From Nakamurella endophytica (lineage in GTDB: Bacteria > Actinomycetota > Actinomycetes > Mycobacteriales > Nakamurellaceae): DNA of 64,000 nt. The stretch covers positions 62,001 through 126,000 of the forward strand of contig NZ_BMNA01000008.1 of NCBI RefSeq assembly GCF_014646215.1. Direction: 5' to 3'. Both the position numbers and the translations under genes were made by a program. This document shows positions 1 through 64,000 of the stretch, in pieces. Position 1 is the first letter of the stretch; every line of letters begins with the position of its first letter. The notes beneath the pieces are model-generated. The model searched no databases and was not told the origin of the DNA. It saw nothing but the letters and a program-made list of their open reading frames with translations.

Positions 1-40
1 GGCATGCGCCCGGCGACGACGAGGGACGAACGAGGAGACG

Positions 41-1459
41 ATGGTGCAGGCCAGGACCCGGTCGACGACGATCCGCAGGCGGACCAGGACACGGACGGCG
101 GCGGCGGGCGCCGTCCTGACGTCGGTGCTGCTGGCCACGGCCTGCGGAGGCGGTGACTCCGGCGCGGTGGTGACGTCGACGGTGAATGTCACGGTCCCGG
201 GGACCGCGGGGTCGACCGGCTCGGGGTCGTCGGGGTCCTCGTCGGCAGGGTCGTCCGCCGCCTCGTCGTCCGGGTCGTCGTCGTCATCGTCGTCGTCGGG
301 GTCGTCCAGCTCCTCCGGCGGCGCGGGCAGCACGACGTCCACGTCCGGGTCGACCGGCGCGTCGGGCACCACGGGTTCCACCACGAAGACCTCGGGCAGC
401 GGCGGACCGGGCACCCTGCCGGACGGTTTCACGCCGACCAAGCTCAAGCCCGGCCAGAAGCCGCCGCAGTTCATCGTCGTCAGCTTCGACGGCGTCGGCT
501 GGCACGAGAAGTGGGAGTACTGGCGGTCCATCCAGGACAAGGTGCCGTTCCACTTCACCGGCTTCCTGTCCGGCACCTACATGCTGTCCGACCAGACCAA
601 GGACAAGTACGCCGGTCCGGGGCACGGCGTCGGCAAGTCGTCGATCAGCTGGAACAGCCCGACCGACCTGCCCGTCGAGATCGACGACCTGAACGAGGCG
701 CTCGCCCGCGGCGACGAGATCGGCTCGCACTTCAACGGGCACTTCTGCTCGGACAACCCGCCCGGTGGCAACGACTGGAACACCGCCGACTGGAACAACG
801 AGCTGGACCAGTTCTTCTCGCTGGTGAAGAACGTCGACGCCAACAACGGCATCACCAAGAAGCTGAACCTGAACCCGAGCGAGATCAAGGGCGAGCGCAC
901 CCCGTGCCTGGAGGGGCACGCCGAGGACCTGTTCCCGGCGCTCAAGGCGCACGGCATGACCTACGACAGCAGCTTCACCAAGCACGGCATCTCCTGGCCG
1001 GTGCAGTCCAAGGAGAACAAGATCTGGCAGATCGGGATGGCCGAGTTCCCGATCCACGGCACGCTGCCGGACACCTCGCCGGTCGACGCCAGCGAGCGCA
1101 AGAACCACTTCCAGATCACCATGGACTACAACTTCTGGTACTCCCAGGAGGGCGCCAAGACCGTCTCGCCGGCGCAGTCCAAGGCCGACTCGGAGCAGGT
1201 GCAGGCGACCTACCAGGACATGTACGACGCCACCTTCAACGGCAACCGGGCGCCGCTGATCCTGGGGAACCACTTCAACGCCTGGAACAACAACGCCTAC
1301 TCCGACGCGATCGCCAACTTCGTGCTGGCCAACTGCGGCAAGCCGGACACCTACTGCGTGCCCTTCCGCGACCTGATCGCCTGGATGGACGTCCAGGACC
1401 CGGCCCGGCTGGCGCAGCTGCAGGCCCAGGACCCGGAGGTCGGCCCGCCCGGTCAGTGA
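41..1459 (+). CDS. Secreted polysaccharide-deacetylase-like lipoprotein
   Basis: Predicted lipid-anchored enzyme of the NodB/polysaccharide deacetylase type, 472 aa. The N-terminus is very Arg-rich, followed by a hydrophobic stretch and a lipobox (LLATAC, Cys35). Residues about 45-125 are a Ser/Gly/Thr linker encoded by tcg-rich repeats, so the enzyme probably stands off the membrane. From residue about 140 NodB-like motifs can be read in order: VVSFDGVG (the usual Asp-Asp pair is reduced to one Asp), EIGSHFNGH (two metal-type His), RTPC, DSSF and EFPIHG. The altered first motif makes activity or substrate uncertain; a chitin, peptidoglycan or exopolysaccharide target is inference. A purine-rich GAGGAGACG immediately precedes the ATG. 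It faces the next gene, with a terminator hairpin between them. Confidence 0.8.
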   Translation: MVQARTRSTTIRRRTRTRTAAAGAVLTSVLLATACGGGDSGAVVTSTVNVTVPGTAGSTGSGSSGSSSAGSSAASSSGSSSSSSSSGSSSSSGGAGSTTSTSGSTGASGTTGSTTKTSGSGGPGTLPDGFTPTKLKPGQKPPQFIVVSFDGVGWHEKWEYWRSIQDKVPFHFTGFLSGTYMLSDQTKDKYAGPGHGVGKSSISWNSPTDLPVEIDDLNEALARGDEIGSHFNGHFCSDNPPGGNDWNTADWNNELDQFFSLVKNVDANNGITKKLNLNPSEIKGERTPCLEGHAEDLFPALKAHGMTYDSSFTKHGISWPVQSKENKIWQIGMAEFPIHGTLPDTSPVDASERKNHFQITMDYNFWYSQEGAKTVSPAQSKADSEQVQATYQDMYDATFNGNRAPLILGNHFNAWNNNAYSDAIANFVLANCGKPDTYCVPFRDLIAWMDVQDPARLAQLQAQDPEVGPPGQ

Positions 1460-1501
1460 CCGCTGGTCGGCCCGGCGCCGACCCGACCCGCCGACGCACG
1501 A

Positions 1502-1532
1502 ACGGCCCCGGTCCCGATGGGACCGGGGCCGT
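1502..1532. terminator. Strong GC hairpin between convergent genes
   Basis: A perfect 14-bp inverted repeat (arms ACGGCCCCGGTCCC and its complement, 3-nt loop) lies 43 nt after the deacetylase stop and before the end of the opposing gene. It has no T-tract, as is usual for actinobacterial terminators. It could serve both strands. Its arm shares 13 bases with the hairpin at 7472-7507. Confidence 0.75.
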
Positions 1533-1581
1533 TCGCATTTCCGGGTGGCGGCACACACGGCGGCCTGCGCAGTGTCGACGG

Positions 1582-2283
1582 TCAGGGCGGCGGTCGGCTG
1601 TCGCGCTCGCGGCGCCCCACCCGCACCGCGCGGCTGCGGACCGCCTGCAGCACACCGCCCACGGCGACGAGCACGCCGCCGGCCACGGCCAGCGGACCGA
1701 TGTCGACGCCGGTGTCGGCGAGCTGGGGCGACTGCGCGGACGGCGGCAGCGACCTGCCGGATCCTCCCGGCGCCGTCGGCGCTGCAGTGGTCCGCACGGC
1801 AGTGGTCCGGACCGTCGAGGTCGGCGCCCGGGTCGTCGTCGGGGGCGTGCTGCCCGGGGAGGTCGTCCCCGTCGACGGCGCCGTGCTGGTCGGAGCGGTC
1901 GACGGACCGGGCGGCTGCGGCGCGGTCCCCAGCACCACCACCAGCTCCACCCCGGACGGGCGGGACCACCGGAGGAGATGGGCCGTGCCGTAGGTCAGCA
2001 CCGTCGCCCACCGCTGCCGGTCCACGGTCCACAGGCCCCGCCGGCGGTCCCAGGTCACGACCGTCCCGTCCGGCTCCCTGGTCCAGACCTGCTGCGCGGC
2101 GCCCCGAGCGATGGCGGTCGGCGTCCCGTACAGCCTCGGCAGGGCGCCCAGCGGTGTGGCCGCCGGCGCGGCGTCGGCCCGGCGCGGCAGCGCGACCGGA
2201 GCGGCCACGGCGAGTCCGGCGAGCCCGCCGGCGGCGATCGCCTGCCGCCGGGACAGCACCGGGCCGGCCGTCCGCAGGCTCAC
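1582..2283 (-). CDS. Tat-exported protein with LADTG sorting-like C-terminus
   Basis: About 233 aa, function unknown. The N-terminus carries a twin-arginine signal (SRRQ followed by a Gly/Ala/Leu hydrophobic stretch and an AxA-like cleavage region). A small globular part of about 90 residues with many Trp follows (QVWTREPDGTVV, GLWTVDRQRW). Then comes a Thr/Pro/Ser-rich stalk, and near the end LADTG, a hydrophobic segment and an Arg-rich tail. That order is the layout of a sortase substrate, with LADTG in place of LPXTG. The GTG start overlaps the stop of the giant upstream gene by 4 nt (GTGA), so the two are translationally coupled and probably work together. No sortase is visible in the window. 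The start was chosen because it places the RR motif near residue 11. Confidence 0.65.
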   Translation of the reverse strand: MSLRTAGPVLSRRQAIAAGGLAGLAVAAPVALPRRADAAPAATPLGALPRLYGTPTAIARGAAQQVWTREPDGTVVTWDRRRGLWTVDRQRWATVLTYGTAHLLRWSRPSGVELVVVLGTAPQPPGPSTAPTSTAPSTGTTSPGSTPPTTTRAPTSTVRTTAVRTTAAPTAPGGSGRSLPPSAQSPQLADTGVDIGPLAVAGGVLVAVGGVLQAVRSRAVRVGRRERDSRPPP

Positions 2284-5200
2284 GACACCACGTCCAGGGC
2301 CAGCAGGGACAGCGAATTGCCGACGGTGTACAGCAGGAACTTGACCGCCGTCTCCACCGGGAGCCACTCCCACGGGCCGAGCAGCAGGAACAGGATCTCG
2401 GAGATCCCCTGCGCGGCACCGAACAGGTTGGCGATCAGCGTCAGGCCCGGGCCGCCCGGCGCGTCGAGGTAGGTGTCCGGCCAGACCAACGCCCACACCG
2501 TGGACGTCACGAGCTGCACGCACCCCCAGAGCACGTCCCGGAAGCACTGCAGCTCACCGGTGTTCACGTCGGCGAGGGTGGCCCCGAAGTTGATCGCCTG
2601 GGGCAGCAGGGCCAGGCACTGGAAGACGTAGTCCTGCGCCTGCCACGGCGTCCCCGAGGTGGTGGCCAGTCCTGCGCCGGCGGCCGCGTAGAACGCCCAG
2701 GACGCGAAATCCGTTCCCAGGTCGAGGGATCCGTAGAAGGTGGACAGGGGGTTCGGCGGCGGCGGGACGAACCAGGAGGGGGCGGCGGCCTGGAAGTCGA
2801 GGGTGAAGATGTCCAGCGCGTCGCCGGCCTCGCCCAGCGCCCAACCGGCCAGACCGGCCAGCACGATTCCGGCATCCGCGGCGCCGTCGGCCTCGCCCGC
2901 CCGGCGCGCGGCCGCCGGCGTGGCGGTCGACGCGGGCACCGTGGGGGAGCCGGTGATCGCCTCCAGCAGGATCGTGCCGGGCACCGCGGCGAGCAGGCAC
3001 AGCAGGTCCAGGATGCTCAACGAGTTGCCGGTGATCATCTGGTACAGGTCCGAGACGAACGGGATGGTGATCGTCCGGCCGAGGGTCTCGACCACCGCTG
3101 CCAGCACCGCTTCCAGGAAGGTCAGCGTGTCGGCGGCGAAACCCTTGCCGAAGGCGATCATGTCGTCGGCGACGTCGGAGAACACCGTGAGGATCGCCGG
3201 CAGTCCCGTGCTCAGCAGCGTGCTCGGATCCTTGAAGCTGTCCAGCAGCTGGGTGAAGGCTACGGTGATGTCGCCGGGCAGGTCCGCGAAGTCGTCGGCC
3301 AGCGTGGTGGCCAGGCTGTCGAGATAGGTGGTCAGGGCGCCGGTGATCGTCGACCCGGTGGTGCCACCGGTGCTCACCGACCCCGACGACGAGTTCTCGG
3401 TGACCTTCTGGTTCATCCACGTGCACTGGTTGGCGTTGTTGCCCCCGCCGGTGTTGTAGACGGTCGTCGGGTCGTTCGTGCCGTTGCCGGCTGTCGACCC
3501 GACCGTCTGCCCGGCGGTGGAGGTCCCCGCGGCACCCACCGCGCCGGCCCCCTTGCCGCCGATCGCCGTCAGGACGTCGCTGGTGTCGGTGCTGGTGCCG
3601 CTCGCTTCGGTACCCAGCCAGGTGCCGAGAAGGTCGGTGATACCAGGGTTGTCGGCATCGCCGGGGTTGGTCAGGGCCTTCTTCAGGTAGTCGTGGTTGG
3701 CGATGATGTTGCCCCAGTCGAACACCGCCGACAACCACTGGATGACCCGGGTCACGTCGTCGACGACCGACTTGAGGAATCCGGCCACCGCGGTGACGGC
3801 GTCCTCGAGGGTGGCGATGACCAGGTCGTACGTGTTCTCCGCGGTGTGGATGACGGTCTCGACCTCGGACCCGGTCCACTGCCAGGCCAGCTTGACGACC
3901 GACTCCGCGCCCTTGACGACATGGTCGACGAAGTCGCCGATGTCGGAGAAGACGCTCTCCGTTCTCGGTGCTGCGGCGCCCGCGGGCGGGCCGCTGTCGT
4001 AGACGCCCGGCTGGTACGAGTAGCTGCCGCCCGACAGGTCGGCGGTGAACACCGCCGTGCTCCCCGGAGCGTAGGGCCGGGTGGTCGGCAGCGAATCGTC
4101 CTGGGCGAACCGGACGTTGGGCAGCGCGCCGGCCCGGACGTACGTGCGGGATCGGCCGGCGACCTGCGAGCTGGCGCCGCCGGTCGACCCGCTCACGCTG
4201 CCGACGGTGTTCGAGATGGTGGACGCGATGGCCTGCAACGAGGCAGCGTCGCGGTACTGCGCCAGGATGAGCGGTTTGCCGTCGTAGCCCTGGGCGGCGT
4301 CCAGGTACAGCGGCGACGGGGTCGCGCCGAGCGGCCGGGCCCGGCCCGTCGTCGTCGGAGTCGTGCCCTGCACGGTGGACAGGTCGGTCAGCGACTCGTG
4401 GTCGGGATGGACGACGACGGCGGTGCCCTGGGGCAGGAAGTTGGCCCACAGCAGGATCGCCGGGCACGCCAGGTTGGGATTGCCGGTGGTGGCCGAGCCG
4501 TTGTCGAAGGCGCTGACCGCCAACGTCAGCCGGCCTGTGCCGTCGGTCTGCATCCACACCGGCGCATCCGGCCCCAGCGTCACCGGCGTCGACCCCTGAT
4601 TGGTGACCGAGACGGTTGCCGAGGCCCACACCTTCACCGGCTGCTGGGTGCGGACCATGCCGGTGTCGTCCGTCACCGAGATCGTCACCCGGTACGACGT
4701 GTCCGACCCGGTCGGCTCCCCGTCGGCCCGGGTGATGCCGGAGGTGTCGTAGTTCTCGACGATCAGCTTCGTGCTGACGCCGAACTCGCGCACCAGGTTC
4801 GAGAGGTTGGCGGCGTAGAGGTCGTCGCCGGCGGCGAAGTAGACGTTGCCGTTCAGCAGCCCGCCGGGGACGAACTGCACGGTGTCCACCGGCAGCACCA
4901 TGCTCACCGCGTCGGCGCCCTGGCTGAGCGTGTCCACCGCCCACATGGCCGGCGCGACGTCCTGGCCGTCGCCCTGGGTGGCGAAGTACAGGATCCCTTC
5001 CTCGTTGGCCAGGTCCGTGACGATCGGGGACTGCGCGGAGACGGTCCACAGCGGGTCCCCGGTCGCCGAGTCCAGTGCGTGGATCGTGCCGCCCGCGTCG
5101 GCCACGTACAGCGTGGACCCGATGAGCACCGGCTGGTAGGGCTGCGACGTCCCCGGATCCGCGATCGGTTGCGTCCAGATCGGACCGTCGTCCTGCTCGC

Positions 5201-7334
5201 CCGCGGCGGTGGCGTAGACGGTGCCGTCCAGGTGCAGGTAGAGCCGTCCCTCGCCGAGGACGAGCTGGGCGCGGGAACCGGTGTCGCTGCTGAAGATGGT
5301 GGTGCCACCGCCCAGCGTCCCGGTCTGCTGGTAGTCGCACGCCAGGACGAGGAAAGCGTCCTCACCGGGTCCACCGGACAGGGACATCCCGAGGTAGACG
5401 TTGGTCCCGTCGATCACCGGGTCGCTGAGGAACGACCCGGTCGGCAGCTCGGCGATCCGCACCGCCCCGGTCGCCACGTCGACGACGGCGACGCCGACAT
5501 GACCACCGGGTCCGTCGCCGACCCCGAGGAACACCGTCCCGTCCGCCACCACCGGGTTGGTCAGCACGCAGGAATACGAGGTCAGCTCCACCGGGGCGGG
5601 CCAGGCGGCCGTCCCGGTCGCTGCGTCGACGGCCTGGAGGTAGGCGGACTGTCTGTCCGAGAACGAGTTCACGCCGACGTAGACCACGCCGTCGGAGACG
5701 GTCAGGGCCGGCGCCACCAACGGTTCGACGAGTTCGACGCCCGTGTAGAGGTCGTAGCTCCAGTGCAGCGCACCGGTCTCGGGGTCGATGGACTGCAGGG
5801 TGCCGTAGGTCGGGCCGTCGCCCGTCGGCTCGCTGACCCCGAAGACGGATCCGGAGCCGGTGACCGGCCCGCACGGAGGATGCCGGATGGCGTACGTCCA
5901 CGACCGGGTGGGCGCGGGCGCGGCCGGCGGATCTGCCACGCCGACCATGCGGTCCGTGCTGGTGCGACCGATCTGGTGGGGGGAGACCTGGTTGCGCGGT
6001 CGGAACGACGTCAGCGTCGCGGGGTCGGCGTCGGAGAGGTTCGACAGGAACACCAGATCCGGCTCCGCGCCGGACAGCCGGATGTAGCGCAGCGAGTCGA
6101 TCTCGACCGAGGACCGGGCCGCCCGCCAGACCCGCACGTCCGCCAGGTCCCCGAGGAAGCCCTGCGCCGGCCCGTCGGCCGATCCCAGGACGAGGGTGGA
6201 CGCTGTCCGCCGATCGCCGATCCGCGGTGGCCGGTCGGCGGTGAGCCGGCCGTCCTTGAAGAAGCGGGCGTACCCGTGGTCGAGGACGAGTGCCACGTGG
6301 TGCCAGGAGCCGTCGGCGAGGACGGCGGCGTCGGCCGAGACCAGGTCCTCCGGTGCGCCCGAGCCCGGCCAGTGCAGACCCAGTCGCCCGCCGCCCAGGT
6401 ACTCGAAGCGGGCGGTGCCGGAGGAGCCCTGCCAGGACAGGATCGACCGGCGGGTTCCGGCGGCCGCAGCGGGGATCCGTATCCACGCCTCCACGGTCAG
6501 TGCCGACGAGGTCTGCGACGCCACCCCGGGGAAGCGGACGGACGAGGTGCCGTCGAAGGCGTACGCGAGCGTCGGCCCGGGCAGGTCCGTCGTCGTCACG
6601 CCAGCGGCGACCGGGCGGGCGGTCCCGCCGCCCACCGCGTCGACGATCCGGTCGCGGCGCCCATCGAAACGGACGTCGGCGGTGAGGCCGGCGGTGCCCC
6701 GCGGGAGCACCGTCCAGCGCTGGTTCGCGAGGTGATCGGCGCTGCGTGCGGTCGACCACACCCGGGCCCCGTAGAGCTGCCCGACGAAGCCGGCCCCACC
6801 GGTCCGTCCGGCGCCCAGCACGAGTCGGCCGCCCGCGCGGCGCACACCGTCGACGGTCCAGCGGTCCGCCGTGGCGATGCCGTCCTTGAAGGCGGTGACG
6901 GTGCCCCGGGAGAAGGCCACGGCGACGTGGTGCCACTGCCCGTCGGTGATCGGCGCGGTGTCGGCCGACCGCCACGTGCCGCGGCGGGATCCGGTGTCCC
7001 ACCGGACCCACAGCCGGTCGTGGTCGACACCGAGTTCCGGACTCCCGGCGCCGCCCTGGACCCCGGCCAGCAGGACCTGCGGGCTCCGGGCGGTGGTGCG
7101 GATCCACACCTCGAAGGTGGCCGCGTCGGACGACACCCCGGAGGCCCAGCGCGGCGCGGGGACGGGACCGCGGGCGTCGGTGTCGAGGAACTCGAGGACC
7201 GCACCGCGGGTGCGGCCGGCGCCGAACTGCCGGCCGGCGCGGACGGTCCGGATGCCGAGCGCGCTGCGGGAGACCCGGGGGAGCAGACCGGGGACCGTGG
7301 TCGGCGGATCCAGCACGGTGCGCACGCGGGCCAT
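2280..7334 (-). CDS. Giant LamG-LamG / PQQ-propeller protein of unknown function
   Basis: 1684 aa. Two LamG/concanavalin-like domains occupy roughly residues 60-200 and 250-410; both contain the typical W-H-H-V-A segments (GQWHHVAVAF, GSWHHVALVL) and the FKDG turn. Residues about 480-870 hold PQQ/YWTD-type propeller repeats (DPETGALHW, DAATGTAAW, DSATGDPLW). A beta-rich section follows. The last 600 residues are helical and hydrophobic in patches, with Gly/Ser/Thr-rich linkers. I see no signal peptide: the N-terminus is polar (MARVRTVLDPPT), which is odd for domains usually found outside the cell. GGAGAG lies 6 nt before the ATG. It is followed with 4-nt overlap by the Tat/LADTG gene. A surface adhesin, an injected effector or an envelope scaffold are all possible; no function is assigned. 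Confidence 0.7.
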   Translation of the reverse strand: MARVRTVLDPPTTVPGLLPRVSRSALGIRTVRAGRQFGAGRTRGAVLEFLDTDARGPVPAPRWASGVSSDAATFEVWIRTTARSPQVLLAGVQGGAGSPELGVDHDRLWVRWDTGSRRGTWRSADTAPITDGQWHHVAVAFSRGTVTAFKDGIATADRWTVDGVRRAGGRLVLGAGRTGGAGFVGQLYGARVWSTARSADHLANQRWTVLPRGTAGLTADVRFDGRRDRIVDAVGGGTARPVAAGVTTTDLPGPTLAYAFDGTSSVRFPGVASQTSSALTVEAWIRIPAAAAGTRRSILSWQGSSGTARFEYLGGGRLGLHWPGSGAPEDLVSADAAVLADGSWHHVALVLDHGYARFFKDGRLTADRPPRIGDRRTASTLVLGSADGPAQGFLGDLADVRVWRAARSSVEIDSLRYIRLSGAEPDLVFLSNLSDADPATLTSFRPRNQVSPHQIGRTSTDRMVGVADPPAAPAPTRSWTYAIRHPPCGPVTGSGSVFGVSEPTGDGPTYGTLQSIDPETGALHWSYDLYTGVELVEPLVAPALTVSDGVVYVGVNSFSDRQSAYLQAVDAATGTAAWPAPVELTSYSCVLTNPVVADGTVFLGVGDGPGGHVGVAVVDVATGAVRIAELPTGSFLSDPVIDGTNVYLGMSLSGGPGEDAFLVLACDYQQTGTLGGGTTIFSSDTGSRAQLVLGEGRLYLHLDGTVYATAAGEQDDGPIWTQPIADPGTSQPYQPVLIGSTLYVADAGGTIHALDSATGDPLWTVSAQSPIVTDLANEEGILYFATQGDGQDVAPAMWAVDTLSQGADAVSMVLPVDTVQFVPGGLLNGNVYFAAGDDLYAANLSNLVREFGVSTKLIVENYDTSGITRADGEPTGSDTSYRVTISVTDDTGMVRTQQPVKVWASATVSVTNQGSTPVTLGPDAPVWMQTDGTGRLTLAVSAFDNGSATTGNPNLACPAILLWANFLPQGTAVVVHPDHESLTDLSTVQGTTPTTTGRARPLGATPSPLYLDAAQGYDGKPLILAQYRDAASLQAIASTISNTVGSVSGSTGGASSQVAGRSRTYVRAGALPNVRFAQDDSLPTTRPYAPGSTAVFTADLSGGSYSYQPGVYDSGPPAGAAAPRTESVFSDIGDFVDHVVKGAESVVKLAWQWTGSEVETVIHTAENTYDLVIATLEDAVTAVAGFLKSVVDDVTRVIQWLSAVFDWGNIIANHDYLKKALTNPGDADNPGITDLLGTWLGTEASGTSTDTSDVLTAIGGKGAGAVGAAGTSTAGQTVGSTAGNGTNDPTTVYNTGGGNNANQCTWMNQKVTENSSSGSVSTGGTTGSTITGALTTYLDSLATTLADDFADLPGDITVAFTQLLDSFKDPSTLLSTGLPAILTVFSDVADDMIAFGKGFAADTLTFLEAVLAAVVETLGRTITIPFVSDLYQMITGNSLSILDLLCLLAAVPGTILLEAITGSPTVPASTATPAAARRAGEADGAADAGIVLAGLAGWALGEAGDALDIFTLDFQAAAPSWFVPPPPNPLSTFYGSLDLGTDFASWAFYAAAGAGLATTSGTPWQAQDYVFQCLALLPQAINFGATLADVNTGELQCFRDVLWGCVQLVTSTVWALVWPDTYLDAPGGPGLTLIANLFGAAQGISEILFLLLGPWEWLPVETAVKFLLYTVGNSLSLLALDVVS

Positions 7335-7367
7335 CCGACACTCTCCATCACCGTCGAGGACGTGGCG

Positions 7368-7396
7368 ACTGTATGCGCCGAACGAGCGGTTCGGAA
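7368..7396 (-). promoter_or_regulatory. Possible promoter of the giant LamG/PQQ gene
   Basis: On the minus strand TTCCGA and TACAGT are separated by 17 nt, about 33 nt upstream of the ATG at 7334. The -10 is good for an actinomycete; the -35 is weak. Confidence 0.35.
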
Positions 7397-7471
7397 GGGT
7401 GGGACCCGATGTCCGGTTGCTGCTGCTGGGTGAGTTCCGCCGGTCGAGCCCGTCGGCCGGTCCCGGATACG

Positions 7472-7507
7472 ACGACGGCCCCGGTCCTGTCGGACCGGGG
7501 CCGTCGT
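7472..7507. terminator. Terminator hairpin after the sugar ABC operon
   Basis: A perfect 16-bp inverted repeat with a TGTC loop sits 42 nt beyond the stop of the substrate-binding-protein gene, at the end of the eight-gene minus-strand operon. The arm core ACGGCCCCGGTCC is the same as in the hairpin at 1502-1532. Confidence 0.8.
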
Positions 7508-7549
7508 GCGGGTGGTGCGTTACCCGGGCGTGCTACCCGGGCAGCTGGG

Positions 7550-8683
7550 TCAGCAGGACGCCTTGTAGGCGGCGCCCGAGCTGTCGACGTTGTCCTTGGT
7601 CAGGATGGTGAAGCCCGTCTGGATCTTCGGGGTCACCTGCCCGCCGTCGAGCGCGGCGACAGCCTGGTCCAGGCCGTAGGTGCCGATCTGTCCGGGCTGC
7701 TGGGCGACAAGGGCCTGCACGATGCCGCCCTTGAGGTCCTTGACCTGGCCGGGGCCGGCGTCGAAGCCGACGATCTTGACCTGGTTGGTCTTCCCGGACT
7801 GCCGGACGGCGGTGGCGGCACCCTCGGCGGCGAACAGGTTGGCGCCGAAGACGCCGACCAGGTCGGGGTCCTTCTGCAGTTGCGCCGCGACCTGCTGGGT
7901 CGCCGTGGCCGGGTCGTCCTTGGAGTACTGGACGCCGACGGAGGTGAACTTCGAGTCGGCCTTGACCGCGTTCTGGAAGCCCTCGTTGCGCTGGTCGGTG
8001 GTGGAGATGCCGGGGTTGACGGACTCGACCATCACCTTGCCGCCGTTGGGCGACAGCTCCTGGATCGCCTTGAACGCCGCGGCGCCGCCGCCGACGTTGT
8101 CGGACGAGACCTGGGACACCGCGAACGAGGGATCCTGTGTGGTCGTGTCCACCAACACGATCTTGATGCCGGACTTGGCGGCGTCGGCGAGCGGCTGCTG
8201 GAGCGCCTGGACGTCCGTCGGGGCGATCAGGATGGCGTCCGGCTTGGTCTGCACGACGGAGTCCAGGATCGGCCGCTGCAGGGTCGGGTCGAACTGCTTG
8301 GGGCCCTGGGTGGTCACCGTGACGCCGAGCCGCTTGGCCTCGGCCTCGATGCCGCACTGCATGGTGATGTAGAACTCGTCACCCTGCACGCCCTGGATGA
8401 AGGCGATCTTGTAGTTCTTCGACGCCTTGGTCGGCGCGACGATGCTGGGCGAGGAGGATCCCGACGAGGCCGACCCGGACGTGGCCATGCCCGAGGACGA
8501 GCTCGAGTCGGTGATCGAGGACACCACGGAACCGGCCGCGGAGGTCGCGGACGACACCACCGAACCGGCCGCCGAGGTTGCGGAGGACACGGCGTCCGCC
8601 GGCTTCGACGACGAACACCCGGCGACCGCGAGCATCGCCAGCACGGCGCCTCCCGCGGTCGTCGCAAGCACGGATCGCTTCAT
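7550..8683 (-). CDS. Sugar ABC transporter substrate-binding lipoprotein
   Basis: Periplasmic-binding-protein type 1 (RbsB/FrcB-like, CUT2 importer class), 377 aa. A signal peptide ends in the lipobox LAVAGC, then comes a Ser/Ala-rich tether with a repeated SSATSAAGSVV segment, then the binding fold from residue about 90 (YKIAFIQGVQGDEFYITMQ; DAILIAPTDVQAL; VGFDAGPGQV). The ATG at 8683 has AAGGGA 6 nt upstream. An in-frame GTG at 8698 overlaps the permease stop but looks less likely. It is the last gene of the operon and is followed by the terminator at 7472-7507. Family knowledge says such proteins bind pentoses, hexoses or polyols; the ligand here cannot be read from sequence. Confidence 0.92.
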   Translation of the reverse strand: MKRSVLATTAGGAVLAMLAVAGCSSSKPADAVSSATSAAGSVVSSATSAAGSVVSSITDSSSSSGMATSGSASSGSSSPSIVAPTKASKNYKIAFIQGVQGDEFYITMQCGIEAEAKRLGVTVTTQGPKQFDPTLQRPILDSVVQTKPDAILIAPTDVQALQQPLADAAKSGIKIVLVDTTTQDPSFAVSQVSSDNVGGGAAAFKAIQELSPNGGKVMVESVNPGISTTDQRNEGFQNAVKADSKFTSVGVQYSKDDPATATQQVAAQLQKDPDLVGVFGANLFAAEGAATAVRQSGKTNQVKIVGFDAGPGQVKDLKGGIVQALVAQQPGQIGTYGLDQAVAALDGGQVTPKIQTGFTILTKDNVDSSGAAYKASC

Positions 8684-8694
8684 TGCAATTCCCT

Positions 8695-9768
8695 TCACTT
8701 GGCTGTGGCCGCCGACCTGGCGGCCCTTCGGTTCTTGCGTGCACCCCGCAGCGCCGCGGCGCGGCGGGTCTGGTCGACGTAGACGGCGGCGACGAGGACG
8801 ATGCCCACCGCCACGCCCTGCCAGAACGGCTCGACACCGATGATGACGAAGCCGGTCTGCAGCACGGCGGGGATGAACAGACCGACGACGGTACCGAACA
8901 TCGAGCCCTCCCCGCCGAAGATCGAGGTCCCGCCGATGACCACCGCGGCGATCACGTTCAGGTTGGTGAGCGTGTTGCCGGCGATCGTCGTCGTGGTGAA
9001 CTGGGCGAGGTACATGGTGGCACCGAGCCCGGCGAGCGCGCCGGTCATCAGGTAGATGTAGATGAGCTGCCGGTCGACCTTGACGCCGACCCGCCGTGCC
9101 GCCTCCTCGTTGGACCCGACCGCGAAGGTGTACCGGCCGAACCGCGTTCGGTGCAGCACGATCCCGCCGACGATCACGACGATCAGCGCGACGAACGCGA
9201 GACCGGGTATGCCGAGGATCTTGTCATACGCGGCGAAATCCGCAAGAGCAGTCGGCACTGCACGGATGTCGATGCCGCCGGTGATCACCTGGGCGAGACC
9301 CAGTGCGACCGAGAGGCTTCCGAGGGTCACGATCAGCGCAGGCACCTTGGCCTTCGCGACCAGGAAGCCGTTGACCCAGCCCCACGCCCCGCCGCTCACG
9401 ATGGCGACGAGCAGGCCGACCAGCGCTGTTCCCCACCCCTGACCGCCCATGGCCTCCATGACCTTGGCGGCGATGACCGAGGAGAACGTCAGCACCGACC
9501 CGATCGACAGGTCGATGCCTGACGTGATGATCACGAACGTCACGCCGACGCCGAGGACCGCGAGGACAGCGAGGTTCTGGGAGATCTGCAGGAAGTTGCT
9601 GGCCGAGAAGAAGTTGCGGCCACCGGTGATCGCGAAGAACACGATGATCACGACGAGCACGCCGAGGATCCAGACCGACTGCGCGCCGGTCATCTTCTTG
9701 ATCCAGGACTCGCCGGTCTCCTGCCGGTCGACCGGCTGGCCGGTGTCGGTGGTCTCGAGGGTGCTCAC
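8695..9768 (-). CDS. Sugar ABC transporter permease (RbsC/FrcC-like)
   Basis: 357 aa, BPD_transp_2 type. After a polar N-terminus of about 30 residues there are 8-10 hydrophobic segments. The family's hallmark region is VIITSGIDLSIGSVL, and the cytoplasmic loop GSNEEAARRVGVKVD contacts the ATPase. The C-terminus is strongly basic. The GTG start overlaps the ATPase stop by 4 nt (GTGA) and only 11 nt separate its stop from the binding-protein start. It forms the membrane channel of the CUT2 importer encoded by the three adjacent genes. Confidence 0.93.
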   Translation of the reverse strand: MSTLETTDTGQPVDRQETGESWIKKMTGAQSVWILGVLVVIIVFFAITGGRNFFSASNFLQISQNLAVLAVLGVGVTFVIITSGIDLSIGSVLTFSSVIAAKVMEAMGGQGWGTALVGLLVAIVSGGAWGWVNGFLVAKAKVPALIVTLGSLSVALGLAQVITGGIDIRAVPTALADFAAYDKILGIPGLAFVALIVVIVGGIVLHRTRFGRYTFAVGSNEEAARRVGVKVDRQLIYIYLMTGALAGLGATMYLAQFTTTTIAGNTLTNLNVIAAVVIGGTSIFGGEGSMFGTVVGLFIPAVLQTGFVIIGVEPFWQGVAVGIVLVAAVYVDQTRRAAALRGARKNRRAARSAATAK

Positions 9769-10535
9769 GCGGCATCCCGCCCGTCGGAAACCTCCAGCGC
9801 GCCGGTCATCGCACCGACCAGCTGCTCCACCGAGGTGTCGGCCGCGGTGTAGGTGGCGATGCGCCGGCCCAGCCGCATGACCTGGACCCGGTCGGCCACC
9901 TCCAGCACGGCGGGCATGGAGTGCGAGATCAGAACCACGGCGACTCCTCTGTCGCGGACCTTCTTGATGGTCTCCAGGACGTTCTTGGTCTGCACCACGC
10001 CCAGGGCGGCTGTGGGTTCGTCGAGAAACACCACCTTGCTCGCCCAGGCGATCGCCCGGGCGATGGCGATGCCCTGCCGCTGGCCACCGGACATCGAGCC
10101 CACCGGCGAGGTCATCGACCGGACGGTGGCGCCCAGCTCGTCGAAGCTGGCCCGCGCCTTGCGCCGCATCTGCTTGTTGTCCATGAAGCCCAGCCATCCG
10201 GCGATGCCCTTGGCCGGTATCTCCCGGCCCAGGAAGACGTTCTCGGCCGGGTCCAGGTGCGGCGCCAGCGCCAGATCCTGGTAGACCACCTCGATGCCCA
10301 TCGCCGCAACCTGTTGCGTCGAGGTCATGTGGACCGGTTTGCCCTCGAAGAGGATCTCCCCGGAGTCCAGCTGGAGGTTGCCCGACAACGCCTTCACCAT
10401 CGTCGACTTCCCGGCGCCGTTGTCGCCGATGAGAGCGACCACCTCGCCGGCGTTGACGTCGAAATCCGAGTTGTCCAGCGCCTGGACGTGACCGAAGGCG
10501 CGGGAGAGCCCTCTTGCTTCCAGGATCGGGGTCAT
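9765..10535 (-). CDS. Sugar ABC transporter ATP-binding protein (single domain)
   Basis: 256 aa with one nucleotide-binding domain: Walker A GDNGAGKST near residue 38, a Q-loop (VVYQDLALAP), signature SGGQRQGIAIARA, Walker B VVFLDEPTAALG and switch His in LISHSM. Most CUT2 importers (RbsA, XylG, AraG) use a fused pair of such domains of about 500 aa. A half-length ATPase recalls the FrcBCA fructose system, where it must act as a homodimer. ATG overlaps the aldolase stop (ATGA) and its own stop overlaps the permease start. Confidence 0.92.
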   Translation of the reverse strand: MTPILEARGLSRAFGHVQALDNSDFDVNAGEVVALIGDNGAGKSTMVKALSGNLQLDSGEILFEGKPVHMTSTQQVAAMGIEVVYQDLALAPHLDPAENVFLGREIPAKGIAGWLGFMDNKQMRRKARASFDELGATVRSMTSPVGSMSGGQRQGIAIARAIAWASKVVFLDEPTAALGVVQTKNVLETIKKVRDRGVAVVLISHSMPAVLEVADRVQVMRLGRRIATYTAADTSVEQLVGAMTGALEVSDGRDAA

Positions 10536-11455
10536 GCGTTCGCCACCACCTCTGTGTAGGGCCGCGCGCGGCCGTCGATGACCTTGACGAGATCGTCGAG
10601 CCGGCGGCGTCCGGTCTCCGACAGGAACGCGCGCCGCTCCTCGCGGCCCATGCCGACCGCTTCCTTCCAGATGGATCGTCCGGCGATGAAGCCGCTGGTG
10701 CCACCCTCGTCGCAGGAGATCCGCAGCGCGTCGGCGAACTGGTCGAAGCCGACGCCCGCGGACAGCACGGCCCAGGGCACGTGCAGCGACTCGGCCAGCC
10801 GGCGGCAGGACGCCGCGTCGCCCGGGTACTCCAGCTTGATCAGGTCGGGACGCAGCTCGTCGAGGGCGATGGCCGCTTCGATGATCCGGTCGGCACGCTG
10901 CTGCGGCGTCGGGGGCTGCTCGCCCGCCAGCGGGTAGATCAGGTTCTCGATGACCGATGGGATCCCGGCGGCCCGGCAGTCCTCGACGACCTCCCGGACC
11001 ACCTCGAGCACCTCCGCGGAGATGTCCGGCTCGCCCGCGCCGGGCCTGCGGTCCGCGCGCAGCTGGACCAGGAACTTGACCGCGTGGCCGCCCTGGCGGC
11101 GCACCCACTCGGCGTTCAGCGCCGGGTCGCGGTGGGTCCGCGGCTCGCCGTTGAACGTCCCGCGGTCCGACGGCTCGGCGGCGACCAGCACGCCGAACGA
11201 CGAGCCCCCCGGCAGGTCGGGCAGCTCGGCCAGCGCCGGCACGCCGTAGGTCGGGTCGAGCAGGAAGGCGGAGGCGCTCGGGCTCAGCGACTGGACGGTG
11301 TCCGCCTTGATCTCCGTCAGCTCCTCGGGCGTCGCATCGGCGATGCCGACCGCGGCGTACATGCGCTTGAGGGTGTTGCGCTGGTCCATGGCGACGATGG
11401 CGAATGTCTCGTCGGTGGTGGCGATGGCGGACAGGCCGGTCTTCTCGGGACTCAT
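10532..11455 (-). CDS. LacD/YihT-like class I sugar-bisphosphate aldolase
   Basis: 307 aa, TIM-barrel aldolase of the tagatose-1,6-bisphosphate (LacD) / sulfofructose-phosphate (YihT) family. Recognisable segments are VAMDQRNTLKRM near the N-terminus, FLLDPTYG, HAVKFLV, and DLIKLEYPGD, whose Lys207 is the likely Schiff-base lysine. The SAGVGFDQF segment near the C-terminus fits phosphate binding. GGAGGAGAT precedes the ATG, which also overlaps the kinase stop by 4 nt. In the operon it would be the final, carbon-carbon-cleaving step giving triose phosphates; whether the substrate is tagatose-, fructose- or another ketose-bisphosphate is open. Confidence 0.85.
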   Translation of the reverse strand: MSPEKTGLSAIATTDETFAIVAMDQRNTLKRMYAAVGIADATPEELTEIKADTVQSLSPSASAFLLDPTYGVPALAELPDLPGGSSFGVLVAAEPSDRGTFNGEPRTHRDPALNAEWVRRQGGHAVKFLVQLRADRRPGAGEPDISAEVLEVVREVVEDCRAAGIPSVIENLIYPLAGEQPPTPQQRADRIIEAAIALDELRPDLIKLEYPGDAASCRRLAESLHVPWAVLSAGVGFDQFADALRISCDEGGTSGFIAGRSIWKEAVGMGREERRAFLSETGRRRLDDLVKVIDGRARPYTEVVANA

Positions 11456-12942
11456 ACGGGGATCTCCTCCAGGGGGGCGGCGGTGCGGTGGGCACCTCGG
11501 GTGAACACGGCGGCGTACTGCTGACTGGGACCGGGGAGGTCGAGCGGGACCCCGCCCCGTCCGGCGGTCGCGTCGTCGGGGACCCGGACGCCGCGTTCGG
11601 ACTGTTCGGCTGCGAAGGCGGCGAACATCGCCGCTCCGAAGGCCCCTGCCTGGGTGCGGTCGGAGAACCGCACGTCGGGCAGGGAACGTTCCTTGGCCCG
11701 GCGGACGGACTGCATACGCGTCCAGCCGCCGGCGACGGTGGCGCCGCTGGCCGGCCCCACCTCCGACTCCATGCGGGCCAGCGCCAGGCCGGCCTCGTCG
11801 ACGCCGTGCGCGAGCGTGGCCAGCCACAGCGCAGTCGGGTCGACGCCGTCGGCGTCCACCACGACCCGCAGGGCACCGTCGCTGTTGTCGGCACCGGTGA
11901 CGCGCACACCGTCGGGGCGCGGGATGGAGTCCGCGGCCACCGCGGCCTCGTCCAGCCGGGCCCGCGCGGCCGGTTCCGCGGCGCCGAGCAGCTGCAGCGT
12001 GCGGCGCATCAGCAACCCGGCCTTGGTGCCGGCGAGCAGCAGCCGGCGACCCTCCAGCACGTGGTGCACGGAGTTGATGTTGGCCTGCGCCAGCCGCTCC
12101 CGGGCGTCCCGGGCCAGCGGTGTGGAGACCGTGCGGACCAGCGCCTCGGCGGTGCCGAAGGAGTCGAAGACCTCCTCCGGGCCGACGACGCCGCAGCCGA
12201 CGGCCGCCACCGGGTGGTCGTGGCCGGCCACCGTGAGGGCGGCGCCGTGCAGCTCCGCGGGGACGTCGTCCCCGCCCGCGACGCCCCAGCACACCCCGGC
12301 CCGGGCGGCGGGCGGCAGGAGGTCGGCGGTCGCGCCGAGGGCATCCAGCGCGACCGGCCACAGCCGCTCGGTGTCCTGGTCCAGCAGGCCGGTCCTGGCC
12401 AGCAGCGACATCTCGGTGGCCATCTGCCCGCCGAGCCGGTGCACCAGGTACTCCGGCACGTTCAACCAGCGGCAGCCGGCCAGATCCGTGCCCTGGACCC
12501 GCATCCAGGCCAGCTTGGCGATGGTCGCCAGCGGCGAGAGCGGCAGGCCGGTGGTGCCCTGGAACCGGGTGACGAGCTCTTCAGGCAGCCGGCGCACCTC
12601 GTCCTCGCCGCGCGGGTCGAACCAGGCGATGACCGGGTGCAGCGGGCGGGCGCCGCGGGTCGGGCCGTCCAGCAGGACGCCGGCCTCGGCCATGCCGGTC
12701 ACCGCGATGCCCGCCACGCGGACCGGCCCCAGCGCGTCGGCACCTGCCTCGACGGCCCGGCGGAGCAACGCCACGACGTCGTCCACCAGGGTCTGCGGCT
12801 CGGTGTCGGTCAGTGCGCCGGCGTGGGTGCGCCACCGGGTGGGTGTCGCGACGGACGTCACCTCCTGGCCGTCGCGGGTGGTCACCAGCACCTTGGAGTC
12901 GCTGGTCCCCACGTCGACGCCGAGCAGGATGTCCCGGGTCAC
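11452..12942 (-). CDS. FGGY-family carbohydrate kinase
   Basis: 496 aa, normal length for FGGY kinases (gluconokinase/xylulokinase superfamily). The N-terminal ATPase core has the phosphate loop LLGVDVGTSDSKV (residues about 5-17) and AGIAVTGMAEAG. The second domain has VAGHDHPVAAVGCG, FDSFGTAEAL and the C-terminal GATVAGGWTRM adenosine loop. The GTG start overlaps the ManA-like gene stop (GTGA). It looks closest to the gluconokinase-like branch, but substrate assignment inside FGGY is unreliable. In this operon it most likely phosphorylates the imported sugar or polyol. Confidence 0.88.
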   Translation of the reverse strand: MTRDILLGVDVGTSDSKVLVTTRDGQEVTSVATPTRWRTHAGALTDTEPQTLVDDVVALLRRAVEAGADALGPVRVAGIAVTGMAEAGVLLDGPTRGARPLHPVIAWFDPRGEDEVRRLPEELVTRFQGTTGLPLSPLATIAKLAWMRVQGTDLAGCRWLNVPEYLVHRLGGQMATEMSLLARTGLLDQDTERLWPVALDALGATADLLPPAARAGVCWGVAGGDDVPAELHGAALTVAGHDHPVAAVGCGVVGPEEVFDSFGTAEALVRTVSTPLARDARERLAQANINSVHHVLEGRRLLLAGTKAGLLMRRTLQLLGAAEPAARARLDEAAVAADSIPRPDGVRVTGADNSDGALRVVVDADGVDPTALWLATLAHGVDEAGLALARMESEVGPASGATVAGGWTRMQSVRRAKERSLPDVRFSDRTQAGAFGAAMFAAFAAEQSERGVRVPDDATAGRGGVPLDLPGPSQQYAAVFTRGAHRTAAPLEEIPV

Positions 12943-14024
12943 CGCGGACCGTCCTGCGTGGACAGGGTTTCCGGCCAGCCGGCGCCGGGACGGCAGGCCA
13001 GCAGCCGCACCTCGCCGGACACCGTCCAGTCGCCGAACGCGTGCGGGACGGCGAGCACCTGGCCGGCGGCGACGTCGACGGGACCGTCGCTGCCGGTGAG
13101 GCGGCCGGCACCGGCGAGCACCACGACGACCGCGAAGCCGGCGTCCACCGAAGGCAGCGCTCCGCCGTCCGGGGCGCACAGCTGCAGCCGGAAGAACGGG
13201 TCGGCGGCGGCCGGCAGCAGCGGCACCGGGGTGTCCGCCACGGTGTCCGGGTCGGTGTGCACCACGAGGGCGGCCACCTGGTCGGCCGACATGGCGCGGT
13301 GGTTCACCGCACCCATCACCCGCGGGAAGCCCAGTCCCAGGTGCGATTCATCGAGAGTGGCCGTGGTGACCGACCACTCCAGCAGGATCGACCAGTCGCT
13401 GGGCTCCTGCAGCTCGGCCACGAACACGCCCTCGCCGATGGCGTGCACCGTGCCGGCGGGGAGCAGGATGCCGTCGCCGGGACGGACCCGCACGCGGTGC
13501 ATGCGGCTGAGCATCCACGCGGAGTCCTGGGCGTCCACCCGCCGTTGCAGCTCGTCCGGTTCCACGTCCTCGGTGAAACCCAACCACACCGAGGGCTCCT
13601 CGCCCGTGGTGCCGAGCACGAACCAGGACTCCGTCTTGCCGTAGGGGCAGTCCAGGTGCGACCGGGCGAAGGCGCGGTCCGGGTGGACGTGCACCGGCAG
13701 CCGCTGGCCGGCGTCGAGCAGCTTGACCAGCAGCCCGGTGTCGCCGGCCGGGAGCGCTGCGGCCGCGTCGGCCGGCACGCCGAGCCACGACTGCGGGTCG
13801 GCGGCGACCGCGTCGCGCAGCAGCCGCCCGTCCGGGAGCCGGCTCAGCCCCAACCCGTCCTCGCCGAACCGATGGGTGGTGGCCGCCAGCCACTCCTCCG
13901 GGCGGCGGAGCACACCGTCGGCCGGCGTCGGGGAGGTGAAACCGCGCAGCCGTTCGATGTTGCCGCCGCCGGCGTAGAAGTGGTCGATGACATTCGGTGG
14001 CAGCACCACCGGCACCTGGTTCAT
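12939..14024 (-). CDS. ManA-like class I sugar-6-phosphate isomerase
   Basis: 361 aa cupin metalloenzyme related to mannose-6-phosphate isomerase. The four zinc ligands expected in the family can be read: His112 and His114 in LPVHVHPD, Glu132 in GKTESW, and His194 in PAGTVHAIGEG. The family proline-rich start and the LQEPSDWSILLEW segment are also present. Family role: interconversion of aldose- and ketose-6-phosphates. Because it sits in a transport operon with two kinases and an aldolase, it probably supplies the ketose phosphate for that pathway and need not be the cell's general mannose isomerase. It starts 22 nt after the LacI gene. Confidence 0.85.
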   Translation of the reverse strand: MNQVPVVLPPNVIDHFYAGGGNIERLRGFTSPTPADGVLRRPEEWLAATTHRFGEDGLGLSRLPDGRLLRDAVAADPQSWLGVPADAAAALPAGDTGLLVKLLDAGQRLPVHVHPDRAFARSHLDCPYGKTESWFVLGTTGEEPSVWLGFTEDVEPDELQRRVDAQDSAWMLSRMHRVRVRPGDGILLPAGTVHAIGEGVFVAELQEPSDWSILLEWSVTTATLDESHLGLGFPRVMGAVNHRAMSADQVAALVVHTDPDTVADTPVPLLPAAADPFFRLQLCAPDGGALPSVDAGFAVVVVLAGAGRLTGSDGPVDVAAGQVLAVPHAFGDWTVSGEVRLLACRPGAGWPETLSTQDGPR

Positions 14025-14046
14025 CTCTGTTCCGTTCTGGGCGTGG

Positions 14047-15045
14047 TCACGGCCGGAGCTCCCCCGAGCCGCGTTCGACGAGCTGGAGTGGCAGCACGAT
14101 GTCCTCCGGGGGCAGGCGCTGGCCGCGCATCCGGGCGAGCACGCGCACGGCCGCTGCCTGGGCGAGCGGACCCGGGTCCTGGTCGACGACGGTCACCGCG
14201 GGTCGCAGAGCGTCGGCCAGGTCGAAGTCACCGAAGCTGACGAGGGCGACGTCGAGTCGATCCGCCCGGTGCAGCGCCGAGACCACCCCAAGGCTAGCGC
14301 GCGGGTTCGAGGAGAAGATCGCCGTCGGCGGCTGCGGCAGCCGCAGCAGCTGCTCGGTCGCCTCGGCGGCCGCTGCGGCCACCGAGCAGTCGGTGCGCAC
14401 CAGCTCGGGCGCGGGTGCGAGGCCGGCCTCGGCCAGGGCCCGCAGGTAACCCTGCTGCCGGTGCACGATCGTCGTCAGCTCCGGCGACTCGCCGAGAAAG
14501 GCAATGCGCCGGTGGCCGTGGGCCAGCAGGTGCCGGGTCGCCCGCAGTCCGCCGTCCTCGTCCTCGACGCCGACGGTGTCGAAGCCCGGCAGCTCCCAGC
14601 CGCGGTCCACCAGCACGATCGGCATGCCGGGGGCGGCGTCGAGCAGGTAGCGGTGGTCGTGGCCGTTGGGGGCCAGCAGCAGCGCACCCACGTTCTGCTG
14701 CAGCAGCCGGAGCACCTGCCCCTTCTCCCGGCTCACCGAGCGCCCGGTGGATGCGATCAGCACGCTCACGTCCTGCGCCAGCGCCAGCTGCTCGACGACC
14801 GAGACCAGGCTGGCGAAGAACGGGTCGGCGATGGAGTCGACGACCACGCCGATGGTGTCGCTGCTGCCTGTGCGCAGCGACCGCGCGATGGGATTGCGGA
14901 CGTAGTCCAGGTCGGCGACGGCCGTCATCACCCGCTCCCGGGTCTCCTTGCTGACCTCGTCCGAGCCGTTCACCACCCGCGACACGGTCTTGATCGACAC
15001 GCCGGCCGCGCGGGCGACGTCGTACACGGTCGCCCGGGGCGTCAC
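14047..15045 (-). CDS. LacI-family repressor of the sugar operon
   Basis: 332 aa. An N-terminal helix-turn-helix (VYDVARAAGVSIKTVSRVVNG) is followed by the hinge YVRNPIARSLRTGSS and a periplasmic-binding-like effector domain (DTIGVVVDSIADPFFASLV; VLVDRGWELPGFDTVGVED). The GTG start overlaps the stop of the upstream PfkB gene by 4 nt, so the repressor lies inside the operon it probably controls. Its natural targets are the two TGACAACGCTGTCA palindromes at 16029 and 16139, which have the central CG and arms typical of actinobacterial LacI operators. The inducer is unknown. Confidence 0.93.
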   Translation of the reverse strand: MTPRATVYDVARAAGVSIKTVSRVVNGSDEVSKETRERVMTAVADLDYVRNPIARSLRTGSSDTIGVVVDSIADPFFASLVSVVEQLALAQDVSVLIASTGRSVSREKGQVLRLLQQNVGALLLAPNGHDHRYLLDAAPGMPIVLVDRGWELPGFDTVGVEDEDGGLRATRHLLAHGHRRIAFLGESPELTTIVHRQQGYLRALAEAGLAPAPELVRTDCSVAAAAAEATEQLLRLPQPPTAIFSSNPRASLGVVSALHRADRLDVALVSFGDFDLADALRPAVTVVDQDPGPLAQAAAVRVLARMRGQRLPPEDIVLPLQLVERGSGELRP

Positions 15046-15992
15046 CGCGGTTCCGCCTCGATCTGCTCGAACAGCTCGAGGGCGCGGGCACCGTCCAGGA
15101 TGCCGGCCACCGCCGTCTCGCAGGAGGCGGACGCCGTCGCCATGCCCAGCCGGACCACGTCGACGTCGGCGTCGCCGCGGGCCAGGGCGATGCCGGCGCC
15201 GGCGGCGAAGCTGTCCCCGGCGCCGATGGGGCTGACCAGGTGGACGGTGGGGGAGGGTAGCCACCAGACGCCGTCGGCCGTGGCCAGCGCGGCGCCGGAC
15301 CCGCCGGCGGTCACCACGGCGCGGACGGCTCCGGCCCGGCGCAGCTCGCGTGCGGCGGTGACGGCCCGGTCCGGCACGTCGTCGCCGGTCTCGTTGACGT
15401 CCTCGTCCACCCGACCGAAGAGCATGCCTTCGGCCTCGGACAGGTTGGGGGACACCAGGTCCGGGCCGGTCGGCAGGGCGGCCCGCAGCACCGGCGGGGC
15501 ACCGTCGACGACGACCGGGACACCGGCCTCGTGCCCGAGCCGGGTCAGCTCGCCGTAGGCCTCCACCGGCACGCCCGGGGGCAGCGAGCCGGAGCACACC
15601 AGCACGTCCTGGCCGGCGAGGGCGGCGCGGACGCCGTCCACGAAGCGGGACCAGTGCGCGGCGTCGATCTCCGGCCCGCGGCCGTTCACGACGGTCACCT
15701 GCCCGTCGTCCGGCAGGAAGATGGTGACGACCCGGAGGACGCCGTCCACGGGTACCGGCAGGAACGCGGTGCCCTCGCGACCGAGCAGGGTGGCGAAGCG
15801 GTCGCCGTCCTCCCGCGGCAGGAAGCCGGTGAGCACGCCGGCCACACCGTGCGCGCGGGCGGCCCTGGCGACGTTGACGCCCTTGCCACCGGCCGTGGTC
15901 TCGGTGCCGGTGGCCCGCAACACTGCCCCGGGCACCAGTCGCGGCACGCGCACGGTGATGTCGAGGCAGATGTTGGGCGTGGCGATCAGCAC
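15042..15992 (-). CDS. PfkB-family 1-phosphofructokinase-like sugar kinase
   Basis: 316 aa ribokinase-fold kinase. It opens with VLIATPNICLDIT, has the substrate loop TAGGKGVNVARA (residues 33-44) and the catalytic anion-hole motif GAGDSF with Asp260. The N-terminal pattern (TPNxxLD and GGKGxNVA) is that of FruK/LacC enzymes that phosphorylate C1 of ketose-6-phosphates or C6 of ketose-1-phosphates. The GTG at 15992 was chosen because GGAGGG lies 6 nt before it; an upstream ATG at 16079 would run through the proximal operator. It is the first gene of the eight-gene operon, and upstream of LacD-like aldolase action it would make the bisphosphate. Confidence 0.87.
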   Translation of the reverse strand: MLIATPNICLDITVRVPRLVPGAVLRATGTETTAGGKGVNVARAARAHGVAGVLTGFLPREDGDRFATLLGREGTAFLPVPVDGVLRVVTIFLPDDGQVTVVNGRGPEIDAAHWSRFVDGVRAALAGQDVLVCSGSLPPGVPVEAYGELTRLGHEAGVPVVVDGAPPVLRAALPTGPDLVSPNLSEAEGMLFGRVDEDVNETGDDVPDRAVTAARELRRAGAVRAVVTAGGSGAALATADGVWWLPSPTVHLVSPIGAGDSFAAGAGIALARGDADVDVVRLGMATASASCETAVAGILDGARALELFEQIEAEPR

Positions 15993-16028
15993 CGAGAGCC
16001 CTCCGGGGTTCCGCGGCCGGCGAGCCGC

Positions 16029-16042
16029 TGACAGCGTTGTCA
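16029..16042. promoter_or_regulatory. LacI-type operator, proximal copy
   Basis: A perfect 14-bp palindrome in the LacI style (TGACAGCG half; minus-strand reading TGACAACGCTGTCA), 36 nt upstream of the PfkB start. It is identical to the copy centred 110 bp further upstream. Confidence 0.8.
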
Positions 16043-16138
16043 CGGACGTCCGCAGATATCGCGTCGCCCGCCGGGCCACTGGGCACGTCGGGGGATCGCC
16101 GTGCCGTCGGACGTCGGTTCCGTCACTCTGCCTGGGGC

Positions 16139-16153
16139 TGACAGCGTTGTCAA
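16139..16153 (-). promoter_or_regulatory. LacI-type operator, distal copy, overlapping a -35 box
   Basis: The second TGACAACGCTGTCA copy (16139-16152). With one more T it gives a perfect -35 hexamer TTGACA on the minus strand (16153-16148), so a bound repressor would block polymerase. The -10 is weak (CAGAGT at 17 nt spacing). The rest of 16043-16281 shows no other convincing feature. Confidence 0.75.
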
Positions 16154-16281
16154 CCCGTGACGGGGCTCACTTCGGTCACGATCGGATCGCGCCGGCGGCC
16201 TCGCCGGTGACCCGGCGCTGCCGTGCCGTCCGGCCGGTCCGGGCGCCGCTCCGGCGTCCCGGGCGGACGGGATCCTCGCGG

Positions 16282-17049
16282 TCAGGAGGCCGGGTCGGCG
16301 CCGGTCACGTCGACGGTCTCGCCGATGACGTAGCTGCTGTGCGGACCGGCCAGGAACGCGATGACCTGGGCCACCTCGACGGGATCGGCCAGCCGGCCCA
16401 CCGGGACGGCCTGCCGGACCCGGTCGGTGTACGCGCCCGGCGGCAGGCCGAGGTGGGCGGCGTACGCGCCGTCGACCTGGTCCCACATCGGCGTCCGGAC
16501 GATGCCCGGGGCGACCGCGTTCACCCGGATCCCGGCGCGGATCAGGTCCAGGGCCGCGGACCGGGTGAAGCTGATGACCGCCGCCTTGGTCGCGGCGTAC
16601 ACGCTGGACAGCGGCTCGCCGCGGCGACCGGCCTGCGAGGCCACGGTGACCACGGTGCCGCCGCCCTGCCGGACCATCACCTCCGCGACGGCCTGCAGCA
16701 GGAAGAACATGCCCTTGCAGTTGACCGCGAAGGTGCGGTCGTACTCGGCCTCCGTCACCTCGGCGAAGGGCTGCAGGCTGAAGACGCCGGCAGCGGCGAC
16801 CAGGATGTCGATCCGGCCGACGCGGCCGGCGATGTCCGCGACACCCGTTCGCAGGGCGCCGGTGTCGCGGACGTCGAGCGCGGCGGCGCCGGCGTCGCCA
16901 CCGATCGACGCGGCGACCGGGGTGGCGGCCTTGACGGTGCGGTCCGCGACGACGACGCGGGCGCCCTGGGCGGCCAGCAGTGTCGCGGTGGCCGCGCCGA
17001 TGCCGCTGCCACCACCGCTGATCAGCGCGGTCCTGCCGGTGAGGAGCAC
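16282..17049 (-). CDS. SDR-family NAD(P)-dependent sugar/polyol dehydrogenase
   Basis: 255 aa classical short-chain dehydrogenase. The Rossmann motif is SGGGSGIG (residues about 11-18), with Asp at the end of beta-2 (VVVADRT) suggesting NAD preference. Also present are the AAAG motif, catalytic Ser in VTVASQAG and YAATK (Tyr-x-x-x-Lys), and VNAVAPGIVRT after the active site. An AGGAGG precedes the GTG start. It is the last gene of the ROK-Gfo/Idh-isomerase-hydrolase-SDR run, 79 nt after the hydrolase. Its likely role is oxidation of a polyol or sugar intermediate; the substrate is not readable. Confidence 0.9.
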   Translation of the reverse strand: MLLTGRTALISGGGSGIGAATATLLAAQGARVVVADRTVKAATPVAASIGGDAGAAALDVRDTGALRTGVADIAGRVGRIDILVAAAGVFSLQPFAEVTEAEYDRTFAVNCKGMFFLLQAVAEVMVRQGGGTVVTVASQAGRRGEPLSSVYAATKAAVISFTRSAALDLIRAGIRVNAVAPGIVRTPMWDQVDGAYAAHLGLPPGAYTDRVRQAVPVGRLADPVEVAQVIAFLAGPHSSYVIGETVDVTGADPAS

Positions 17050-17128
17050 GGTCGGTCCTCCTGGTGGTGCGACTCGTGGGGTGCGGCTCCGGCTGCCGTC
17101 CGGTCCGGTCGACGTCGCCGCTGCGGTG

Positions 17129-17938
17129 TCAGGTCCCGAGGACGGCGTGCAGCGCCGCCGTGACCTCGCGGGCGTGCCGTTCCGGGGCGTCGTACCGGGG
17201 CGCCACCTCGAGGTGCTCGGCGTCCAGGTCCGCCGCGACGCGCTGGGCGATCGCCACCGGGTGGACCGGGTCCTGCGGGCTGCCGACGACCAGGGTGGGT
17301 GGGACTGGTCCGCCGGGCCGGGCCGGGGCCACGGCCGGCAGGCAGCGCAGCCGGGCGGCCCGCCGCGCTGCGTCCGGGGCGGTGAACTGTCCGGTCAGCG
17401 CCTGCGCCGCTGCGGGCGACACGGCCTGCACGGCAGCGCGGGCCGGGTGGTCGCGGAACCGGCGGAGGCCCTCCTCGGGACCGTGTGCGGTGAGCAGATC
17501 GGCGATCCGGGGGAACACCGACAGGTTTTCCGGTGCCGGTTCCCAGGGCCACGCGGGCCGGACCAGCACGGCCCGCCGGATCGGCATCGCGCCGTCGGCC
17601 AGGAGCTGGGCGGTGACGGCGGCGCCGAGCGAGATGCCCACCACGGTCCAGCCGTCGCCGGCCGGAACGTCGAGACCTGCCACCAGCCTCGCGATGTCAC
17701 CGGCCAGCGTGCGGAAGTCCAGGTGCAACGGGCCGTCGTCGAGCGTCGTGGCGCCGTGCGCCCGCAGGTCCGGGGCCACCGCGGTGCACCGGCGGGACAG
17801 CCGGTCGTCCAGCAGGACGAGCGGCTGGCGGTGGTCGCCGCCCAGCCCGTGCAGCAGCAGCAGCGGCTGCGGCCCGGTACCGACCCGGCGATGGGCCAGC
17901 CCTTCGGCGGTCGTGTCCATTGTCGATCGGGACGTCAC
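17129..17938 (-). CDS. Alpha/beta hydrolase of the DeoR-linked carbohydrate operon
   Basis: 269 aa. The oxyanion region LLLLHGLGGD, nucleophile elbow VVGISLGAA, and the acid region PPTLVVGSPQDPVHP can be read; the catalytic His is expected in the C-terminal RYDAPERHA region. The GTG start overlaps the isomerase stop by 4 nt (GTGA). Its genetic position suggests hydrolysis of an ester or lactone intermediate in sugar acid or inositol-like catabolism, but that is inference from neighbours only. Confidence 0.83.
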   Translation of the reverse strand: MTSRSTMDTTAEGLAHRRVGTGPQPLLLLHGLGGDHRQPLVLLDDRLSRRCTAVAPDLRAHGATTLDDGPLHLDFRTLAGDIARLVAGLDVPAGDGWTVVGISLGAAVTAQLLADGAMPIRRAVLVRPAWPWEPAPENLSVFPRIADLLTAHGPEEGLRRFRDHPARAAVQAVSPAAAQALTGQFTAPDAARRAARLRCLPAVAPARPGGPVPPTLVVGSPQDPVHPVAIAQRVAADLDAEHLEVAPRYDAPERHAREVTAALHAVLGT

Positions 17939-18780
17939 CGCGACGACCCTGCGGCCCGCTCGGCGTCCCGCAGGAATCGCACCACCCGCGGCGCGTCCTC
18001 GGCGCTCAGGTCCTGGGCGATGACCGGCACCGGGTGCGGCAGTCCGGCGTGCAGGCGCAGGACCAGCGGGTAGTCCATGCCGCCGCATCCGGACGCGGCG
18101 TAGCCGGCGGCCACGACGTCCTTGGCGTGCACGGCCGCGACGTGCGCGCCGAGGACGTCGAACGCCTCGGTGAGCACGGCCTCTTGGTGCGGCAGCGTGT
18201 CGACGGTGAGCAGGTTGGCGGGGTCCAGGACGACCGCGAGGTGGCGGGCGTCGATGCCGTAGTGCTGGAACAGCCGGGCGGCGGTGTCCGCGTCGGCGAC
18301 CACGTTGCCGGGCTCGGGCTCGATGCCAAGCCGGACGCCGGCCGTCCGGGCCGCGTCGAGCAGTGGGTCGAGGGTGCGCAGCAGGTCCGCCCAGGCGGCC
18401 CGGGACCGGTTGTCGGGGTGCGCGTGCCACATGTTTGCCGGATCCCGGGTGCCGGTGCACAGGGTGACGACCTCGGCGCCGAGGGCACCGGCGCGGCGCA
18501 CCACGGCCAGGCAGCCGTCGACACCGCGCCGGCGGGCCTCGACGTCGGGGTGGATCGCGTTGAACGTCCCGGAGACGCCCCAGATCCGAATCCCGGCGTC
18601 GCGGAACGCGGTGCCGATCGACGCGGCGTCGTCCTCGGTCAGCCCGGTGTCGAGCGTCGGCCGGCCGACGGCCGAGAGGTTGAGCTGGGTCGCGGTGAAC
18701 CCGGCTCCGCGGATGGCCCGCGCGACGGCGGGCGCCGGACCGGCCGGGAACACCCGGGCGAAGACGCCGAGTTCGGTCAC
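17935..18780 (-). CDS. IolE-like sugar phosphate isomerase/epimerase (TIM barrel)
   Basis: 281 aa, xylose-isomerase-like TIM barrel (AP_endonuc_2). Metal-ligand regions expected of the family are visible: VTLCTGTRDP, GIEPEPGN, VVLDPANLL, VAAVHAKDVV and MDYPLVL. The GTG start overlaps the preceding Gfo/Idh stop by 4 nt, and its own stop overlaps the hydrolase start, so it is embedded in one transcript. Such enzymes in Gfo/Idh operons commonly dehydrate or isomerise keto-inositols or epimerise ketoses. Confidence 0.85.
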   Translation of the reverse strand: MTELGVFARVFPAGPAPAVARAIRGAGFTATQLNLSAVGRPTLDTGLTEDDAASIGTAFRDAGIRIWGVSGTFNAIHPDVEARRRGVDGCLAVVRRAGALGAEVVTLCTGTRDPANMWHAHPDNRSRAAWADLLRTLDPLLDAARTAGVRLGIEPEPGNVVADADTAARLFQHYGIDARHLAVVLDPANLLTVDTLPHQEAVLTEAFDVLGAHVAAVHAKDVVAAGYAASGCGGMDYPLVLRLHAGLPHPVPVIAQDLSAEDAPRVVRFLRDAERAAGSSR

Positions 18781-19820
18781 GGCGCCACCGCCGCGCCGTC
18801 CCGCGAGACCGATTCCGCCACTGCGGCGATCAGCCGCACGGCGGCGACACCGTCGGTGGCATCCGGGTTGTCCGGCAGACCGTCGCGGATGGCGCGGGCG
18901 AACGCCTCGACCTGCCGTTCGTAGGCGTTGGTGTCGCCGAACGCCGGGCGCTTGGCCGTCGCGGTCTCCTCGTCGAAGACCTCCACGTCGCTGGCCCGCA
19001 ACGCGAAGGGGAAGTGGGTCCGCAGTCGCACGCAGCCCTTCTCGCCGTAGATGTCCGCACCCTCGGACCACTCGGCGTGCACGTTGGCGGAGATCTCGAA
19101 GTGCGCGAGACCGCCGTCGCCCAGCGTCGCCAGGCCGTGCCAGCTCAGATCCGGACCGACCTGGGCGAGCCGGGCGGACACCGTGACCGGGTCGCCGAGC
19201 AGGTAGCGCAGCCCGTCGAAGACGTGCGAGCCGTGCGTAGTCAGCAGGTAGCCGGGCCGGTCGGCCTTGAACGTGGCCTCGTGGGCGCGGACCTCCGGGT
19301 CGACCACCAGTGCGGGGAACAGCGTCGCCTCCGTCGCCGGGCGCAGGGCCGACATGACGCGGTACCAGACGCTGGCCGACAGCACCCGCCCGATCCGGTT
19401 CCGCACCGCGTCGGCGGCGAACGCGACACCGGGGTCGTACCGCTTCATCGCGCCGACCTGCAGGTGCAGGCCGGTGCCGGCGGCCTTGGCGGCCAGCGCC
19501 TCGGCGTCGCCGACCGTGCCGGCGATCGGCTTCTCGACCAGGACGTGCTTGCCTGCGTCGAGGGCCATCCCGGCCAGCGAGAGGTGCAGGCGGTCCGGCA
19601 CCGCCACGATGACCGCGTCCACGGCGGGGTCGGCCAGCAACCGCTCGACCGAGGTGTGACCCGGCACCTCGTACCGCCGGGCCACCGCCTCGGCGAGCAC
19701 CGGGGACGGATCGCACAGCCCCACCAGCCGGGCCCCGTCGGCGCGGGCCAGGGCCGGCAGGTGCGCCGCCTGGGCGATCCGGCCGGCGCCGATGACGCCG
19801 ATCCCTAGTTCGTCGGTCAT
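18777..19820 (-). CDS. Gfo/Idh/MocA-family dehydrogenase
   Basis: 347 aa. N-terminal Rossmann domain with IGVIGAGRIAQAAHL, the family signature VEKPIAG around residue 95, and a C-terminal dimerisation/catalytic domain including HVFDGLRYLLG (His in the usual catalytic position). ATG at 19820 with GAGAGG upstream. It lies 95 nt after the ROK kinase and overlaps the isomerase. The likely reaction is NAD(P)-linked oxidation of a sugar, inositol or amino sugar ring carbon, feeding the coupled isomerase. Confidence 0.9.
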   Translation of the reverse strand: MTDELGIGVIGAGRIAQAAHLPALARADGARLVGLCDPSPVLAEAVARRYEVPGHTSVERLLADPAVDAVIVAVPDRLHLSLAGMALDAGKHVLVEKPIAGTVGDAEALAAKAAGTGLHLQVGAMKRYDPGVAFAADAVRNRIGRVLSASVWYRVMSALRPATEATLFPALVVDPEVRAHEATFKADRPGYLLTTHGSHVFDGLRYLLGDPVTVSARLAQVGPDLSWHGLATLGDGGLAHFEISANVHAEWSEGADIYGEKGCVRLRTHFPFALRASDVEVFDEETATAKRPAFGDTNAYERQVEAFARAIRDGLPDNPDATDGVAAVRLIAAVAESVSRDGAAVAP

Positions 19821-19915
19821 GGCAACGCCTCTCGGGGGACGGGGTTCGTGATGGTGTCGGGTCGTGCGGTATGGCTGCGAGCACCCCGTGGCGCGGGTGC
19901 CGGGGTGCGGGGCGG

Positions 19916-20956
19916 TCAGCGGCGGCCGGCGAGGTCGGCGGCGCCGAGGACACCGGCGCGGTTGCCGGCCCTGGCGGCGCGGACGTGCGGGTGCGGTCGG
20001 ACCGGCCCGACGGGGACGCCGGCCGACAGGTGGCGGCGGACCGCCGCGAGCAGCGGGTCGCCGAGGTCGGCGGCCCCGCCGCCGAGCACCAGGGTGTGGT
20101 GGTCGACCACCCGGGAGATCTGGCCCGATGCGGCGGCGATGGCCGCTGCGGCACGGTCGACGACGGCGAGCACCCGCTCGTCGCCGCGACGGGCGAGCGC
20201 GGTCACGGCCGGCGCTCCGCCGCCGGCCCGCGCCAGGTCGGCGGCCGGCACCGCGGCGCGGACGCCGGCCGCGATGGCCGCGCCGCTGGCGTAGACGGCG
20301 AGGCAACCGGCGGCGCCGCAGACGCAGACCTGACCTCCGGGATCCACGGTCAGGTGCCCGAGCTCGCCCGCGATGCCGTGCGCGCCGGTCAGCAGCCGGC
20401 CGTCGACCACTACCCCGCCGCCGACGTCCGTGCCCAGGGTGAGCAGCACGAAAGCGCCCTCGGCAGGACTGCCGGCCAGCAGGTACTCGCCCCACACGGC
20501 CGCGTTGGCGTCGTTGTGCAGCGTCACCGGCAGGTCGAGGACGACGGAGAGATCGCGGGCCAGCGGCCGGTCGCGCCAGCCGAGGTTCAGCGCTTCGACG
20601 ATCCCGGACCGGTCCGGGGTCAGGAACGCAGCCACGGACACGCCGACCGCGGCGTCCGGCCAGGCGAGCTCGTCGAGCAACCAGCGCACCTGCCGGGCGA
20701 GGCCGTCGACGGCCGCCTCGTAGTCGCGGGACTCCCACGGGTCGGAGCGGTGGTGCCGGAGCAGGTCGTCCGGGTCCGCGCCCGCGGTGACCTCTGCGGC
20801 CACCGCTGCGGATGCAATCTTGCTGCCACCGATGTCGATCCCGATCCGCCGGGCGGGTGGGTGCACGTCCCGGTCGTCGGCAGGTGCCGGGACGGGCGCG
20901 GGCGGCCGGTTAGCGGCGCCCGGCCGCGCGTCGGACCGCTGGGCCGTCCGCTCCAT
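19916..20956 (-). CDS. ROK-family sugar kinase
   Basis: 346 aa. A Pro/Ala/Arg-rich N-terminal extension of about 37 residues precedes the ATP-binding start RIGIDIGGSKIA. The catalytic region LHNDANAAVWGEY, the TLGTDVGGGVV loop and GELGHLTVDPGG follow. The ROK zinc motif CVCGAAGCLAVYAS is intact (H plus three Cys). GGAGG-type bases precede the ATG at 20956. It is the first gene downstream of the TGGACA-17-CATGCT promoter with its AGTCGA repeats, divergent from the DeoR regulator. It probably phosphorylates a hexose or amino sugar. Confidence 0.9.
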   Translation of the reverse strand: MERTAQRSDARPGAANRPPAPVPAPADDRDVHPPARRIGIDIGGSKIASAAVAAEVTAGADPDDLLRHHRSDPWESRDYEAAVDGLARQVRWLLDELAWPDAAVGVSVAAFLTPDRSGIVEALNLGWRDRPLARDLSVVLDLPVTLHNDANAAVWGEYLLAGSPAEGAFVLLTLGTDVGGGVVVDGRLLTGAHGIAGELGHLTVDPGGQVCVCGAAGCLAVYASGAAIAAGVRAAVPAADLARAGGGAPAVTALARRGDERVLAVVDRAAAAIAAASGQISRVVDHHTLVLGGGAADLGDPLLAAVRRHLSAGVPVGPVRPHPHVRAARAGNRAGVLGAADLAGRR

Positions 20957-21002
20957 GCCGCCTCCGCCGCCGTGGTGGGAGCCGGCCCGCGCCGACCTGT
21001 GT

Positions 21003-21039
21003 CGAGTCGAAGCATGACGGAACGAGTCGAAGATGTCCA
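21003..21039 (-). promoter_or_regulatory. Promoter of the ROK operon with DeoR-type direct repeats
   Basis: Minus-strand -35 TGGACA (21039-21034) and -10 CATGCT (21016-21011) are 17 nt apart. Two direct copies of CGAGTCGAAG (plus strand 21003-21012 and 21023-21032, 20-bp period) lie over and just beyond the -10 and in the spacer. DeoR-family repressors typically bind direct repeats of this kind, and the DeoR gene is transcribed divergently from here. Confidence 0.6.
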
Positions 21040-21128
21040 GACCTGGGTGCGAGCTCTCGCTCCGAGCCCGTGGCTGATGGCCGGCCGTGGTCTTCAGTCG
21101 GGGACCCGGCGGCGATACCCGGCGTTGC

Positions 21129-21134
21129 TACAGT
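21129..21134 (+). promoter_or_regulatory. Leaderless -10 (TACAGT) of the DeoR gene
   Basis: TACAGT ends 7 nt before ATG 21142 and there is no ribosome-binding site, so transcription probably begins at the start codon. Confidence 0.55.
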
Positions 21135-21141
21135 CCTGCGG

Positions 21142-21942
21142 ATGGGCAGGGCAGACGGCGATCCACCCGCGTTCGCCGCCGAGCGGCAGGAACGCATCCT
21201 GCAGCTGCTCACCGAACGCGGGCGGATCCGGACCGTCGAGCTAGCGGCGGAACTCGCCGTGGCGGAACCCACCGTCCGCAAGGACATCATCGACCTGGCC
21301 GGGCGCGGCCTGCTGCGCCGGACCTACGGCGGGGCGCTGGCCGCTGCCGCGCAGTCCGCCGAGCCCACGATCGCCGCCCGGAGCTCGCGCAACGTCGACG
21401 CGAAGAGCCGTATCGCCGCGCTCGCGCTGGGTCTCATCGGCGACGGTGAGTCGGTGTACCTGGACAACGGCACCACGGTGCTGGCCCTGGCGTCGCTGCT
21501 GGCCGATACACCGGTGACGGAGCGACCACGGCAGCTCAACGTGCTGACCAACGGCATCGAGGTGGCGCAGACCCTGGCCGACGCCGCGGGCATCGGCCTG
21601 GTGGTGCTGGGCGGCAGCTATCGCACGGCCGGCAAGTCCTTCACCGGGCCGCTGACGTTGCTGTCGCTGCAGCAGTTCTCGGTGTCCACTGCGTTCATCG
21701 GGGTGTCCGGCCTGCGCGGTGACGAGTTGTCCGTCGCGGACCTGTCCGAGGCGCAGGTCAAGCACGAGGTGATCCAGCGGGCCGGGCGGGTGGTGGTCTG
21801 CATGGACTCGTCGAAGTTCGGCGCCTCGGACTTCGCCCGGGTGGCGTCGCTGCAGGACGTGCACGTGCTCGTCACCGACCGGCTCCCGGACGACGAACGG
21901 CGGCTGGCCGACCGGCGCGGCCTGCGAGTGCTCACTCCCTGA
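21142..21942 (+). CDS. DeoR-family transcriptional repressor
   Basis: 266 aa. N-terminal helix-turn-helix (ERQERILQLLTERGRIRTVELAAELAVAEPTVRKDI, read in parts, residues about 14-50), followed by the DeoRC sensor domain with VYLDNGTTVLALA, NVLTNGIEVA, LGGSYRTAGKSFTGPL and VVVCMDSSKFG. Sugar phosphates are the usual effectors. The start at 21142 was preferred over 21070 because it sits exactly 7 nt after TACAGT and starts just ahead of the helix-turn-helix. Divergent from the ROK operon; probable targets are the AGTCGA repeats at 21003, 22007 and 23344. Confidence 0.92.
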   Translation: MGRADGDPPAFAAERQERILQLLTERGRIRTVELAAELAVAEPTVRKDIIDLAGRGLLRRTYGGALAAAAQSAEPTIAARSSRNVDAKSRIAALALGLIGDGESVYLDNGTTVLALASLLADTPVTERPRQLNVLTNGIEVAQTLADAAGIGLVVLGGSYRTAGKSFTGPLTLLSLQQFSVSTAFIGVSGLRGDELSVADLSEAQVKHEVIQRAGRVVVCMDSSKFGASDFARVASLQDVHVLVTDRLPDDERRLADRRGLRVLTP

Positions 21943-22006
21943 CGTCCGGCCGGCTGTTCGGCGACCCGTCGAGCCCCGCCGGGCGTCGATGGACTTGCTA
22001 CTTTTT

Positions 22007-22022
22007 CCGACTCGACTCGACC
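22007..22022. promoter_or_regulatory. AGTCG repeat cluster, possible DeoR site
   Basis: CCGACTCGACTCGACC (minus strand GGTCGAGTCGAGTCGG) shares the AGTCGA core with the repeats at 21003-21032 and 23344-23362. It sits just upstream of the alcohol-dehydrogenase remnant, as if it once controlled it. Confidence 0.4.
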
Positions 22023-22069
22023 AGTGACGTCTTGACATTGCCCGCCGTCGGGGGCCCGCGGCGAATTAG

Positions 22070-22296
22070 GAGCGCCTGATCACCGTCTCGCCGTACGAGG
22101 TGTTCCGCCAGGAGCTGACGATCAAGGGCTCGTTCGCCGAGATCGACTCGTTCGGGCCCGCACTCCGGGCCTGCGCAGTGGCCGTGCCCGGACGGCTGGA
22201 ATCGTCACGCGCCGGTTCCGGTTCGAGCAGTACGGCGAGGCGCTGGACGCCGCCCGCCAGGACCCGTCCGTGCACAAGATGGTCCTGAGGCCCTGA
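22070..22296 (+). pseudogene. Remnant of a zinc-dependent alcohol/polyol dehydrogenase
   Basis: Only the C-terminal ~75 codons survive. The first frame reads RLITVSPYEVFRQELTIKG then SFAEIDSFGPAL. After a frameshift near 22160-22171 the next frame continues LRSGRARTAGIVTRRF, then QYGEALDAARQDPSVHKMV, and stops at 22296. Joined, this is the standard end of medium-chain (sorbitol/threonine dehydrogenase-like) Zn enzymes. The whole catalytic N-terminus with the Zn and NAD sites is missing, and a stop codon lies immediately upstream at 22067. It lies between the DeoR gene and the epimerase, both probably of the same pathway, so a former pathway enzyme has been lost. A single-base assembly error could explain the frameshift but not the missing two thirds. 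Confidence 0.75.
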
Positions 22297-22593
22297 AGAG
22301 GCGTCCGGCGCTGCTGTGCCGGGTCCAGGTCGGCAGGGACTCGGCGATCCGCCGCGTCGCGGCCGGACCCCCGTCGACCGGGCAGTCACGATGCTGCTCC
22401 GGGCCGCACCGGTGTGCGTGCCCAAGGCCCCCACCGCCGCTCGTCGCCCGCCTGGACCAGTTCGGCCGGACGGGCGTGGTCGCTTCCCATCTCGGATCTC
22501 CACCGGGTGCCGGTGACATCGCCTGCCACCGTGGACCATCGACAGGCGATGACTCGAGATCGCACGGTGGTCCCTGGCGCAGGATCCGCCGCG
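22297..22593. other. Intergenic stretch without a supported gene
   Basis: Short open frames here are Arg/Pro/Gly-rich and have no start signals. I see no RNA gene or repeat. It is probably decayed sequence from the dehydrogenase locus. Confidence 0.5.
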
Positions 22594-22637
22594 GACCGCC
22601 GCGGTCCGCCGACACGGCGGGACGGACCGCGGCGGTC
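22594..22637 (-). terminator. Terminator hairpin after the epimerase gene
   Basis: A perfect 15-bp inverted repeat (arm GACCGCCGCGGTCCG, loop 14 nt) lies directly beyond the stop codon at 22639 on the minus strand. Confidence 0.7.
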
Positions 22638-22638
22638 G

Positions 22639-23280
22639 TCAGAGTCCGTGGAGCCGGTGGATCGCGGCCACCGGATCCGGCACGCCGAACACCAGCGAAC
22701 CCGGGATGACGCCGTCGGCGCCGGCAGCGGCGAGCGCGTCGACCGTGGTCGGGCGGATGCCACCGTCCACGAACACCGGGATCCGGTGTCCACCGTCCGC
22801 CACCGTCGACCGCAGCTCGGCCACACGCTGGGGTGTGCACGGGTCCAGTCCGACGCCCTTGACGCCGATCGCCGTCCCCATCACGAGGTACCGGTCGACG
22901 TGCCCGGCGAGAAGCGCGGCGTCGGCGATGGACTCGTCGGTCTCCACGCCCAGCGAGGAACGGGCACCCAGGTCGCGGATGCGGTCCAATGTCGCGGCGA
23001 CATCCGGGCACGGGCGGGACTGCACCGTCACCATGTCCGCGCCGACGTCGACGAAACGCCGGGCCCAGTGGTCGGGATCCGTGACGTTCAGGTGGACGTC
23101 CAGCGGCAGCGTCGTCCGCCGGCGCAGCGCCGCCACGAAGTCCGGCCCGAACAACAGGTCGTCGACGTTGTGGCCGTCGAAGACGTCGAGGTGGAACCCG
23201 TCGGCCACGTCGGCGACCAGATCGACGGCCCGGCCGATGTCGAGCAGGTCCGCAGACCACAGCGACACGTACGCCTGCAC
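22639..23280 (-). CDS. Ribulose/allulose-phosphate 3-epimerase-like enzyme
   Basis: 213 aa TIM barrel of the RPE family. Expected metal and catalytic segments are present with variations: SLWSADLLD at the start (Ser and Asp), FHLDVFDGHNV (HxD), VHLNV, and FVDGGIRPTT with the catalytic Asp, then GADGVIPGSLVFG. The short length and HLDVFDGH wording suggest an allulose-6-phosphate-type or specialised epimerase, not the Calvin/pentose enzyme. The GTG at 23280 was chosen because GGAG lies 5 nt upstream; a TTG at 23304 is the alternative. Upstream AGTCGAGCG repeats tie it to the DeoR locus. Confidence 0.82.
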   Translation of the reverse strand: MQAYVSLWSADLLDIGRAVDLVADVADGFHLDVFDGHNVDDLLFGPDFVAALRRRTTLPLDVHLNVTDPDHWARRFVDVGADMVTVQSRPCPDVAATLDRIRDLGARSSLGVETDESIADAALLAGHVDRYLVMGTAIGVKGVGLDPCTPQRVAELRSTVADGGHRIPVFVDGGIRPTTVDALAAAGADGVIPGSLVFGVPDPVAAIHRLHGL

Positions 23281-23330
23281 GGCTGCTCCGTTCCTGGTCG
23301 TCAAGATGCCACCCGCGGACGCCCGTCGAA

Positions 23331-23362
23331 GGATAACGCATTAAGTCGAGCGCAGTCGAGCG
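23331..23362 (-). promoter_or_regulatory. Regulatory region of the epimerase with AGTCGAGCG repeats
   Basis: Two AGTCGAGCG copies with a 10-bp period (23344 and 23354) stand about 65-80 nt upstream of the epimerase start. Next to them is GGATAACGCATTAA (23331-23344), which contains one half of the LacI-type operator GGATAACGTTATCC seen at 29016. No clear -35/-10 pair was found. Confidence 0.4.
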
Positions 23363-23438
23363 GTGCGGCCCTCCGACCACGGCGCTGCCCGGGCCGGGCG
23401 GACCGCAACATACCGGCGTGCTCGTCGGTCCTCGCCCG

Positions 23439-23444
23439 TAGGCT
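23439..23444 (+). promoter_or_regulatory. Leaderless -10 (TAGGCT) of the AAA ATPase gene
   Basis: TAGGCT ends 7 nt before ATG 23452; no Shine-Dalgarno sequence is present. Confidence 0.55.
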
Positions 23445-23451
23445 CTCGCCG

Positions 23452-24606
23452 ATGCTGCGCACGCTCGCCGTCGAGGGCTACCGGTCGCTGCGGCACCTCG
23501 CCGTCCCGCTCGCCCCGCTGACGATCGTCACGGGCGAGAACGGCAGCGGCAAGTCGACGCTGTACCGGGCGCTGTCGTTGCTGGCGGCGGCCGCGCACGA
23601 CGGCGCGGTGGCGGCGCTGGCCCGCGAGGGCGGGATCGGGTCGGCCCTCTGGGCCGGACCGGAGAACGGCTCCGGACGGCACGGCGGCCCTACTCAGGGC
23701 ACCGTCCGCCGCCGCCCGGTGAGCCTGCGGGTCGGGTTCTCCGGCGACGACCTCGGATACGCGATCGACCTGGGGCTGCCGACGCCGCCGACCCGGTTCG
23801 TCCTCGACCCGGAGATCAAGCGCGAATCGGTGTGGGCCGGGCCGGTCCTCACGCCGGCCGGTGAGCTGGTGGACCGCGCGAACGGCGCGGTCCGGATCCG
23901 CGACGACGAGGGACGCTGGCAGCAGGTCGACCACCCGCTGCGGCCCTACGAGAGCGTGCTGGGCGAGCTGGGTGACCCCCGGGGCGCTCCGGAGCTGCTG
24001 GCGCTCCGCGACCGCCTGCGCCGGTGGCGGTTCTACGACCAGCTGCGCACCGACGCGCACGCTCCCGCGCGGACCGATCCGATCGCCACCCGCACCGTGT
24101 CCCTGGCCTCCGACGGCGGGGACCTGGCGGCCGCGATGGCCACCATCGAGGACGTCGGGGACGCCGACGCCCTGCAGGCGGCGGTCCGGTCGGCATTCCC
24201 CGGCAGCCGGGTGCAGGTGCAGGAGCGGGACGGGCGTTTCCGGCTGGTGCTCCACCAGCCGGGCTTGCTGCGGCCACTGTCCATGGCCGAGGTCTCCGAC
24301 GGGACGCTGCGCTACCTGCTGTGGGTCGCCGCCCTGGGCACGGTGCGGCCGCCGCCGCTGCTGGTGCTCAACGAACCGGAGACGAGCCTGCACCCCGGCC
24401 TGCTCCCGGCGCTCGCTGAGCTCGTCGCCGGAGCGGCGCAGCGGTCGCAGGTCGTCGTCGTGTCGCACTCGGTGGCGTTCTGCTCGCTGCTCGAGCAGTC
24501 TTCGCCCGACTCGAGGTCCGTCGAGCTGGCCCGGGGAACGGACGGGACCGTCGTGGTGGACCAGGGGCGGCTGGACGAGCCGTCCTGGCGCTGGCCCGGC
24601 CGCTGA
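23452..24606 (+). CDS. Orphan AAA (AAA_21/SMC-like) ATPase
   Basis: 384 aa. Walker A is VTGENGSGKSTLYRAL (residues about 26-41); an ABC-type signature region SDGTLRYLLWVAAL precedes Walker B LLVLNEPETSLHP, and the D-loop/His switch VVVVSHSVAF follows. The long insert between the halves has no visible nuclease (Toprim) or coiled-coil hook, so it differs from OLD nucleases and RecF/SMC. Known relatives are small stand-alone predicted ATPases of unknown role. No partner gene is adjacent: both neighbours are transcribed towards or away from it. Function unassigned. Confidence 0.8.
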   Translation: MLRTLAVEGYRSLRHLAVPLAPLTIVTGENGSGKSTLYRALSLLAAAAHDGAVAALAREGGIGSALWAGPENGSGRHGGPTQGTVRRRPVSLRVGFSGDDLGYAIDLGLPTPPTRFVLDPEIKRESVWAGPVLTPAGELVDRANGAVRIRDDEGRWQQVDHPLRPYESVLGELGDPRGAPELLALRDRLRRWRFYDQLRTDAHAPARTDPIATRTVSLASDGGDLAAAMATIEDVGDADALQAAVRSAFPGSRVQVQERDGRFRLVLHQPGLLRPLSMAEVSDGTLRYLLWVAALGTVRPPPLLVLNEPETSLHPGLLPALAELVAGAAQRSQVVVVSHSVAFCSLLEQSSPDSRSVELARGTDGTVVVDQGRLDEPSWRWPGR

Positions 24607-24620
24607 GCCGGCCCAACCGC

Positions 24621-24668
24621 CCGGCAGGGACCACAGCCGGCAGGGACCGCAGCCGGCAGGGACCGCAG
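24621..24668. repeat. Three tandem 16-bp repeats
   Basis: CCGGCAGGGACCRCAG occurs three times in direct tandem just after the ATPase stop, followed by an imperfect GGCCGGC-rich hairpin (24665-24701). Placed between convergent genes, the hairpin may terminate transcription. Confidence 0.6.
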
Positions 24669-24740
24669 CCGGCCGCACGTGCGCGCGGCCGGCCGGCTGC
24701 CGGCGGGACCGGCCGGGAGCCGGCCCTGCCCGGGGACCGG

Positions 24741-25577
24741 TCAGACCGCCAGGAACTCCAGCAGCACCCGGTTCCACTCGTCGGGGTGGCTGGTGTTCAC
24801 CCCGTGCGGTCCGCCGGCCACCAGGTGCACCCGGCTGCCCGGGATCGCCTCGTGCGTGCGCCGGCCGGAGCCCTCGAAGGGGACGGTGGCGTCCTTGTCG
24901 CCGTGCAGCACCAGCGTGGGCACCGACACCTTCGGCAGGTCGTCGCGGAAGTCGGTGGTCCCAAAGGCCGCCATGCAGGCCAGCGCCGCCTTCTTGTCGG
25001 CCTGGTGGCACAGCGCCAGCGCCTCCTGGCGCTGCTCCTCGGTGACCGCCAGCACGCCGTCGGCCGAGAAGAACTGCCGGGTGAAGTCGTCGTAGAACGC
25101 GTCCTGGTCGGCCGTCAGCTGGGCGGTCATCTCCGCCGCCTGGCTCCTCTCCAAGGGGCCGTCCGGGTTGTCGCCCGTCTTCTCGAGGTAGGGCGGCACG
25201 GCGGAGGCGAAGACGACGCTGTGCAGCCGCTCGGCGCCGTACCGCGAGAAGTACCGCGCCACCTCCCCGCCACCCATCGAGAAGCCGACGAGCGTGACGT
25301 CCTGCAGGTCGAGCTCGGTGAGCAGGGTGCGCAGGTCGTCGGTCAGGGTGTCGTAGGTGTAGCCGGTCGACGGCTTGTCGCTGCGGCCGAAGCCGCGCCG
25401 GTCGTAGGTGACGACCCGGTAGCCCGCCGCCTGCAACGCCGGTACCTGCAGCGACCACGCCTGCCCGGACAGCGGCCAGCCGTGGATCAGGACGACCGGG
25501 CGGCCCGGGCCGCCCGTGTCGTCGACGTGCAGGTCGGTGTTCTTGAAGATGCCGTGGTGGGCGGTGATCTCGGTCAT
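24741..25577 (-). CDS. Alpha/beta hydrolase (cofactor-free haloperoxidase/arylesterase type)
   Basis: 278 aa. It matches the non-heme chloroperoxidase-like group: LIHGWPLSGQAW (oxyanion), YDRRGFGRSDKP, nucleophile elbow VGFSMGGGEVARY with catalytic Ser, acid in LHGDKDATVPF, and catalytic His in GGPHGVNTSHPDEW. The C-terminus LEFLAV is typical. The start at 25577 is preferred (GGAG 5 nt upstream); the longer 325-aa frame begins in an Arg/Pro-rich stretch. Physiological role is usually esterase or lactonase; substrate unknown. It is monocistronic, convergent with the ATPase gene. Confidence 0.9.
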   Translation of the reverse strand: MTEITAHHGIFKNTDLHVDDTGGPGRPVVLIHGWPLSGQAWSLQVPALQAAGYRVVTYDRRGFGRSDKPSTGYTYDTLTDDLRTLLTELDLQDVTLVGFSMGGGEVARYFSRYGAERLHSVVFASAVPPYLEKTGDNPDGPLERSQAAEMTAQLTADQDAFYDDFTRQFFSADGVLAVTEEQRQEALALCHQADKKAALACMAAFGTTDFRDDLPKVSVPTLVLHGDKDATVPFEGSGRRTHEAIPGSRVHLVAGGPHGVNTSHPDEWNRVLLEFLAV

Positions 25578-25812
25578 GTCCGCTCCGTTCGGTTGCTGTC
25601 GTGGGGATCTCGCCGGCCGGCCGCGGCCCGCGGGACACGACCCGCCCGGCGTCACCGGCGGTTCGACGCGGGACGCTACCCGGACGGGTCCGCACCGGTT
25701 CCCACCGGAGCGCCGCACCCACCGGGGACCGGACCGGTGCCCGCCCCGGGCTCCGGCTGAGGGCCGGACCCGTCCCGGATCCGGACGGGTGCGACCCCCC
25801 GCCCGCCGGGGG

Positions 25813-26994
25813 TCAGCGGCCGATCACCCCGGCGACGTCGGACGGCTCGTGCCGCCGCGCGGTGCCATGCTCCACCGGCACGGCCGCCGCCGCGGCACTG
25901 GACCGCAGGGCCGCGTCGAAGACGTCGTGCGCCGCGCGCGCCTCGGCGACCGTGGCGCACCCGAAGGCCGTCCCGAGTGCGCCGGCCCGCTCGGTCAGGT
26001 AGGCGGCCCACATCTGCAGCAGGGCGTCCGGGAAGCCGAACTCGAAGATCGGCCCGGTGACGGTGGGCTGCGCCGACTGGCTGCCGGCCATCCGTTCCTC
26101 CCACACCTGCACCCCGTCGCGCACGCTCATCACCCGCACGGACTGCGGGTAGCGCGTGGAGAACTCGACGCCGCCCTCCATGCCGGTCACCCGCATCCGC
26201 CAGGTGTTCATCTCGCCCGGCGCGATGCGCTTGGTGTGCAACGACAGCGGGAAGGCCGGTGCGCCCGCGGTGGTGTACAGGCTGGCGTTGTCGACGGTGT
26301 CGCACGGCACGGGGCGGCCGTCCGGCCCCGGCCGCTCCGGCACCAGGTCCTGCAGCTGGGCGAAGACGGTTGCCGGCTGCCAGCCGAGCCGCAGCGGGAC
26401 GTGCGCCACGTGCATCCCCAGGTCGCCCATGACGCCGATCTGCCCGCAGAACTCGGTCCGGCGCTTCCAGTTGATCGGCTTGCGGGTGTCCAGGTCCGAC
26501 GAGTGCAGGAAGGAGAACTCGGCGTCGACGATCCGGCCGGCGCGACCGTCCTGCAGGTATCGGACCGCCTGCTGGGCACCGGGGTAGAAGGGCATCTCGC
26601 TGGAGCAGCGGGCGAACACGCCGCCCTGCTCGACCGCGGTGGCGATCGCCGCCGCGGCGGCGGGATCGATACCGAAGGGCTTCTCGCCGAGGAAGTCCAC
26701 GCCGGCGGCGGCCACGTCGGTGTACACCGCCTCGTGCAGGTGGTGCGGCACCGCGATGTAGAGCACGTCGACCCGGCCGTCGAGCAGGTCGCGGTGGTCG
26801 CCGGTGAAGGTCTCGACGCTGCCGACCCGGCGGAACCACTCGCGCGCGGTCTCGTTGACGTCGCACACGGCGGTCAGCACGGGCTCCACCGGGCTCTGCT
26901 GCAGGGCCGACCACCGGCCCACCACCCCGGCCAGTTCGCGGCCCATCAGGCCCGCGCCGATGACGCCGATCCGGACCCGCTGCGGCGCGCTCAC
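25813..26994 (-). CDS. Gfo/Idh/MocA-family dehydrogenase (LacI operon)
   Basis: 393 aa. Rossmann start RIGVIGAGLMGRELAG, signature GEKPFGID near residue 105, and a long C-terminal domain. The GTG start overlaps the aldolase stop (GTGA). It is longer than the one at 18777 and clearly a different subfamily: around the catalytic region it has GQIGVMGDLGMHVAHVPL, where Asp and His take the usual D-x-x-x-H positions. As the last gene of the LacI-aldolase-dehydrogenase operon it probably oxidises the sugar before cleavage by the aldolase-like enzyme. Confidence 0.9.
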   Translation of the reverse strand: MSAPQRVRIGVIGAGLMGRELAGVVGRWSALQQSPVEPVLTAVCDVNETAREWFRRVGSVETFTGDHRDLLDGRVDVLYIAVPHHLHEAVYTDVAAAGVDFLGEKPFGIDPAAAAAIATAVEQGGVFARCSSEMPFYPGAQQAVRYLQDGRAGRIVDAEFSFLHSSDLDTRKPINWKRRTEFCGQIGVMGDLGMHVAHVPLRLGWQPATVFAQLQDLVPERPGPDGRPVPCDTVDNASLYTTAGAPAFPLSLHTKRIAPGEMNTWRMRVTGMEGGVEFSTRYPQSVRVMSVRDGVQVWEERMAGSQSAQPTVTGPIFEFGFPDALLQMWAAYLTERAGALGTAFGCATVAEARAAHDVFDAALRSSAAAAAVPVEHGTARRHEPSDVAGVIGR

Positions 26995-27827
26995 GCGGCA
27001 CCGACCAGGGCCAGCGCGTCGCTCACCGAGGCGTCGTCGTGCAGCACGGCCATCAGCGCGCGGGTGATGCCGGCCGGATCCCGGTGGGCGATGATGTTGC
27101 GCCCGTAGACGATCCCGCGGGCGCCCTGGGCGAGCACGTCGACCGTGCGCTGCAGCAACTGGTCGTCGGGAACCCGGCCGCCGCCGCGGACGAGAACCGG
27201 GATGTGGCCCGCCACCTCGACGACCTCGTGGTAGCGGCTGATGTCGTCGGTGGGGTCCGCCTTGATCAGGTCGGCGCCCAACTCCACCGCCTGGCGGACC
27301 AGCGCCGTGATCCGGTCCACGTCACCGTCGACCAGGTACGCCCCGCCGGCGTTGTTGGCCCGCATGACCAGGGGCTCGACCATCAACGGGATCCCCAGTG
27401 CGGTGCACTCGGGACGCAGCGCCAGGACGTTGCGCACGCACTGTTCGCGAAGCTCCGGCTGCCCCGGCATGTCGAAGACGTTGACCACCAGGCACGCGGC
27501 ATCGAGCCGGGCCGCGGTCTCGGCCGCGTGCTGGATCGGCAGGCTGTAGAGCCGGTCCGGCAGGGCGGGACCGTAGACGTTGGCGACGTCGGACCGCAGC
27601 ACCAGGCTGGGCTTGACGCGGCCGGGCCGGTCCTGCAGCAGCGGCGCCTGGCCCGCGGTCAGCTGGATCGCGTCCGGTGCCGCGTCGACGAGGACGTCGA
27701 TGGCCGTGCGCATGTCGCGGATGCCCGACAGGAAGGCCGGCTCCCCGAAGAAGCCGTGGTCGACGGCCACGTCCAGCAGCCGCCCGGATCGGGGGTGGAA
27801 CAGCCGCTGCAGCCGGTAGGTGCTCAC
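26991..27827 (-). CDS. DhnA/LsrF-like class I aldolase
   Basis: 278 aa TIM barrel. Segments of the DhnA/LsrF family are visible: LLDVAVDHGFFGEP near the N-terminus, AACLVVNVFDMPG, PLMVEPLVMRAN, GADLIKADPTDD whose Lys is the probable Schiff-base residue, VLVRGGGRVPDD, and RGIVYGRNIIAH. The GTG start overlaps the LacI stop and its own stop overlaps the Gfo/Idh start. Family members cleave or thiolyse phosphorylated ketoses; the real substrate is unknown. Confidence 0.82.
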   Translation of the reverse strand: MSTYRLQRLFHPRSGRLLDVAVDHGFFGEPAFLSGIRDMRTAIDVLVDAAPDAIQLTAGQAPLLQDRPGRVKPSLVLRSDVANVYGPALPDRLYSLPIQHAAETAARLDAACLVVNVFDMPGQPELREQCVRNVLALRPECTALGIPLMVEPLVMRANNAGGAYLVDGDVDRITALVRQAVELGADLIKADPTDDISRYHEVVEVAGHIPVLVRGGGRVPDDQLLQRTVDVLAQGARGIVYGRNIIAHRDPAGITRALMAVLHDDASVSDALALVGAA

Positions 27828-29002
27828 TGGTGGTCTCTCTCTCGTGTGGGTGGTGCGGGTGGAGGTGGGGACGTCGCGGGTGCCGGCGGCGCTGCGGCCG
27901 GTCCGGTGACCCGGGCCGGTGCTGGCGCGGCGAGGTGGGAGCGGCGCAGGACGGGATCGACGGGGACCACGTGCACGACGGGATCCCGGTCGCTGCCGGC
28001 GATCCGCTCGACGAGCAGCTCGGCGGCGGTGCGGCCCATGGCGGCGAGGTCGGGGCGGACGACGGTCAGCGGTGGGTCGAACAGCTGCGCTCCCTCGATG
28101 TCGTCGAACCCGACGACGGGTCGCCGCAGGCCGCGCTCGGCCAGTGCGGAGAGCACCCCGAGGGCCGCCCGGTTGTTCGCCGCGAAGAACCCGTCCACGG
28201 CGGCCCCGGCGTCGAGCAGCGCACCGATCCCGGCTGCCACGGTGGACGACTCGCGCAGACCCGCCACGGTGAGCGCCGGGTCGGCGTGGATGCCGGCGTC
28301 GTGCAGGGCGTCCAGATGGCCCCGGTGGCGCGCGGCCAGGGTCGGCAGCGCCAGTGTGTCGCCGACGAAGGCGACGCGCGGGCCGGCCGGCAGCAGCAGC
28401 CGGGTGGCCAGCGCACCGCCGGCCCGGTCGTCGGCGACGACGAGGTCGGCCCGGAGCGCGCCGGGCGCGGTCGGTGCCTCGGTTCCGGTGGGCGTGCCGG
28501 TCCCGGTCGGGGTACCGGTTCCGGCTGCCGCTTCGGTGACGACCGGGCGGTCGAGCAGGACCAGCGCCCGGATCTCCCGCGCCAGGGCGGCCCAGCGAGG
28601 ACCCGGGTCCAGTGGAGGCACCACGATGAGGCCGTCCACCCGGCGCTCGATGAGCCGCTCGACAAGGTCGGCGAACCGGCCGCCGTCCTCCTCGGACGAC
28701 GCGGCCAGGAGCAGGTAGCCGTGCCGTCGCAGCACCGATTCCACCGCACCGGTGACCGCGGCGTAGAACGGGTTGGCGATGTCCTCGGTGATCAGGGCGA
28801 CCAGCCCGGACCGCTGGCCGGGGCGGATGCTCGCGGCCGCGCTGTTGCGCCGGAAGTTCAGCGTCTCGATCGCGGCGGCGATGCGGGCCGCGATCTCGGG
28901 GGCGATGTTGGTCTGCCCGTTGACGTACCGGCTCACGGTGCGGAGCGCGACGCCGGCCGCGGCCGCGACGTCGACCATGGTCGCCCGCTTGCCGGACTCC
29001 AT
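27824..29002 (-). CDS. LacI-family repressor, autoregulated
   Basis: 392 aa. Helix-turn-helix TMVDVAAAAGVALRTVSRYVNG, hinge FRRNSAAASIRPGQRS, then the effector domain. It is longer than usual: a Gly/Thr/Pro insert (GTGTPTGTGTPTGTEAP) sits in the effector domain at about residues 160-180, and the C-terminus is Pro/Ala-rich. GGAGG precedes the ATG. A palindromic operator lies 13 nt upstream and overlaps the likely +1, so autorepression and control of the two downstream genes is expected. Confidence 0.92.
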   Translation of the reverse strand: MESGKRATMVDVAAAAGVALRTVSRYVNGQTNIAPEIAARIAAAIETLNFRRNSAAASIRPGQRSGLVALITEDIANPFYAAVTGAVESVLRRHGYLLLAASSEEDGGRFADLVERLIERRVDGLIVVPPLDPGPRWAALAREIRALVLLDRPVVTEAAAGTGTPTGTGTPTGTEAPTAPGALRADLVVADDRAGGALATRLLLPAGPRVAFVGDTLALPTLAARHRGHLDALHDAGIHADPALTVAGLRESSTVAAGIGALLDAGAAVDGFFAANNRAALGVLSALAERGLRRPVVGFDDIEGAQLFDPPLTVVRPDLAAMGRTAAELLVERIAGSDRDPVVHVVPVDPVLRRSHLAAPAPARVTGPAAAPPAPATSPPPPAPPTRERDHQ

Positions 29003-29015
29003 CGCACCTCCGGTG

Positions 29016-29061
29016 GGATAACGTTATCCGCAGTGTGGCGGTCGACCGTGCCGGTTGTCAA
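29016..29061 (-). promoter_or_regulatory. Promoter and palindromic operator of the LacI-aldolase operon
   Basis: On the minus strand: perfect -35 TTGACA (29061-29056), 18-nt spacer, -10 CACACT (29037-29032), and then the perfect 14-bp palindrome GGATAACGTTATCC (29016-29029) at the expected transcription start, followed by GGAGG and the ATG. The order promoter-operator-RBS is textbook. Confidence 0.85.
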
Positions 29062-29111
29062 CCACAGGCGGCGGGTCCGACACGGCCCGCGGGCGTCGGG
29101 TCCGGCCCGTC

Positions 29112-30242
29112 TCACCCGCGGTCGCGCGGCTTCGCCGTGTACATGGCCTCGTCCGCCAGGCGCAGCAGTTCGGAGGCGGTGGAGCCGGGCCGGTCGGCCA
29201 CCGCGGCGCCGATCGAGACCCGGACCGGCAGCTCCAGGCCGGCGACGGCGAACGGCGCCGCCATCTCCCGTTGGATCCGGCGGATCAGCCGGTCGGGGTT
29301 CAGCCGCGACCCGTGCTCGAACAGCACCACGAACTCGTCGCCGGCCAGCCGGGCGGCCAGGTCGCCCCGTCGGGTGGTGGCGAGCAGCCGCGCGGCGAAC
29401 TCGACCAGTACCTCGTCGCCCACCTGGTGGCCGTAGGTGTCGTTGATCGCCTTGAACCGGTCGAGGTCGCAGAACAGCACCACGACGGTTCCCGACGACA
29501 GGTCGCGGCGGAAGAGCGCCTGCTCGAGCTGCTCGAAGAAGTACGCCCGGTTGGGCAGCCCGGTCAGCGGGTCGTACTGGGCCGCCTCGGCCAGCCGCCG
29601 GTGGTCGGCGCGCCGGGCCGTGATGTCCTGCAGGTGGCAGACCACGTGCTCGGGTTCGCCGTCGGAGCGGAGCACCAGGGCGCAGGTCAGCTCCACCGGC
29701 ACGGTGCGGCCGTCGGACCGGACGACGTCGAACTCGCCCTGGTGCCGGTGCTGCCGCTCGGCGAGCATCTGCTCCCGTGCCTGCCGTGCCTGGGCCACCT
29801 GCGCGGGAGCGAGGACGTCGTCGAGCGCGAGGCCGGCGAGGGTGGCCGCGGGCATGCCGAGCAGGTCGCACAGCGCCTGGTTCACGTGCAGGAAGTGACC
29901 GTCGACGGCGGTGACCGCGACGGCGACCGGCGCGTCGTCGAAGACACTCCGCAGCAGGCCGACGTCGTAGCCCGGAGCGCGGACGGTGCGGGCGGCGTCG
30001 CGCCGGCCGGGCAGCACGTGCACGTGCCGGTCACCGCCGGACAGCAGCACGCCGGCCACGTAGTCGGACACCGGCGCCGTCGCCGCGAGCACCTGGTCGG
30101 CGAAGCCGGGAGGCGGATCGGTGATGCCGTGGTCCTGGGCCGCGTGCGCGACGACCAGCTCGAGGATCTCGGCGTCGTCGGCGCCGAGGAACACCTCGGG
30201 GCAGCCGGTCAGCACGTCGCCGCAGGCGAAGCAGGTCATCAT
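29112..30242 (-). CDS. DUF1059-PAS-GGDEF fusion, probable diguanylate cyclase
   Basis: 376 aa. Residues 1-40 look like DUF1059: CFACGDVLTGC (Cys4, Cys7, Cys14), then HAAQDHG (His33, His38). Residues about 98-208 form a PAS domain ending in VCHLQDITARRA. Residues about 215-376 form a GGDEF domain: DPLTGLPNR, FCDLDRFKAINDTYGHQVGD, a product-inhibition I-site RRGD (291-294) and the active-site loop written AGDEF (300-304). AGDEF forms are often still active; product would be cyclic di-GMP. No transmembrane segment, so a cytoplasmic sensor; the Cys/His-rich head may bind metal. Start is one of two adjacent ATGs. Confidence 0.85.
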   Translation of the reverse strand: MMTCFACGDVLTGCPEVFLGADDAEILELVVAHAAQDHGITDPPPGFADQVLAATAPVSDYVAGVLLSGGDRHVHVLPGRRDAARTVRAPGYDVGLLRSVFDDAPVAVAVTAVDGHFLHVNQALCDLLGMPAATLAGLALDDVLAPAQVAQARQAREQMLAERQHRHQGEFDVVRSDGRTVPVELTCALVLRSDGEPEHVVCHLQDITARRADHRRLAEAAQYDPLTGLPNRAYFFEQLEQALFRRDLSSGTVVVLFCDLDRFKAINDTYGHQVGDEVLVEFAARLLATTRRGDLAARLAGDEFVVLFEHGSRLNPDRLIRRIQREMAAPFAVAGLELPVRVSIGAAVADRPGSTASELLRLADEAMYTAKPRDRG

Positions 30243-30521
30243 GGCGAACCCGCCGCCGCGGTGCCGTCGGACGGGGTGGATCGCAGCGCCAGGTGCACGG
30301 AGCCTCCCGTCCGGCGGCGGTGCACGCGTCCCGGACCCGTCCGGGCCGGGAGGGTCCCGGCCGTCGTGCCGACGGTTCGCGGTCGGCGGCCGCACCACCC
30401 GCGGCCCGTCGCCCCGAGTCCGACATCGTCGTCGTTGCCGTCCGCCCGCACCACCGTACGGCTGCCCGGCGTCCGGTGGCGGGTGAACCGGGGGCGGTGC
30501 CGGTCGGCGCGTCCCGGTCCG
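30243..30521. other. Intergenic region between divergent genes
   Basis: About 280 bp separate the GGDEF gene from the small kinase. It must hold the GGDEF promoter, but I cannot single one out; no RNA gene or repeat is visible. Confidence 0.4.
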
Positions 30522-30527
30522 CACAAT
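30522..30527 (+). promoter_or_regulatory. Leaderless -10 (CACAAT) of the small kinase gene
   Basis: CACAAT ends 6 nt before GTG 30534 with no ribosome-binding site. Confidence 0.45.
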
Positions 30528-30533
30528 GTGCCG

Positions 30534-31145
30534 GTGAGTCCCACCTCGTCCCGGCGCCGCTCGCGCGCCCGGGTGCCGACCGTCTGGGTGGTGGCCGGGC
30601 CGCCGGGCAGCGGCAAGAGCACGCTGGGCAGGGCGCTGGCCAAGGCGGCCGGTGCGGTGCTGCTGGACCAGGACGTCGCGACCAACCCCTTGATGCAGAG
30701 CATCGCCGACCTGGTGGGAGCCGGCGACGACCTCGACCACCCGGCGTTGCGCGGCCCGGTCCGGGCGGCGCGCTACCAGTGCCTGCTGGACATCGCCGTC
30801 GACAACCGGCGCATCGGCCGGTCGGTGGTGATGGTGGCGCCGTTCACCTCGGAGATCCGTGACCCGGCCGCCTTCGACGCGCTGGCGGCGCAGCTCTCGC
30901 CGGCCCGGGTGCTGCTGGTGTGGGTGACCGTGCCGCCGGAGGTGGCCCTGGCGCGACGGTTGCGCCGGAACCTGCCCCGCGACCGGGCGGCCGACCTGTC
31001 CGCCGTGCCGGCGGCCACCGAGCAGGTGCCGCCTCCCGCGGTCCCGCACCTGGCCGCCGACGGCGCGGCGGAATCCGGGGCGGAGGCCGCCCGGCTGGTC
31101 GCGCAGGCGGGGCCGGCGACCAGGACCGGAACGCCGGCCGGCTGA
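30534..31145 (+). CDS. P-loop kinase-like protein
   Basis: 203 aa. Walker A VVAGPPGSGKSTLGRAL near residue 21-37, then DQDVATNPLM (Asp where gluconate- or zeta-toxin-type kinases bind substrate), VMVAPFTSEIRDP, and a lid region RRLRRNLPRDRAADL. The fold is that of small AAA_33 kinases. Specific substrate unknown. The GTG at 30534 was chosen from the leaderless signal and because it starts a basic N-terminus just ahead of the P-loop. pheA follows 67 nt downstream with its own signal. Confidence 0.78.
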   Translation: MSPTSSRRRSRARVPTVWVVAGPPGSGKSTLGRALAKAAGAVLLDQDVATNPLMQSIADLVGAGDDLDHPALRGPVRAARYQCLLDIAVDNRRIGRSVVMVAPFTSEIRDPAAFDALAAQLSPARVLLVWVTVPPEVALARRLRRNLPRDRAADLSAVPAATEQVPPPAVPHLAADGAAESGAEAARLVAQAGPATRTGTPAG

Positions 31146-31200
31146 CCCCGGGGTGCACCGGCGCGACCGTGCGCGGCCAGGTGGCCGCGGCCGCCCCGTC

Positions 31201-31206
31201 TAGGGT
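31201..31206 (+). promoter_or_regulatory. Leaderless -10 (TAGGGT) of pheA
   Basis: TAGGGT ends 6 nt before GTG 31213; no Shine-Dalgarno sequence. Confidence 0.55.
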
Positions 31207-31212
31207 GACGGC

Positions 31213-32139
31213 GTGGGCGAGCAGTGGAGTTTCCTGGGGCCGGAGGGGACGTTCTCCGAGCAGGCCGCCCAGGAGCTCGCCGTGCGGCACGGCGGCGGGG
31301 TCGAGCTGCTTCCCGCGGCCGGCGTCGCCCGGGCCCTCCAGGCGCTGCGGGACGGCAGCTGCTCGGCGGCCGTGGTGCCCCTGGAGAACTCCGTCGAGGG
31401 CGGGGTGCCGCTGACCAACGACGAGCTCACGCACGGCGAGCCGCTGCTGATCGCCGCCGAGGCCTTCGTGCCGGTGACCTTCCAACTCCTGGTGCGGCCC
31501 GGCACCGCGCTGTCGCAGGTGCGGCGGGTGGGGTCGCACCCGCACGGGCACGCGCAGGTGCGGGCCTGGCTGACCGACCACCTGCCGGACGCGGACAGCG
31601 TGGTCACCGACTCGACGGCGCAGGCGGCGGCGGACGTGGCCGCCGGCCTGCTGGACGCGGCGGCGGCGGCTCCGGTCGCGGGAGTGCGGTACGGCCTGAC
31701 CGTGCTGGCGGACGACATCGGGCTGACCCGCAACGCGGTGACCCGGTTCGTGCTGCTCCGGCGACCGGGCCCGCCTCCGCCGCCGACGGGCAACGACAAG
31801 TCGTCGCTCGTCCTGTCGGTCGACAACCGGCCCGGCACCCTGCTGGAGGTCCTCGCGGAGATCGCCGGGCGGGGTGTGAACATGGTGCGGCTGGAGTCCC
31901 GGCCGGCCCGGAGCACGCTCGGCGAGTACGTGTTCCTGGTCGACCTGGACGGTCACCTGTCCGATCCCGCGGTCGCCGACATGGTGGCGGCGTTGATCCG
32001 CCGATCGGCGCTGCTGCGGTGGCTCGGCTGCTATCCCCGGGCGTCGGGAACCGCCGTGCCGCCCCCGGACCACGCGAGCGACGCGGCCTACGCCGATGCC
32101 CGCGACCGTGTCGAGCACCTGCTGGAACGAGGTCGTTGA
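31213..32139 (+). CDS. pheA: Prephenate dehydratase
   Basis: Converts prephenate to phenylpyruvate in phenylalanine synthesis. 308 aa, the normal length for the monofunctional actinobacterial form. It begins WSFLGPEGTFSEQAAQEL; VVPLENSVEGGVPLTNDEL and STAQAAADV line the active site; NAVTRFVLL carries the essential Thr-Arg-Phe motif. A C-terminal ACT domain (residues about 200-275) has VDNRPGTLLEVL and the LESRPAR motif of phenylalanine binding, so feedback control by Phe is expected. Its stop overlaps the ATG of the phosphatase gene (TGATG). Confidence 0.95.
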   Translation: MGEQWSFLGPEGTFSEQAAQELAVRHGGGVELLPAAGVARALQALRDGSCSAAVVPLENSVEGGVPLTNDELTHGEPLLIAAEAFVPVTFQLLVRPGTALSQVRRVGSHPHGHAQVRAWLTDHLPDADSVVTDSTAQAAADVAAGLLDAAAAAPVAGVRYGLTVLADDIGLTRNAVTRFVLLRRPGPPPPPTGNDKSSLVLSVDNRPGTLLEVLAEIAGRGVNMVRLESRPARSTLGEYVFLVDLDGHLSDPAVADMVAALIRRSALLRWLGCYPRASGTAVPPPDHASDAAYADARDRVEHLLERGR

Positions 32140-32921
32140 TGCACCTGACGCTCATCCGTCACGGCGAGACGCCGTCGAACGTGCGAGGACTGCTCGACAC
32201 GGCGCCGCCCGGTCCCGCCCTCACCGAGCTCGGCCGCCAGCAGGCGGCTGCGGTCCCGGCAGCCCTGGCCGGGCGTCCGGTGGATGCGCTGTACGCGTCG
32301 ACAGCGGTGCGCGCCCAGCAGACGGCGACCCCGCTGGCGACGGAGCGCGGGCTGCCGATCCTGGTGCGCGCCGACCTGCGCGAGATCCCAGCGGGGGACT
32401 GGGAGATGGCGGGCGACATGGACACGGTCACCCGCTACCTGGGGTTGATCGTCGAGTGGATGTCCGGGCGGCTTGACGGGCGCTCGCCCGGCCCGGACGG
32501 GGAGAGCGGCCACCAGGTGCTCGAGCGGTTCGACGGGGTGGTCGACGAGGTCGCCGCCTCCGGGGTCGGCCATGCGGTCCTGGTCGCCCACGGTGCGGTG
32601 CTGCGGTTCTGGGCGGCCGCCCGGTCGGTCAACCTGCCCGTCGGCTTCGGCGCCGAGCACCGCCTGCGCAACACCGGGCGCATCGAGGTCGACGGTGACC
32701 CGCGGGCCGGATGGGTGTGCCGGTCCTGGACCGGCGAGGCGCTGGTCGGCGGGACGACGGCGGGCGACGTGTTCGCCCGGACCGGTCCGGGGACAACGGA
32801 CGGGCCGGGTGGGCGGGGTGGCGCGGGTGTGCCCGGTGGGCTGGGCGGCCACGGTGCGCCGGGCGGCCACGGTTCGGAGGGCGGCCACGGTTCGGAGGGC
32901 GGCCACGGTTGGGCGGGGTAG
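32139..32921 (+). CDS. Histidine phosphatase family protein
   Basis: 260 aa. Phosphohistidine motif LTLIRHGETPSN at the very start, ALYASTAVRAQQTA, the acid-base Glu region REIPAGDWEM, and the second catalytic His in VLVAHGAVLRFWAA. The last ~50 residues are a Gly/His-rich tail made by 18-bp repeats at 32844-32913. It overlaps pheA by one base and is co-transcribed, as in many actinomycetes. Substrate may be a phosphosugar or phosphorylated cofactor; the tail could bind metal but may be meaningless. Confidence 0.88.
   Translation: MHLTLIRHGETPSNVRGLLDTAPPGPALTELGRQQAAAVPAALAGRPVDALYASTAVRAQQTATPLATERGLPILVRADLREIPAGDWEMAGDMDTVTRYLGLIVEWMSGRLDGRSPGPDGESGHQVLERFDGVVDEVAASGVGHAVLVAHGAVLRFWAAARSVNLPVGFGAEHRLRNTGRIEVDGDPRAGWVCRSWTGEALVGGTTAGDVFARTGPGTTDGPGGRGGAGVPGGLGGHGAPGGHGSEGGHGSEGGHGWAG
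32844..32913 (+). repeat. In-frame 18-bp tandem repeats in a coding tail
   Basis: About four copies of GGCGGCCACGGTTCGGAG encode repeated GGHGSE hexapeptides at the C-terminus of the histidine phosphatase. Confidence 0.75.
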
Positions 32922-32986
32922 GCGGGGACCGGGCCGCGGCCACCCGCGAATCCGCTCCGGCGGGGATCCAGTGAGCGGGTGGTCGG

Positions 32987-33943
32987 TCAGCCGGCCAGCT
33001 CGCGTGCCCAGGGCGGGTCGGCGCCGGGCCGCGAGCAGGTGATCGCCGAGACGCGGGACGCGTACTGCAGCGCCTCCTCCAGCTGGGCGGCGGTGAGCGC
33101 CTTGAGCCGTCCGCCGAGCGCGCCGATGCCCGCCAGGTGGTGCAGCAGCCCGCCGTGGAACGAGTCGCCGGCGCCCACGGTGTCCACCAGCGAGGTGGGC
33201 GCGATCGGGACGCGGACGGCGTCGCCGCGCAGGGAGGCGTACGCGCCGTCCGCGCCGAGGCTGACCACGACCAGCGGCACCCCCTCCGCGTGCAGGTGCG
33301 CCGCCGCCTGCTCCGGGGTCCAACCCGGCCACAGCAGCTCGAGGTCGTCACCGGACACTCGGAGGATGTCGGCCAGGGCCGCCCACCGGTCGATCGCGGC
33401 GCGGTAGCGCTCGACCGGCACCAGCAGCGGCCGCAGGTTCGGGTCGATCGACACGGTCATCCGGCCGCGGGCCCTGGCCAGCAGCCGTTCGATGACCGGC
33501 CCCGACGGCTCCAGTGCGAGGGCCAGGGACCCGGAGTGCAGGGCCACCGGCGCGCCGCCGGCACCGAACGGACCGTCGACGACCGGGGCGAGCGTGTCGT
33601 CGGTCCAGGCCCAGTCCGCGGTGCCGTCCGTGTAGAACTCGTAGCTCGCCGCGCCGGAGGCGTCCAGCCGGGCGATGGCGAGCGTGGCCGGCTCGGTGGC
33701 GAGCTCGCTGGCGGTGAGATCCACCCCTGACGCCTCGAGCTTGGCGCGGCACAGGGCGCCCAGTGCCCCGCCGGACAGCCGGCCGCCGAAGCGCGCCGTC
33801 GTCCCCAGTCGGGCGAGCGTCACCGCGGTGTTCGCCGGTCCGCCGCCGGGGTGGACGGTCAGCTGGGCGGCGCCGTCGACGATGCCGTCGGGCGGCAGCA
33901 CGGCGTCGGCGACGACCTCGCCCACGACGGCGATGGTGGCCAT
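32987..33943 (-). CDS. PfkB-family carbohydrate kinase (fructokinase-like)
   Basis: 318 aa. Opens with IAVVGEVVADAVLPPDG, substrate loop HPGGGPANTAVTLARLG (residues about 31-47), and GAGDSFHGGLL with catalytic Asp260. N-terminal GE/PGG wording fits the fructokinase/ketogluconokinase branch and differs from the FruK-like enzyme at 15042. AGGAGT precedes the ATG. It appears monocistronic, convergent with the pheA-phosphatase pair. Confidence 0.88.
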   Translation of the reverse strand: MATIAVVGEVVADAVLPPDGIVDGAAQLTVHPGGGPANTAVTLARLGTTARFGGRLSGGALGALCRAKLEASGVDLTASELATEPATLAIARLDASGAASYEFYTDGTADWAWTDDTLAPVVDGPFGAGGAPVALHSGSLALALEPSGPVIERLLARARGRMTVSIDPNLRPLLVPVERYRAAIDRWAALADILRVSGDDLELLWPGWTPEQAAAHLHAEGVPLVVVSLGADGAYASLRGDAVRVPIAPTSLVDTVGAGDSFHGGLLHHLAGIGALGGRLKALTAAQLEEALQYASRVSAITCSRPGADPPWARELAG

Positions 33944-34154
33944 GGCACTCCTGGTCGGTCGGTGGTGGTCCGGTGGAACCACTCGGGCAGTCGTCCTGGT
34001 GGGCGGTCCGCCGCGGGGCGGACCCGTCGAAGCCCCGACAGCGTACGGGCGGGTTCCGGACGCCGCCGCCCGTGCCCGGCGGCGCCCGTGCCGTCCGGCC
34101 GGCGGCGCGTTCCGGGGCGCCGCGGAGCGGGCCTCTTCCCGTCGACGGGACGGG

Positions 34155-34712
34155 TCACAGCCCGGAGCACCAGTCCCGGACGATCTCGCCGATGCGACCG
34201 TCGGGCGCCGACGGCTGATGACCGCCGGGCAGCCACACCTGGGTGACCGGCCCGGCCACCGCGGAGAGCTGGGCGGCGAACTCGTCGGGGGAGCCGAACG
34301 GGTCGGACCGGCCCGAGACGAACAGGACGGGTACGCGGATCTCCGGCCAGTGCGCGACCCGGAGCCGGTCGGGCTTCCCGGGCGGGTGCAGCGGGTAGCT
34401 GAGCAGCACCAGCCCCGCCGCCGGCAAACCCTCGGCGACGGCCATGGAGCACATCCGGCCGCCGAAGGATCGTCCGCCCAGCACCAACCGGTCGGCGGGG
34501 ACATCCGCGCGCGCCGCGAGACCGGCCGCGGCCGTCCGCAGGTGGGCGACCGCCACCTCCGGACGGTCGGGGGACCGGCGGCCGGCCAGCCGGTACGGGA
34601 AGTCGACGCGCTCGCAGGGCAGCGGCGCCACCGCCCGCTCGACGGCGACCAAGGTGTGATGGTCGCGTCCGGCGCCCGCTCCCGGTGTCAGCAGCAGAGC
34701 ACCGGCGACCAT
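34155..34712 (-). CDS. KANL3/Tex30-type alpha/beta hydrolase
   Basis: 185 aa, short hydrolase fold. It begins ALLLTPGAGAGRDHHTLV, the nucleophile elbow is LVLGGRSFGGRMCSM (Ser), LVLLSYPLHPPGKPD follows, the acid is in VLFVSGRSDPFGSP and the catalytic His in LPGGHQPS. The layout is that of the KANL3/Tex30 family (dienelactone-hydrolase-like). A G-rich run before the ATG is the only RBS-like element. Substrate unknown. Confidence 0.83.
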   Translation of the reverse strand: MVAGALLLTPGAGAGRDHHTLVAVERAVAPLPCERVDFPYRLAGRRSPDRPEVAVAHLRTAAAGLAARADVPADRLVLGGRSFGGRMCSMAVAEGLPAAGLVLLSYPLHPPGKPDRLRVAHWPEIRVPVLFVSGRSDPFGSPDEFAAQLSAVAGPVTQVWLPGGHQPSAPDGRIGEIVRDWCSGL

Positions 34713-34871
34713 CCCGCCCCCCGTTCGTCTCGTGTGCGGCGTCCATCCTGGACCCGGCCCGGCCGGCGGCGCCGTCCGGCCACCCCCGTGCGCGCCGGGG
34801 TCGGCGGCCCGGACCGGACGGACCGGGACCCGCCGGTCCGGCGGGTCCACGGTCCTGATCGACCGCGGCGG

Positions 34872-35704
34872 TCACGGCCGCGGGGGGCCGGCGTCGATGC
34901 GCCGGCGGTGCCGGGCGACGGCGTCGTCGCCCATGGCCCAGTCGGACTCCACCCACCAGGTGGCACCTGCCTCGATCCACCGCGCGACCGTGTCGACGCC
35001 GGCCGCCCCCGGCTCGCTGGTGCCCTCGGCGACCACGTCGTAGCCCTCCCACGGCAGCCCCGCCGCCTCGCGGAGCGGCCGGACCGCGTCGGCGACCTCC
35101 CGCAGGTCGTCGGGGCCGAACGGTGTCTCCGCCGCGAACCCCACCTTGGTCGCCAGCAGCCCGTCCCACCGCGCGGCCCTCCGCAGCGACACCGTCGACG
35201 GATACGCCCCGACCACACCGGCACCCGTGGTCGTTGCACCGGTGGCGGAGGCGGGACGAAGTCGGTGGGGTCGACCTGGTAGTGCCGGCCGGAGAACCGG
35301 AACGGCTGCCCGCGCATCAGCCCGTCGTAGACCGCCAGACCCTCGTCGAGGAGTTCGACGCGGACCTTGCGTCCCTGGTCCCGTTCGAAGGCCAGCCATC
35401 CCGGGTGGAGCGCGCCGAGCCCCACGGCCAGTTGCAGGCGCCCACCGGACAGGTCGTCCAGGGTGGCCGCGCGGCCGGCCAGGTCCCACGGCCGGATGCG
35501 GGGCAGCGGCGTCAGCAGCGTGCCGAGGCGTATCCGCTCGGTCCGCATCGCGGCGGCGGTGAGGGTGACCCAGGCGTCCGTCCCCCACACCGCCTCCCAC
35601 GTGAAGACGGCGTCCCACCCTGCGGCCTCGGCCGCGACGGCGAGCTCGGCGAACTCGCGGGCGGTGGCCTTGCTGACGACGACGCCGTACCGGCAGCTGC
35701 TCAT
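34872..35704 (-). pseudogene. LLM-class flavin-dependent oxidoreductase with one frameshift
   Basis: Two frames together give a complete luciferase-like monooxygenase of about 276 aa. The N-terminal part (ATG 35704) reads RYGVVVSKATAREFAELA, TLLTPLPRIRPWDLA, LGALHPGWLAFERDQG and QRPRVPVW. After 35212-35215 the product continues in another frame with VVGAYPSTVSLRRAARWDG, EGYDVVAEGTSEPG and WWVESDWAMGDD to the stop at 34872. Insertion of a single G after the TGG codon restores one frame. All family segments are otherwise intact, so this is either a very recent mutation, a sequencing error, or a frameshifting site. CACGGT stands 7 nt before the ATG. Confidence 0.8.
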
Positions 35705-35802
35705 GTCGGTCACCGTGGCACGAGGGTCCGACAGTCGCCGTCCGGCATCTGCGGTCCTGACCGACCTGTGCACAAGGTCGTACGCCTGTTCGACGAAGGG
35801 CC

Positions 35803-35808
35803 TACCAT
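35803..35808 (+). promoter_or_regulatory. Leaderless -10 (TACCAT) of the AlkB-like gene
   Basis: TACCAT ends 6 nt before ATG 35815; no ribosome-binding site. Confidence 0.55.
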
Positions 35809-35814
35809 CAGTGC

Positions 35815-36513
35815 ATGACCACAGCGTCGTCGCACGGGACCGCCGTCCGTCCCACCCGGCCCGGGCGCCGGGTCGCGCCGCCGGAAGGAGCGGCGATCCA
35901 GCCCTCGCTGCTCGATCTGGGCGAGGAGGTCGGGTTGCGTCCGCTGCGGGCCGGGCTGCGCCGCACCGTCCTCACCGATGGGGCCTGGATCGACCACCGT
36001 CCGGGCTGGCTGGAGGGCTCCGCGCAGGTGCTCGACACCCTGCTGACGGACGTGCCGTGGCGGGCCGAGCTGCGCCAGATGTACGAGCGGGTGGTCGACG
36101 TGCCGCGCCTGGTCTGCTTGTACGCGGACGGTGCGCCGCTGCCCGTGCCGGTGCTGGAGGCGGCGCGCGAGGAGCTGTCCGCGCACTACGCGGCCGAACT
36201 CGGGGAGCCGTTCCGGACGGCGGGGCTGTGCCTCTACCGGGACGGTCGGGACAGCGTCGCCTGGCACGGCGACACCATCGGCCGCGGGGCGAAGCAGGAC
36301 ACCATGGTGGCGATCCTGTCCGTGGGCGACACCCGCCCGTTGCACCTGCGACCGCGGGGAGGCGGACCGTCCATCCGGGTCCCGCTCGGGCACGGCGACC
36401 TGGTGGTGATGGGTGGGTCGTGCCAGCGGACCTGGGAGCACGCCATTCCCAAGACGGCGCGTCCGGTCGGCCCCCGGGTCAGCATCCAGTTCCGGCCGCA
36501 CGGCGTCGCCTGA
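35815..36513 (+). CDS. AlkB-like 2-oxoglutarate/Fe(II) dioxygenase
   Basis: 232 aa. Predicted oxidative demethylase of alkylated nucleic acid. The Fe(II) triad is readable: His151 and Asp153 in WHGDTIGRG, and His209 in TWEHAIPKT. The 2-oxoglutarate arginines are Arg221 and Arg227 in RVSIQFRP. DLVVMGGSCQRTW before the last His is typical of AlkB homologues. No Ada or AlkA neighbour is present, so regulation by an adaptive response cannot be inferred. Single-gene unit between divergent and convergent neighbours. Confidence 0.92.
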   Translation: MTTASSHGTAVRPTRPGRRVAPPEGAAIQPSLLDLGEEVGLRPLRAGLRRTVLTDGAWIDHRPGWLEGSAQVLDTLLTDVPWRAELRQMYERVVDVPRLVCLYADGAPLPVPVLEAAREELSAHYAAELGEPFRTAGLCLYRDGRDSVAWHGDTIGRGAKQDTMVAILSVGDTRPLHLRPRGGGPSIRVPLGHGDLVVMGGSCQRTWEHAIPKTARPVGPRVSIQFRPHGVA

Positions 36514-36546
36514 CGCGTCCTGCACACGACCGTCCGGACCCCGGGG

Positions 36547-36894
36547 TCAGCCCCAGCCGAGCTCGTCGAGCCGGTCGTCGTCGATCCCGAAGTGGTGGGC
36601 CACCTCGTGGATCACCGTGGTGGCCACCTGCTCGCGCGCCTGCTCGACGGTGTCCGCCTGGGCGAGGATGGGGTCCTGGTAGATCGTGATGGTGTCCGGC
36701 AGGTTCCAGCTGTAGTTCGACGTCCGCGCGGTGAGGGCGACCCCGTGGTAGAGCCCGTAGAGGTGCTGGCTGGGGTGACGGTTCTCGACCAGCACCACCA
36801 CGTTGTCCATCGCCCGCGCGAACTGCCGCGGGATCAGGTCCAGTGCCTCGGCGACGAGACCCTCGAAGTCCTCCCGGCTCATCGTCAGCGCCAC
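36547..36894 (-). CDS. Small zincin-like metallopeptidase family protein
   Basis: 115 aa. The C-terminal half holds TTVIHEVAHHFGIDDDRL, an HExxH zinc motif with a downstream acidic stretch, as in the compact zincin family common in actinobacteria. No signal peptide; cytoplasmic. CATAGT lies 6 nt before GTG 36894 (minus strand 36906-36901), so it is probably leaderless. Whether it is an active peptidase is not known for the family. Confidence 0.85.
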   Translation of the reverse strand: MALTMSREDFEGLVAEALDLIPRQFARAMDNVVVLVENRHPSQHLYGLYHGVALTARTSNYSWNLPDTITIYQDPILAQADTVEQAREQVATTVIHEVAHHFGIDDDRLDELGWG

Positions 36895-36986
36895 CCCACC
36901 ACTATGCCGAGGGCAGCGGCCGCACCGCCCGGATCACCCACGGCCGGCGGCGGCCGGCGACTCACCCGGGAGGCTCGGCCGGCGAC

Positions 36987-38963
36987 TCACCCGACCGGCG
37001 TGTGGTCCGCCTCCGGATCCCGGCCGTCGAAGTGATCGCCCCGCTCCGGACGCGGCGGCGCCACCGCCACCTGTCCGTAGCGCCCGGTGGTGACCCGGCC
37101 GATGTTGCGCAGCGACTCCGAGCCGGGCCGGAAGTACTCCGAGTGGTTGGTGCCGCGGAACCGGTCCTTGCTCGAGGTCTCTGCATGGAACCGGGTGGCA
37201 CCGAAGCGGCTGCCCGCGGGATCGACGCCGAGTCCGGGACGCCGGGACATCGTCCGCAGGCCCTCGACGACGGGCCCGGCCAGCAGCACCATCCCGGCGA
37301 CGGCGGCCGCGCCGCCGTACCGGTCGACCGTCTCCAGCACCGCTCCCTCCGACTGCTCCGGGTCCTGCAGCTGCTGCACCACCGTGGTCACCGGGTCCCC
37401 GGACGCAGCGCCGACGTAGACCCGGCCGTCCGGCAGGTGTAGGTCCGCGCTCGTCCGTGCACTGCCGGCGCCTGGCGACCCGACCAGCACCAGGGCGTCC
37501 GCCCGGGCTCCGTAGCGCTGGAAGGCGGTGGCGGCGGTGGTCGAGCCGTAGGAGTGGGCGACCACGGTGGTCCTGGCCGCGGCGCCGGTCCGGGCCGCCG
37601 CCAGGGCCGCGAGATCCGCGGCGAGCAGCCGGGCGCCGGCGTCGGCGCGGACCTGATCGGTGACCTCCATGTCCACATCCGGCGCGCGGTACCCGACCCA
37701 GGCCACCACCGCGGTGTCGTCGCCCCCTCCCGCGCGGCCGGGATCCTCGGTGGCCGCCTCGTCCGCCAGCTGCACCGCGTTGAGCACCTGGTTGTCCAGG
37801 TACTCCGGGACGTCCGAGGTCATCCCGGGCACCAGCACGGCGACGTTCCGGGCACTGGCGACGTCGCCGACGGAGATCGCGGCCCGGCCGCGACCGTCGA
37901 AGGCGGACGGATCGAAGACCAGCAGCTGCACCGTCGGCGCCGGGCGCGCAGCCGTCGCCCGGGCGGCCACCTGCAACTGGTGCTCGACGGCCAGCGCACC
38001 GGCGACCGATTCGGCGTCCGCGGCGCCGTATCCGGCGGCGGCCAGGACATCGAGGACGCCGTCGTGGTGCAGCGACGGGTCGGTGTCCGGGCCGGGCAGC
38101 GCGGCACCCACCGCGGCGACCCTGCTCCGGGCGTCGCCGACCAGGGTCGCCAGGGCGGCACGGTTCGCCCGGTCCCGGTTGGCCGCCGGCAGCGGTGCCT
38201 GCCCGACGAGGTCGGGTCGCCGGGCGGCGATCGCCGTGCGGACGAGAGGGTCGAGGCCCAGCCAGGACGCCGCGGCGGCAGTCGGATCCGACGGGAGGGG
38301 CAGGGGATGCGTGGCGGCGAAGCGGTCCGCCCACCGGGCATGGGCGGCGGACCCGACGAAGGCCCCCTCGACCGGTGCCCCGTGGGGTCCGTAGGACCGA
38401 CCGGTCTCCCAGCCGGACACGACCTCCAGGCACTCCCGGACGATCCGTGCGGTGCCGGCGGCGGACTCCACGACCTGGTGACGCAGCCGCGTGCCGTCGG
38501 CCGTCGCCGCGGCGATGTCGCGCAGGGCGGCGACGACGTCCTGCTCGGCCCGCCGGCCGGCGTCGAGGGTGGCCGGCAGGCTGAACGGTCCCTCGACGGC
38601 CGCCAGCCAGGGCAACCGGTCGACGGCCCGACCGGCCTCCGCGAGGCGCTGCTGCGCCGCCTGCAGTGCGGCCCGGACCGATCCGGCGGCGGCGTCCGCC
38701 CGAGCGACCACGTCGGCGTGCTGGGACACCGCCGCGGCCGCGCGGACGAGCGCATCGGCCGTGTCGGAGAGCGCCCGCGTCGGGAGGACGATCGCCCGCC
38801 GCAGGGCGTCGGCGCCGACCGAGTCCCGCCACACGGCCGGCAGGGCAGCCGCGACCGAGTGCAGGGCCGCACCGGCAGACCGCTCGACGCCCGCGTCGAC
38901 CCGCCAGTCCGCAGCGAGGGCGCGCAACACGTCCGCCGATCCCGGGGCCAGGTCAGTCGACAT
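36987..38963 (-). CDS. DUF1023 alpha/beta hydrolase with WXG100-like N-terminus
   Basis: 658 aa from ATG 38963. Residues 1-200 are Ala-rich helical with W-R-D-S-V-G-A-D, a WXG100/ESX-like helical hairpin, and the rest includes the DUF1023 hydrolase domain: NVAVLVPGMTSDVPEYLDN, nucleophile elbow TTVVAHSYGSTT (Ser), DALVLVGSPGAG, and a late His region NHSEYFRPGSES. Such proteins are common in actinomycetes and often accompany ESX-like small proteins, as here (87-aa gene 246 nt upstream). The open frame continues to GTG 39104 through VTVP tetrapeptide repeats, but neither start has an RBS; I prefer the start after the repeats. Role (secreted lipase or toxin-like) is unproven. Confidence 0.75.
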   Translation of the reverse strand: MSTDLAPGSADVLRALAADWRVDAGVERSAGAALHSVAAALPAVWRDSVGADALRRAIVLPTRALSDTADALVRAAAAVSQHADVVARADAAAGSVRAALQAAQQRLAEAGRAVDRLPWLAAVEGPFSLPATLDAGRRAEQDVVAALRDIAAATADGTRLRHQVVESAAGTARIVRECLEVVSGWETGRSYGPHGAPVEGAFVGSAAHARWADRFAATHPLPLPSDPTAAAASWLGLDPLVRTAIAARRPDLVGQAPLPAANRDRANRAALATLVGDARSRVAAVGAALPGPDTDPSLHHDGVLDVLAAAGYGAADAESVAGALAVEHQLQVAARATAARPAPTVQLLVFDPSAFDGRGRAAISVGDVASARNVAVLVPGMTSDVPEYLDNQVLNAVQLADEAATEDPGRAGGGDDTAVVAWVGYRAPDVDMEVTDQVRADAGARLLAADLAALAAARTGAAARTTVVAHSYGSTTAATAFQRYGARADALVLVGSPGAGSARTSADLHLPDGRVYVGAASGDPVTTVVQQLQDPEQSEGAVLETVDRYGGAAAVAGMVLLAGPVVEGLRTMSRRPGLGVDPAGSRFGATRFHAETSSKDRFRGTNHSEYFRPGSESLRNIGRVTTGRYGQVAVAPPRPERGDHFDGRDPEADHTPVG

Positions 38964-39027
38964 GACGTCCGGCAGCGCCGCGAGCGCTGCAGCCGGTCGC
39001 GGGCTGCCGGGCCGCCGCGCGGACGTC

Positions 39028-39108
39028 GGCACGGTGACCGGCACGGTGACCGGCACGGTGACCGGCACAGTGATTGGCACAGTGACCGGCACAGTGACGG
39101 GCACAGAG
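39028..39108. repeat. 12-bp tandem repeats upstream of the DUF1023 gene
   Basis: Six to seven copies of GGCACGGTGACC or near variants. If translated they would give VTVP repeats at the DUF1023 N-terminus; otherwise they are intergenic. Confidence 0.75.
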
Positions 39109-39209
39109 CACGGTCCCGGGAACGGGTTGCGGGTCCGCTGGCCGGCCCGCGCCGGCGCCGCGTCGTCCAGTCCGCAGGACGGCCCGTCGGCGCGGCCGTG
39201 GCGCGGGGC

Positions 39210-39473
39210 TCACAGCGCGCCGGCGACCCCTTCCTCGGCCGCCTCCCACCGGGCCGCTGCCGACGCGGAGCCGGACCAGAGCGCGTCGACCTGGCGTGCC
39301 TGGCCGACTCGGGCGGCGTCGGTCGCCTCCTGCAGCTCCCGGCACGCGTCGTCCAGCTCCGCGATCTCCGAGACGGCGCCGGGCAGCGTGGCACCGTCCG
39401 GCACCAGGCGCTCCCGGATCGCCGCGAGCTCGTCCGCGAGCCGCCGCAGACCGGTGGTGTCGATGCGTGTCAT
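39210..39473 (-). CDS. Small WXG100/ESAT-6-like protein
   Basis: 87 aa, all helical: LRRLADELAAIRERL, a turn, then LDDACRELQEATDAAR and VDALWSGSASAAARW, where the W-S-G turn and the length match the ESX secretion substrate family. It begins 7 nt after TAGCGT on the minus strand, a leaderless signal. It precedes the DUF1023 gene in the same direction and probably forms a functional pair with it. No EccC/EccD secretion core is in the window. Confidence 0.7.
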   Translation of the reverse strand: MTRIDTTGLRRLADELAAIRERLVPDGATLPGAVSEIAELDDACRELQEATDAARVGQARQVDALWSGSASAAARWEAAEEGVAGAL

Positions 39474-39480
39474 GCCGCGG

Positions 39481-39486
39481 ACGCTA
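39481..39486 (-). promoter_or_regulatory. Leaderless -10 (TAGCGT) of the WXG100-like gene
   Basis: Minus-strand TAGCGT ends 7 nt before ATG 39473. Confidence 0.5.
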
Positions 39487-39556
39487 GCCACGGACGGCCG
39501 GCCGGCGGCGAGGTTGTCCACAGTCCGGCAGGGCCGGGCGGGCCCCCGCCGCCCGT

Positions 39557-39562
39557 TAGGCT
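39557..39562 (+). promoter_or_regulatory. Leaderless -10 (TAGGCT) of serS
   Basis: TAGGCT ends 6 nt before GTG 39569; no Shine-Dalgarno sequence. Confidence 0.6.
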
Positions 39563-39568
39563 CGGCAC

Positions 39569-40828
39569 GTGATCGACCTCCGTGCCCTGCGTGACGATCC
39601 CGAGGCGGTGAAGGCCTCGCAGCGGGCCCGAGGCGCGGACCCCGGCCTGGTCGACACGTTGCTGGCCGCGGACGCCGCACGCCGTGCCGCGGTGGTCCGG
39701 GCGGACGAGCTCCGGACCGAGCAGAAGACCCTCGGGCGGTCCATCGGCAAGGCCGACCCCCAGGAGCGTCCCGCGCTGCTGGAGCGCGGCCGCGCGCTCG
39801 CCGCAGACGTCAAGGTCGCCGAGGCGGCGGAGGCGGAGGCCGGCGCCGCGCTCACGTCGGCGCACCGGGCCATCCCGAACGTCATCGAGGGTGCGCCGCC
39901 CGGCGGCGAGCAGGACTTCGTCGTCCTGGAGCACGTCGGGGAGCCGACGGACTTCGACTTCGAACCCAAGGACCACCTGGCCCTGGGTGAGGGCTTGCGG
40001 GCGATCGACACCGAGCGCGGTGCCAAGGTGTCCGGCGCCCGGTTCTACTTCCTGCGCGGAGTCGGGGCCCAGCTCCAGCTGGCCATGCTGAACCTGGCAC
40101 TGACGACGGCGATCGGCCACGGCTTCGTCCCGATGATCCCGCCCGTGCTGGTGAAGCCGGAGGCCATGGAGGGCACCGGCTTCCTCGGCGAGCACTCGGA
40201 CGAGGTCTACCGGCTGCCCGCCGACGACCTGTACCTCGTCGGCACGTCGGAGGTCCCGCTCGCGGCCTACCACAGCGACGAGATCCTCGACCTGTCGAGC
40301 GGTCCCGTGCGCTACGCCGGCTGGTCGTCATGCTTCCGGCGGGAGGCCGGCTCGTACGGCAAGGACACCCGCGGCATCCTGCGGGTGCACCAGTTCGACA
40401 AGGTCGAGATGTTCAGCTACTGCGACCCGGCGGACGCCGCCGCCGAACACCGCAGGCTGCTCGGCTACGAGCAGGAGATGCTCGCGGCGGTCGAAGTCCC
40501 GTACCGGGTCATCGACGTCGCAGCCGGCGATCTCGGCAGCTCGGCCGCCCGGAAGTACGACTGCGAGGCCTGGGTTCCGACGCAGCAGGCCTACCGGGAG
40601 CTGACCTCCACCTCGAACTGCACCACGTTCCAGGCCCGGCGGCTCGGCGTCCGGTTCCGCGACGCCGACGGCCGCCCCCAGGTCGCCGCCACGCTGAACG
40701 GCACGCTCGCCACCACGCGGTGGATCGTGGCGATCCTCGAGAACCACCAGCAGGCCGACGGCTCCGTGCGGGTCCCGGCGGCGCTGCGCCCGTACCTGGG
40801 CGGCCGCGAGGTGCTCGAACCGGCCTGA
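39569..40828 (+). CDS. serS: Seryl-tRNA synthetase
   Basis: Charges tRNA-Ser with serine. 419 aa. The N-terminus (residues 1-110) is the tRNA-binding coiled-coil arm, starting [18 protein letters not shown]-like. The class II core has motif 2 [22 protein letters not shown] and motif 3 in [21 protein letters not shown], with [10 protein letters not shown] and [12 protein letters not shown] binding serine and ATP. Normal length for bacterial SerRS. Single-gene unit. Confidence 0.97.
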
Positions 40829-40953
40829 CCGGCCGGCGGAGCGCGACACCCACGGCGACGTCCCCGGGCGGGTCCGTCGCCACAGCGCTGGACCCCAGCC
40901 GACCCTGCCGCCGTCGCCGGGCGCGCCGATCCTGCCGGGACCGCGGATCCTGC

Positions 40954-41520
40954 CTACACCGCCGGTCGTGCCGATCCTGCCTGCGCCGACCGTGCCTCGA
41001 CCGGCGCCTGCGCCGACCGTGCTTCGACCAGGGGCTGCGCCGACCGTGCCTCGACCGGCGGCTGCGCCGACCAGGGGAACGTGATCCACAGGTCGGTGGA
41101 CCGCCACGAGTAGTCGGGCCGGACCACCGTCCGCGACTTCGTGTACAGCACCGCGGACCGGGCCAACGCGCCGTGCCCCCGCAGCAGGTCCATCACCAGG
41201 GCGAGGGTGCGGCCGGAGTCGGCGACGTCGTCGACGACCAGGAGACGCTTGCCGCGCACCGCGTCGGTGTCCAGCAACGGTTCCAGCACCACCGGGTCGG
41301 GCAGCGTCTCCTCGACGTCGGTGTAGAACTCGACGTTCAACGTGCCGGCGGCCTTGGTGCCCAGTGCGTAGGCCAGGCCACCGGCGGGGATCAGCCCGCC
41401 ACGCGCGATGGCGATGACGATCTCCGGCTGCCAGCCGCTGTCGGCGACCTGCTGCGCCAGCTCGCGCACCGCAATCCCGAACTCGGCGTAGCTGAGTACC
41501 TCACGGGGCGAGTCGGCCAT
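40954..41520 (-). CDS. Phosphoribosyltransferase with repetitive C-terminal tail
   Basis: 188 aa. The type I PRTase PRPP loop is RLLVVDDVADSGRTL, with IVIAIARGGLIPAGGLA earlier and SRTVVRPDYSWRSTDLWITFPW later, as in the xanthine/hypoxanthine-type small PRTases often found in actinomycetes. After the domain the protein ends in three SAQxPVEAR nonapeptides encoded by 27-bp DNA repeats. TACGTT stands 6 nt before ATG 41520 (minus 41532-41527), a leaderless signal. Likely a purine salvage enzyme, which suits the neighbouring purine genes. Confidence 0.85.
   Translation of the reverse strand: MADSPREVLSYAEFGIAVRELAQQVADSGWQPEIVIAIARGGLIPAGGLAYALGTKAAGTLNVEFYTDVEETLPDPVVLEPLLDTDAVRGKRLLVVDDVADSGRTLALVMDLLRGHGALARSAVLYTKSRTVVRPDYSWRSTDLWITFPWSAQPPVEARSAQPLVEARSAQAPVEARSAQAGSARPAV
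40981..41074. repeat. 27-bp in-frame tandem repeat
   Basis: Three full copies and one partial of a 27-bp unit starting CTGCGCCGACCGTGCCTCG inside the phosphoribosyltransferase 3' end, giving nine-residue SAQxPVEAR repeats. Confidence 0.8.
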
Positions 41521-41526
41521 CGGGGC

Positions 41527-41532
41527 AACGTA
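41527..41532 (-). promoter_or_regulatory. Leaderless -10 (TACGTT) of the phosphoribosyltransferase gene
   Basis: Minus-strand TACGTT ends 6 nt before ATG 41520. Confidence 0.5.
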
Positions 41533-41687
41533 CCCGGGACGCGGCGTCACCCGTCGGCGGGCGCCCGTGCCGCCCCGGAGGTGCCGCCGCGTGACGGTTC
41601 CGCGCCCAATCACGCGCCCGGTCCGGCGCCCGGTCACCGGTCACACGTCCGTCATCCGCGGGACTCCGGATCGACCCACCCGCGGAC

Positions 41688-41693
41688 TACCCT
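41688..41693 (+). promoter_or_regulatory. Leaderless -10 (TACCCT) of the guanine deaminase gene
   Basis: TACCCT ends 6 nt before GTG 41700. Confidence 0.5.
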
Positions 41694-41699
41694 CCCCGC

Positions 41700-42212
41700 G
41701 TGACCCGTTCCGTGGCGACCGGCCGGCCCGACCCGATGGCGCCGTTCCAGGCCGCCTTCCTGGACCGCGCGCTCGTCCTGGCTGCGGAGGGCGCGGCGGC
41801 CGGCAAGGGTGGCCCGTTCGGCGCCGTCGTCGTCCGGGACGGCGCGGTCGTCGCCGAGGGCTGCAACCAGGTGCTCGCGGACAACGATCCCACGGCCCAC
41901 GCCGAGGTCACCGCCATCCGCCGTGCCTGCGCGGCGCTGTCCACCTTCCAGCTGGACGGGTGCCAGATCTACTCGTCGTGCGAGCCGTGCCCGATGTGCC
42001 TCGGCGCCGTGTACTGGGCGCGACCGCAGGTCCTCTACTTCGCCGCCGACCGCGAGGACGCCGCATTCGGCGACTTCGACGACGCGTTCATCTACCGGGA
42101 GCTGGCCACCGCGGCGGCCGAGCGCACCATTCCTTTCGTCCAGGTGCCGCACGGATCCGCGCGAGACCTGTTCGTGCAGTGGAAGGCCAAGACGGACCGC
42201 ACGCCGTACTGA
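41700..42212 (+). CDS. Guanine deaminase, cytidine-deaminase fold
   Basis: Predicted to convert guanine to xanthine and ammonia. 170 aa. Zn motif PTAHAEVTAIRRAC (His-Ala-Glu) and SSCEPCPMCLGAVYWARP (Pro-Cys-x-x-Cys). The segment FAADREDAAFGDFDDAFIY and the C-terminus WKAKTDRTPY are those of GuaD-type enzymes; TadA lacks them. Location at the head of the allantoinase-uricase-urease island supports purine use. The alternative, tRNA adenosine deaminase, is less likely. Confidence 0.85.
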   Translation: MTRSVATGRPDPMAPFQAAFLDRALVLAAEGAAAGKGGPFGAVVVRDGAVVAEGCNQVLADNDPTAHAEVTAIRRACAALSTFQLDGCQIYSSCEPCPMCLGAVYWARPQVLYFAADREDAAFGDFDDAFIYRELATAAAERTIPFVQVPHGSARDLFVQWKAKTDRTPY

Positions 42213-42320
42213 TCGCCCGGGGCGGCCGGGGACCGGATCGGGGTGCCGGGCGGCCCGGCCCTGGGAAACACCCGACCCGAAAACAGCGCCCGGACCGACG
42301 CAACGGCGAAGGAGGTGACC

Positions 42321-43766
42321 GTGCAGGACCGCACCCCGCCGTCGGTGGACCTCGACGCGAACCGGCGCGACGACCTGGAGGCGACGGAGCCCGTGGCGGT
42401 GGGCGAGCGCGAGGACCTCGAGACCGACGGCCAGCCGGTCGATCTCGCCATCCATGCATCCCGGGTGCAGCTGGACGGGGCCGAGCGGCCCGCGACCGTC
42501 CTGGTGCGGGACGGCCGCATCGTGGCCGTCCACACCGGGCCCTGGTCCGGCCCGGCCCGGCAGGTCGCCACCCTGGCCGCCGACGAGGTGCTGGTCCCCG
42601 GTCTCGTCGACACCCACGTCCACGTCAACGAGCCCGGCCGGACGGAATGGGAGGGGTTCGACACGGCCACCGCGGCCGCGGCCGCCGCCGGGATCACCAC
42701 GCTGATCGACATGCCGCTCAACTCCCTGCCGCCCACGCTGGACGCGGCCGCGCTCGAGCGCAAGCGGGACGCGGCCCGCGACCGCTGCCGGGTCGACGTC
42801 GGGTTCTGGGGCGGCGCCGTCCCCGGCAACACCGACGACCTGCCGGACCTGTTCGCCGCCGGGGTCTTCGGCGTCAAGTGCTTCCTGCAGGACTCCGGGG
42901 TGCCCGAGTTCCCGCCGGTCTCGCCGGCGGACCTGCGGCGCACCGCCCGGATCGTCGCCGCGCTCGACGGACTGCTGCTGGTGCACGCCGAGGACCCCGC
43001 CGTGCTGGGATCGGCGCCCGCGCCGCGCGGACGCAGCTACCCGGCCTTCGTCGACTCCCGGCCCGCCGGTGCCGAGGCCGCCGCCGTCGCAGAGGTCGTC
43101 CGGGCCAGCCGGGAGACCGGCTGCCGGGTCCACGTGGTGCACCTGTCCAGCGCGGCCGGTGCCCGGGTGGTGCGGTCCGCCAAGGCCGACGGAGTCCGCA
43201 TCACGGCCGAGACCTGTCCGCACTACTTGGTTCTGGCGGCCGAGGACATCCCGGACGGTGCGCCGCAGTACAAGTGCTGCCCGCCCGTCCGCGGACGTGC
43301 GGACCAGGAGGCGCTCTGGGACGCCCTGCTCGACGGGACCGTCGACATCGTGGTCAGCGACCACTCACCGTCGACGCCGGAGCTGAAACAGCTCGACGCC
43401 GGCGACCTCGGGCTCGCCTGGGGCGGGATCGCCGGCCTGCAGTTCGGTGCCGCGGCCGTCCGCACCGCAGCCCAGGACCGCGGCATCGACCTGGCGACCG
43501 TGCTCCGCTGGACCGCCCGTGGTCCCGCCGATCTCGCCGGGCTCCGGCACAAGGGCCGGATCGAGGTCGGGACGGACGCCGACCTGGTGGCGCTGGCCGA
43601 CCGCGAGCGGTGGACCGTCACCACCGGCGACATCCGGCACCGGCACCCGGTGACCCCGTACCTGGGACGGACGCTCTCCGGTGTGGTGCGCCGCTGCTGG
43701 CTCCGCGGGACGGAGCTCACCCGCGACCGGCCGGCCGGGCGCCTGCTGCGCGCCGGTGACCGGTGA
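42321..43766 (+). CDS. Allantoinase
   Basis: Hydrolyses allantoin to allantoate. 481 aa amidohydrolase. Metal-site residues: DTHVHVNEPGRTEWEGF (HxH about residues 99-101), carbamylated Lys in VFGVKCFLQDSGVPEF, His in HAEDP, HVVHLSSA, and Asp in VVSDHSPSTPELK. It ends with the typical TPYLGRTLSGVVRRCWLRG. The GTG at 42321 was chosen because GGAGG lies 5 nt upstream; residues 1-45 are an acidic extension not found in shorter relatives. Start of the allantoin-degrading part of the island. Confidence 0.93.
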   Translation: MQDRTPPSVDLDANRRDDLEATEPVAVGEREDLETDGQPVDLAIHASRVQLDGAERPATVLVRDGRIVAVHTGPWSGPARQVATLAADEVLVPGLVDTHVHVNEPGRTEWEGFDTATAAAAAAGITTLIDMPLNSLPPTLDAAALERKRDAARDRCRVDVGFWGGAVPGNTDDLPDLFAAGVFGVKCFLQDSGVPEFPPVSPADLRRTARIVAALDGLLLVHAEDPAVLGSAPAPRGRSYPAFVDSRPAGAEAAAVAEVVRASRETGCRVHVVHLSSAAGARVVRSAKADGVRITAETCPHYLVLAAEDIPDGAPQYKCCPPVRGRADQEALWDALLDGTVDIVVSDHSPSTPELKQLDAGDLGLAWGGIAGLQFGAAAVRTAAQDRGIDLATVLRWTARGPADLAGLRHKGRIEVGTDADLVALADRERWTVTTGDIRHRHPVTPYLGRTLSGVVRRCWLRGTELTRDRPAGRLLRAGDR

Positions 43767-44082
43767 GCGTCGTTGCGCACGACCGGATGTCGCCGGATGC
43801 GAGCGACGTGGGGCGGGTGCGACCGCACCGGAGTGTCCCCGTCTCCCGAACCGCCCGGTCCGCGCGGCCGCGCGGATCCTGCGGTCGGGTGGCGGCGGTC
43901 GGCTGCGGGGCGGGGCCACCCGGGTGCCGCGCGCGGCCCGGTGTCGCGGTCACCGTGATGCCCCGCCCGCGGCGGCGTCCCGGTTATCGGCGGACCTCCC
44001 GCCCGCCGGACCGCGGGGCCCGGCGCGCCGTCCGGACCGGGCGACGTGCGAAAGGCCGGTGGAACGGGAGAGGGTGGCAGGC
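43767..44082. other. 316-bp gap between allantoinase and allantoicase
   Basis: An Arg-rich open frame (43763-44086) overlaps the allantoinase stop, but its composition and lack of an RBS make it unlikely to be a gene. No terminator or operator stands out. Confidence 0.4.
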
Positions 44083-45171
44083 ATGACGCGTACCGACCTG
44101 GACCTGGCCTCCCGCGCACTCGGCGGATCCGTGCGGCTGGTCAGCGACGAGTTCTTCGCACCGGGGGAGGCCCTGCTCGACCCGGTGCCACCCGTGCACG
44201 ACCGGACGACGTTCGGGCCGCACGGCAAGATCTACGACGGGTGGGAGACGCGCCGGCGCCGGTCACCCGGCCACGACTGGGCCGTCGTCGCGCTCGGTGT
44301 GCCCGGCGTCGTCCACCAGGTCGTCGTCGACACCTCCTGGTTCACGGGCAATTTTGCGCCAGAGATCTCCGTCGACGCCACCTGGGTCGACGGCAACCCG
44401 TCCGCGGACGAACTCGCCGCCGCGTCGTGGCGGCCGGTCGTGCCGCGCTCGCCGGCCCGTGGCGACTCGGTGAACAGCTACCCGGTCGGGGACCGCGAGC
44501 TGTGCAGCCACGTGCGGCTCAACATCTTCCCCGACGGCGGGGTGTCCCGGCTACGGGTGCTCGGGACGGCGGTGGCCGATCCCCGGCTGCTCGGCGGGCG
44601 CGTCGACCTGGCGGCGCTGCACCACGGCGGCGACATCGCTGACTGCAGCAACATGTTCTACTCGGACGCGCGCCACGTCCTCCACCCCGGCGTCGCCCGG
44701 GTGATGAGCGACGGGTGGGAGACCTCGCGCCGGCGCACCCCGGGCAACGACCACCTGGTCGTGACGATCGCCGGGCCGGCACGGCTGCAGTGGATGGATC
44801 TGGATACCGGCTACTTCCTGGGCAACGCCCCCGGCACCGTCCGGGTGACGGCGCAAACCGCGGACGGCGACCCGTGGCAGGAGATCCTGCCGCTGTCCCG
44901 CGTCTCGCCGGATGCGCACAACCGGTTCCCGTTCGCCGACCCCGTCCCGGCGTCGGCGGTGCGGGTCGACGTGTACCCGGACGGCGGCTTCTCCCGCCTG
45001 CACCTGTGGGGGGAGCTCGACCGCGACCACCTCGCCGCAGCGGTGCGAGACTGGCTGCGGCTGCTGCCCGCTGCGGCCCGGGCCGGCGTGCTGCAGGCGA
45101 TCCCGGGCGGACCGGGTGACGGGCCGGTGCACGAGCTGTCCGCGGATCAGCTGCTGCGGCTGGTGTGGTGA
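44083..45171 (+). CDS. alc: Allantoicase
   Basis: Hydrolyses allantoate to ureidoglycolate and urea. 362 aa, two tandem jelly-roll repeats: the segment KIYDGWETRRRRSPGHDWAVV in repeat 1 is mirrored by VMSDGWETSRRRTPGNDHLVV in repeat 2, and VRLNIFPDGGVSRLRVLG by VRVDVYPDGGFSRLHLWG. GGGAGAGGG precedes the ATG. The urea it releases can be used by the urease 4 kb downstream. Confidence 0.95.
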   Translation: MTRTDLDLASRALGGSVRLVSDEFFAPGEALLDPVPPVHDRTTFGPHGKIYDGWETRRRRSPGHDWAVVALGVPGVVHQVVVDTSWFTGNFAPEISVDATWVDGNPSADELAAASWRPVVPRSPARGDSVNSYPVGDRELCSHVRLNIFPDGGVSRLRVLGTAVADPRLLGGRVDLAALHHGGDIADCSNMFYSDARHVLHPGVARVMSDGWETSRRRTPGNDHLVVTIAGPARLQWMDLDTGYFLGNAPGTVRVTAQTADGDPWQEILPLSRVSPDAHNRFPFADPVPASAVRVDVYPDGGFSRLHLWGELDRDHLAAAVRDWLRLLPAAARAGVLQAIPGGPGDGPVHELSADQLLRLVW

Positions 45172-45202
45172 CCGCAGCCCGGCGGCCACGGACGGGTCGC
45201 GG

Positions 45203-45889
45203 TCAGCCGAGCACCGGCGGCGGCGTCGGCAGTGCCGCCAGCGCCCGGCGTTCCGCTGCATCGCCGTCGACCCGCCCGGTGCCGAGCAGCACCGCCCGCG
45301 CGTCCGGCCACGACGCGGGCAGGGCGGCTCCGCACAGTTCCTCCACCGTCCGCCGAGCCAGTGCCAGGGCGTCCGGGGCGGGCGGGTCGACCGCCGGACC
45401 ACGGCCGACGTCCAGGTGGTGCACCGCCACCTCGACCGCCCAGGTGGCCAGGAGGTCGCCGGTGCCCAGCCGGTGGCCCTGAAACGCGACGGTGCCGGGG
45501 GTGGCACGGCCCGCCGCCCGGAGGACACCGCGGGACGTGGCGGCAAGGTGCGCGACCGCGCCGGACGGGCGGCGGTAGGCCGCGGCGACCCGGCGGACGA
45601 ACGCCGCGGCGTCCAACCCGTCGGCCTGCGGATCCGTGGCCGGCGGCGACGAACGCCAGTACCCGACCGCGTCCGTGTCGGCCGGTTCCTCGACCAGGTC
45701 GAACAAACCCAGGACCGCTTCCTGCAGGCCGAGGTGCACGTGCACGACGACGTCCACTACGGACCACCCGCGGCAGTGGCTCGGCGCCCAATAGGCCTGC
45801 TCCGGCCATCCGTTCACCGCCGTCAGCAGGGCGTCCACCGCCGATCCGAACGCTGCGAGCCCGGCTTCGTGGTCGACGTGCACGGGCAC
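45203..45889 (-). CDS. Maleylpyruvate-isomerase-like (MDMPI/DinB) protein
   Basis: 228 aa. The N-terminal DinB-like bundle has WSVVDVVVHVHLGLQEA with the His pattern of mycothiol-dependent enzymes; DLLATWAVEVAVHHLDVG supplies the later His-x-x-Asp. The family (MDMPI, TIGR03083) is widespread in mycothiol-making actinomycetes with largely unknown substrates. It runs against the purine genes and is probably not part of the pathway. The second GTG (45883) is an equally possible start. Confidence 0.8.
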   Translation of the reverse strand: MPVHVDHEAGLAAFGSAVDALLTAVNGWPEQAYWAPSHCRGWSVVDVVVHVHLGLQEAVLGLFDLVEEPADTDAVGYWRSSPPATDPQADGLDAAAFVRRVAAAYRRPSGAVAHLAATSRGVLRAAGRATPGTVAFQGHRLGTGDLLATWAVEVAVHHLDVGRGPAVDPPAPDALALARRTVEELCGAALPASWPDARAVLLGTGRVDGDAAERRALAALPTPPPVLG

Positions 45890-45988
45890 GAGGGTGTCAC
45901 CGCCGCACCGGCTCCGTCCACAGCGGTACCCGGGGTCGTGGCGGTCGGGTGTGCAGGCCGCCGGGACCGGGCCGTCCTGCCGCTGCTC

Positions 45989-46474
45989 TCAGGCGGCGAG
46001 CAGCTCGTCGACCTGACCCAGGGCCTCGGCCATGCCCTCGGCGACGCCCATCTGTAGCAGCCGCTCCATGTCCTCGCGGGTGTCGAACCGCGACCGGATC
46101 TCCATCCGGGTCCGACCACCGTCCTCGGACAGCGACACCAGGCACGTCGGCGCCGGCTGGCTGGTGTCCGGCCGGCCGTCGGCGTCGGCGAACCCGTCGA
46201 CGAACTCGAGCGCACGCGGGGCGTCGACCGCAAGGACCTGCCAGTAGCCGTGGTACTTCGCGCCGTCCGGACCGGTCATGAAGTAGGTGACCGTCCCGCC
46301 GGGCACCAGCTCGTGCCGGTCGACGGTCGCCGGGTAGCTCGGCGGCCCCCACCACCGCTCCAGCCGGCGCGGATCCGACCACAGCTCCCACACCCGGTGC
46401 ACCGGGGCGTCGAAGTGCGCCACCAGGGTCAGAGCCAGGGCGCCGTAGTCCTTGTCGGTGCTCGTCACGGTCAT
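45989..46474 (-). CDS. SRPBCC/AHSA1-family protein
   Basis: 161 aa START-like fold: HFDAPVHRVWELWSDPRRLERWWGPP near the N-terminus, the central beta-sheet FMTGPDGAKYHGYWQVLAVD and the C-terminal long helix MERLLQMGVAEGMAEALGQ. Its ATG overlaps the stop of the ArsR regulator (ATGA). ArsR-AHSA1 pairs are very common in actinobacteria; ligand unknown. Confidence 0.9.
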   Translation of the reverse strand: MTVTSTDKDYGALALTLVAHFDAPVHRVWELWSDPRRLERWWGPPSYPATVDRHELVPGGTVTYFMTGPDGAKYHGYWQVLAVDAPRALEFVDGFADADGRPDTSQPAPTCLVSLSEDGGRTRMEIRSRFDTREDMERLLQMGVAEGMAEALGQVDELLAA

Positions 46475-46842
46475 CGTCGCTGCCCTCCATCGGTGTTCGG
46501 TGTCCGGTGTCCCGGTTCGGCCAGCAGGTCGGACATCCGGTCCGCCCGCGCCCGCCAGGTGCGCTCCAGGTCGTCCAGTGCCTGCCGGAGCTGTCGCAGG
46601 CCGTCGTGCTCGGTGTGCACCAGCTGCTCCCGCCCGCGTCGCTGCCGACGCACCAGACCCGCCCGGGCCAGCACGTCGACGTGCTTGTGCACGGCGGCGA
46701 AGCTCATCGGGTACGCCGCCGCCAGTCGCGTCACGGACAGCCCGTCGCCGGTGCAGCGCTGCAGGATGTCGCGGCGCGTGGCGTCTGCCATGGCGTGGAA
46801 CAGGCGGTCGACCTCCTGCTCGGTCCCTTCATCTACAACCAT
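46471..46842 (-). CDS. ArsR-family regulator
   Basis: 123 aa winged helix: LFHAMADATRRDILQRC, recognition helix region SFAAVHKHVDVLARAGLVRRQ, and a Tyr/His-free effector region, with no Cys pair, so not a metal sensor of the classic type. It heads a two-gene operon with the AHSA1 gene. An inverted repeat AACCATTTGGTT overlaps its own start codon. Confidence 0.9.
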   Translation of the reverse strand: MVVDEGTEQEVDRLFHAMADATRRDILQRCTGDGLSVTRLAAAYPMSFAAVHKHVDVLARAGLVRRQRRGREQLVHTEHDGLRQLRQALDDLERTWRARADRMSDLLAEPGHRTPNTDGGQRR

Positions 46843-46848
46843 TTGGTT
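46837..46848. promoter_or_regulatory. Inverted repeat over the ArsR start codon
   Basis: AACCATTTGGTT, with looser symmetry extending to TACAACCA / TGGTTACA, contains the ATG itself. TAACGT lies 8 nt upstream on the minus strand, so a bound dimer would cover the transcription and translation start. Confidence 0.5.
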
Positions 46849-46974
46849 ACACGTTAGCGGTCGGGGGCGGCGGTGTCCAGGGCCGTACGCAGCGCCAGAC
46901 GCTCCGCACGACGGACACCCGCCGGAAACGTCGTGCCGCTACGGTGCGGCTCTGGGCCCGGGGAGGGGGACGTC

Positions 46975-47745
46975 ATGGACCGAGTCGTGCAGCCAGGACC
47001 GTCGAGCGCGGGCCGGGGCGACGGTGTCCAGGGCAACGGCGCGGCTGCCGTCGGCGCCGGCGCTGGTGCCGACACCGGTGTCGGGACCACGGAGGCCGGC
47101 ACCGGCGGGACCGCGGACGCCGTCGCGGCACCGGTCGCGGTCGGCTGGTTCGACACGGCTCCGGCCGCTCCGGTCACCGAGCTGCTCACCGCCTGTCTGG
47201 ACGTCCCGTCCTGGGTGACAGCCGTCGTCGCCGGTCGGCCCTACGGCTCCCGCGCCGCGCTGCTGGAAGCGGCAGCAGCGGCCGCGGAGCGTATCGACGG
47301 GGCCGAGGTGGCCGCCGCACTGGCCCGCCACCCGCGCATAGGCGAGAGTCCGGCGAGCGCCGGCCGCACCGGACTGGAGGCGGCCTGGTCGGCGCAGGAA
47401 CAGGCCACGGCGCAGGAGCACGACGGCCGGCACGGGGACCACGGCGCCTCGGCCGACGACGGTGCGGACCAGCTCCGGCAGGGCAACCGGGACTACGAGA
47501 ACCGTTTCGGTCACATCTTCCTCATCTGCGCCACCGGGCTCACCCGGCCGCAGGTCCTCGAGGCGCTGCACCGGAGGCTCACCCACGACGACGCCACGGA
47601 GCAGCTCGTCGTGGCGCAGGAGTTGCGCCGCATCGCCGCGGTGCGGCTGGCCAAGGCGGTCGCCGAGGAGGACGGAGACGGAGACCGGGGCTCCCCGGAT
47701 GCCGTCACCCGGGACCGGCGCGCGGGGACGGGACACGGCCGGTGA
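46975..47745 (+). CDS. 2-oxo-4-hydroxy-4-carboxy-5-ureidoimidazoline decarboxylase
   Basis: Third step of urate breakdown, giving (S)-allantoin. 256 aa. Catalytic His in ARHPRIGESPASAG, and NRDYENRFGHIFLICATGLT forms the other half of the active site. The family usually has about 165-170 residues; here about 85 low-complexity Gly/Ala/Thr residues precede the domain. GGGGAGGGGGA stands 4 nt before the ATG. Its stop overlaps the HIU hydrolase GTG (GTGA). Confidence 0.92.
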   Translation: MDRVVQPGPSSAGRGDGVQGNGAAAVGAGAGADTGVGTTEAGTGGTADAVAAPVAVGWFDTAPAAPVTELLTACLDVPSWVTAVVAGRPYGSRAALLEAAAAAAERIDGAEVAAALARHPRIGESPASAGRTGLEAAWSAQEQATAQEHDGRHGDHGASADDGADQLRQGNRDYENRFGHIFLICATGLTRPQVLEALHRRLTHDDATEQLVVAQELRRIAAVRLAKAVAEEDGDGDRGSPDAVTRDRRAGTGHGR

Positions 47746-48095
47746 CCGCGGACGAACGGACCGGCAACCGGCTGTCGACCCACGTCCTGGACACGGTGGC
47801 CGGACGCCCGGCGGACGGCATCGCCGTCCGGCTCGACCGGTGCGAGGGCGACGGGTCCGTGGCGGCCGGCTCCGGGACGACGGACGCCGACGGCCGCATC
47901 CCGCAGCTCGGCACGGACCTGGTCCCCGGCATCTACCGGCTGACCTTCGACACCGGACCGTACCTGCGGCGGGTGCACGGGTCGGACTTCTACCCGCGGG
48001 TCACCGTGGAGTTCCGGCTGGATGCCGCGCGCGCGCACCACCACGTCCCGCTGTTGTTGGGCACGTACCACTTCTCGACCTACCTGGGGAGCTGA
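47742..48095 (+). CDS. uraH: 5-hydroxyisourate hydrolase with variant C-terminal motif
   Basis: Second step of urate breakdown, converting HIU to OHCU. 117 aa transthyretin-like. Motif A LSTHVLDTVAGRPADGIAVRL with active His14, and the C-terminal HHHVPLLLGTYHFSTYLGS. The family ends in Tyr-Arg-Gly-Ser; here the Arg is Leu (YLGS, 114-117). Coupled to the decarboxylase before and the uricase after (3-nt gap). Confidence 0.92.
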   Translation: MTADERTGNRLSTHVLDTVAGRPADGIAVRLDRCEGDGSVAAGSGTTDADGRIPQLGTDLVPGIYRLTFDTGPYLRRVHGSDFYPRVTVEFRLDAARAHHHVPLLLGTYHFSTYLGS

Positions 48096-48098
48096 GCG

Positions 48099-49001
48099 AT
48101 GGGGATCGTGCTGGGGGACAACCGCTACGGCAAGGCCGAGGTGCGGATGGTGCACGTCGACCGGTCGACGCCGCGGCACGTCCTGACGGACGTGACCGTC
48201 ACCAGCCAGCTCCTCGGCCACTTCGACGAGACGTTCCTGACCGGGTCGAACGCCTCGGTGATCGCCACCGACACGCAGAAGAACACGGTGTACGCGCTGG
48301 CCAGGACGGGCGGGATCGGTGCCGTCGAGGAGTTCGGCCTGCGCCTGGCGCGGTGGTTCGTCGACGGGTTCGACCAGGTGACCGGCGCGAGGATGGAGAT
48401 CCGGCAACACTTCTGGGACCGCATCCCGACCGCGCAGGGGCCGCACGACCACTCGTTCGTGCGCAGCGGGGGCGAGGTCCGCACCGTCCTGGTGCGCAAG
48501 GACGGCGACCGCGAGGTCGTCCTGTCGGGGCTGGCCGGTCTGGTGGTGCTCAAGAGCACCGGCAGCGAGTTCTGGGGCTTCCCGGACGCGCCGTACACGT
48601 CACTGGTCGAGACCCGGGACCGCATCATGGCGACCGAGGTGACGGCCCGCTGGCGGTACACCGACCCGGGACACGACCCGGCCACCTTCGACCGGCTGCA
48701 CGCCGACGTGCGGGCCACCCTGCTGGAGCGGTTCGCCACGCTCCACTCGCTCTCCCTGCAGCAGACGCTGTTCGCGATGGGCACCGCGGTGCTGGAACGC
48801 CGCCCGGAGATCGCCGAGATCCGGATGTCGATGCCGAACAGACACCACTTCCTCGTCGACCTGTCGCCGTGGGGGCTGGACAACCCCAACGAGGTGTTCC
48901 ACGCCGCCGACCGCCCGTACGGGCTGATCGAGGCCGCCGTGGTGCGGGACGACGTCGAGCCGGTCCCGTGGGCGTGGGACGGCGTGTCCGGCTTCGTCTA
49001 G
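48099..49001 (+). CDS. Urate oxidase (uricase)
   Basis: Cofactor-free oxidation of urate to 5-hydroxyisourate with release of hydrogen peroxide. 300 aa, two T-fold repeats. [18 protein letters not shown] contains the catalytic Lys, and [20 protein letters not shown] the Thr-Asp-Thr-Gln-Lys-Asn active-site run; [27 protein letters not shown] is the C-terminal signature. GGGGAG precedes the ATG. The order decarboxylase-HIU hydrolase-uricase is a single transcript. Confidence 0.96.
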
Positions 49002-49031
49002 GCAGGTCGGACAGCCGCGCCCGCCGGTGGT

Positions 49032-49313
49032 TCAGCAGCCGAGCAGGGACCGGTCGGACCGGGCGAAGCCGGCCAACCGCAGGTTGTGGGCCTCGACGTC
49101 CTCGCCACCGGCCAGGAACCAGGGACCGAGGTCGTGGCCGCCGAGGTCGCGGACCGTGCCGGCCGGCACGGACACGGTGGCGCGGGCGGGTACCGGCGCC
49201 GGCCCGCCGAGGCGCCCGCAGCCCCGGGCGCGGCCCCTGGAGATCCGGCCGGCGGTGTCGTCGAGCACGATGCGGCGCGGGTTGGCGGTGCGGACGACGG
49301 ACGACGTGGTCAT
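49032..49313 (-). CDS. Hypothetical protein
   Basis: 93 aa, unrecognised, transcribed against the uricase-urease direction. GAGAGAGG stands 7 nt before the ATG. The C-terminal part is more protein-like ([29 protein letters not shown]). No signal peptide or membrane segment. May be spurious. Confidence 0.4.
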
Positions 49314-49533
49314 GTCGGTGCCTCTCTCTGCGTGGGCCGGGCCGGTGTGCCGCGGATGGCTCCACCCTGGTGGCCCCGGAGCCGCCCCCGGGTCGGCCTC
49401 CCGGCGGACCCGGCGGCGGATCCCGGTCTCCACCGGTCGGGGGACACCCGGGCCATCCGGTCGCAGCCACGGCGACACATGGCGGACACACCCGCCGGGC
49501 AGGATGGGTCACCACCACCGCCGGGAGGACCCT

Positions 49534-49836
49534 GTGAACCTCAGTCCCGCCGACACCGAGAAGCTGTTGCTGGCCGTCGCCGGCATGGTCGCCCGGGACC
49601 GGCTGTCCCGCGGTGTGCGCCTGAACTACCCGGAGACCGTGGCCCTGCTCAGCACCTGGGTCATCGAGCGCGCCCGCGAGGGCGGCAGCGTCCCGGAGCT
49701 GATGGAGGCCGGTCGCGAGGTGCTCTCCCGTGAGCAGGTCATGGACGGGGTCGCCGAGATGCTCACCGACGTCCAGGTCGAGGCGACGTTCCCGGACGGG
49801 CGCAAGCTCGTCACCATCCACCAGCCCATCGCCTGA
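49534..49836 (+). CDS. ureA: Urease gamma subunit
   Basis: 100 aa, the exact size of stand-alone UreA. It begins [20 protein letters not shown] and includes [32 protein letters not shown] and the C-terminal [24 protein letters not shown] precedes the GTG. First gene of the urease cluster, with 26 nt to ureB. Confidence 0.96.
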
Positions 49837-49862
49837 CACCCCGACGAAAGGCCCACAACCCC

Positions 49863-50195
49863 ATGGCTTCCGGCACCTCCGGCGGACCCGGCGCGATCCG
49901 GGTGGCCGACGGCACGATCCTGCTAAACGCCGACCGCGGCCCGGACGAGCGGATCGAGCTCGACATCGTCAACACCGGGGACCGTCCCGTGCAGATCGGG
50001 TCGCACCTGCACCTGCCGGACGCGAACGGCGCTCTGCAGTTCGACCGGGCCGCCGCGCACGGCTTCCGGCTCGACATCCCGTCCGGGACGTCGCGCCGTT
50101 TCGAGCCGGGCGCCTCGAGGCGGGTGGCCGCGGTGGCGTTGCGCGGGGCCCGCCGGGTCCCGGGGCTGCAGCTCAAGGACGGCGGGGACCTGTAG
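49863..50195 (+). CDS. ureB: Urease beta subunit
   Basis: 110 aa. Family core [20 protein letters not shown] (usual SHYHFxExN is altered here to SHLHLPDAN), [25 protein letters not shown] and [11 protein letters not shown]. The changed SHLHL motif matches the divergent alpha subunit and suggests a second-type actinobacterial urease. Stops 2 nt before ureC. Confidence 0.93.
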
Positions 50196-50197
50196 CC

Positions 50198-51904
50198 GTG
50201 GTGGAGATCTCGCGCGCCGAGTACGCGGCGCTGTACGGTCCGACGGTCGGTGACCAGGTGCGGCTGGGGGACACCGACCTGTGGATCGAGGTCGAGCAGG
50301 ACCTGACCGCCGGCGGCGAGGAGGCGGTCTTCGGCGGCGGCAAGTCGATCCGCGAGTCGATGGCCCAGGGCAGCACCACGCGCGCCGAGGGCGCTCCCGA
50401 CACGGTCATCACCAACGCGGTGGTGCTGGACCACTGGGGTGTCGTCCGCGCCGACGTCGGCATCCGCGACGGGCGCATCGTCGGTCTCGGCAGAGCCGGG
50501 AACCCGGACATCGCCGACGGTGTCCATCCCGCGCTGCGCATCGGGCCGTCGACGGACGTCATCTCGGGCGAGGGCCGGATCCTCACCGCCGGCGGCTTCG
50601 ACTCCCACGTGCACCTGCTCTCGCCGTCACAGGTGGTCGAGGCGCTCGCGACCGGCCTGACGACGCTGGGTGGCGGCGGCACCGGGCCGAGCGAGGGCTC
50701 GAAGGCGACCACGGTGACGCCGGGGGCGTGGCACCTGCGGCAGATCCACCGGGCGCTGGACCCGTTCCCGGTCAACGTCCTGCTGCTGGGCAAGGGCAAC
50801 ACCGTGTCCGCGGAGGGACTGGCCGAGCAGGCGCTGGCCGGTGCCGGCGGCTACAAGCTGCACGAGGACTGGGGTTCCACGCCGGCGGCGATCGACTCGG
50901 CACTGCGCGCCTGCGAGCGGTGGGGGCTGCAGGCGGCGCTGCACTCGGACTCGTTGAACGAGGCCGGGTACGTCCGGTCGACCATCGACGCGATCGCCGG
51001 CCGTTCGATCTCGGCGTTCCACGTGGAGGGCGCCGGCGGGGGGCACTCGCCGGACATCCTGACCCTCGCCGGGCTGCCCAACGTGCTGCCCGGGTCGACC
51101 AACCCGACGCTGCCGCACACGGTGAACACCGTGGCGGAGCACCTGGACATGCTGATGGTCTGCCACCACCTGAACCCGGCCGTGCCCGAGGACCTGGCGT
51201 TCGCCGAGTCGCGGATCCGCGCCACGACCATCGCGGCCGAGGACGTGCTGCACGACCTGGGCGCGATCGCCATCACCTCGTCGGACGCCCAGGCGATGGG
51301 ACGGATCGGCGAGGTCGTCACCCGGACCTGGCAGGTGGCGCACGTGATGAAGGCCCGCAGCGGCAAGCTGCCCGGCGACGACCTGCCAGCCGACAACTTC
51401 CGCGCTCGGCGCTACATCGCCAAGTACACGATCAACCCGGCGATCTCGCACGGTGTCGACCACGAGATCGGGTCGGTGGAGGTGGGCAAGCTGGCCGACC
51501 TGGTGCTGTGGGACCCGCGGTTCTTCGCGGTGCGGCCGTCCGTCGTGCTCAAGGGCGGCGCCATCGTCTGGGGCGCCCTGGGCGATCCGAACGCCTCGAT
51601 CCCGACGCCGCAACCGGTGCTGATGCGGCCGGCGCTGGCCGACACCGTGGGGGCGGATCTGTCGCTGTCGTTCGTGGCTCCGGCCGCGCTGGACGACGGC
51701 CTGGGCGAGCGGCTCGGACTGCGCCGGCAGCTGGTCGCCGTACGACCCACCCGCGACGTCGGCAAGGCGCAGATGGTGAACAACGACGCGTTGCCGCACA
51801 TCGAGATCCGCCCGGACACGTTCGAGATCCGGGTGGACGGCGAGCTCATCGATCCGGCCCCCGCCGATGTGCTGCCGCTGGCGCAGCTGTACTCGCTGTT
51901 CTGA
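50198..51904 (+). CDS. ureC: Urease alpha subunit, divergent type
   Basis: Catalytic subunit, 568 aa. Nickel ligands are conserved: His137 and His139 in FDSHVHLL, carbamylated Lys220 in [11 protein letters not shown], His249 ([10 protein letters not shown]), His275 ([10 protein letters not shown]) and Asp363 (SSDAQAMG). The mobile-flap Cys322-His323 is in MVCHHLNP. The usual THIHWICP is SHVHLLSP. It ends in LAQLYSLF. One of two adjacent GTG codons is the start. ureF follows. Confidence 0.95.
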
Positions 51905-51909
51905 CGGAG

Positions 51910-52647
51910 GTGACCGGACCGACCGTGGCGACCGGCGCACCGGCGGCGGCGGTGGTACAGCTGCTGCTGGCGGACTCGCGGCTGCCCGTCGGCGCGCACA
52001 CCCAGTCGGCGGGGCTGGAGGGGGCACTGGCCGCCGGCATGCCGGTGCACGACGTCCCCCGGTACATCGATGCCCGGCTGCGCACCGTGACGCTGGTGGA
52101 GGCGTCGGCCGCGGTGCTCGCGCTCACCGCGCTGGCACCGGCGGACGGCACCCCCGCCGCCGGGTGGCCGGTCGATCCGGACCCGGCGCGGCGGCTCGCT
52201 GCCGTCGACGCGGCGTGGCACGCCCGGTCCGTCTCTCCCGCCTTGCGGGAGAACTCGCGGCTGCTGGGCCGCGGCCTGCTCCGCCTCGCCGCTCGGCTCT
52301 GGCCGGACGCCTCCGCGGTGCGGGCCGTGCGGGCGCTGGGCCGGCCGAGCCGGGCCGTCGTGCTCGGCGCCGTCGGCTCCGCCGCCGGTCTGGCACCGGC
52401 GGATCTGGCCACCGTCCTCGGGTACGACGACGCGCAGACCGTGGCCGCGGCGGCGCTGAAGCTAGTCCCGATGGACCCGGTCGAGGCGACCAGCTGGGTG
52501 CTGCACGCGGCACCGGCGATCGCCGGGATGGCGGCCCGGGCGGCGGCGGTCCGGACGCCCGAGGACCTGCCCGCGGCGGCCGCGCCGCTGGTGGAGGCGT
52601 GGGCGGAGGCGCACGCCGAGGCCTCCGCCCGGCTGTTCCGCAGCTGA
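51910..52647 (+). CDS. ureF: Urease accessory protein UreF
   Basis: About 245 aa, helical. VVQLLLADSRLPVGAHTQSAGLEGAL is the N-terminal UreF signature (usually LADSxxPxGxxxHSxGLE), and ALKLVPMDPVEAT the C-terminal one. It recruits the GTPase UreG to the apo-urease complex. The start may be GTG 51910 or GTG 51925; a GGAGG lies between the ureC stop and both, without ideal spacing to either. The next gene is in the opposite direction, so ureD and ureG are not in this operon. Confidence 0.9.
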   Translation: MTGPTVATGAPAAAVVQLLLADSRLPVGAHTQSAGLEGALAAGMPVHDVPRYIDARLRTVTLVEASAAVLALTALAPADGTPAAGWPVDPDPARRLAAVDAAWHARSVSPALRENSRLLGRGLLRLAARLWPDASAVRAVRALGRPSRAVVLGAVGSAAGLAPADLATVLGYDDAQTVAAAALKLVPMDPVEATSWVLHAAPAIAGMAARAAAVRTPEDLPAAAAPLVEAWAEAHAEASARLFRS

Positions 52648-52687
52648 GGAGGACGGCGCGCGGGTCCGCGCCGCTGCGCACGCCGGC

Positions 52688-52996
52688 TCAGATCGGCCAG
52701 GGCAGGCGGCCGGGTCCGCCGCGGGTCGAGCGGCGGTGCCAGCACGAGCCGTGCCAGTGCCGCCGCTCGGTGACGTCGCCGTCGGCCGGCCACACCACGA
52801 CGTGCGGGACGCCCGCCCGCACCTCCTGCTGGCAGCCGGGGCAACGGTAGGTCTTGACCGCGGCCGCACCGCTGACGGCGCGGACCAGGAAGGACCCCTC
52901 CCGGGTGTCCTGTCGTTCCTCGCGGCCGCCGAAGGGCGCCGCCTCCCGCGCCGCCGGCCGATCCCGGCGGACGGCACCGGCCGGTCGTCGGGGCAT
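52688..52996 (-). CDS. Small zinc-ribbon-like actinobacterial protein
   Basis: 102 aa. A basic N-terminus, then KTYRCPGCQQEVRAGVPHVVV (Cys-x-x-Cys and His) and RRHWHGSCWHRR (His, Cys). The pattern is that of a conserved actinobacterial family sometimes labelled ATP/GTP-binding, though no P-loop is visible. TACCCT lies 6 nt before the ATG on the minus strand (53008-53003), a leaderless start. Function unknown; nucleic acid or metal binding is plausible. Confidence 0.75.
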   Translation of the reverse strand: MPRRPAGAVRRDRPAAREAAPFGGREERQDTREGSFLVRAVSGAAAVKTYRCPGCQQEVRAGVPHVVVWPADGDVTERRHWHGSCWHRRSTRGGPGRLPWPI

Positions 52997-53002
52997 GTCC
53001 CC

Positions 53003-53008
53003 AGGGTA
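53003..53008 (-). promoter_or_regulatory. Leaderless -10 (TACCCT) of the zinc-ribbon gene
   Basis: Minus-strand TACCCT ends 6 nt before ATG 52996. Confidence 0.5.
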
Positions 53009-53045
53009 GGTCGCCGCTGCCCGCCTTCCCTGCCGCGGCCCCGCC

Positions 53046-53051
53046 CATACT
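53046..53051 (+). promoter_or_regulatory. Leaderless -10 (CATACT) of the methyltransferase gene
   Basis: CATACT ends 6 nt before GTG 53058. Confidence 0.5.
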
Positions 53052-53057
53052 GGCGCG

Positions 53058-53816
53058 GTGACCGACGCCCGCCACCACGTCCACGCCACGTCGTTCGGCG
53101 CCGCCGCGCAGGAGTACGAACGCGGCCGCCCCGGGTATCCGGAGCAGGCGGTCCGCTGGGTGCTGCCCGAGGCGCCGCGGCGGGTGCTCGATCTCGGCGC
53201 GGGCACCGGCAAGCTGACCCGGACCCTCGTCGACGTGTCGGCGGCGGGCCCGGCCTTCGACGTCGTGGCGGTGGACCCCTTGCCGGGGATGCGGGAGGGC
53301 TTCGCCGCGGCGCTGCCGGACGTCCGGATCCTGGCGGGCAGCGGCGAGGCGATCCCGCTGCCCGACGACTCGGTCGACGCCGTGCTCGCCGGGCAGGCCT
53401 GGCACTGGGTGGACCCGGAGCGTGCCGTGCCGGAGGTGGCCCGGATCCTGCGACCCGGTGGCCGCCTCGGGCTGTTGTGGAACGTCCGCGACGAGACGTC
53501 CGACTGGGTCGCGGCGCTCGGCGGGATCCTGCAGGACGTCGGTGGCCACGTGACCGACGACGGCGGCGACCCGCCCGTCGGCCCGCCCTTCGGCAGCCCG
53601 GAGCTGCTCGAGGTGCCGTGGGTGCAACGGCTGGACCGGGCGGGTGTGCTGGACCTGGTGCGCTCGCGCAGCTACTTCATCGTCGCGCGGGAGGCCGAGC
53701 AGCGCCGGGTGCTCGCCGAGGTCGAGCGGCTGCTGGACAGCCATCCCGACCTGGCCGGCCGGGACACCGTGGACCTGCCGTACGTCACCCAGTCCTGGCG
53801 GTACCCACTGAGCTGA
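53058..53816 (+). CDS. SAM-dependent class I methyltransferase
   Basis: 252 aa. SAM motif VLDLGAGTGKLTR (residues about 39-51), acidic end of beta-2 VVAVDPLPGM, motif III GSGEAIPLPDDSVDAVLAGQAWHWVDP, and motif IV RILRPGGRLGLLWNVRD. The AxAWHW wording is that of small-molecule methyltransferases near the UbiE/biotin-synthesis BioC group. Substrate unknown. Confidence 0.92.
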   Translation: MTDARHHVHATSFGAAAQEYERGRPGYPEQAVRWVLPEAPRRVLDLGAGTGKLTRTLVDVSAAGPAFDVVAVDPLPGMREGFAAALPDVRILAGSGEAIPLPDDSVDAVLAGQAWHWVDPERAVPEVARILRPGGRLGLLWNVRDETSDWVAALGGILQDVGGHVTDDGGDPPVGPPFGSPELLEVPWVQRLDRAGVLDLVRSRSYFIVAREAEQRRVLAEVERLLDSHPDLAGRDTVDLPYVTQSWRYPLS

Positions 53817-53820
53817 GTTT

Positions 53821-53858
53821 CAGTGCTGACCCGCAGTGCTGACCCGCAGTGCTGGCGG
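53821..53858. repeat. Three 13-bp tandem repeats
   Basis: CAGTGCTGACCCG occurs twice with a third partial copy just after the methyltransferase stop and before the convergent phosphoketolase. Confidence 0.6.
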
Positions 53859-53919
53859 CTGAGCTGACCCGCCGTGCCGACCCAGCCGAGCGGGGTCGCA
53901 CCCCGCCCGGCGCGGGCGC

Positions 53920-56412
53920 TCAGTTCTGCGGCTGCGCGTCCGCCGGCGAGAAGTCGGCGCTGGTATCGCTGAGCTGGCCGGCCGTGGTGCCGGCCTCGTC
54001 CCGCGCGTCCGGCCACACCCAGTCGCGCACCTCCGGGATGTCGTCGCCGTGGTCGCGCGTCCAGGCCCGGGCCCGGGCCCGGGCGTCGACCATCTCCTGG
54101 CGCAGCAGCGCCGCCCGACCCTGCAGCGACGGCACCCGGTCGATCACGTCCATGACCAGGTGGTACCGGTCCATGTCGTTCAGCATCACCATGTCGAACG
54201 GCGTGGTGGTGGTGCCCTCCTCGATGTAACCCCGGACGTGCAGGTTGGCGTGGTTGGTGCGGCGGTAGGTCAGCCGGTGGATCAGCCACGGGTACCCGTG
54301 GTAGGCGAAGATCACCGGCTTGTCCGTCGTGAAGATCCCGTCGAAATCCCGCGCGGACAGCCCGTGCGGATGTTGAGTGGCGTCCTGCAGCCGCATCAGG
54401 TCCACGACGTTGACGAACCGCACCTTCAGCTCCGGCAGCCGTTCGCGCAGGATCGACACCGCGGCGAGCATCTCCAGCGTCGGGACGTCACCGGCGCACG
54501 CCAGGACGACGTCCGGATCCTCCGGTTCGGTCGACGCCCAGTCCCAGATACCCAGTCCGCGGGCGCAGTGGAGGCCGGCCGTGTCGGGGTCCAGCCAGTC
54601 GAAGCACGGCTGCTTGCCGACCACCATCACGTTCACGTAGTCGACGGAGGCCAGGCAGTGCTGCGCGGTGGACAGCAGGGTGTTGGTGTCCGGGGGCAGG
54701 TACACCCGGACGACCTCGGCCTTCTTGTTCACCACATGGTCGATGAAACCCGGGTCCTGGTGCGAGAAACCGTTGTGGTCCTGCCGCCACACGTGCGAGG
54801 TGAGCAGGTAGTTCAGCGAAGCGATGGGTGCCCGCCAGCCGATGCCGCGGGTCACCTTGAGCCACTTGGCGTGCTGGTTGAACATGGAGTCGACGAGGTG
54901 GATGAACGCCTCGTAGCAGGAGAACAGGCCGTGTCGTCCGGTGAGCAGGTAGCCCTCGAGCAGACCCTCAAGCGTGTGCTCGGAGAGCAGCTCCACCACC
55001 CGGCCCTGCGGAGCCAGGTTGACGTCGACGGGCCAGATCTCGCCGTGCCAGACCTTGTCGGTGACCTCGTACACGGCACCCAGCCGGTTCGACTCGGTCT
55101 CGTCCGGGCCCATGATGCGGAAGTTCGCCGGGTTCGCGGTCACGACGTCGGTCAGGTAGCTGCCGAGGACCCGCGTCGGTTCGTGCGCCGCGGCGCCCGG
55201 GACGGACACCGGAACGCCGAACTCGCGGAAGTCGCGCAGCTTCAGCGGTGTGCGCAGCAGACCGCCATTGGCGTGCGGGTTCATGCCGATGCGCCGGAAG
55301 CCGGGCGGCGCCTGGGCCAGGATCCGCGGTACCGGCCTGCCGGCCTCGTCGAACAGTTCCTCGGGCCGGTAGGACCGCATCCACTCGACCAGCATCCGGC
55401 GGTGGTCGTCGTTGTCGCGGGTGCCGGTCAGCGGCACCTGGTGGGAACGCCAGGTGCCCTCGTACTGCAGGCCGTCGATCTCCTTCGGGCCGGTCCAGCC
55501 CTTCGGAGTGACCAGGAGGATCATCGGCCAGAGTTCGCGGGGCCGTCCGGGTTCGGCGCGGGCCGCCGCCTGGATCTGGCGGATGCGGGCCACCGCGGCG
55601 TCCATGGCGTCCGCCATGACACGGTGCAGCACCTGCGGGTCGCTGCCCTCGACGACGAGCACGTCGTGCCCGTAGCCGTGCAGCAGGTCCAGCAGCTCCT
55701 CGCGCGAGATGCGGGCCGGGATGGTGGGGTTGGCGATCTTGTAGCCGTTCAGGTGCAGGACGGGTAGCACCGCGCCGTCGGTGGCCGGGTCGATCAGCTT
55801 GTTGGCGTGCCAGGACGCGGCCAGCGGCCCGGTCTCCGACTCGCCGTCGCCGACGACGGCGGTGACCACCAGGTCCGGGTTGTCGTACGCGGCACCGTAG
55901 GCGTGCGAGAGCACGTAGCCCAGCTCGCCGCCCTCGTGGATCGACCCGGGCGTCTCCGGCGCCACGTGGCTCGGGATGCCGCCCGGGAACGAGAACTGGC
56001 GGAACAGCGTGCGCATCCCGTCCTCGTCCAGCCCGATGTGCGGGTAGATCTCGCTGTAGCTGCCGTCCAGGTACGAGCCGGCGACGGCGGCCGGCCCGCC
56101 GTGGCCCGGCCCGTGGAGCAGGATCGCGTCCAGGTCGTGCTGCCGGATGACACGGTTGAGGTGGGCGTGGACGAACGTCAGACCCGGCGTCGTCCCCCAG
56201 TGGCCCAGCAGCCGCGGCTTGACGTCGTCGGGCACCAGCTCGCGCCGCAGCAGCGGGTTGTCCATCAGGTAGATCTGCCCGACGGCCAGGTAGTTGGCGG
56301 CGCGCCACCAGGCGTGCAGGTCCGCCTGCTCCTCGTCCGTGAGCGGGTGCGGCCCCGGGGCGGCGTCGGGGTCCGCCGGATCGAGCAGGTCGGTCTCCAT
56401 CGAGCGGGTCAC
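53920..56412 (-). CDS. xfp: Xylulose-5-/fructose-6-phosphate phosphoketolase
   Basis: Splits xylulose-5-P or fructose-6-P with phosphate into acetyl-phosphate plus a triose or tetrose phosphate, using thiamine diphosphate. 830 aa, normal for the family. [24 protein letters not shown] contains phosphate and active-site His; [17 protein letters not shown] is the ThDP/Mg motif; [10 protein letters not shown] and the C-terminal THPHGLS-like and [15 protein letters not shown] regions are typical (here [15 protein letters not shown]). GGAGG precedes the GTG. No acetate kinase is adjacent. Confidence 0.97.
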
Positions 56413-56550
56413 GGGTCCTCCGATGTTGGGGTCGTCACCGTCGAGGTTCCCGCACCCCGGTGAACGACGCGAGTCCGCGGGGTGTCCGGCAGGGGAGGGA
56501 CCCCCGCCGGACGCTCCGGCGACGAGTCACCCCCCGGTCGGCCCGACCGC

Positions 56551-57486
56551 TCAGCGCGCCAGCGTCGCCGGTCCCGACAGCCCGGCCAGCTTGTCGGGGT
56601 TGCGGACGTAGAAGATCCGCACGATCCGGCCGTCCTCGACGTCCACCGCCGATGCGCTGTCCAGCACCTCGCCCAGGTAGGCGAGCAGCCCGGCGGAGGC
56701 GTTGACCGTCGCAGGAACGAACGTCCACGACGCCGCCACGCCCTTGCCGGCCAGGCCCAGCAGGAACCGGGCGACGTCGTCCCGGCCGGACACCGGACGC
56801 CGCGCGGCACTGACCCGGCCGCCGCCGTCGGCCAGCAGGACGACGTCCGGCGCGAGCACGTCCATCAGGCCCTGCACGTCACCGGACACCGCCGCGGTCC
56901 AGAAGCGTTCCAGCACGGCCGCGTTGGCCCGGGCGTCGGTGTCGAACCGCGGGCGCCGGCTCTGCACGGCCGAGCGCGCCCGGTGTGCCAGTTGCCGGAC
57001 CGCCGCCTCGGAGCGACCCATGGCCCCGGCGATCTCGGCGTGCGGGAAGGCGAACACCTCGCGCAGCAGGAACACCGCGCGCTCGTCCGGCGAGAGGGTC
57101 TGCAGCACCAGCAGCATGGCGATCGACACCGACTCCGCCAGTACGGCGTCGTCGGCCACGTCGGGGACGGTGAGCAACGGCTCGGGCAGCCAGGGCCCGA
57201 CGTAGTCCTCCCGGCGCCGCTGCCGCGTCCGGACCAGATTCAAGGCCTGCCGGGTCGCGATCCTGGCCAGGTACGGCCGGGGGGCGTCCACCGTCGCCGG
57301 GTCGACGGACCGCCACCGCAGGTAGCAGTCGGACACCACGTCCTCGGCGTCGGCGGCCGACCCGGTGATCTCGTAGGCGATGGTGAACAGCAGCGACCGG
57401 TGCTCGGCCCACAGCGCCGCACCCGGGTCCGGCGCCCCGCCCCGGTCCGCCGCGGAGCGCACGGGCGCCGGCGGGTCGACGGTCAC
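56551..57486 (-). CDS. ECF41-type RNA polymerase sigma factor
   Basis: 311 aa. Sigma region 2 (EITGSAADAEDVVSDCYLRW) and region 4 (LSPDERAVFLLREVFAFPHAEIAGAMGRSEAAVRQL), joined by a linker with WLPEP, followed by a SnoaL-like C-terminal extension holding DGGGR and ending VRNPDKLAGL. WLPEP, DGGGK/R and NPDKL are the recognised marks of ECF41, in which the extension acts as a built-in regulator in place of an anti-sigma factor. Its GTG overlaps the stop of the carboxymuconolactone-decarboxylase-like gene (GTGA), the usual target partner. Confidence 0.95.
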   Translation of the reverse strand: MTVDPPAPVRSAADRGGAPDPGAALWAEHRSLLFTIAYEITGSAADAEDVVSDCYLRWRSVDPATVDAPRPYLARIATRQALNLVRTRQRRREDYVGPWLPEPLLTVPDVADDAVLAESVSIAMLLVLQTLSPDERAVFLLREVFAFPHAEIAGAMGRSEAAVRQLAHRARSAVQSRRPRFDTDARANAAVLERFWTAAVSGDVQGLMDVLAPDVVLLADGGGRVSAARRPVSGRDDVARFLLGLAGKGVAASWTFVPATVNASAGLLAYLGEVLDSASAVDVEDGRIVRIFYVRNPDKLAGLSGPATLAR

Positions 57487-58244
57487 GGGCGGGCCCCGGG
57501 GACGCGGCACGACTCCGAGAACCCCTGCGACGCCAGGCCGAGGCCCGCGTTGAACCGCGACCGCTCGTTCTCCACCGCCACCATCATCGCCAGTTCGACC
57601 AGGGCCGCATCGCCGAGCGCGGCCCGCAGCGACGCGGCGAGCTCGTCGGTCACCTCGGCCGGGGTCGCGGTCAGCGCCTCGGCGAACTCGAGCACCTGCC
57701 GTTCCACCGGGGAGAACAGGTCGGAGTCCCGCCAGGCCGGCACCGCGCCGATCTTCGCCAGGTCCAGCCCGTGGCCGTGCGCGACGAACCACCCGAAGTC
57801 CACGCACCAGCTGCAGCCCACCCGGACGGCGGTCGCCATCTCGGCCAGCGCCCGCAGCTGCGGGTCCAGCCGGTTCCACCTGGCGACCCGCCGCTCGAAC
57901 AGCCCGATGGCGACCAGGGCCGGTCGGTGGTGCGCGAGGGCGAGCGCGTTGTCCGGCATCTGCCCGTACTGCCGGACGGCCCACCAGCGCAGCACCCGGC
58001 CGAACAGGCCCGCCGGCTCATCCAGCGGCACCCGCGCCCGCGACCGGCGCTCGGCCGCGTCGACCGGTGCAGCCAGGGCCGGGACGGACACAGCCGGGTC
58101 GGACACAGCCGGGTCGGACACGGCCGGGTCGGACACGGCCGGGTCGGACCGGCGGTCGGCGAGCGCGCGGGGACCGGCGGCCAGCCGATCGGTGGACGCC
58201 GCCGCGGCGGTGGCGGGGCTGCGGCGGTCGGTGTGCAGGGTCAT
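57483..58244 (-). CDS. Carboxymuconolactone-decarboxylase/AhpD-like partner of ECF41
   Basis: 253 aa. AhpD-like helices with ATAVRVGCSWCVDFGWFVAHGHG (Cys-x-x-Cys and His redox site) and EFAEALTATPAEVTDEL. The N-terminus carries SDPAV pentapeptide repeats encoded by 15-bp DNA repeats. ATG 58244 has GGGGAG upstream and was preferred to 58292. It precedes the sigma factor in the same transcript; ECF41 factors are known mainly to switch on such partner genes. Confidence 0.88.
   Translation of the reverse strand: MTLHTDRRSPATAAAASTDRLAAGPRALADRRSDPAVSDPAVSDPAVSDPAVSVPALAAPVDAAERRSRARVPLDEPAGLFGRVLRWWAVRQYGQMPDNALALAHHRPALVAIGLFERRVARWNRLDPQLRALAEMATAVRVGCSWCVDFGWFVAHGHGLDLAKIGAVPAWRDSDLFSPVERQVLEFAEALTATPAEVTDELAASLRAALGDAALVELAMMVAVENERSRFNAGLGLASQGFSESCRVPGARP
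58081..58150. repeat. 15-bp in-frame tandem repeat
   Basis: Nearly five copies of GGGTCGGACACRGCC encode SDPAV repeats near the N-terminus of the AhpD-like protein. Confidence 0.8.
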
Positions 58245-58504
58245 GGCGGACTCCCCGGGTGTGGTGCGCCGGCGCTCGGCCGGATCACCCACGGGACACC
58301 GCCCGCGGTCGATCCGTGACGACCGCCGGCCGACGAGCCGGGACCGGCCGTCGGCGCACCTCGACAGGGGCCGGCGTGGTGGCGGCCCGGACCGGGCCGG
58401 CCGTACGCGCCTGACCGGTATCAGCGCCGGACCGCTCCCGCTCCCGTCCCGCGACCGGCCGGCGCCGACGGTGTCGCCGGGGGTCCGTCCGGAAGGGGAT
58501 CGAC

Positions 58505-58624
58505 ATGCACCTGCGCTCGCGGTTGTCGGGAGTGGCCGTGCTGGTGCTCGCGATGGCGGTGGCGGTGGCCGCCGGGCGGCCGGCCGCCACCCGGGTCAGG
58601 CCGCGACCGCGACCCGCGGCTTGA
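58505..58624 (+). CDS. Possible small membrane peptide
   Basis: 39 codons: a basic start MHLRSRLSG, one hydrophobic segment (VAVLVLAMAVAVAAG) and an Arg/Pro tail. GGAAGGGGA precedes the ATG. It overlaps the 3' end of the opposing spermidine-synthase-like gene by 29 nt, so it may well be chance. Confidence 0.25.
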   Translation: MHLRSRLSGVAVLVLAMAVAVAAGRPAATRVRPRPRPAA

Positions 58625-60632
58625 TCAGGAACGCCAGCAGGTACAGCACCGCCACCACGATGAGCAGGTTGCGGTACCCGGTGAGCAGGGCGCCGTACTC
58701 CAGGCAGCCGCCGACGATCGCGCCCAGCAGGTTGACGCCGAAGGCTGCCTGGGAGTCGCCCTCGGACGCGAACCGTTTGGCGAAGGCGATGTTCGCCAGG
58801 TAGATCGGCAGGAAGGCGAGCACGACGGCGATCAGCAGGCGCGGCACGAAGGGCAGCGGCAGCAGCCACTCCGGCCGGACGATGTAGGCCAGCAGCAGCG
58901 CGCCGGCGACGAGGCCGAACACCACCGGCAGCGGCGGCGTCCGGAACCGCCGGGTCGTCTCGACCGCGGCCAGCACGATCACGAGCACGCCGGCGAAGAC
59001 CAGGGCGTTGACCAGCCAGGTGGTGCCGAACAGCAGGGCGAAGCTGGCCACGTTCTTGGTCTCCAGCAGCAGGAACGCCGCGCCCATGAAGAACAGGTCG
59101 GCGTAGGGCCGCATCGACCGGAACGGGCCGCCGAGCACCCGCACGGCGATCACCGAGATCAGCAGGATCCCGCCCAGCACCCACAGGTACATGGCCGGGA
59201 TCATGCCGCCCTCGAAGTAGAGGAACGGCCGGTCGTCGGTGGCCGGGGCGATGACGGCGCCGGTGGGGGCGTAGGCGTCGGAGCAGCGCTGGTCGGCCTC
59301 GGTGAGCCCGACGGTGACGACCGCCTGCCCGTAGCCGACCTTGTCCACGCACGGCACGTGGCCGAACGCGGCCTGCGCGGTGCCGGCCAACCGGTCGATC
59401 AGCCAGTCCTCGCGGTAGTAGTTGTACATCGCGAACACGCCACCCGGGTTGAGGTGGTCGTGCGCGGACTTCAGCGCCTCCTCGGTGAACAGGAAGCTCT
59501 CCAACCGGATCTGCGAGGCGCCGTTGACCAGCGCGAGCGAGTCCGGCAGGGCGAACAGGATGAGGTCGTACCGGGTGTCGGTCCCGGACAGGAAGGCCCG
59601 GCCGTCGTTGACGTGCTGGTCCACACGGGGGTCCTGGTACGGGTGGTTCGGGTTGCGCTGCTGCCCGATCTGCATGATCCGCGGGTCGATGTCCACCGCG
59701 TCGACGTGCTTGGCACCCTTGGACAGCGCGATGGCCACGTCGGACCCCGACCCGGCCCCGACGATCAGGACGTTGTCCAGGCTGTCCTTGACCAAGTGCT
59801 GGTACGGCAACCCGTACTGCGGCTCGGTCTTCAGCCGCGTGGCCGCGTCCCAGATCTCCTGGTGCGGGATACCGTTGACCGAGATCCGGACGACGGGCGT
59901 GTTGTTGTAGTAGACGGTGTCCGTCTTGACCTTGTAGTACGGCGACCAGCTGATGCCCGGGGTCAGCGTCTCGACCAGCAGCACGGCGACCATGCCGGCG
60001 CCGGCCAGCACGGCGACGTACCGGGGCCAGCGGCCGATCAGCGCGACGAAGGCCAGCGCGACGATCACGCCCCAGACCACCGACGGCGCCCGGAAGAACG
60101 AGAGCAGGGTGAAGGCCGTGATCCCGACGAGCGAGCCCACCAGGTCCCACCGGTAGGCCGTCAGCGGCGGCAGCACCGCGAAGCAGCGGCCGACGACCTC
60201 GGCCGGTCCGGCGAGCACGACCGCCACCAGCACGAAGATCAGCGGCAGCACCAGCCAGGCCGGCGGCCCGGAGGTGCCCAGCGAGGTGAAGTAGATGATC
60301 CGGTCCCCGGTGCGGTCGATGGTGACCGGGTACCAGAACACCCCGAGGACCAGCAGGGTGAGCAGCACGGGGGCCACCGGCAGCACCGACCACCGGCGCC
60401 GGGAGATCAGGAAGCCCAGCCCGATGCCGAGGAACGACCCGAGCAGCACGAAGTTCGAGAAGTAGCTCAGGTGCACGACGTTCGACCCGAGCCAGCGGAT
60501 CAGTGCCAGCTCGGCGAACAGCATCAGGGCGCTGCCCAGGACCAGCCGGGCGACCGTTGTCCGATCGGCCCGTTGCGGCGTCGCGGCGGGCGGTTCCAAC
60601 GTGCTCGTCGCGCTCGTGCGGCTGCGGGCCAT
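58596..60632 (-). CDS. Membrane protein with spermidine-synthase-like domain
   Basis: 678 aa. About seven N-terminal transmembrane segments (residues 30-235), then a soluble Rossmann methyltransferase-like domain (VLIVGAGSGSDVAIALSKGAKHVDAVDIDPRIMQIG, read in parts; DLILFALPDSLAL), then six or seven more membrane segments. The core resembles SpeE in that an Asp (VDIDPRI) binds the nucleotide. GGAGG precedes the ATG. Membrane-embedded spermidine-synthase-like proteins are widespread but their product is not established. Confidence 0.88.
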   Translation of the reverse strand: MARSRTSATSTLEPPAATPQRADRTTVARLVLGSALMLFAELALIRWLGSNVVHLSYFSNFVLLGSFLGIGLGFLISRRRWSVLPVAPVLLTLLVLGVFWYPVTIDRTGDRIIYFTSLGTSGPPAWLVLPLIFVLVAVVLAGPAEVVGRCFAVLPPLTAYRWDLVGSLVGITAFTLLSFFRAPSVVWGVIVALAFVALIGRWPRYVAVLAGAGMVAVLLVETLTPGISWSPYYKVKTDTVYYNNTPVVRISVNGIPHQEIWDAATRLKTEPQYGLPYQHLVKDSLDNVLIVGAGSGSDVAIALSKGAKHVDAVDIDPRIMQIGQQRNPNHPYQDPRVDQHVNDGRAFLSGTDTRYDLILFALPDSLALVNGASQIRLESFLFTEEALKSAHDHLNPGGVFAMYNYYREDWLIDRLAGTAQAAFGHVPCVDKVGYGQAVVTVGLTEADQRCSDAYAPTGAVIAPATDDRPFLYFEGGMIPAMYLWVLGGILLISVIAVRVLGGPFRSMRPYADLFFMGAAFLLLETKNVASFALLFGTTWLVNALVFAGVLVIVLAAVETTRRFRTPPLPVVFGLVAGALLLAYIVRPEWLLPLPFVPRLLIAVVLAFLPIYLANIAFAKRFASEGDSQAAFGVNLLGAIVGGCLEYGALLTGYRNLLIVVAVLYLLAFLIKPRVAVAA

Positions 60633-60787
60633 CGAGGTCCTCCCGGCTGCGGTCGGCACGGCGCCGACGTGACGCGCAACACGGTAACCGGCACAGGTCC
60701 GCGCCGCCCTCCCGCCGCTCGGGGTCGCCACGGGTGGGCCCCCGCCCGGTCGACGGGACCCGGCGCGTCGGACCCCGCCGCCCGGCG

Positions 60788-61423
60788 TCAGACCCCGACC
60801 GACTCCGTCCCGCCCAGCGCCAGCCAGCTGGTCCCCTCGGGGGCGAAGGTGCCCAGCTGGCCGTAGTAGATGGGCAGCGCGGGCGGGTTGACGACCCCGT
60901 CGTGGATCGGGAAGGCCACCGTGGGGTGGACCGTCCGCAGGTAGTCGATGGCCTCCTTGAGGGCCATCCACGGCGCGGCGGCCGGCACCGCGAGGATCTC
61001 CACCGGCACGTCGGGGACCATCAGGGCGTCGCCGGGATGCAGCAGCCGCTCGCCGATCAGGTAGGACGCGTTGGGCACGATCGGGATCTCCCGGTAGATG
61101 ACCGCGTGGTCGATGCCGTGGACGGTCACCGGGGTGCCGACGTCGAAGCTGTCCCCGGCGGCCACGGCCGTGGCCTCGATGCCGTTCTCCGCCAGCTGCG
61201 CCGCCGCGCCGCGGTCGGCGTAGACCCGGACGCCGGGGTTCGCCTCCAGCACGGCCGGCAGCCGGTCGAGATCCAGGTGGTCGGCGTGCTGGTGGGTGAT
61301 CAGGATGCCGGTGAGCCCGGTGAGGTCCTCGAAACCGCTGGAGAAGACCCCGGGGTCGACGAGGAGGTCGGCGTCCCGGTCGACGACGTGCAGGCAGGAG
61401 TGGCCGAGTCGGGTGATCTGCAT
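60788..61423 (-). CDS. Metallo-beta-lactamase-fold hydrolase
   Basis: 211 aa, UlaG-like compact form: ITRLGHSCLHVVD at the start, zinc motif ITHQHADHLDLDRL, LLHPGDALMVP (Asp), and FPIHDGVVNP near the end (His). TAGCCT lies 7 nt before the ATG on the minus strand (61436-61431), so it is leaderless and M17 of the longer frame is the start. Likely a general hydrolase; substrate unknown. Confidence 0.88.
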   Translation of the reverse strand: MQITRLGHSCLHVVDRDADLLVDPGVFSSGFEDLTGLTGILITHQHADHLDLDRLPAVLEANPGVRVYADRGAAAQLAENGIEATAVAAGDSFDVGTPVTVHGIDHAVIYREIPIVPNASYLIGERLLHPGDALMVPDVPVEILAVPAAAPWMALKEAIDYLRTVHPTVAFPIHDGVVNPPALPIYYGQLGTFAPEGTSWLALGGTESVGV

Positions 61424-61430
61424 GCCCTGC

Positions 61431-61436
61431 AGGCTA
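61431..61436 (-). promoter_or_regulatory. Leaderless -10 (TAGCCT) of the MBL-fold gene
   Basis: Minus-strand TAGCCT ends 7 nt before ATG 61423. Confidence 0.55.
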
Positions 61437-61495
61437 CGGCGGCGCCGGACGGCGGACCGGGCCGGCCGCACCGGGGTCGGCGGGTGGCCAGCCGC

Positions 61496-62416
61496 TCAGG
61501 ACCACGGCACGGGCCGGTGGCCGAGACCCTGCAGGCTGCCGCCGAGCAGCCGGCCGGTGGTGCCGCCGGCGGTCAGCGCGCAGACCGCGGTCCCGGTGGC
61601 CCCGACCGGCACCGGCGAGCCGGCCGGCACGGCGAGCCGCTCGCCGCTGGGCGTGCTGGTCGAGGACCACCCGACGACGTCCGCCACCTCGCGGAGGCGG
61701 CCGCCGGCGGTGGGGTCCGGCATGCCGGTGAACCGGCGGAGGAGGGCGTCGCACTGCCGGGCCAGGTCCGTGGCCGACGGTCCCGGGGCCAGCACGGGAC
61801 GGGTCGCGACGACCTCGCTGCGGTGCGGCGTCCCGCAGGGGACCGCCAGGTCCTGGCGGGGATCGGGGACGTCGGAGCAGGCCGCGAACACCGCCGCCCG
61901 GTCGCGGTCCGGAAGCGCCCGCCGGACCGGTCCGCCGTATTGGGGGGTGGCGGCGGCGCCGGGCGGGTCGGCGGCGACCAGGCAGGCGACCCAGCGCTGC
62001 CCGGCCCGGCGCTGCCGCGTGTCCGGTCCGGAGCGCAGGACCTGCGCACGGACGGCCGGCTCCCAGTCGGGGTCGAGCACCGGGTCGCCCGGCGCCCCCC
62101 GCAGGTACCAGTCCGGCGCCGGGCGCGGGCAGACATCGGGCACGTCGGTGTCCGGGCCGGCCAGGTCCTCGACCACGGCGTACACCTCGCCGTACCGGGC
62201 GCCCGCGCACGCCGCGAGCGGCGCCGGCGCGGTCACCGGATCGCGGCCGGTGGGCACGGCGGCGAGCAGGCAGTCACCGGCCCGGGGCACGTGTGCCGGC
62301 GGCGCCGCGGTCGGGATGCCGGCCACCGGCGACGGGGTCCCGGCGGCCACGACGACGACGAGGACGGCGGCCAGCACCAGCAGCAGGACGCCGTCCTGGA
62401 TCCGGCCGCGCACCAT
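61496..62416 (-). CDS. Membrane-anchored septum-formation-type protein
   Basis: 306 aa. One N-terminal transmembrane segment (VLLLVLAAVLVVVVAAG) anchors an extracellular part with repeated Cys-containing units: RAGDCLLAAVPTG ... LAACAGARYGEVYAV, then FAACSDVP ... LAVPCGTPHRSEVVAT. The paired GDC / C-x(2)-PH-x-E-V pattern is that of the actinobacterial septum-formation domain. Start chosen at ATG 62416, 7 nt after TACCGT; GTG 62425 is upstream and less likely. Confidence 0.75.
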   Translation of the reverse strand: MVRGRIQDGVLLLVLAAVLVVVVAAGTPSPVAGIPTAAPPAHVPRAGDCLLAAVPTGRDPVTAPAPLAACAGARYGEVYAVVEDLAGPDTDVPDVCPRPAPDWYLRGAPGDPVLDPDWEPAVRAQVLRSGPDTRQRRAGQRWVACLVAADPPGAAATPQYGGPVRRALPDRDRAAVFAACSDVPDPRQDLAVPCGTPHRSEVVATRPVLAPGPSATDLARQCDALLRRFTGMPDPTAGGRLREVADVVGWSSTSTPSGERLAVPAGSPVPVGATGTAVCALTAGGTTGRLLGGSLQGLGHRPVPWS

Positions 62417-62423
62417 CCCGTCC

Positions 62424-62429
62424 ACGGTA
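62424..62429 (-). promoter_or_regulatory. Leaderless -10 (TACCGT) of the septum-formation-type gene
   Basis: Minus-strand TACCGT ends 7 nt before ATG 62416. Confidence 0.45.
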
Positions 62430-62857
62430 GGCCTGCCGGCCGAAGCCCGGTCCGGCGGCGATCAACCCCTTCGGCCTGAGGCAGCGGCCCGGACGGCGGT
62501 GCTGCCGGTGGACCGGGCGGGGCCGGCCCACGGTCCGGGCGCGATCCGGGCACCGTGCGACCCCGCAACGGGCTTCACAGGACGTGTCCGCGGGACGACG
62601 GTGAGCAGATGCACGGCGCGGCGGGGCGGGGCCCGCGAGGCGGCCGAGCGCCGCCCGGCGCCGGTGCCGGACGTCCGTGTCCGGCCGTCAGCGCCTGTTG
62701 CCCGGCGCCGGTGCCCGGACCCACCGCGTCCGCCGCACCGCCCCACCCGAGCACGTCGCAACCCGCGGCAGAGCTTCGTCGAGCACCGACCGCATCACCC
62801 GGGCCCCCGCGTCGCGCGTGGGTGTGGCCCGACCGACCTCAACGGAGAGGGAAAGCA
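62430..62857. other. Intergenic region before the carboxylesterase
   Basis: About 430 bp without a supported gene; open frames are Arg/Pro/Gly-rich shadows. It must hold the esterase promoter, which I could not identify. Confidence 0.4.
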
Positions 62858-64000
62858 TTGTTCAATTTCCGCAGGACGCTGGGCGCCTGCCTGGCCGCCG
62901 CCCTCGCGGTGTCCGGAGCGCTGGTGTCCGCACCGGCCGCCGACGCCGGCCGCCCGGCACATTCGTCCTCGCTGGTGGTCCGCACCGACAAGGGCGTGGT
63001 CCGCGGCGCTGTCAGCTACGGCGTCGAGGGCTTCCTCGGCATCCCGTATGCGGCAGCACCTGTCGGCCGGCTCCGCTGGCAACCGCCGCAGCCGGCCGCG
63101 AAGTGGAAGGGCGTCCGGTCGGCCGCCTCCTTCGGCAGCCAGTGCCCGCAGGGCGTCGGGCTGGACTCGGAGTTCGGCAGCACCGACGAGAACTGCCTGT
63201 TCGTCAACGTGCAGCGCCGCGTGGGCACCAGGTCCGACGCGAAACTGCCTGTCTACGTGTACATCCACGGTGGCGGATTCGTCACCGGCAGCGGTGAGAA
63301 CCTGAACAAGGTGGTCGCCGACACCGGTGTCATCGGTGTGTCGTTGAACTACCGGCTCGGCGCCCTCGGTTTCCTGTCCGTCCCGGGACTGACCAGGGCG
63401 CAAGGCTCCTCGGGCAACTACGGCCTGCTGGACCAGCAGGCGGCCCTGCAGTGGGTGCAGCGCAACATCGCCCGCTTCGGTGGGGACCCGCGGCGGGTGA
63501 CCATCGGCGGCGAGTCCGCGGGCGGCTTCTCCGTCTGCTACCACATGGTCTCGCCGGGCTCCCGGGGCACCTTCTCCCAGGCCATGGTCCAGAGTGGCGG
63601 CTGCCCGTCCCGGACCCAGCAGGAGGCGGAGACCACCGGTGCCGCGGTGGCGGCGGCCGTCGGCTGCGCCGACCCGGCCACGGCCGTGGCGTGCCTGCGC
63701 CGCGTGCCGGTCTCCCGCCTGCTCACCGCGCCGAGCGCCGGCGCCAGCGCGGTGCGCGGCACCCGGTTCCTGCCGGTCGACCCGGCCGCGGCCGTCCGTT
63801 CCGGCCGGTTCGCGCATGTGCCGACGGTCGTCGGATCCCAGCGGGACGAGGCGCGGTCGTTCTACCAGGACAGCATCGGCTGGACCGAGCAGCAGTACGT
63901 GGCCTGGGTCCGGAGCACCTTCCCCCGGGACGCGGCCGCCGTGCTGGCGCACTACCCGTGGCCGGCGACGAGCAACCGGACCACCGCCCCGTACCTGATG
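62858..64000 (+). CDS. Secreted type B carboxylesterase (3' end cut by window)
   Basis: 381 codons visible; family members are about 500 aa, so roughly a quarter is missing. TTG start with GGAGAGG 7 nt upstream. A Sec signal peptide (residues 1-30: FRRTLGACLAAALAVSG, ending at APAADA) is followed by the esterase fold: FLGIPYAAAPVGRLRW, DENCLFVNV, oxyanion HGGG (137-140), nucleophile GGESAGG (Ser220) and VVGSQRDEARSFY for the acid region. The catalytic His lies beyond the window. Confidence 0.92.
   Translation, partial: MFNFRRTLGACLAAALAVSGALVSAPAADAGRPAHSSSLVVRTDKGVVRGAVSYGVEGFLGIPYAAAPVGRLRWQPPQPAAKWKGVRSAASFGSQCPQGVGLDSEFGSTDENCLFVNVQRRVGTRSDAKLPVYVYIHGGGFVTGSGENLNKVVADTGVIGVSLNYRLGALGFLSVPGLTRAQGSSGNYGLLDQQAALQWVQRNIARFGGDPRRVTIGGESAGGFSVCYHMVSPGSRGTFSQAMVQSGGCPSRTQQEAETTGAAVAAAVGCADPATAVACLRRVPVSRLLTAPSAGASAVRGTRFLPVDPAAAVRSGRFAHVPTVVGSQRDEARSFYQDSIGWTEQQYVAWVRSTFPRDAAAVLAHYPWPATSNRTTAPYLM

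Follow-up and report, generated by a model that had tools for sequence, protein, structure and literature searches.

In the lac operon of E. coli, a tetrameric LacI acts at several operators (O1, O2 and O3). In the gal operon of the same species, GalR is described as binding in the form of dimers at operators 113 bp apart, with phase-dependent looping in the presence of HU (PMC4693257). A GalR-type loop requires HU, which binds at its apex. For the LacI family at large, about 20% of operons are reported to carry more than one site, with peaks in the distance between sites at 13, 22 and 32 bp, the latter two of which were interpreted as two dimers binding cooperatively (Ravcheev et al., 2014; PMC4052901). 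The same source gives a rule by which LacI-family sites are centred on CG, and tandem sites with helical spacing are already known in this family.

The locus described here lies in a 64-kb stretch of DNA (the window, meaning this stretch at its full length) and is in itself an ordinary LacI-controlled sugar operon (Table 1). Like lac, it is a sugar operon with several operators and probably a Crp site; unlike lac, it encodes a repressor without a tetramerisation helix, and its layout is different. Comparison with gal reveals a likeness, with a LacI/GalR-family repressor, presumably one dimer per operator, two like operators ~110 bp apart and the second operator in the (here predicted) transcribed region; phase matters in gal (PMC4693257). 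Two features of a GalR-type system, the absence of a tetramer helix and the presence of two like operators, are found here, whereas an upstream operator outside the promoter is not: OE of gal is placed at −60.5 (OI at +53.5), while O1 of the window overlaps the −35 box. Furthermore, gal has two promoters and this operon one, and the loop proposed here is a putative one.

Table 1. Features of the operator region and operon in the window.
Feature	Position	Strand	Basis
O1, promoter operator TGACAACGCTGTCA	16139..16152	-	sequence
O2, leader operator TGACAACGCTGTCA, 110 bp downstream of O1	16029..16042	-	sequence
-35 element TTGACA, sharing five bases with O1	16148..16153	-	sequence; aligned in relatives
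-10 element CAGAGT, weak consensus, 17-bp spacer from -35	16125..16130	-	sequence; relatives
Estimated transcription start, ~7 bp past -10	16118	-	inferred from -10 position
Crp/GlxR-like site GTGAGCCCCGTCAC, centre ~-45, just upstream of -35 box	16157..16170	-	motif GTGA-N6-TCAC
pfkB-type hexose kinase, GTG start, RBS GGAGGG 16004-15999	15042..15992	-	
LacI-family repressor, 332 aa, GTG overlaps pfkB stop (GTGA)	14047..15045	-	
Mannose-6-phosphate-isomerase/cupin-like protein	12939..14024	-	
FGGY carbohydrate kinase, N-terminal boundary uncertain	11452..13068	-	
DeoC/LacD-type aldolase	10532..11464	-	
Ribose-type ABC ATPase, single domain	9765..10538	-	
Ribose-type ABC permease, N-terminal boundary uncertain	8695..9774	-	
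Sugar-binding protein	7550..8698	-	

The ABC ATPase of the operon has 257 aa and matches just the first half of the ~500-aa RbsA/AraG models. The initial annotation had described two perfect copies of a palindrome 110 bp apart as LacI-type operators with a dedicated repressor at 14047. On the minus strand the two copies match without a single difference, and TGACARCGYTGTCA occurs at O1 and O2 and nowhere else in the genome (4,937,361 bases searched). With up to two mismatches allowed, the window contains five strand-matches against 0.24 expected, a count of at least five being reached in none of 100 shuffles; a pair of identical CG-centred near-palindromes 15–160 bp apart occurs once in the window and in none of 40 simulated 64-kb sequences. 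As is typical of LacI-family operators, the palindrome is even with a central CG, lies near the lacI operon and is kept in related operons. The assignment to a dedicated repressor is borne out by this genome-wide rarity beside lacI and by the conserved pairs in relatives: because two sites are present in 11 of 13 related operons, O1 and O2 are, judged from sequence, almost certainly the operators of the cognate LacI encoded at 14047–15045.

These 13 operons, in which pfkB directly precedes lacI (pfkB-lacI operons), were found among 35 compared loci, two of which (L033 and L096, on contigs of equal length) are apparently one locus. They comprise six from the same genus (the window, L054, L055, L056, L059 and L060), four from one other genus (L081, L082, L083 and L090) and the further members L098, L029 and L031. 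The samples from which they were drawn were 17 genomes of the genus, identical to the family-level sample; 397 genomes of the order, with at most five candidates scored in each; and a genome-contig scan with 28 loci, of which L026–L033 entered the operon tables and L034–L053 (at most 35% identity) were scanned for pairs only. L027 was left out of the judgement because only 239 bases of contig precede its lacI. An FGGY gene is present in all 13 pfkB-lacI operons and a lacD gene in all except L031; ABC genes are present in ten, and none were seen in the stretches covering L031, L081 and L090.

All six own-genus pfkB-lacI operons have a first site fused to TTGACA, a CAnnnT box 17–18 bp further on and an identical second copy downstream. 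The single site of L031 is likewise fused to the −35 box, and L029 has a site fused to the variant TGGACA together with a second, weaker copy that lies 33 bp upstream. In L082, L083 and L090, GACAACGATTACC occurs twice, with one copy in L082 off by one base, and the TTGACA is unfused and lies upstream of both copies, by 41–46 bp and more; L098 has a similar layout with the site GACATCGATTACC, and L081 has a single site. The second site of L098, 1026 bases upstream of lacI, is also fused to TTGACA and perhaps belongs to a second promoter. The site sequence is lineage-dependent (TGACAACGCTGTCA; GACAACGATTACC), and the pair is nonetheless kept. That 11 of 13 operons retain it despite this sequence change links the sites to their repressor and suggests that pairing itself is under selection.

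At most one site lies near the gene in many LacI relatives outside the pfkB-lacI operon. A single TGACATCGATGACA is located at −137 to −139 in L084, L087, L089, L091, L093, L096 and L097; no site was found near the lacI gene of L057, though its LacI is 61% identical. The former loci and L086 encode LacI relatives in another gene setting, with lengths of 371–383 aa, longer C-termini than the pfkB-lacI operon repressors and one TGACATCGATGACA-like site near −138 each. The only LacI relative in the class-level sample at E up to 1e-85 is the window's own (1 of 394), as it is in the phylum-level sample at E up to 1e-78 (1 of 396); plasmid records hold one LacI relative, at 43.8% identity.

The fusion of O1 to the −35 box, also claimed by the initial annotation, is seen in the window, where O1 starts at the second base of TTGACA, and in the alignment of all six own-genus operons. 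A sigma-70 consensus scan of 15900–16400 returned no promoter because the −10 element is weak; the predicted promoter at O1 relies on conservation across related operons. TTGACA occurs three times in the window, both strands together, and the copy at 29061 (minus strand) is the sole other one with a CAnnnT or TAnnnT box 16–19 bp on. The presumed leader of ~126 nt contains O2, which starts ~76 bp downstream of the estimated transcription start and ends 36 bp ahead of the pfkB GTG. No intrinsic terminator was found in 15900–16400, and unusual RNA structure in the leader was ruled out (z −0.04 for 15985–16118).

The motif GTGA-N6-TCAC, for which Crp/GlxR is presumably the cognate protein, occurs six times in 512 kb of loci. 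Five of these occurrences are in control regions (the window, L054, L055, L056 and L060); the motif is missing from the other ten of 15 control regions tested. Its position varies among the five of six own-genus operons that have it, lying between the two operators in L054–L056 (about +22 to +24) and far upstream in L060. A Crp-like site between operators could bend a loop.

The spacings in the 11 two-site operons are 110 bp (window); 87, 88 and 89 bp; 44 and 44 bp; 67, 56 and 79 bp; 91 bp (L098); and 33 bp (L029). A circular test was chosen after the data had been seen, and its period was allowed to vary from 10.0 to 11.8 bp. The 11 spacings together gave R 0.84 for a period of 11.10 bp (p 0.0006; post hoc, close relatives included). 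Merging L054–L056 and L059/L060 (n=8) gave R 0.84 at 11.15 bp (p 0.007, post hoc), and further removal of the weak L029 (n=7) gave R 0.83 at 11.05 bp (p 0.018, post hoc); for a strict set of six, from which the 91 bp of L098 and the 33 bp of L029 were withheld, R was 0.91 at 10.95 bp (p 0.010, post hoc). Spacings of 80, 81, 91 and 114 bp fit the period poorly. The evidence for helical phasing of operator spacing is suggestive, coming as it does from few and related operons. As the related operons fit 11.0–11.15 bp per turn, 110 bp would correspond to about ten turns; in vivo lac looping data have been fitted with 10.95–11.6 bp per turn (PMC1762422). The earlier figure of about 10.5 turns follows correctly from 10.5 bp per turn, but would place the two sites out of phase, on opposite faces of the helix, which is unfavourable for a loop. 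The case for phasing comes from the related operons: their spacings make helix-dependent cooperation of the two sites, as the annotation had proposed, probable, whereas the loop itself is putative and the literal 10.5 turns at the window argue against it.

Pairs of operator-like sites were also surveyed more widely. Scans for TGTCANCGNTGNCA and TGACANCGNTGNCA pairs at 15–75 bp in 170 order genomes gave matches in 12 and 8 genomes, respectively, at 20 distinct places, which include two pfkB-lacI operons and several related clusters and hence do not represent 20 independent events. Neighbouring sites are 23–25, 33–35 or 44–45 bp apart at all 20 places, the lone 57-bp match having a third site inside (24+33), and the reversed control pattern matched one genome per scan. 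A survey around LacI genes of the genus (170 loci, 1.44 Mb, with 30 loci and 100 further stretches taken among 282 LacI matches) gave, among the matches listed, 29 CG-centred pairs against four centred on GC and none on AT or TA. From the 29 we dropped L201 (71), L203 (39), L215 (33) and L225 (30, 60), judged to be GC-rich background. L179 (15) was dropped as well, distances of 57 bp between outer sites with a third site between them were not used, and the CCCGCACGTGCGGG triplet of L031 (51, 102, 51) was left out. With one spacing per class, the own-genus spacings gave p 0.005 (n=11), and p 0.064 (n=8) without the pfkB-lacI operon family. None of 20,000 random sets was as extreme as the combined 21 spacings, from which 31 bp (L038) and 114 bp (L048) had been left out; a set including these two and without later-added operons gave p 0.0008 (n=18). 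Exact TGACANCGNTGTCA pairs at 15–75 bp were found in none of 379 genomes of the class-level sample, where the sole own-genus member is the window's genome, with its spacing out of range, and long-spacing TGTCA-type pairs in none of the 17 genus genomes. Elsewhere in the same genome, contig C3 carries TGTCACCGGTGACA-type pairs at 305289–305337 (L105) and 685727–685798 (L112/L114), with spacings of 35, 34 and 24 bp that also fall within the helical classes. In L159 (4774–4896), an unrelated palindrome, TCGAAGCGCTTCGA, occurs twice upstream of another lacI, 109 bp apart, a distance similar to the window's 110 bp.

How the two sites might act together depends in part on the repressor. The initial annotation had proposed looping by a tetrameric LacI, and two identical operators at a loop-compatible distance would suit a lac-type tetramer bridging O1 and O2. 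The protein has a LacI helix-turn-helix (PF00356, 5.3e-18) and a periplasmic-binding-like core (PF13377, 2.4e-29), with RbsR and PurR also aligning across the core; its alignment covers LacI residues 4–327 and it ends ~6 residues later, just past the dimer core. No C-terminal tetramerisation helix was found in alignment to LacI or among the 13 pfkB-lacI repressors, all of which end 3–7 residues after RGSGE. A tetrameric repressor was consequently rejected, and we regard the tetramer bridge as highly improbable. O2 might instead serve another promoter, or buffer the repressor passively as part of a reserve of sites, as its identity to O1 and the TTGACA-fused second site of L098 would allow. Yet in the window no −10-like box stands at the right distance after O2 and the promoter scan is empty, and the first and second copies match exactly within each of the six own-genus operons, the window included, which speaks against decay; both versions seem to us improbable.

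A weightier alternative is that the sites are independent, with a dimer on O1 blocking the −35 box and a dimer on O2 acting as an elongation roadblock only, in the absence of contact or loop. The position of O2 relative to the estimated start falls within the 30–102 bp range of measured LacI roadblocks, for which effects of up to 25-fold are reported at weak to moderate promoters (PMC4132739). The second site lies downstream of the promoter in ten of the 11 two-site pfkB-lacI operons, and a range of spacings as wide as 33–110 bp is compatible with independent sites. A roadblock, however, has no need of phase, and the spacings cluster near multiples of 11 bp. Nor is the second site always downstream of the start: in L029, L026 and L028 (the latter two being lacI-PMI-ABC operons with no pfkB gene alongside) the additional site stands upstream of the one fused to the −35 box, where a roadblock is impossible, the promoters in these three loci being our reading and the upstream site of L029 possibly serving a divergent gene instead. 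The spacing pattern and these upstream sites weaken the case for independent sites, which we consider rather unlikely.

We lean, by a modest degree, towards a helix-phased cooperation of two LacI dimers resembling that of GalR, in which block of the promoter at O1 is assisted from O2. A repressor dimer on O1 would cover the −35 box and block RNA polymerase, and another dimer, bound within the transcribed leader at O2, would strengthen repression by dimer–dimer contact on the same face of the DNA, probably through looping of the ~ten turns between O1 and O2 as for GalR in the gal operon. O2 may in addition act as a roadblock. Both dimers would leave the DNA in response to a sugar or sugar phosphate from the pathway; lacI, as second gene of the operon, would be autoregulated, and a Crp-like protein probably modulates the promoter. 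An ordinary loop needs more than the 23, 33 or 44 bp seen between some sites, and a single series may therefore combine loops with side-by-side contacts.

The peaks named in the text of Ravcheev et al. end at 32 bp, whereas here a single operon family spans 33–110 bp in near whole-turn steps (PMC4052901). A search of titles and abstract openings found no literature in which the distance between operators shifts by whole turns from one related operon to another, and this drift is the sole, mildly novel, point of the present work. Tentatively, the dimeric LacI-family repressors that govern sugar operons in actinobacteria might form loops or contacts like those of GalR, the length of which would change during evolution by whole turns of the helix, with face and partner sites kept; the series behind this whole-turn reading is about 33, 44, 56, 67, 79, 88 and 110 bp. 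If true, it would constitute a natural record of an in vivo helical repeat near 11 bp. The related species thus offer a natural series of operator spacings in one operon family, which would separate phase dependence, dimer looping and roadblocking in a simple reporter, beyond the two E. coli models.
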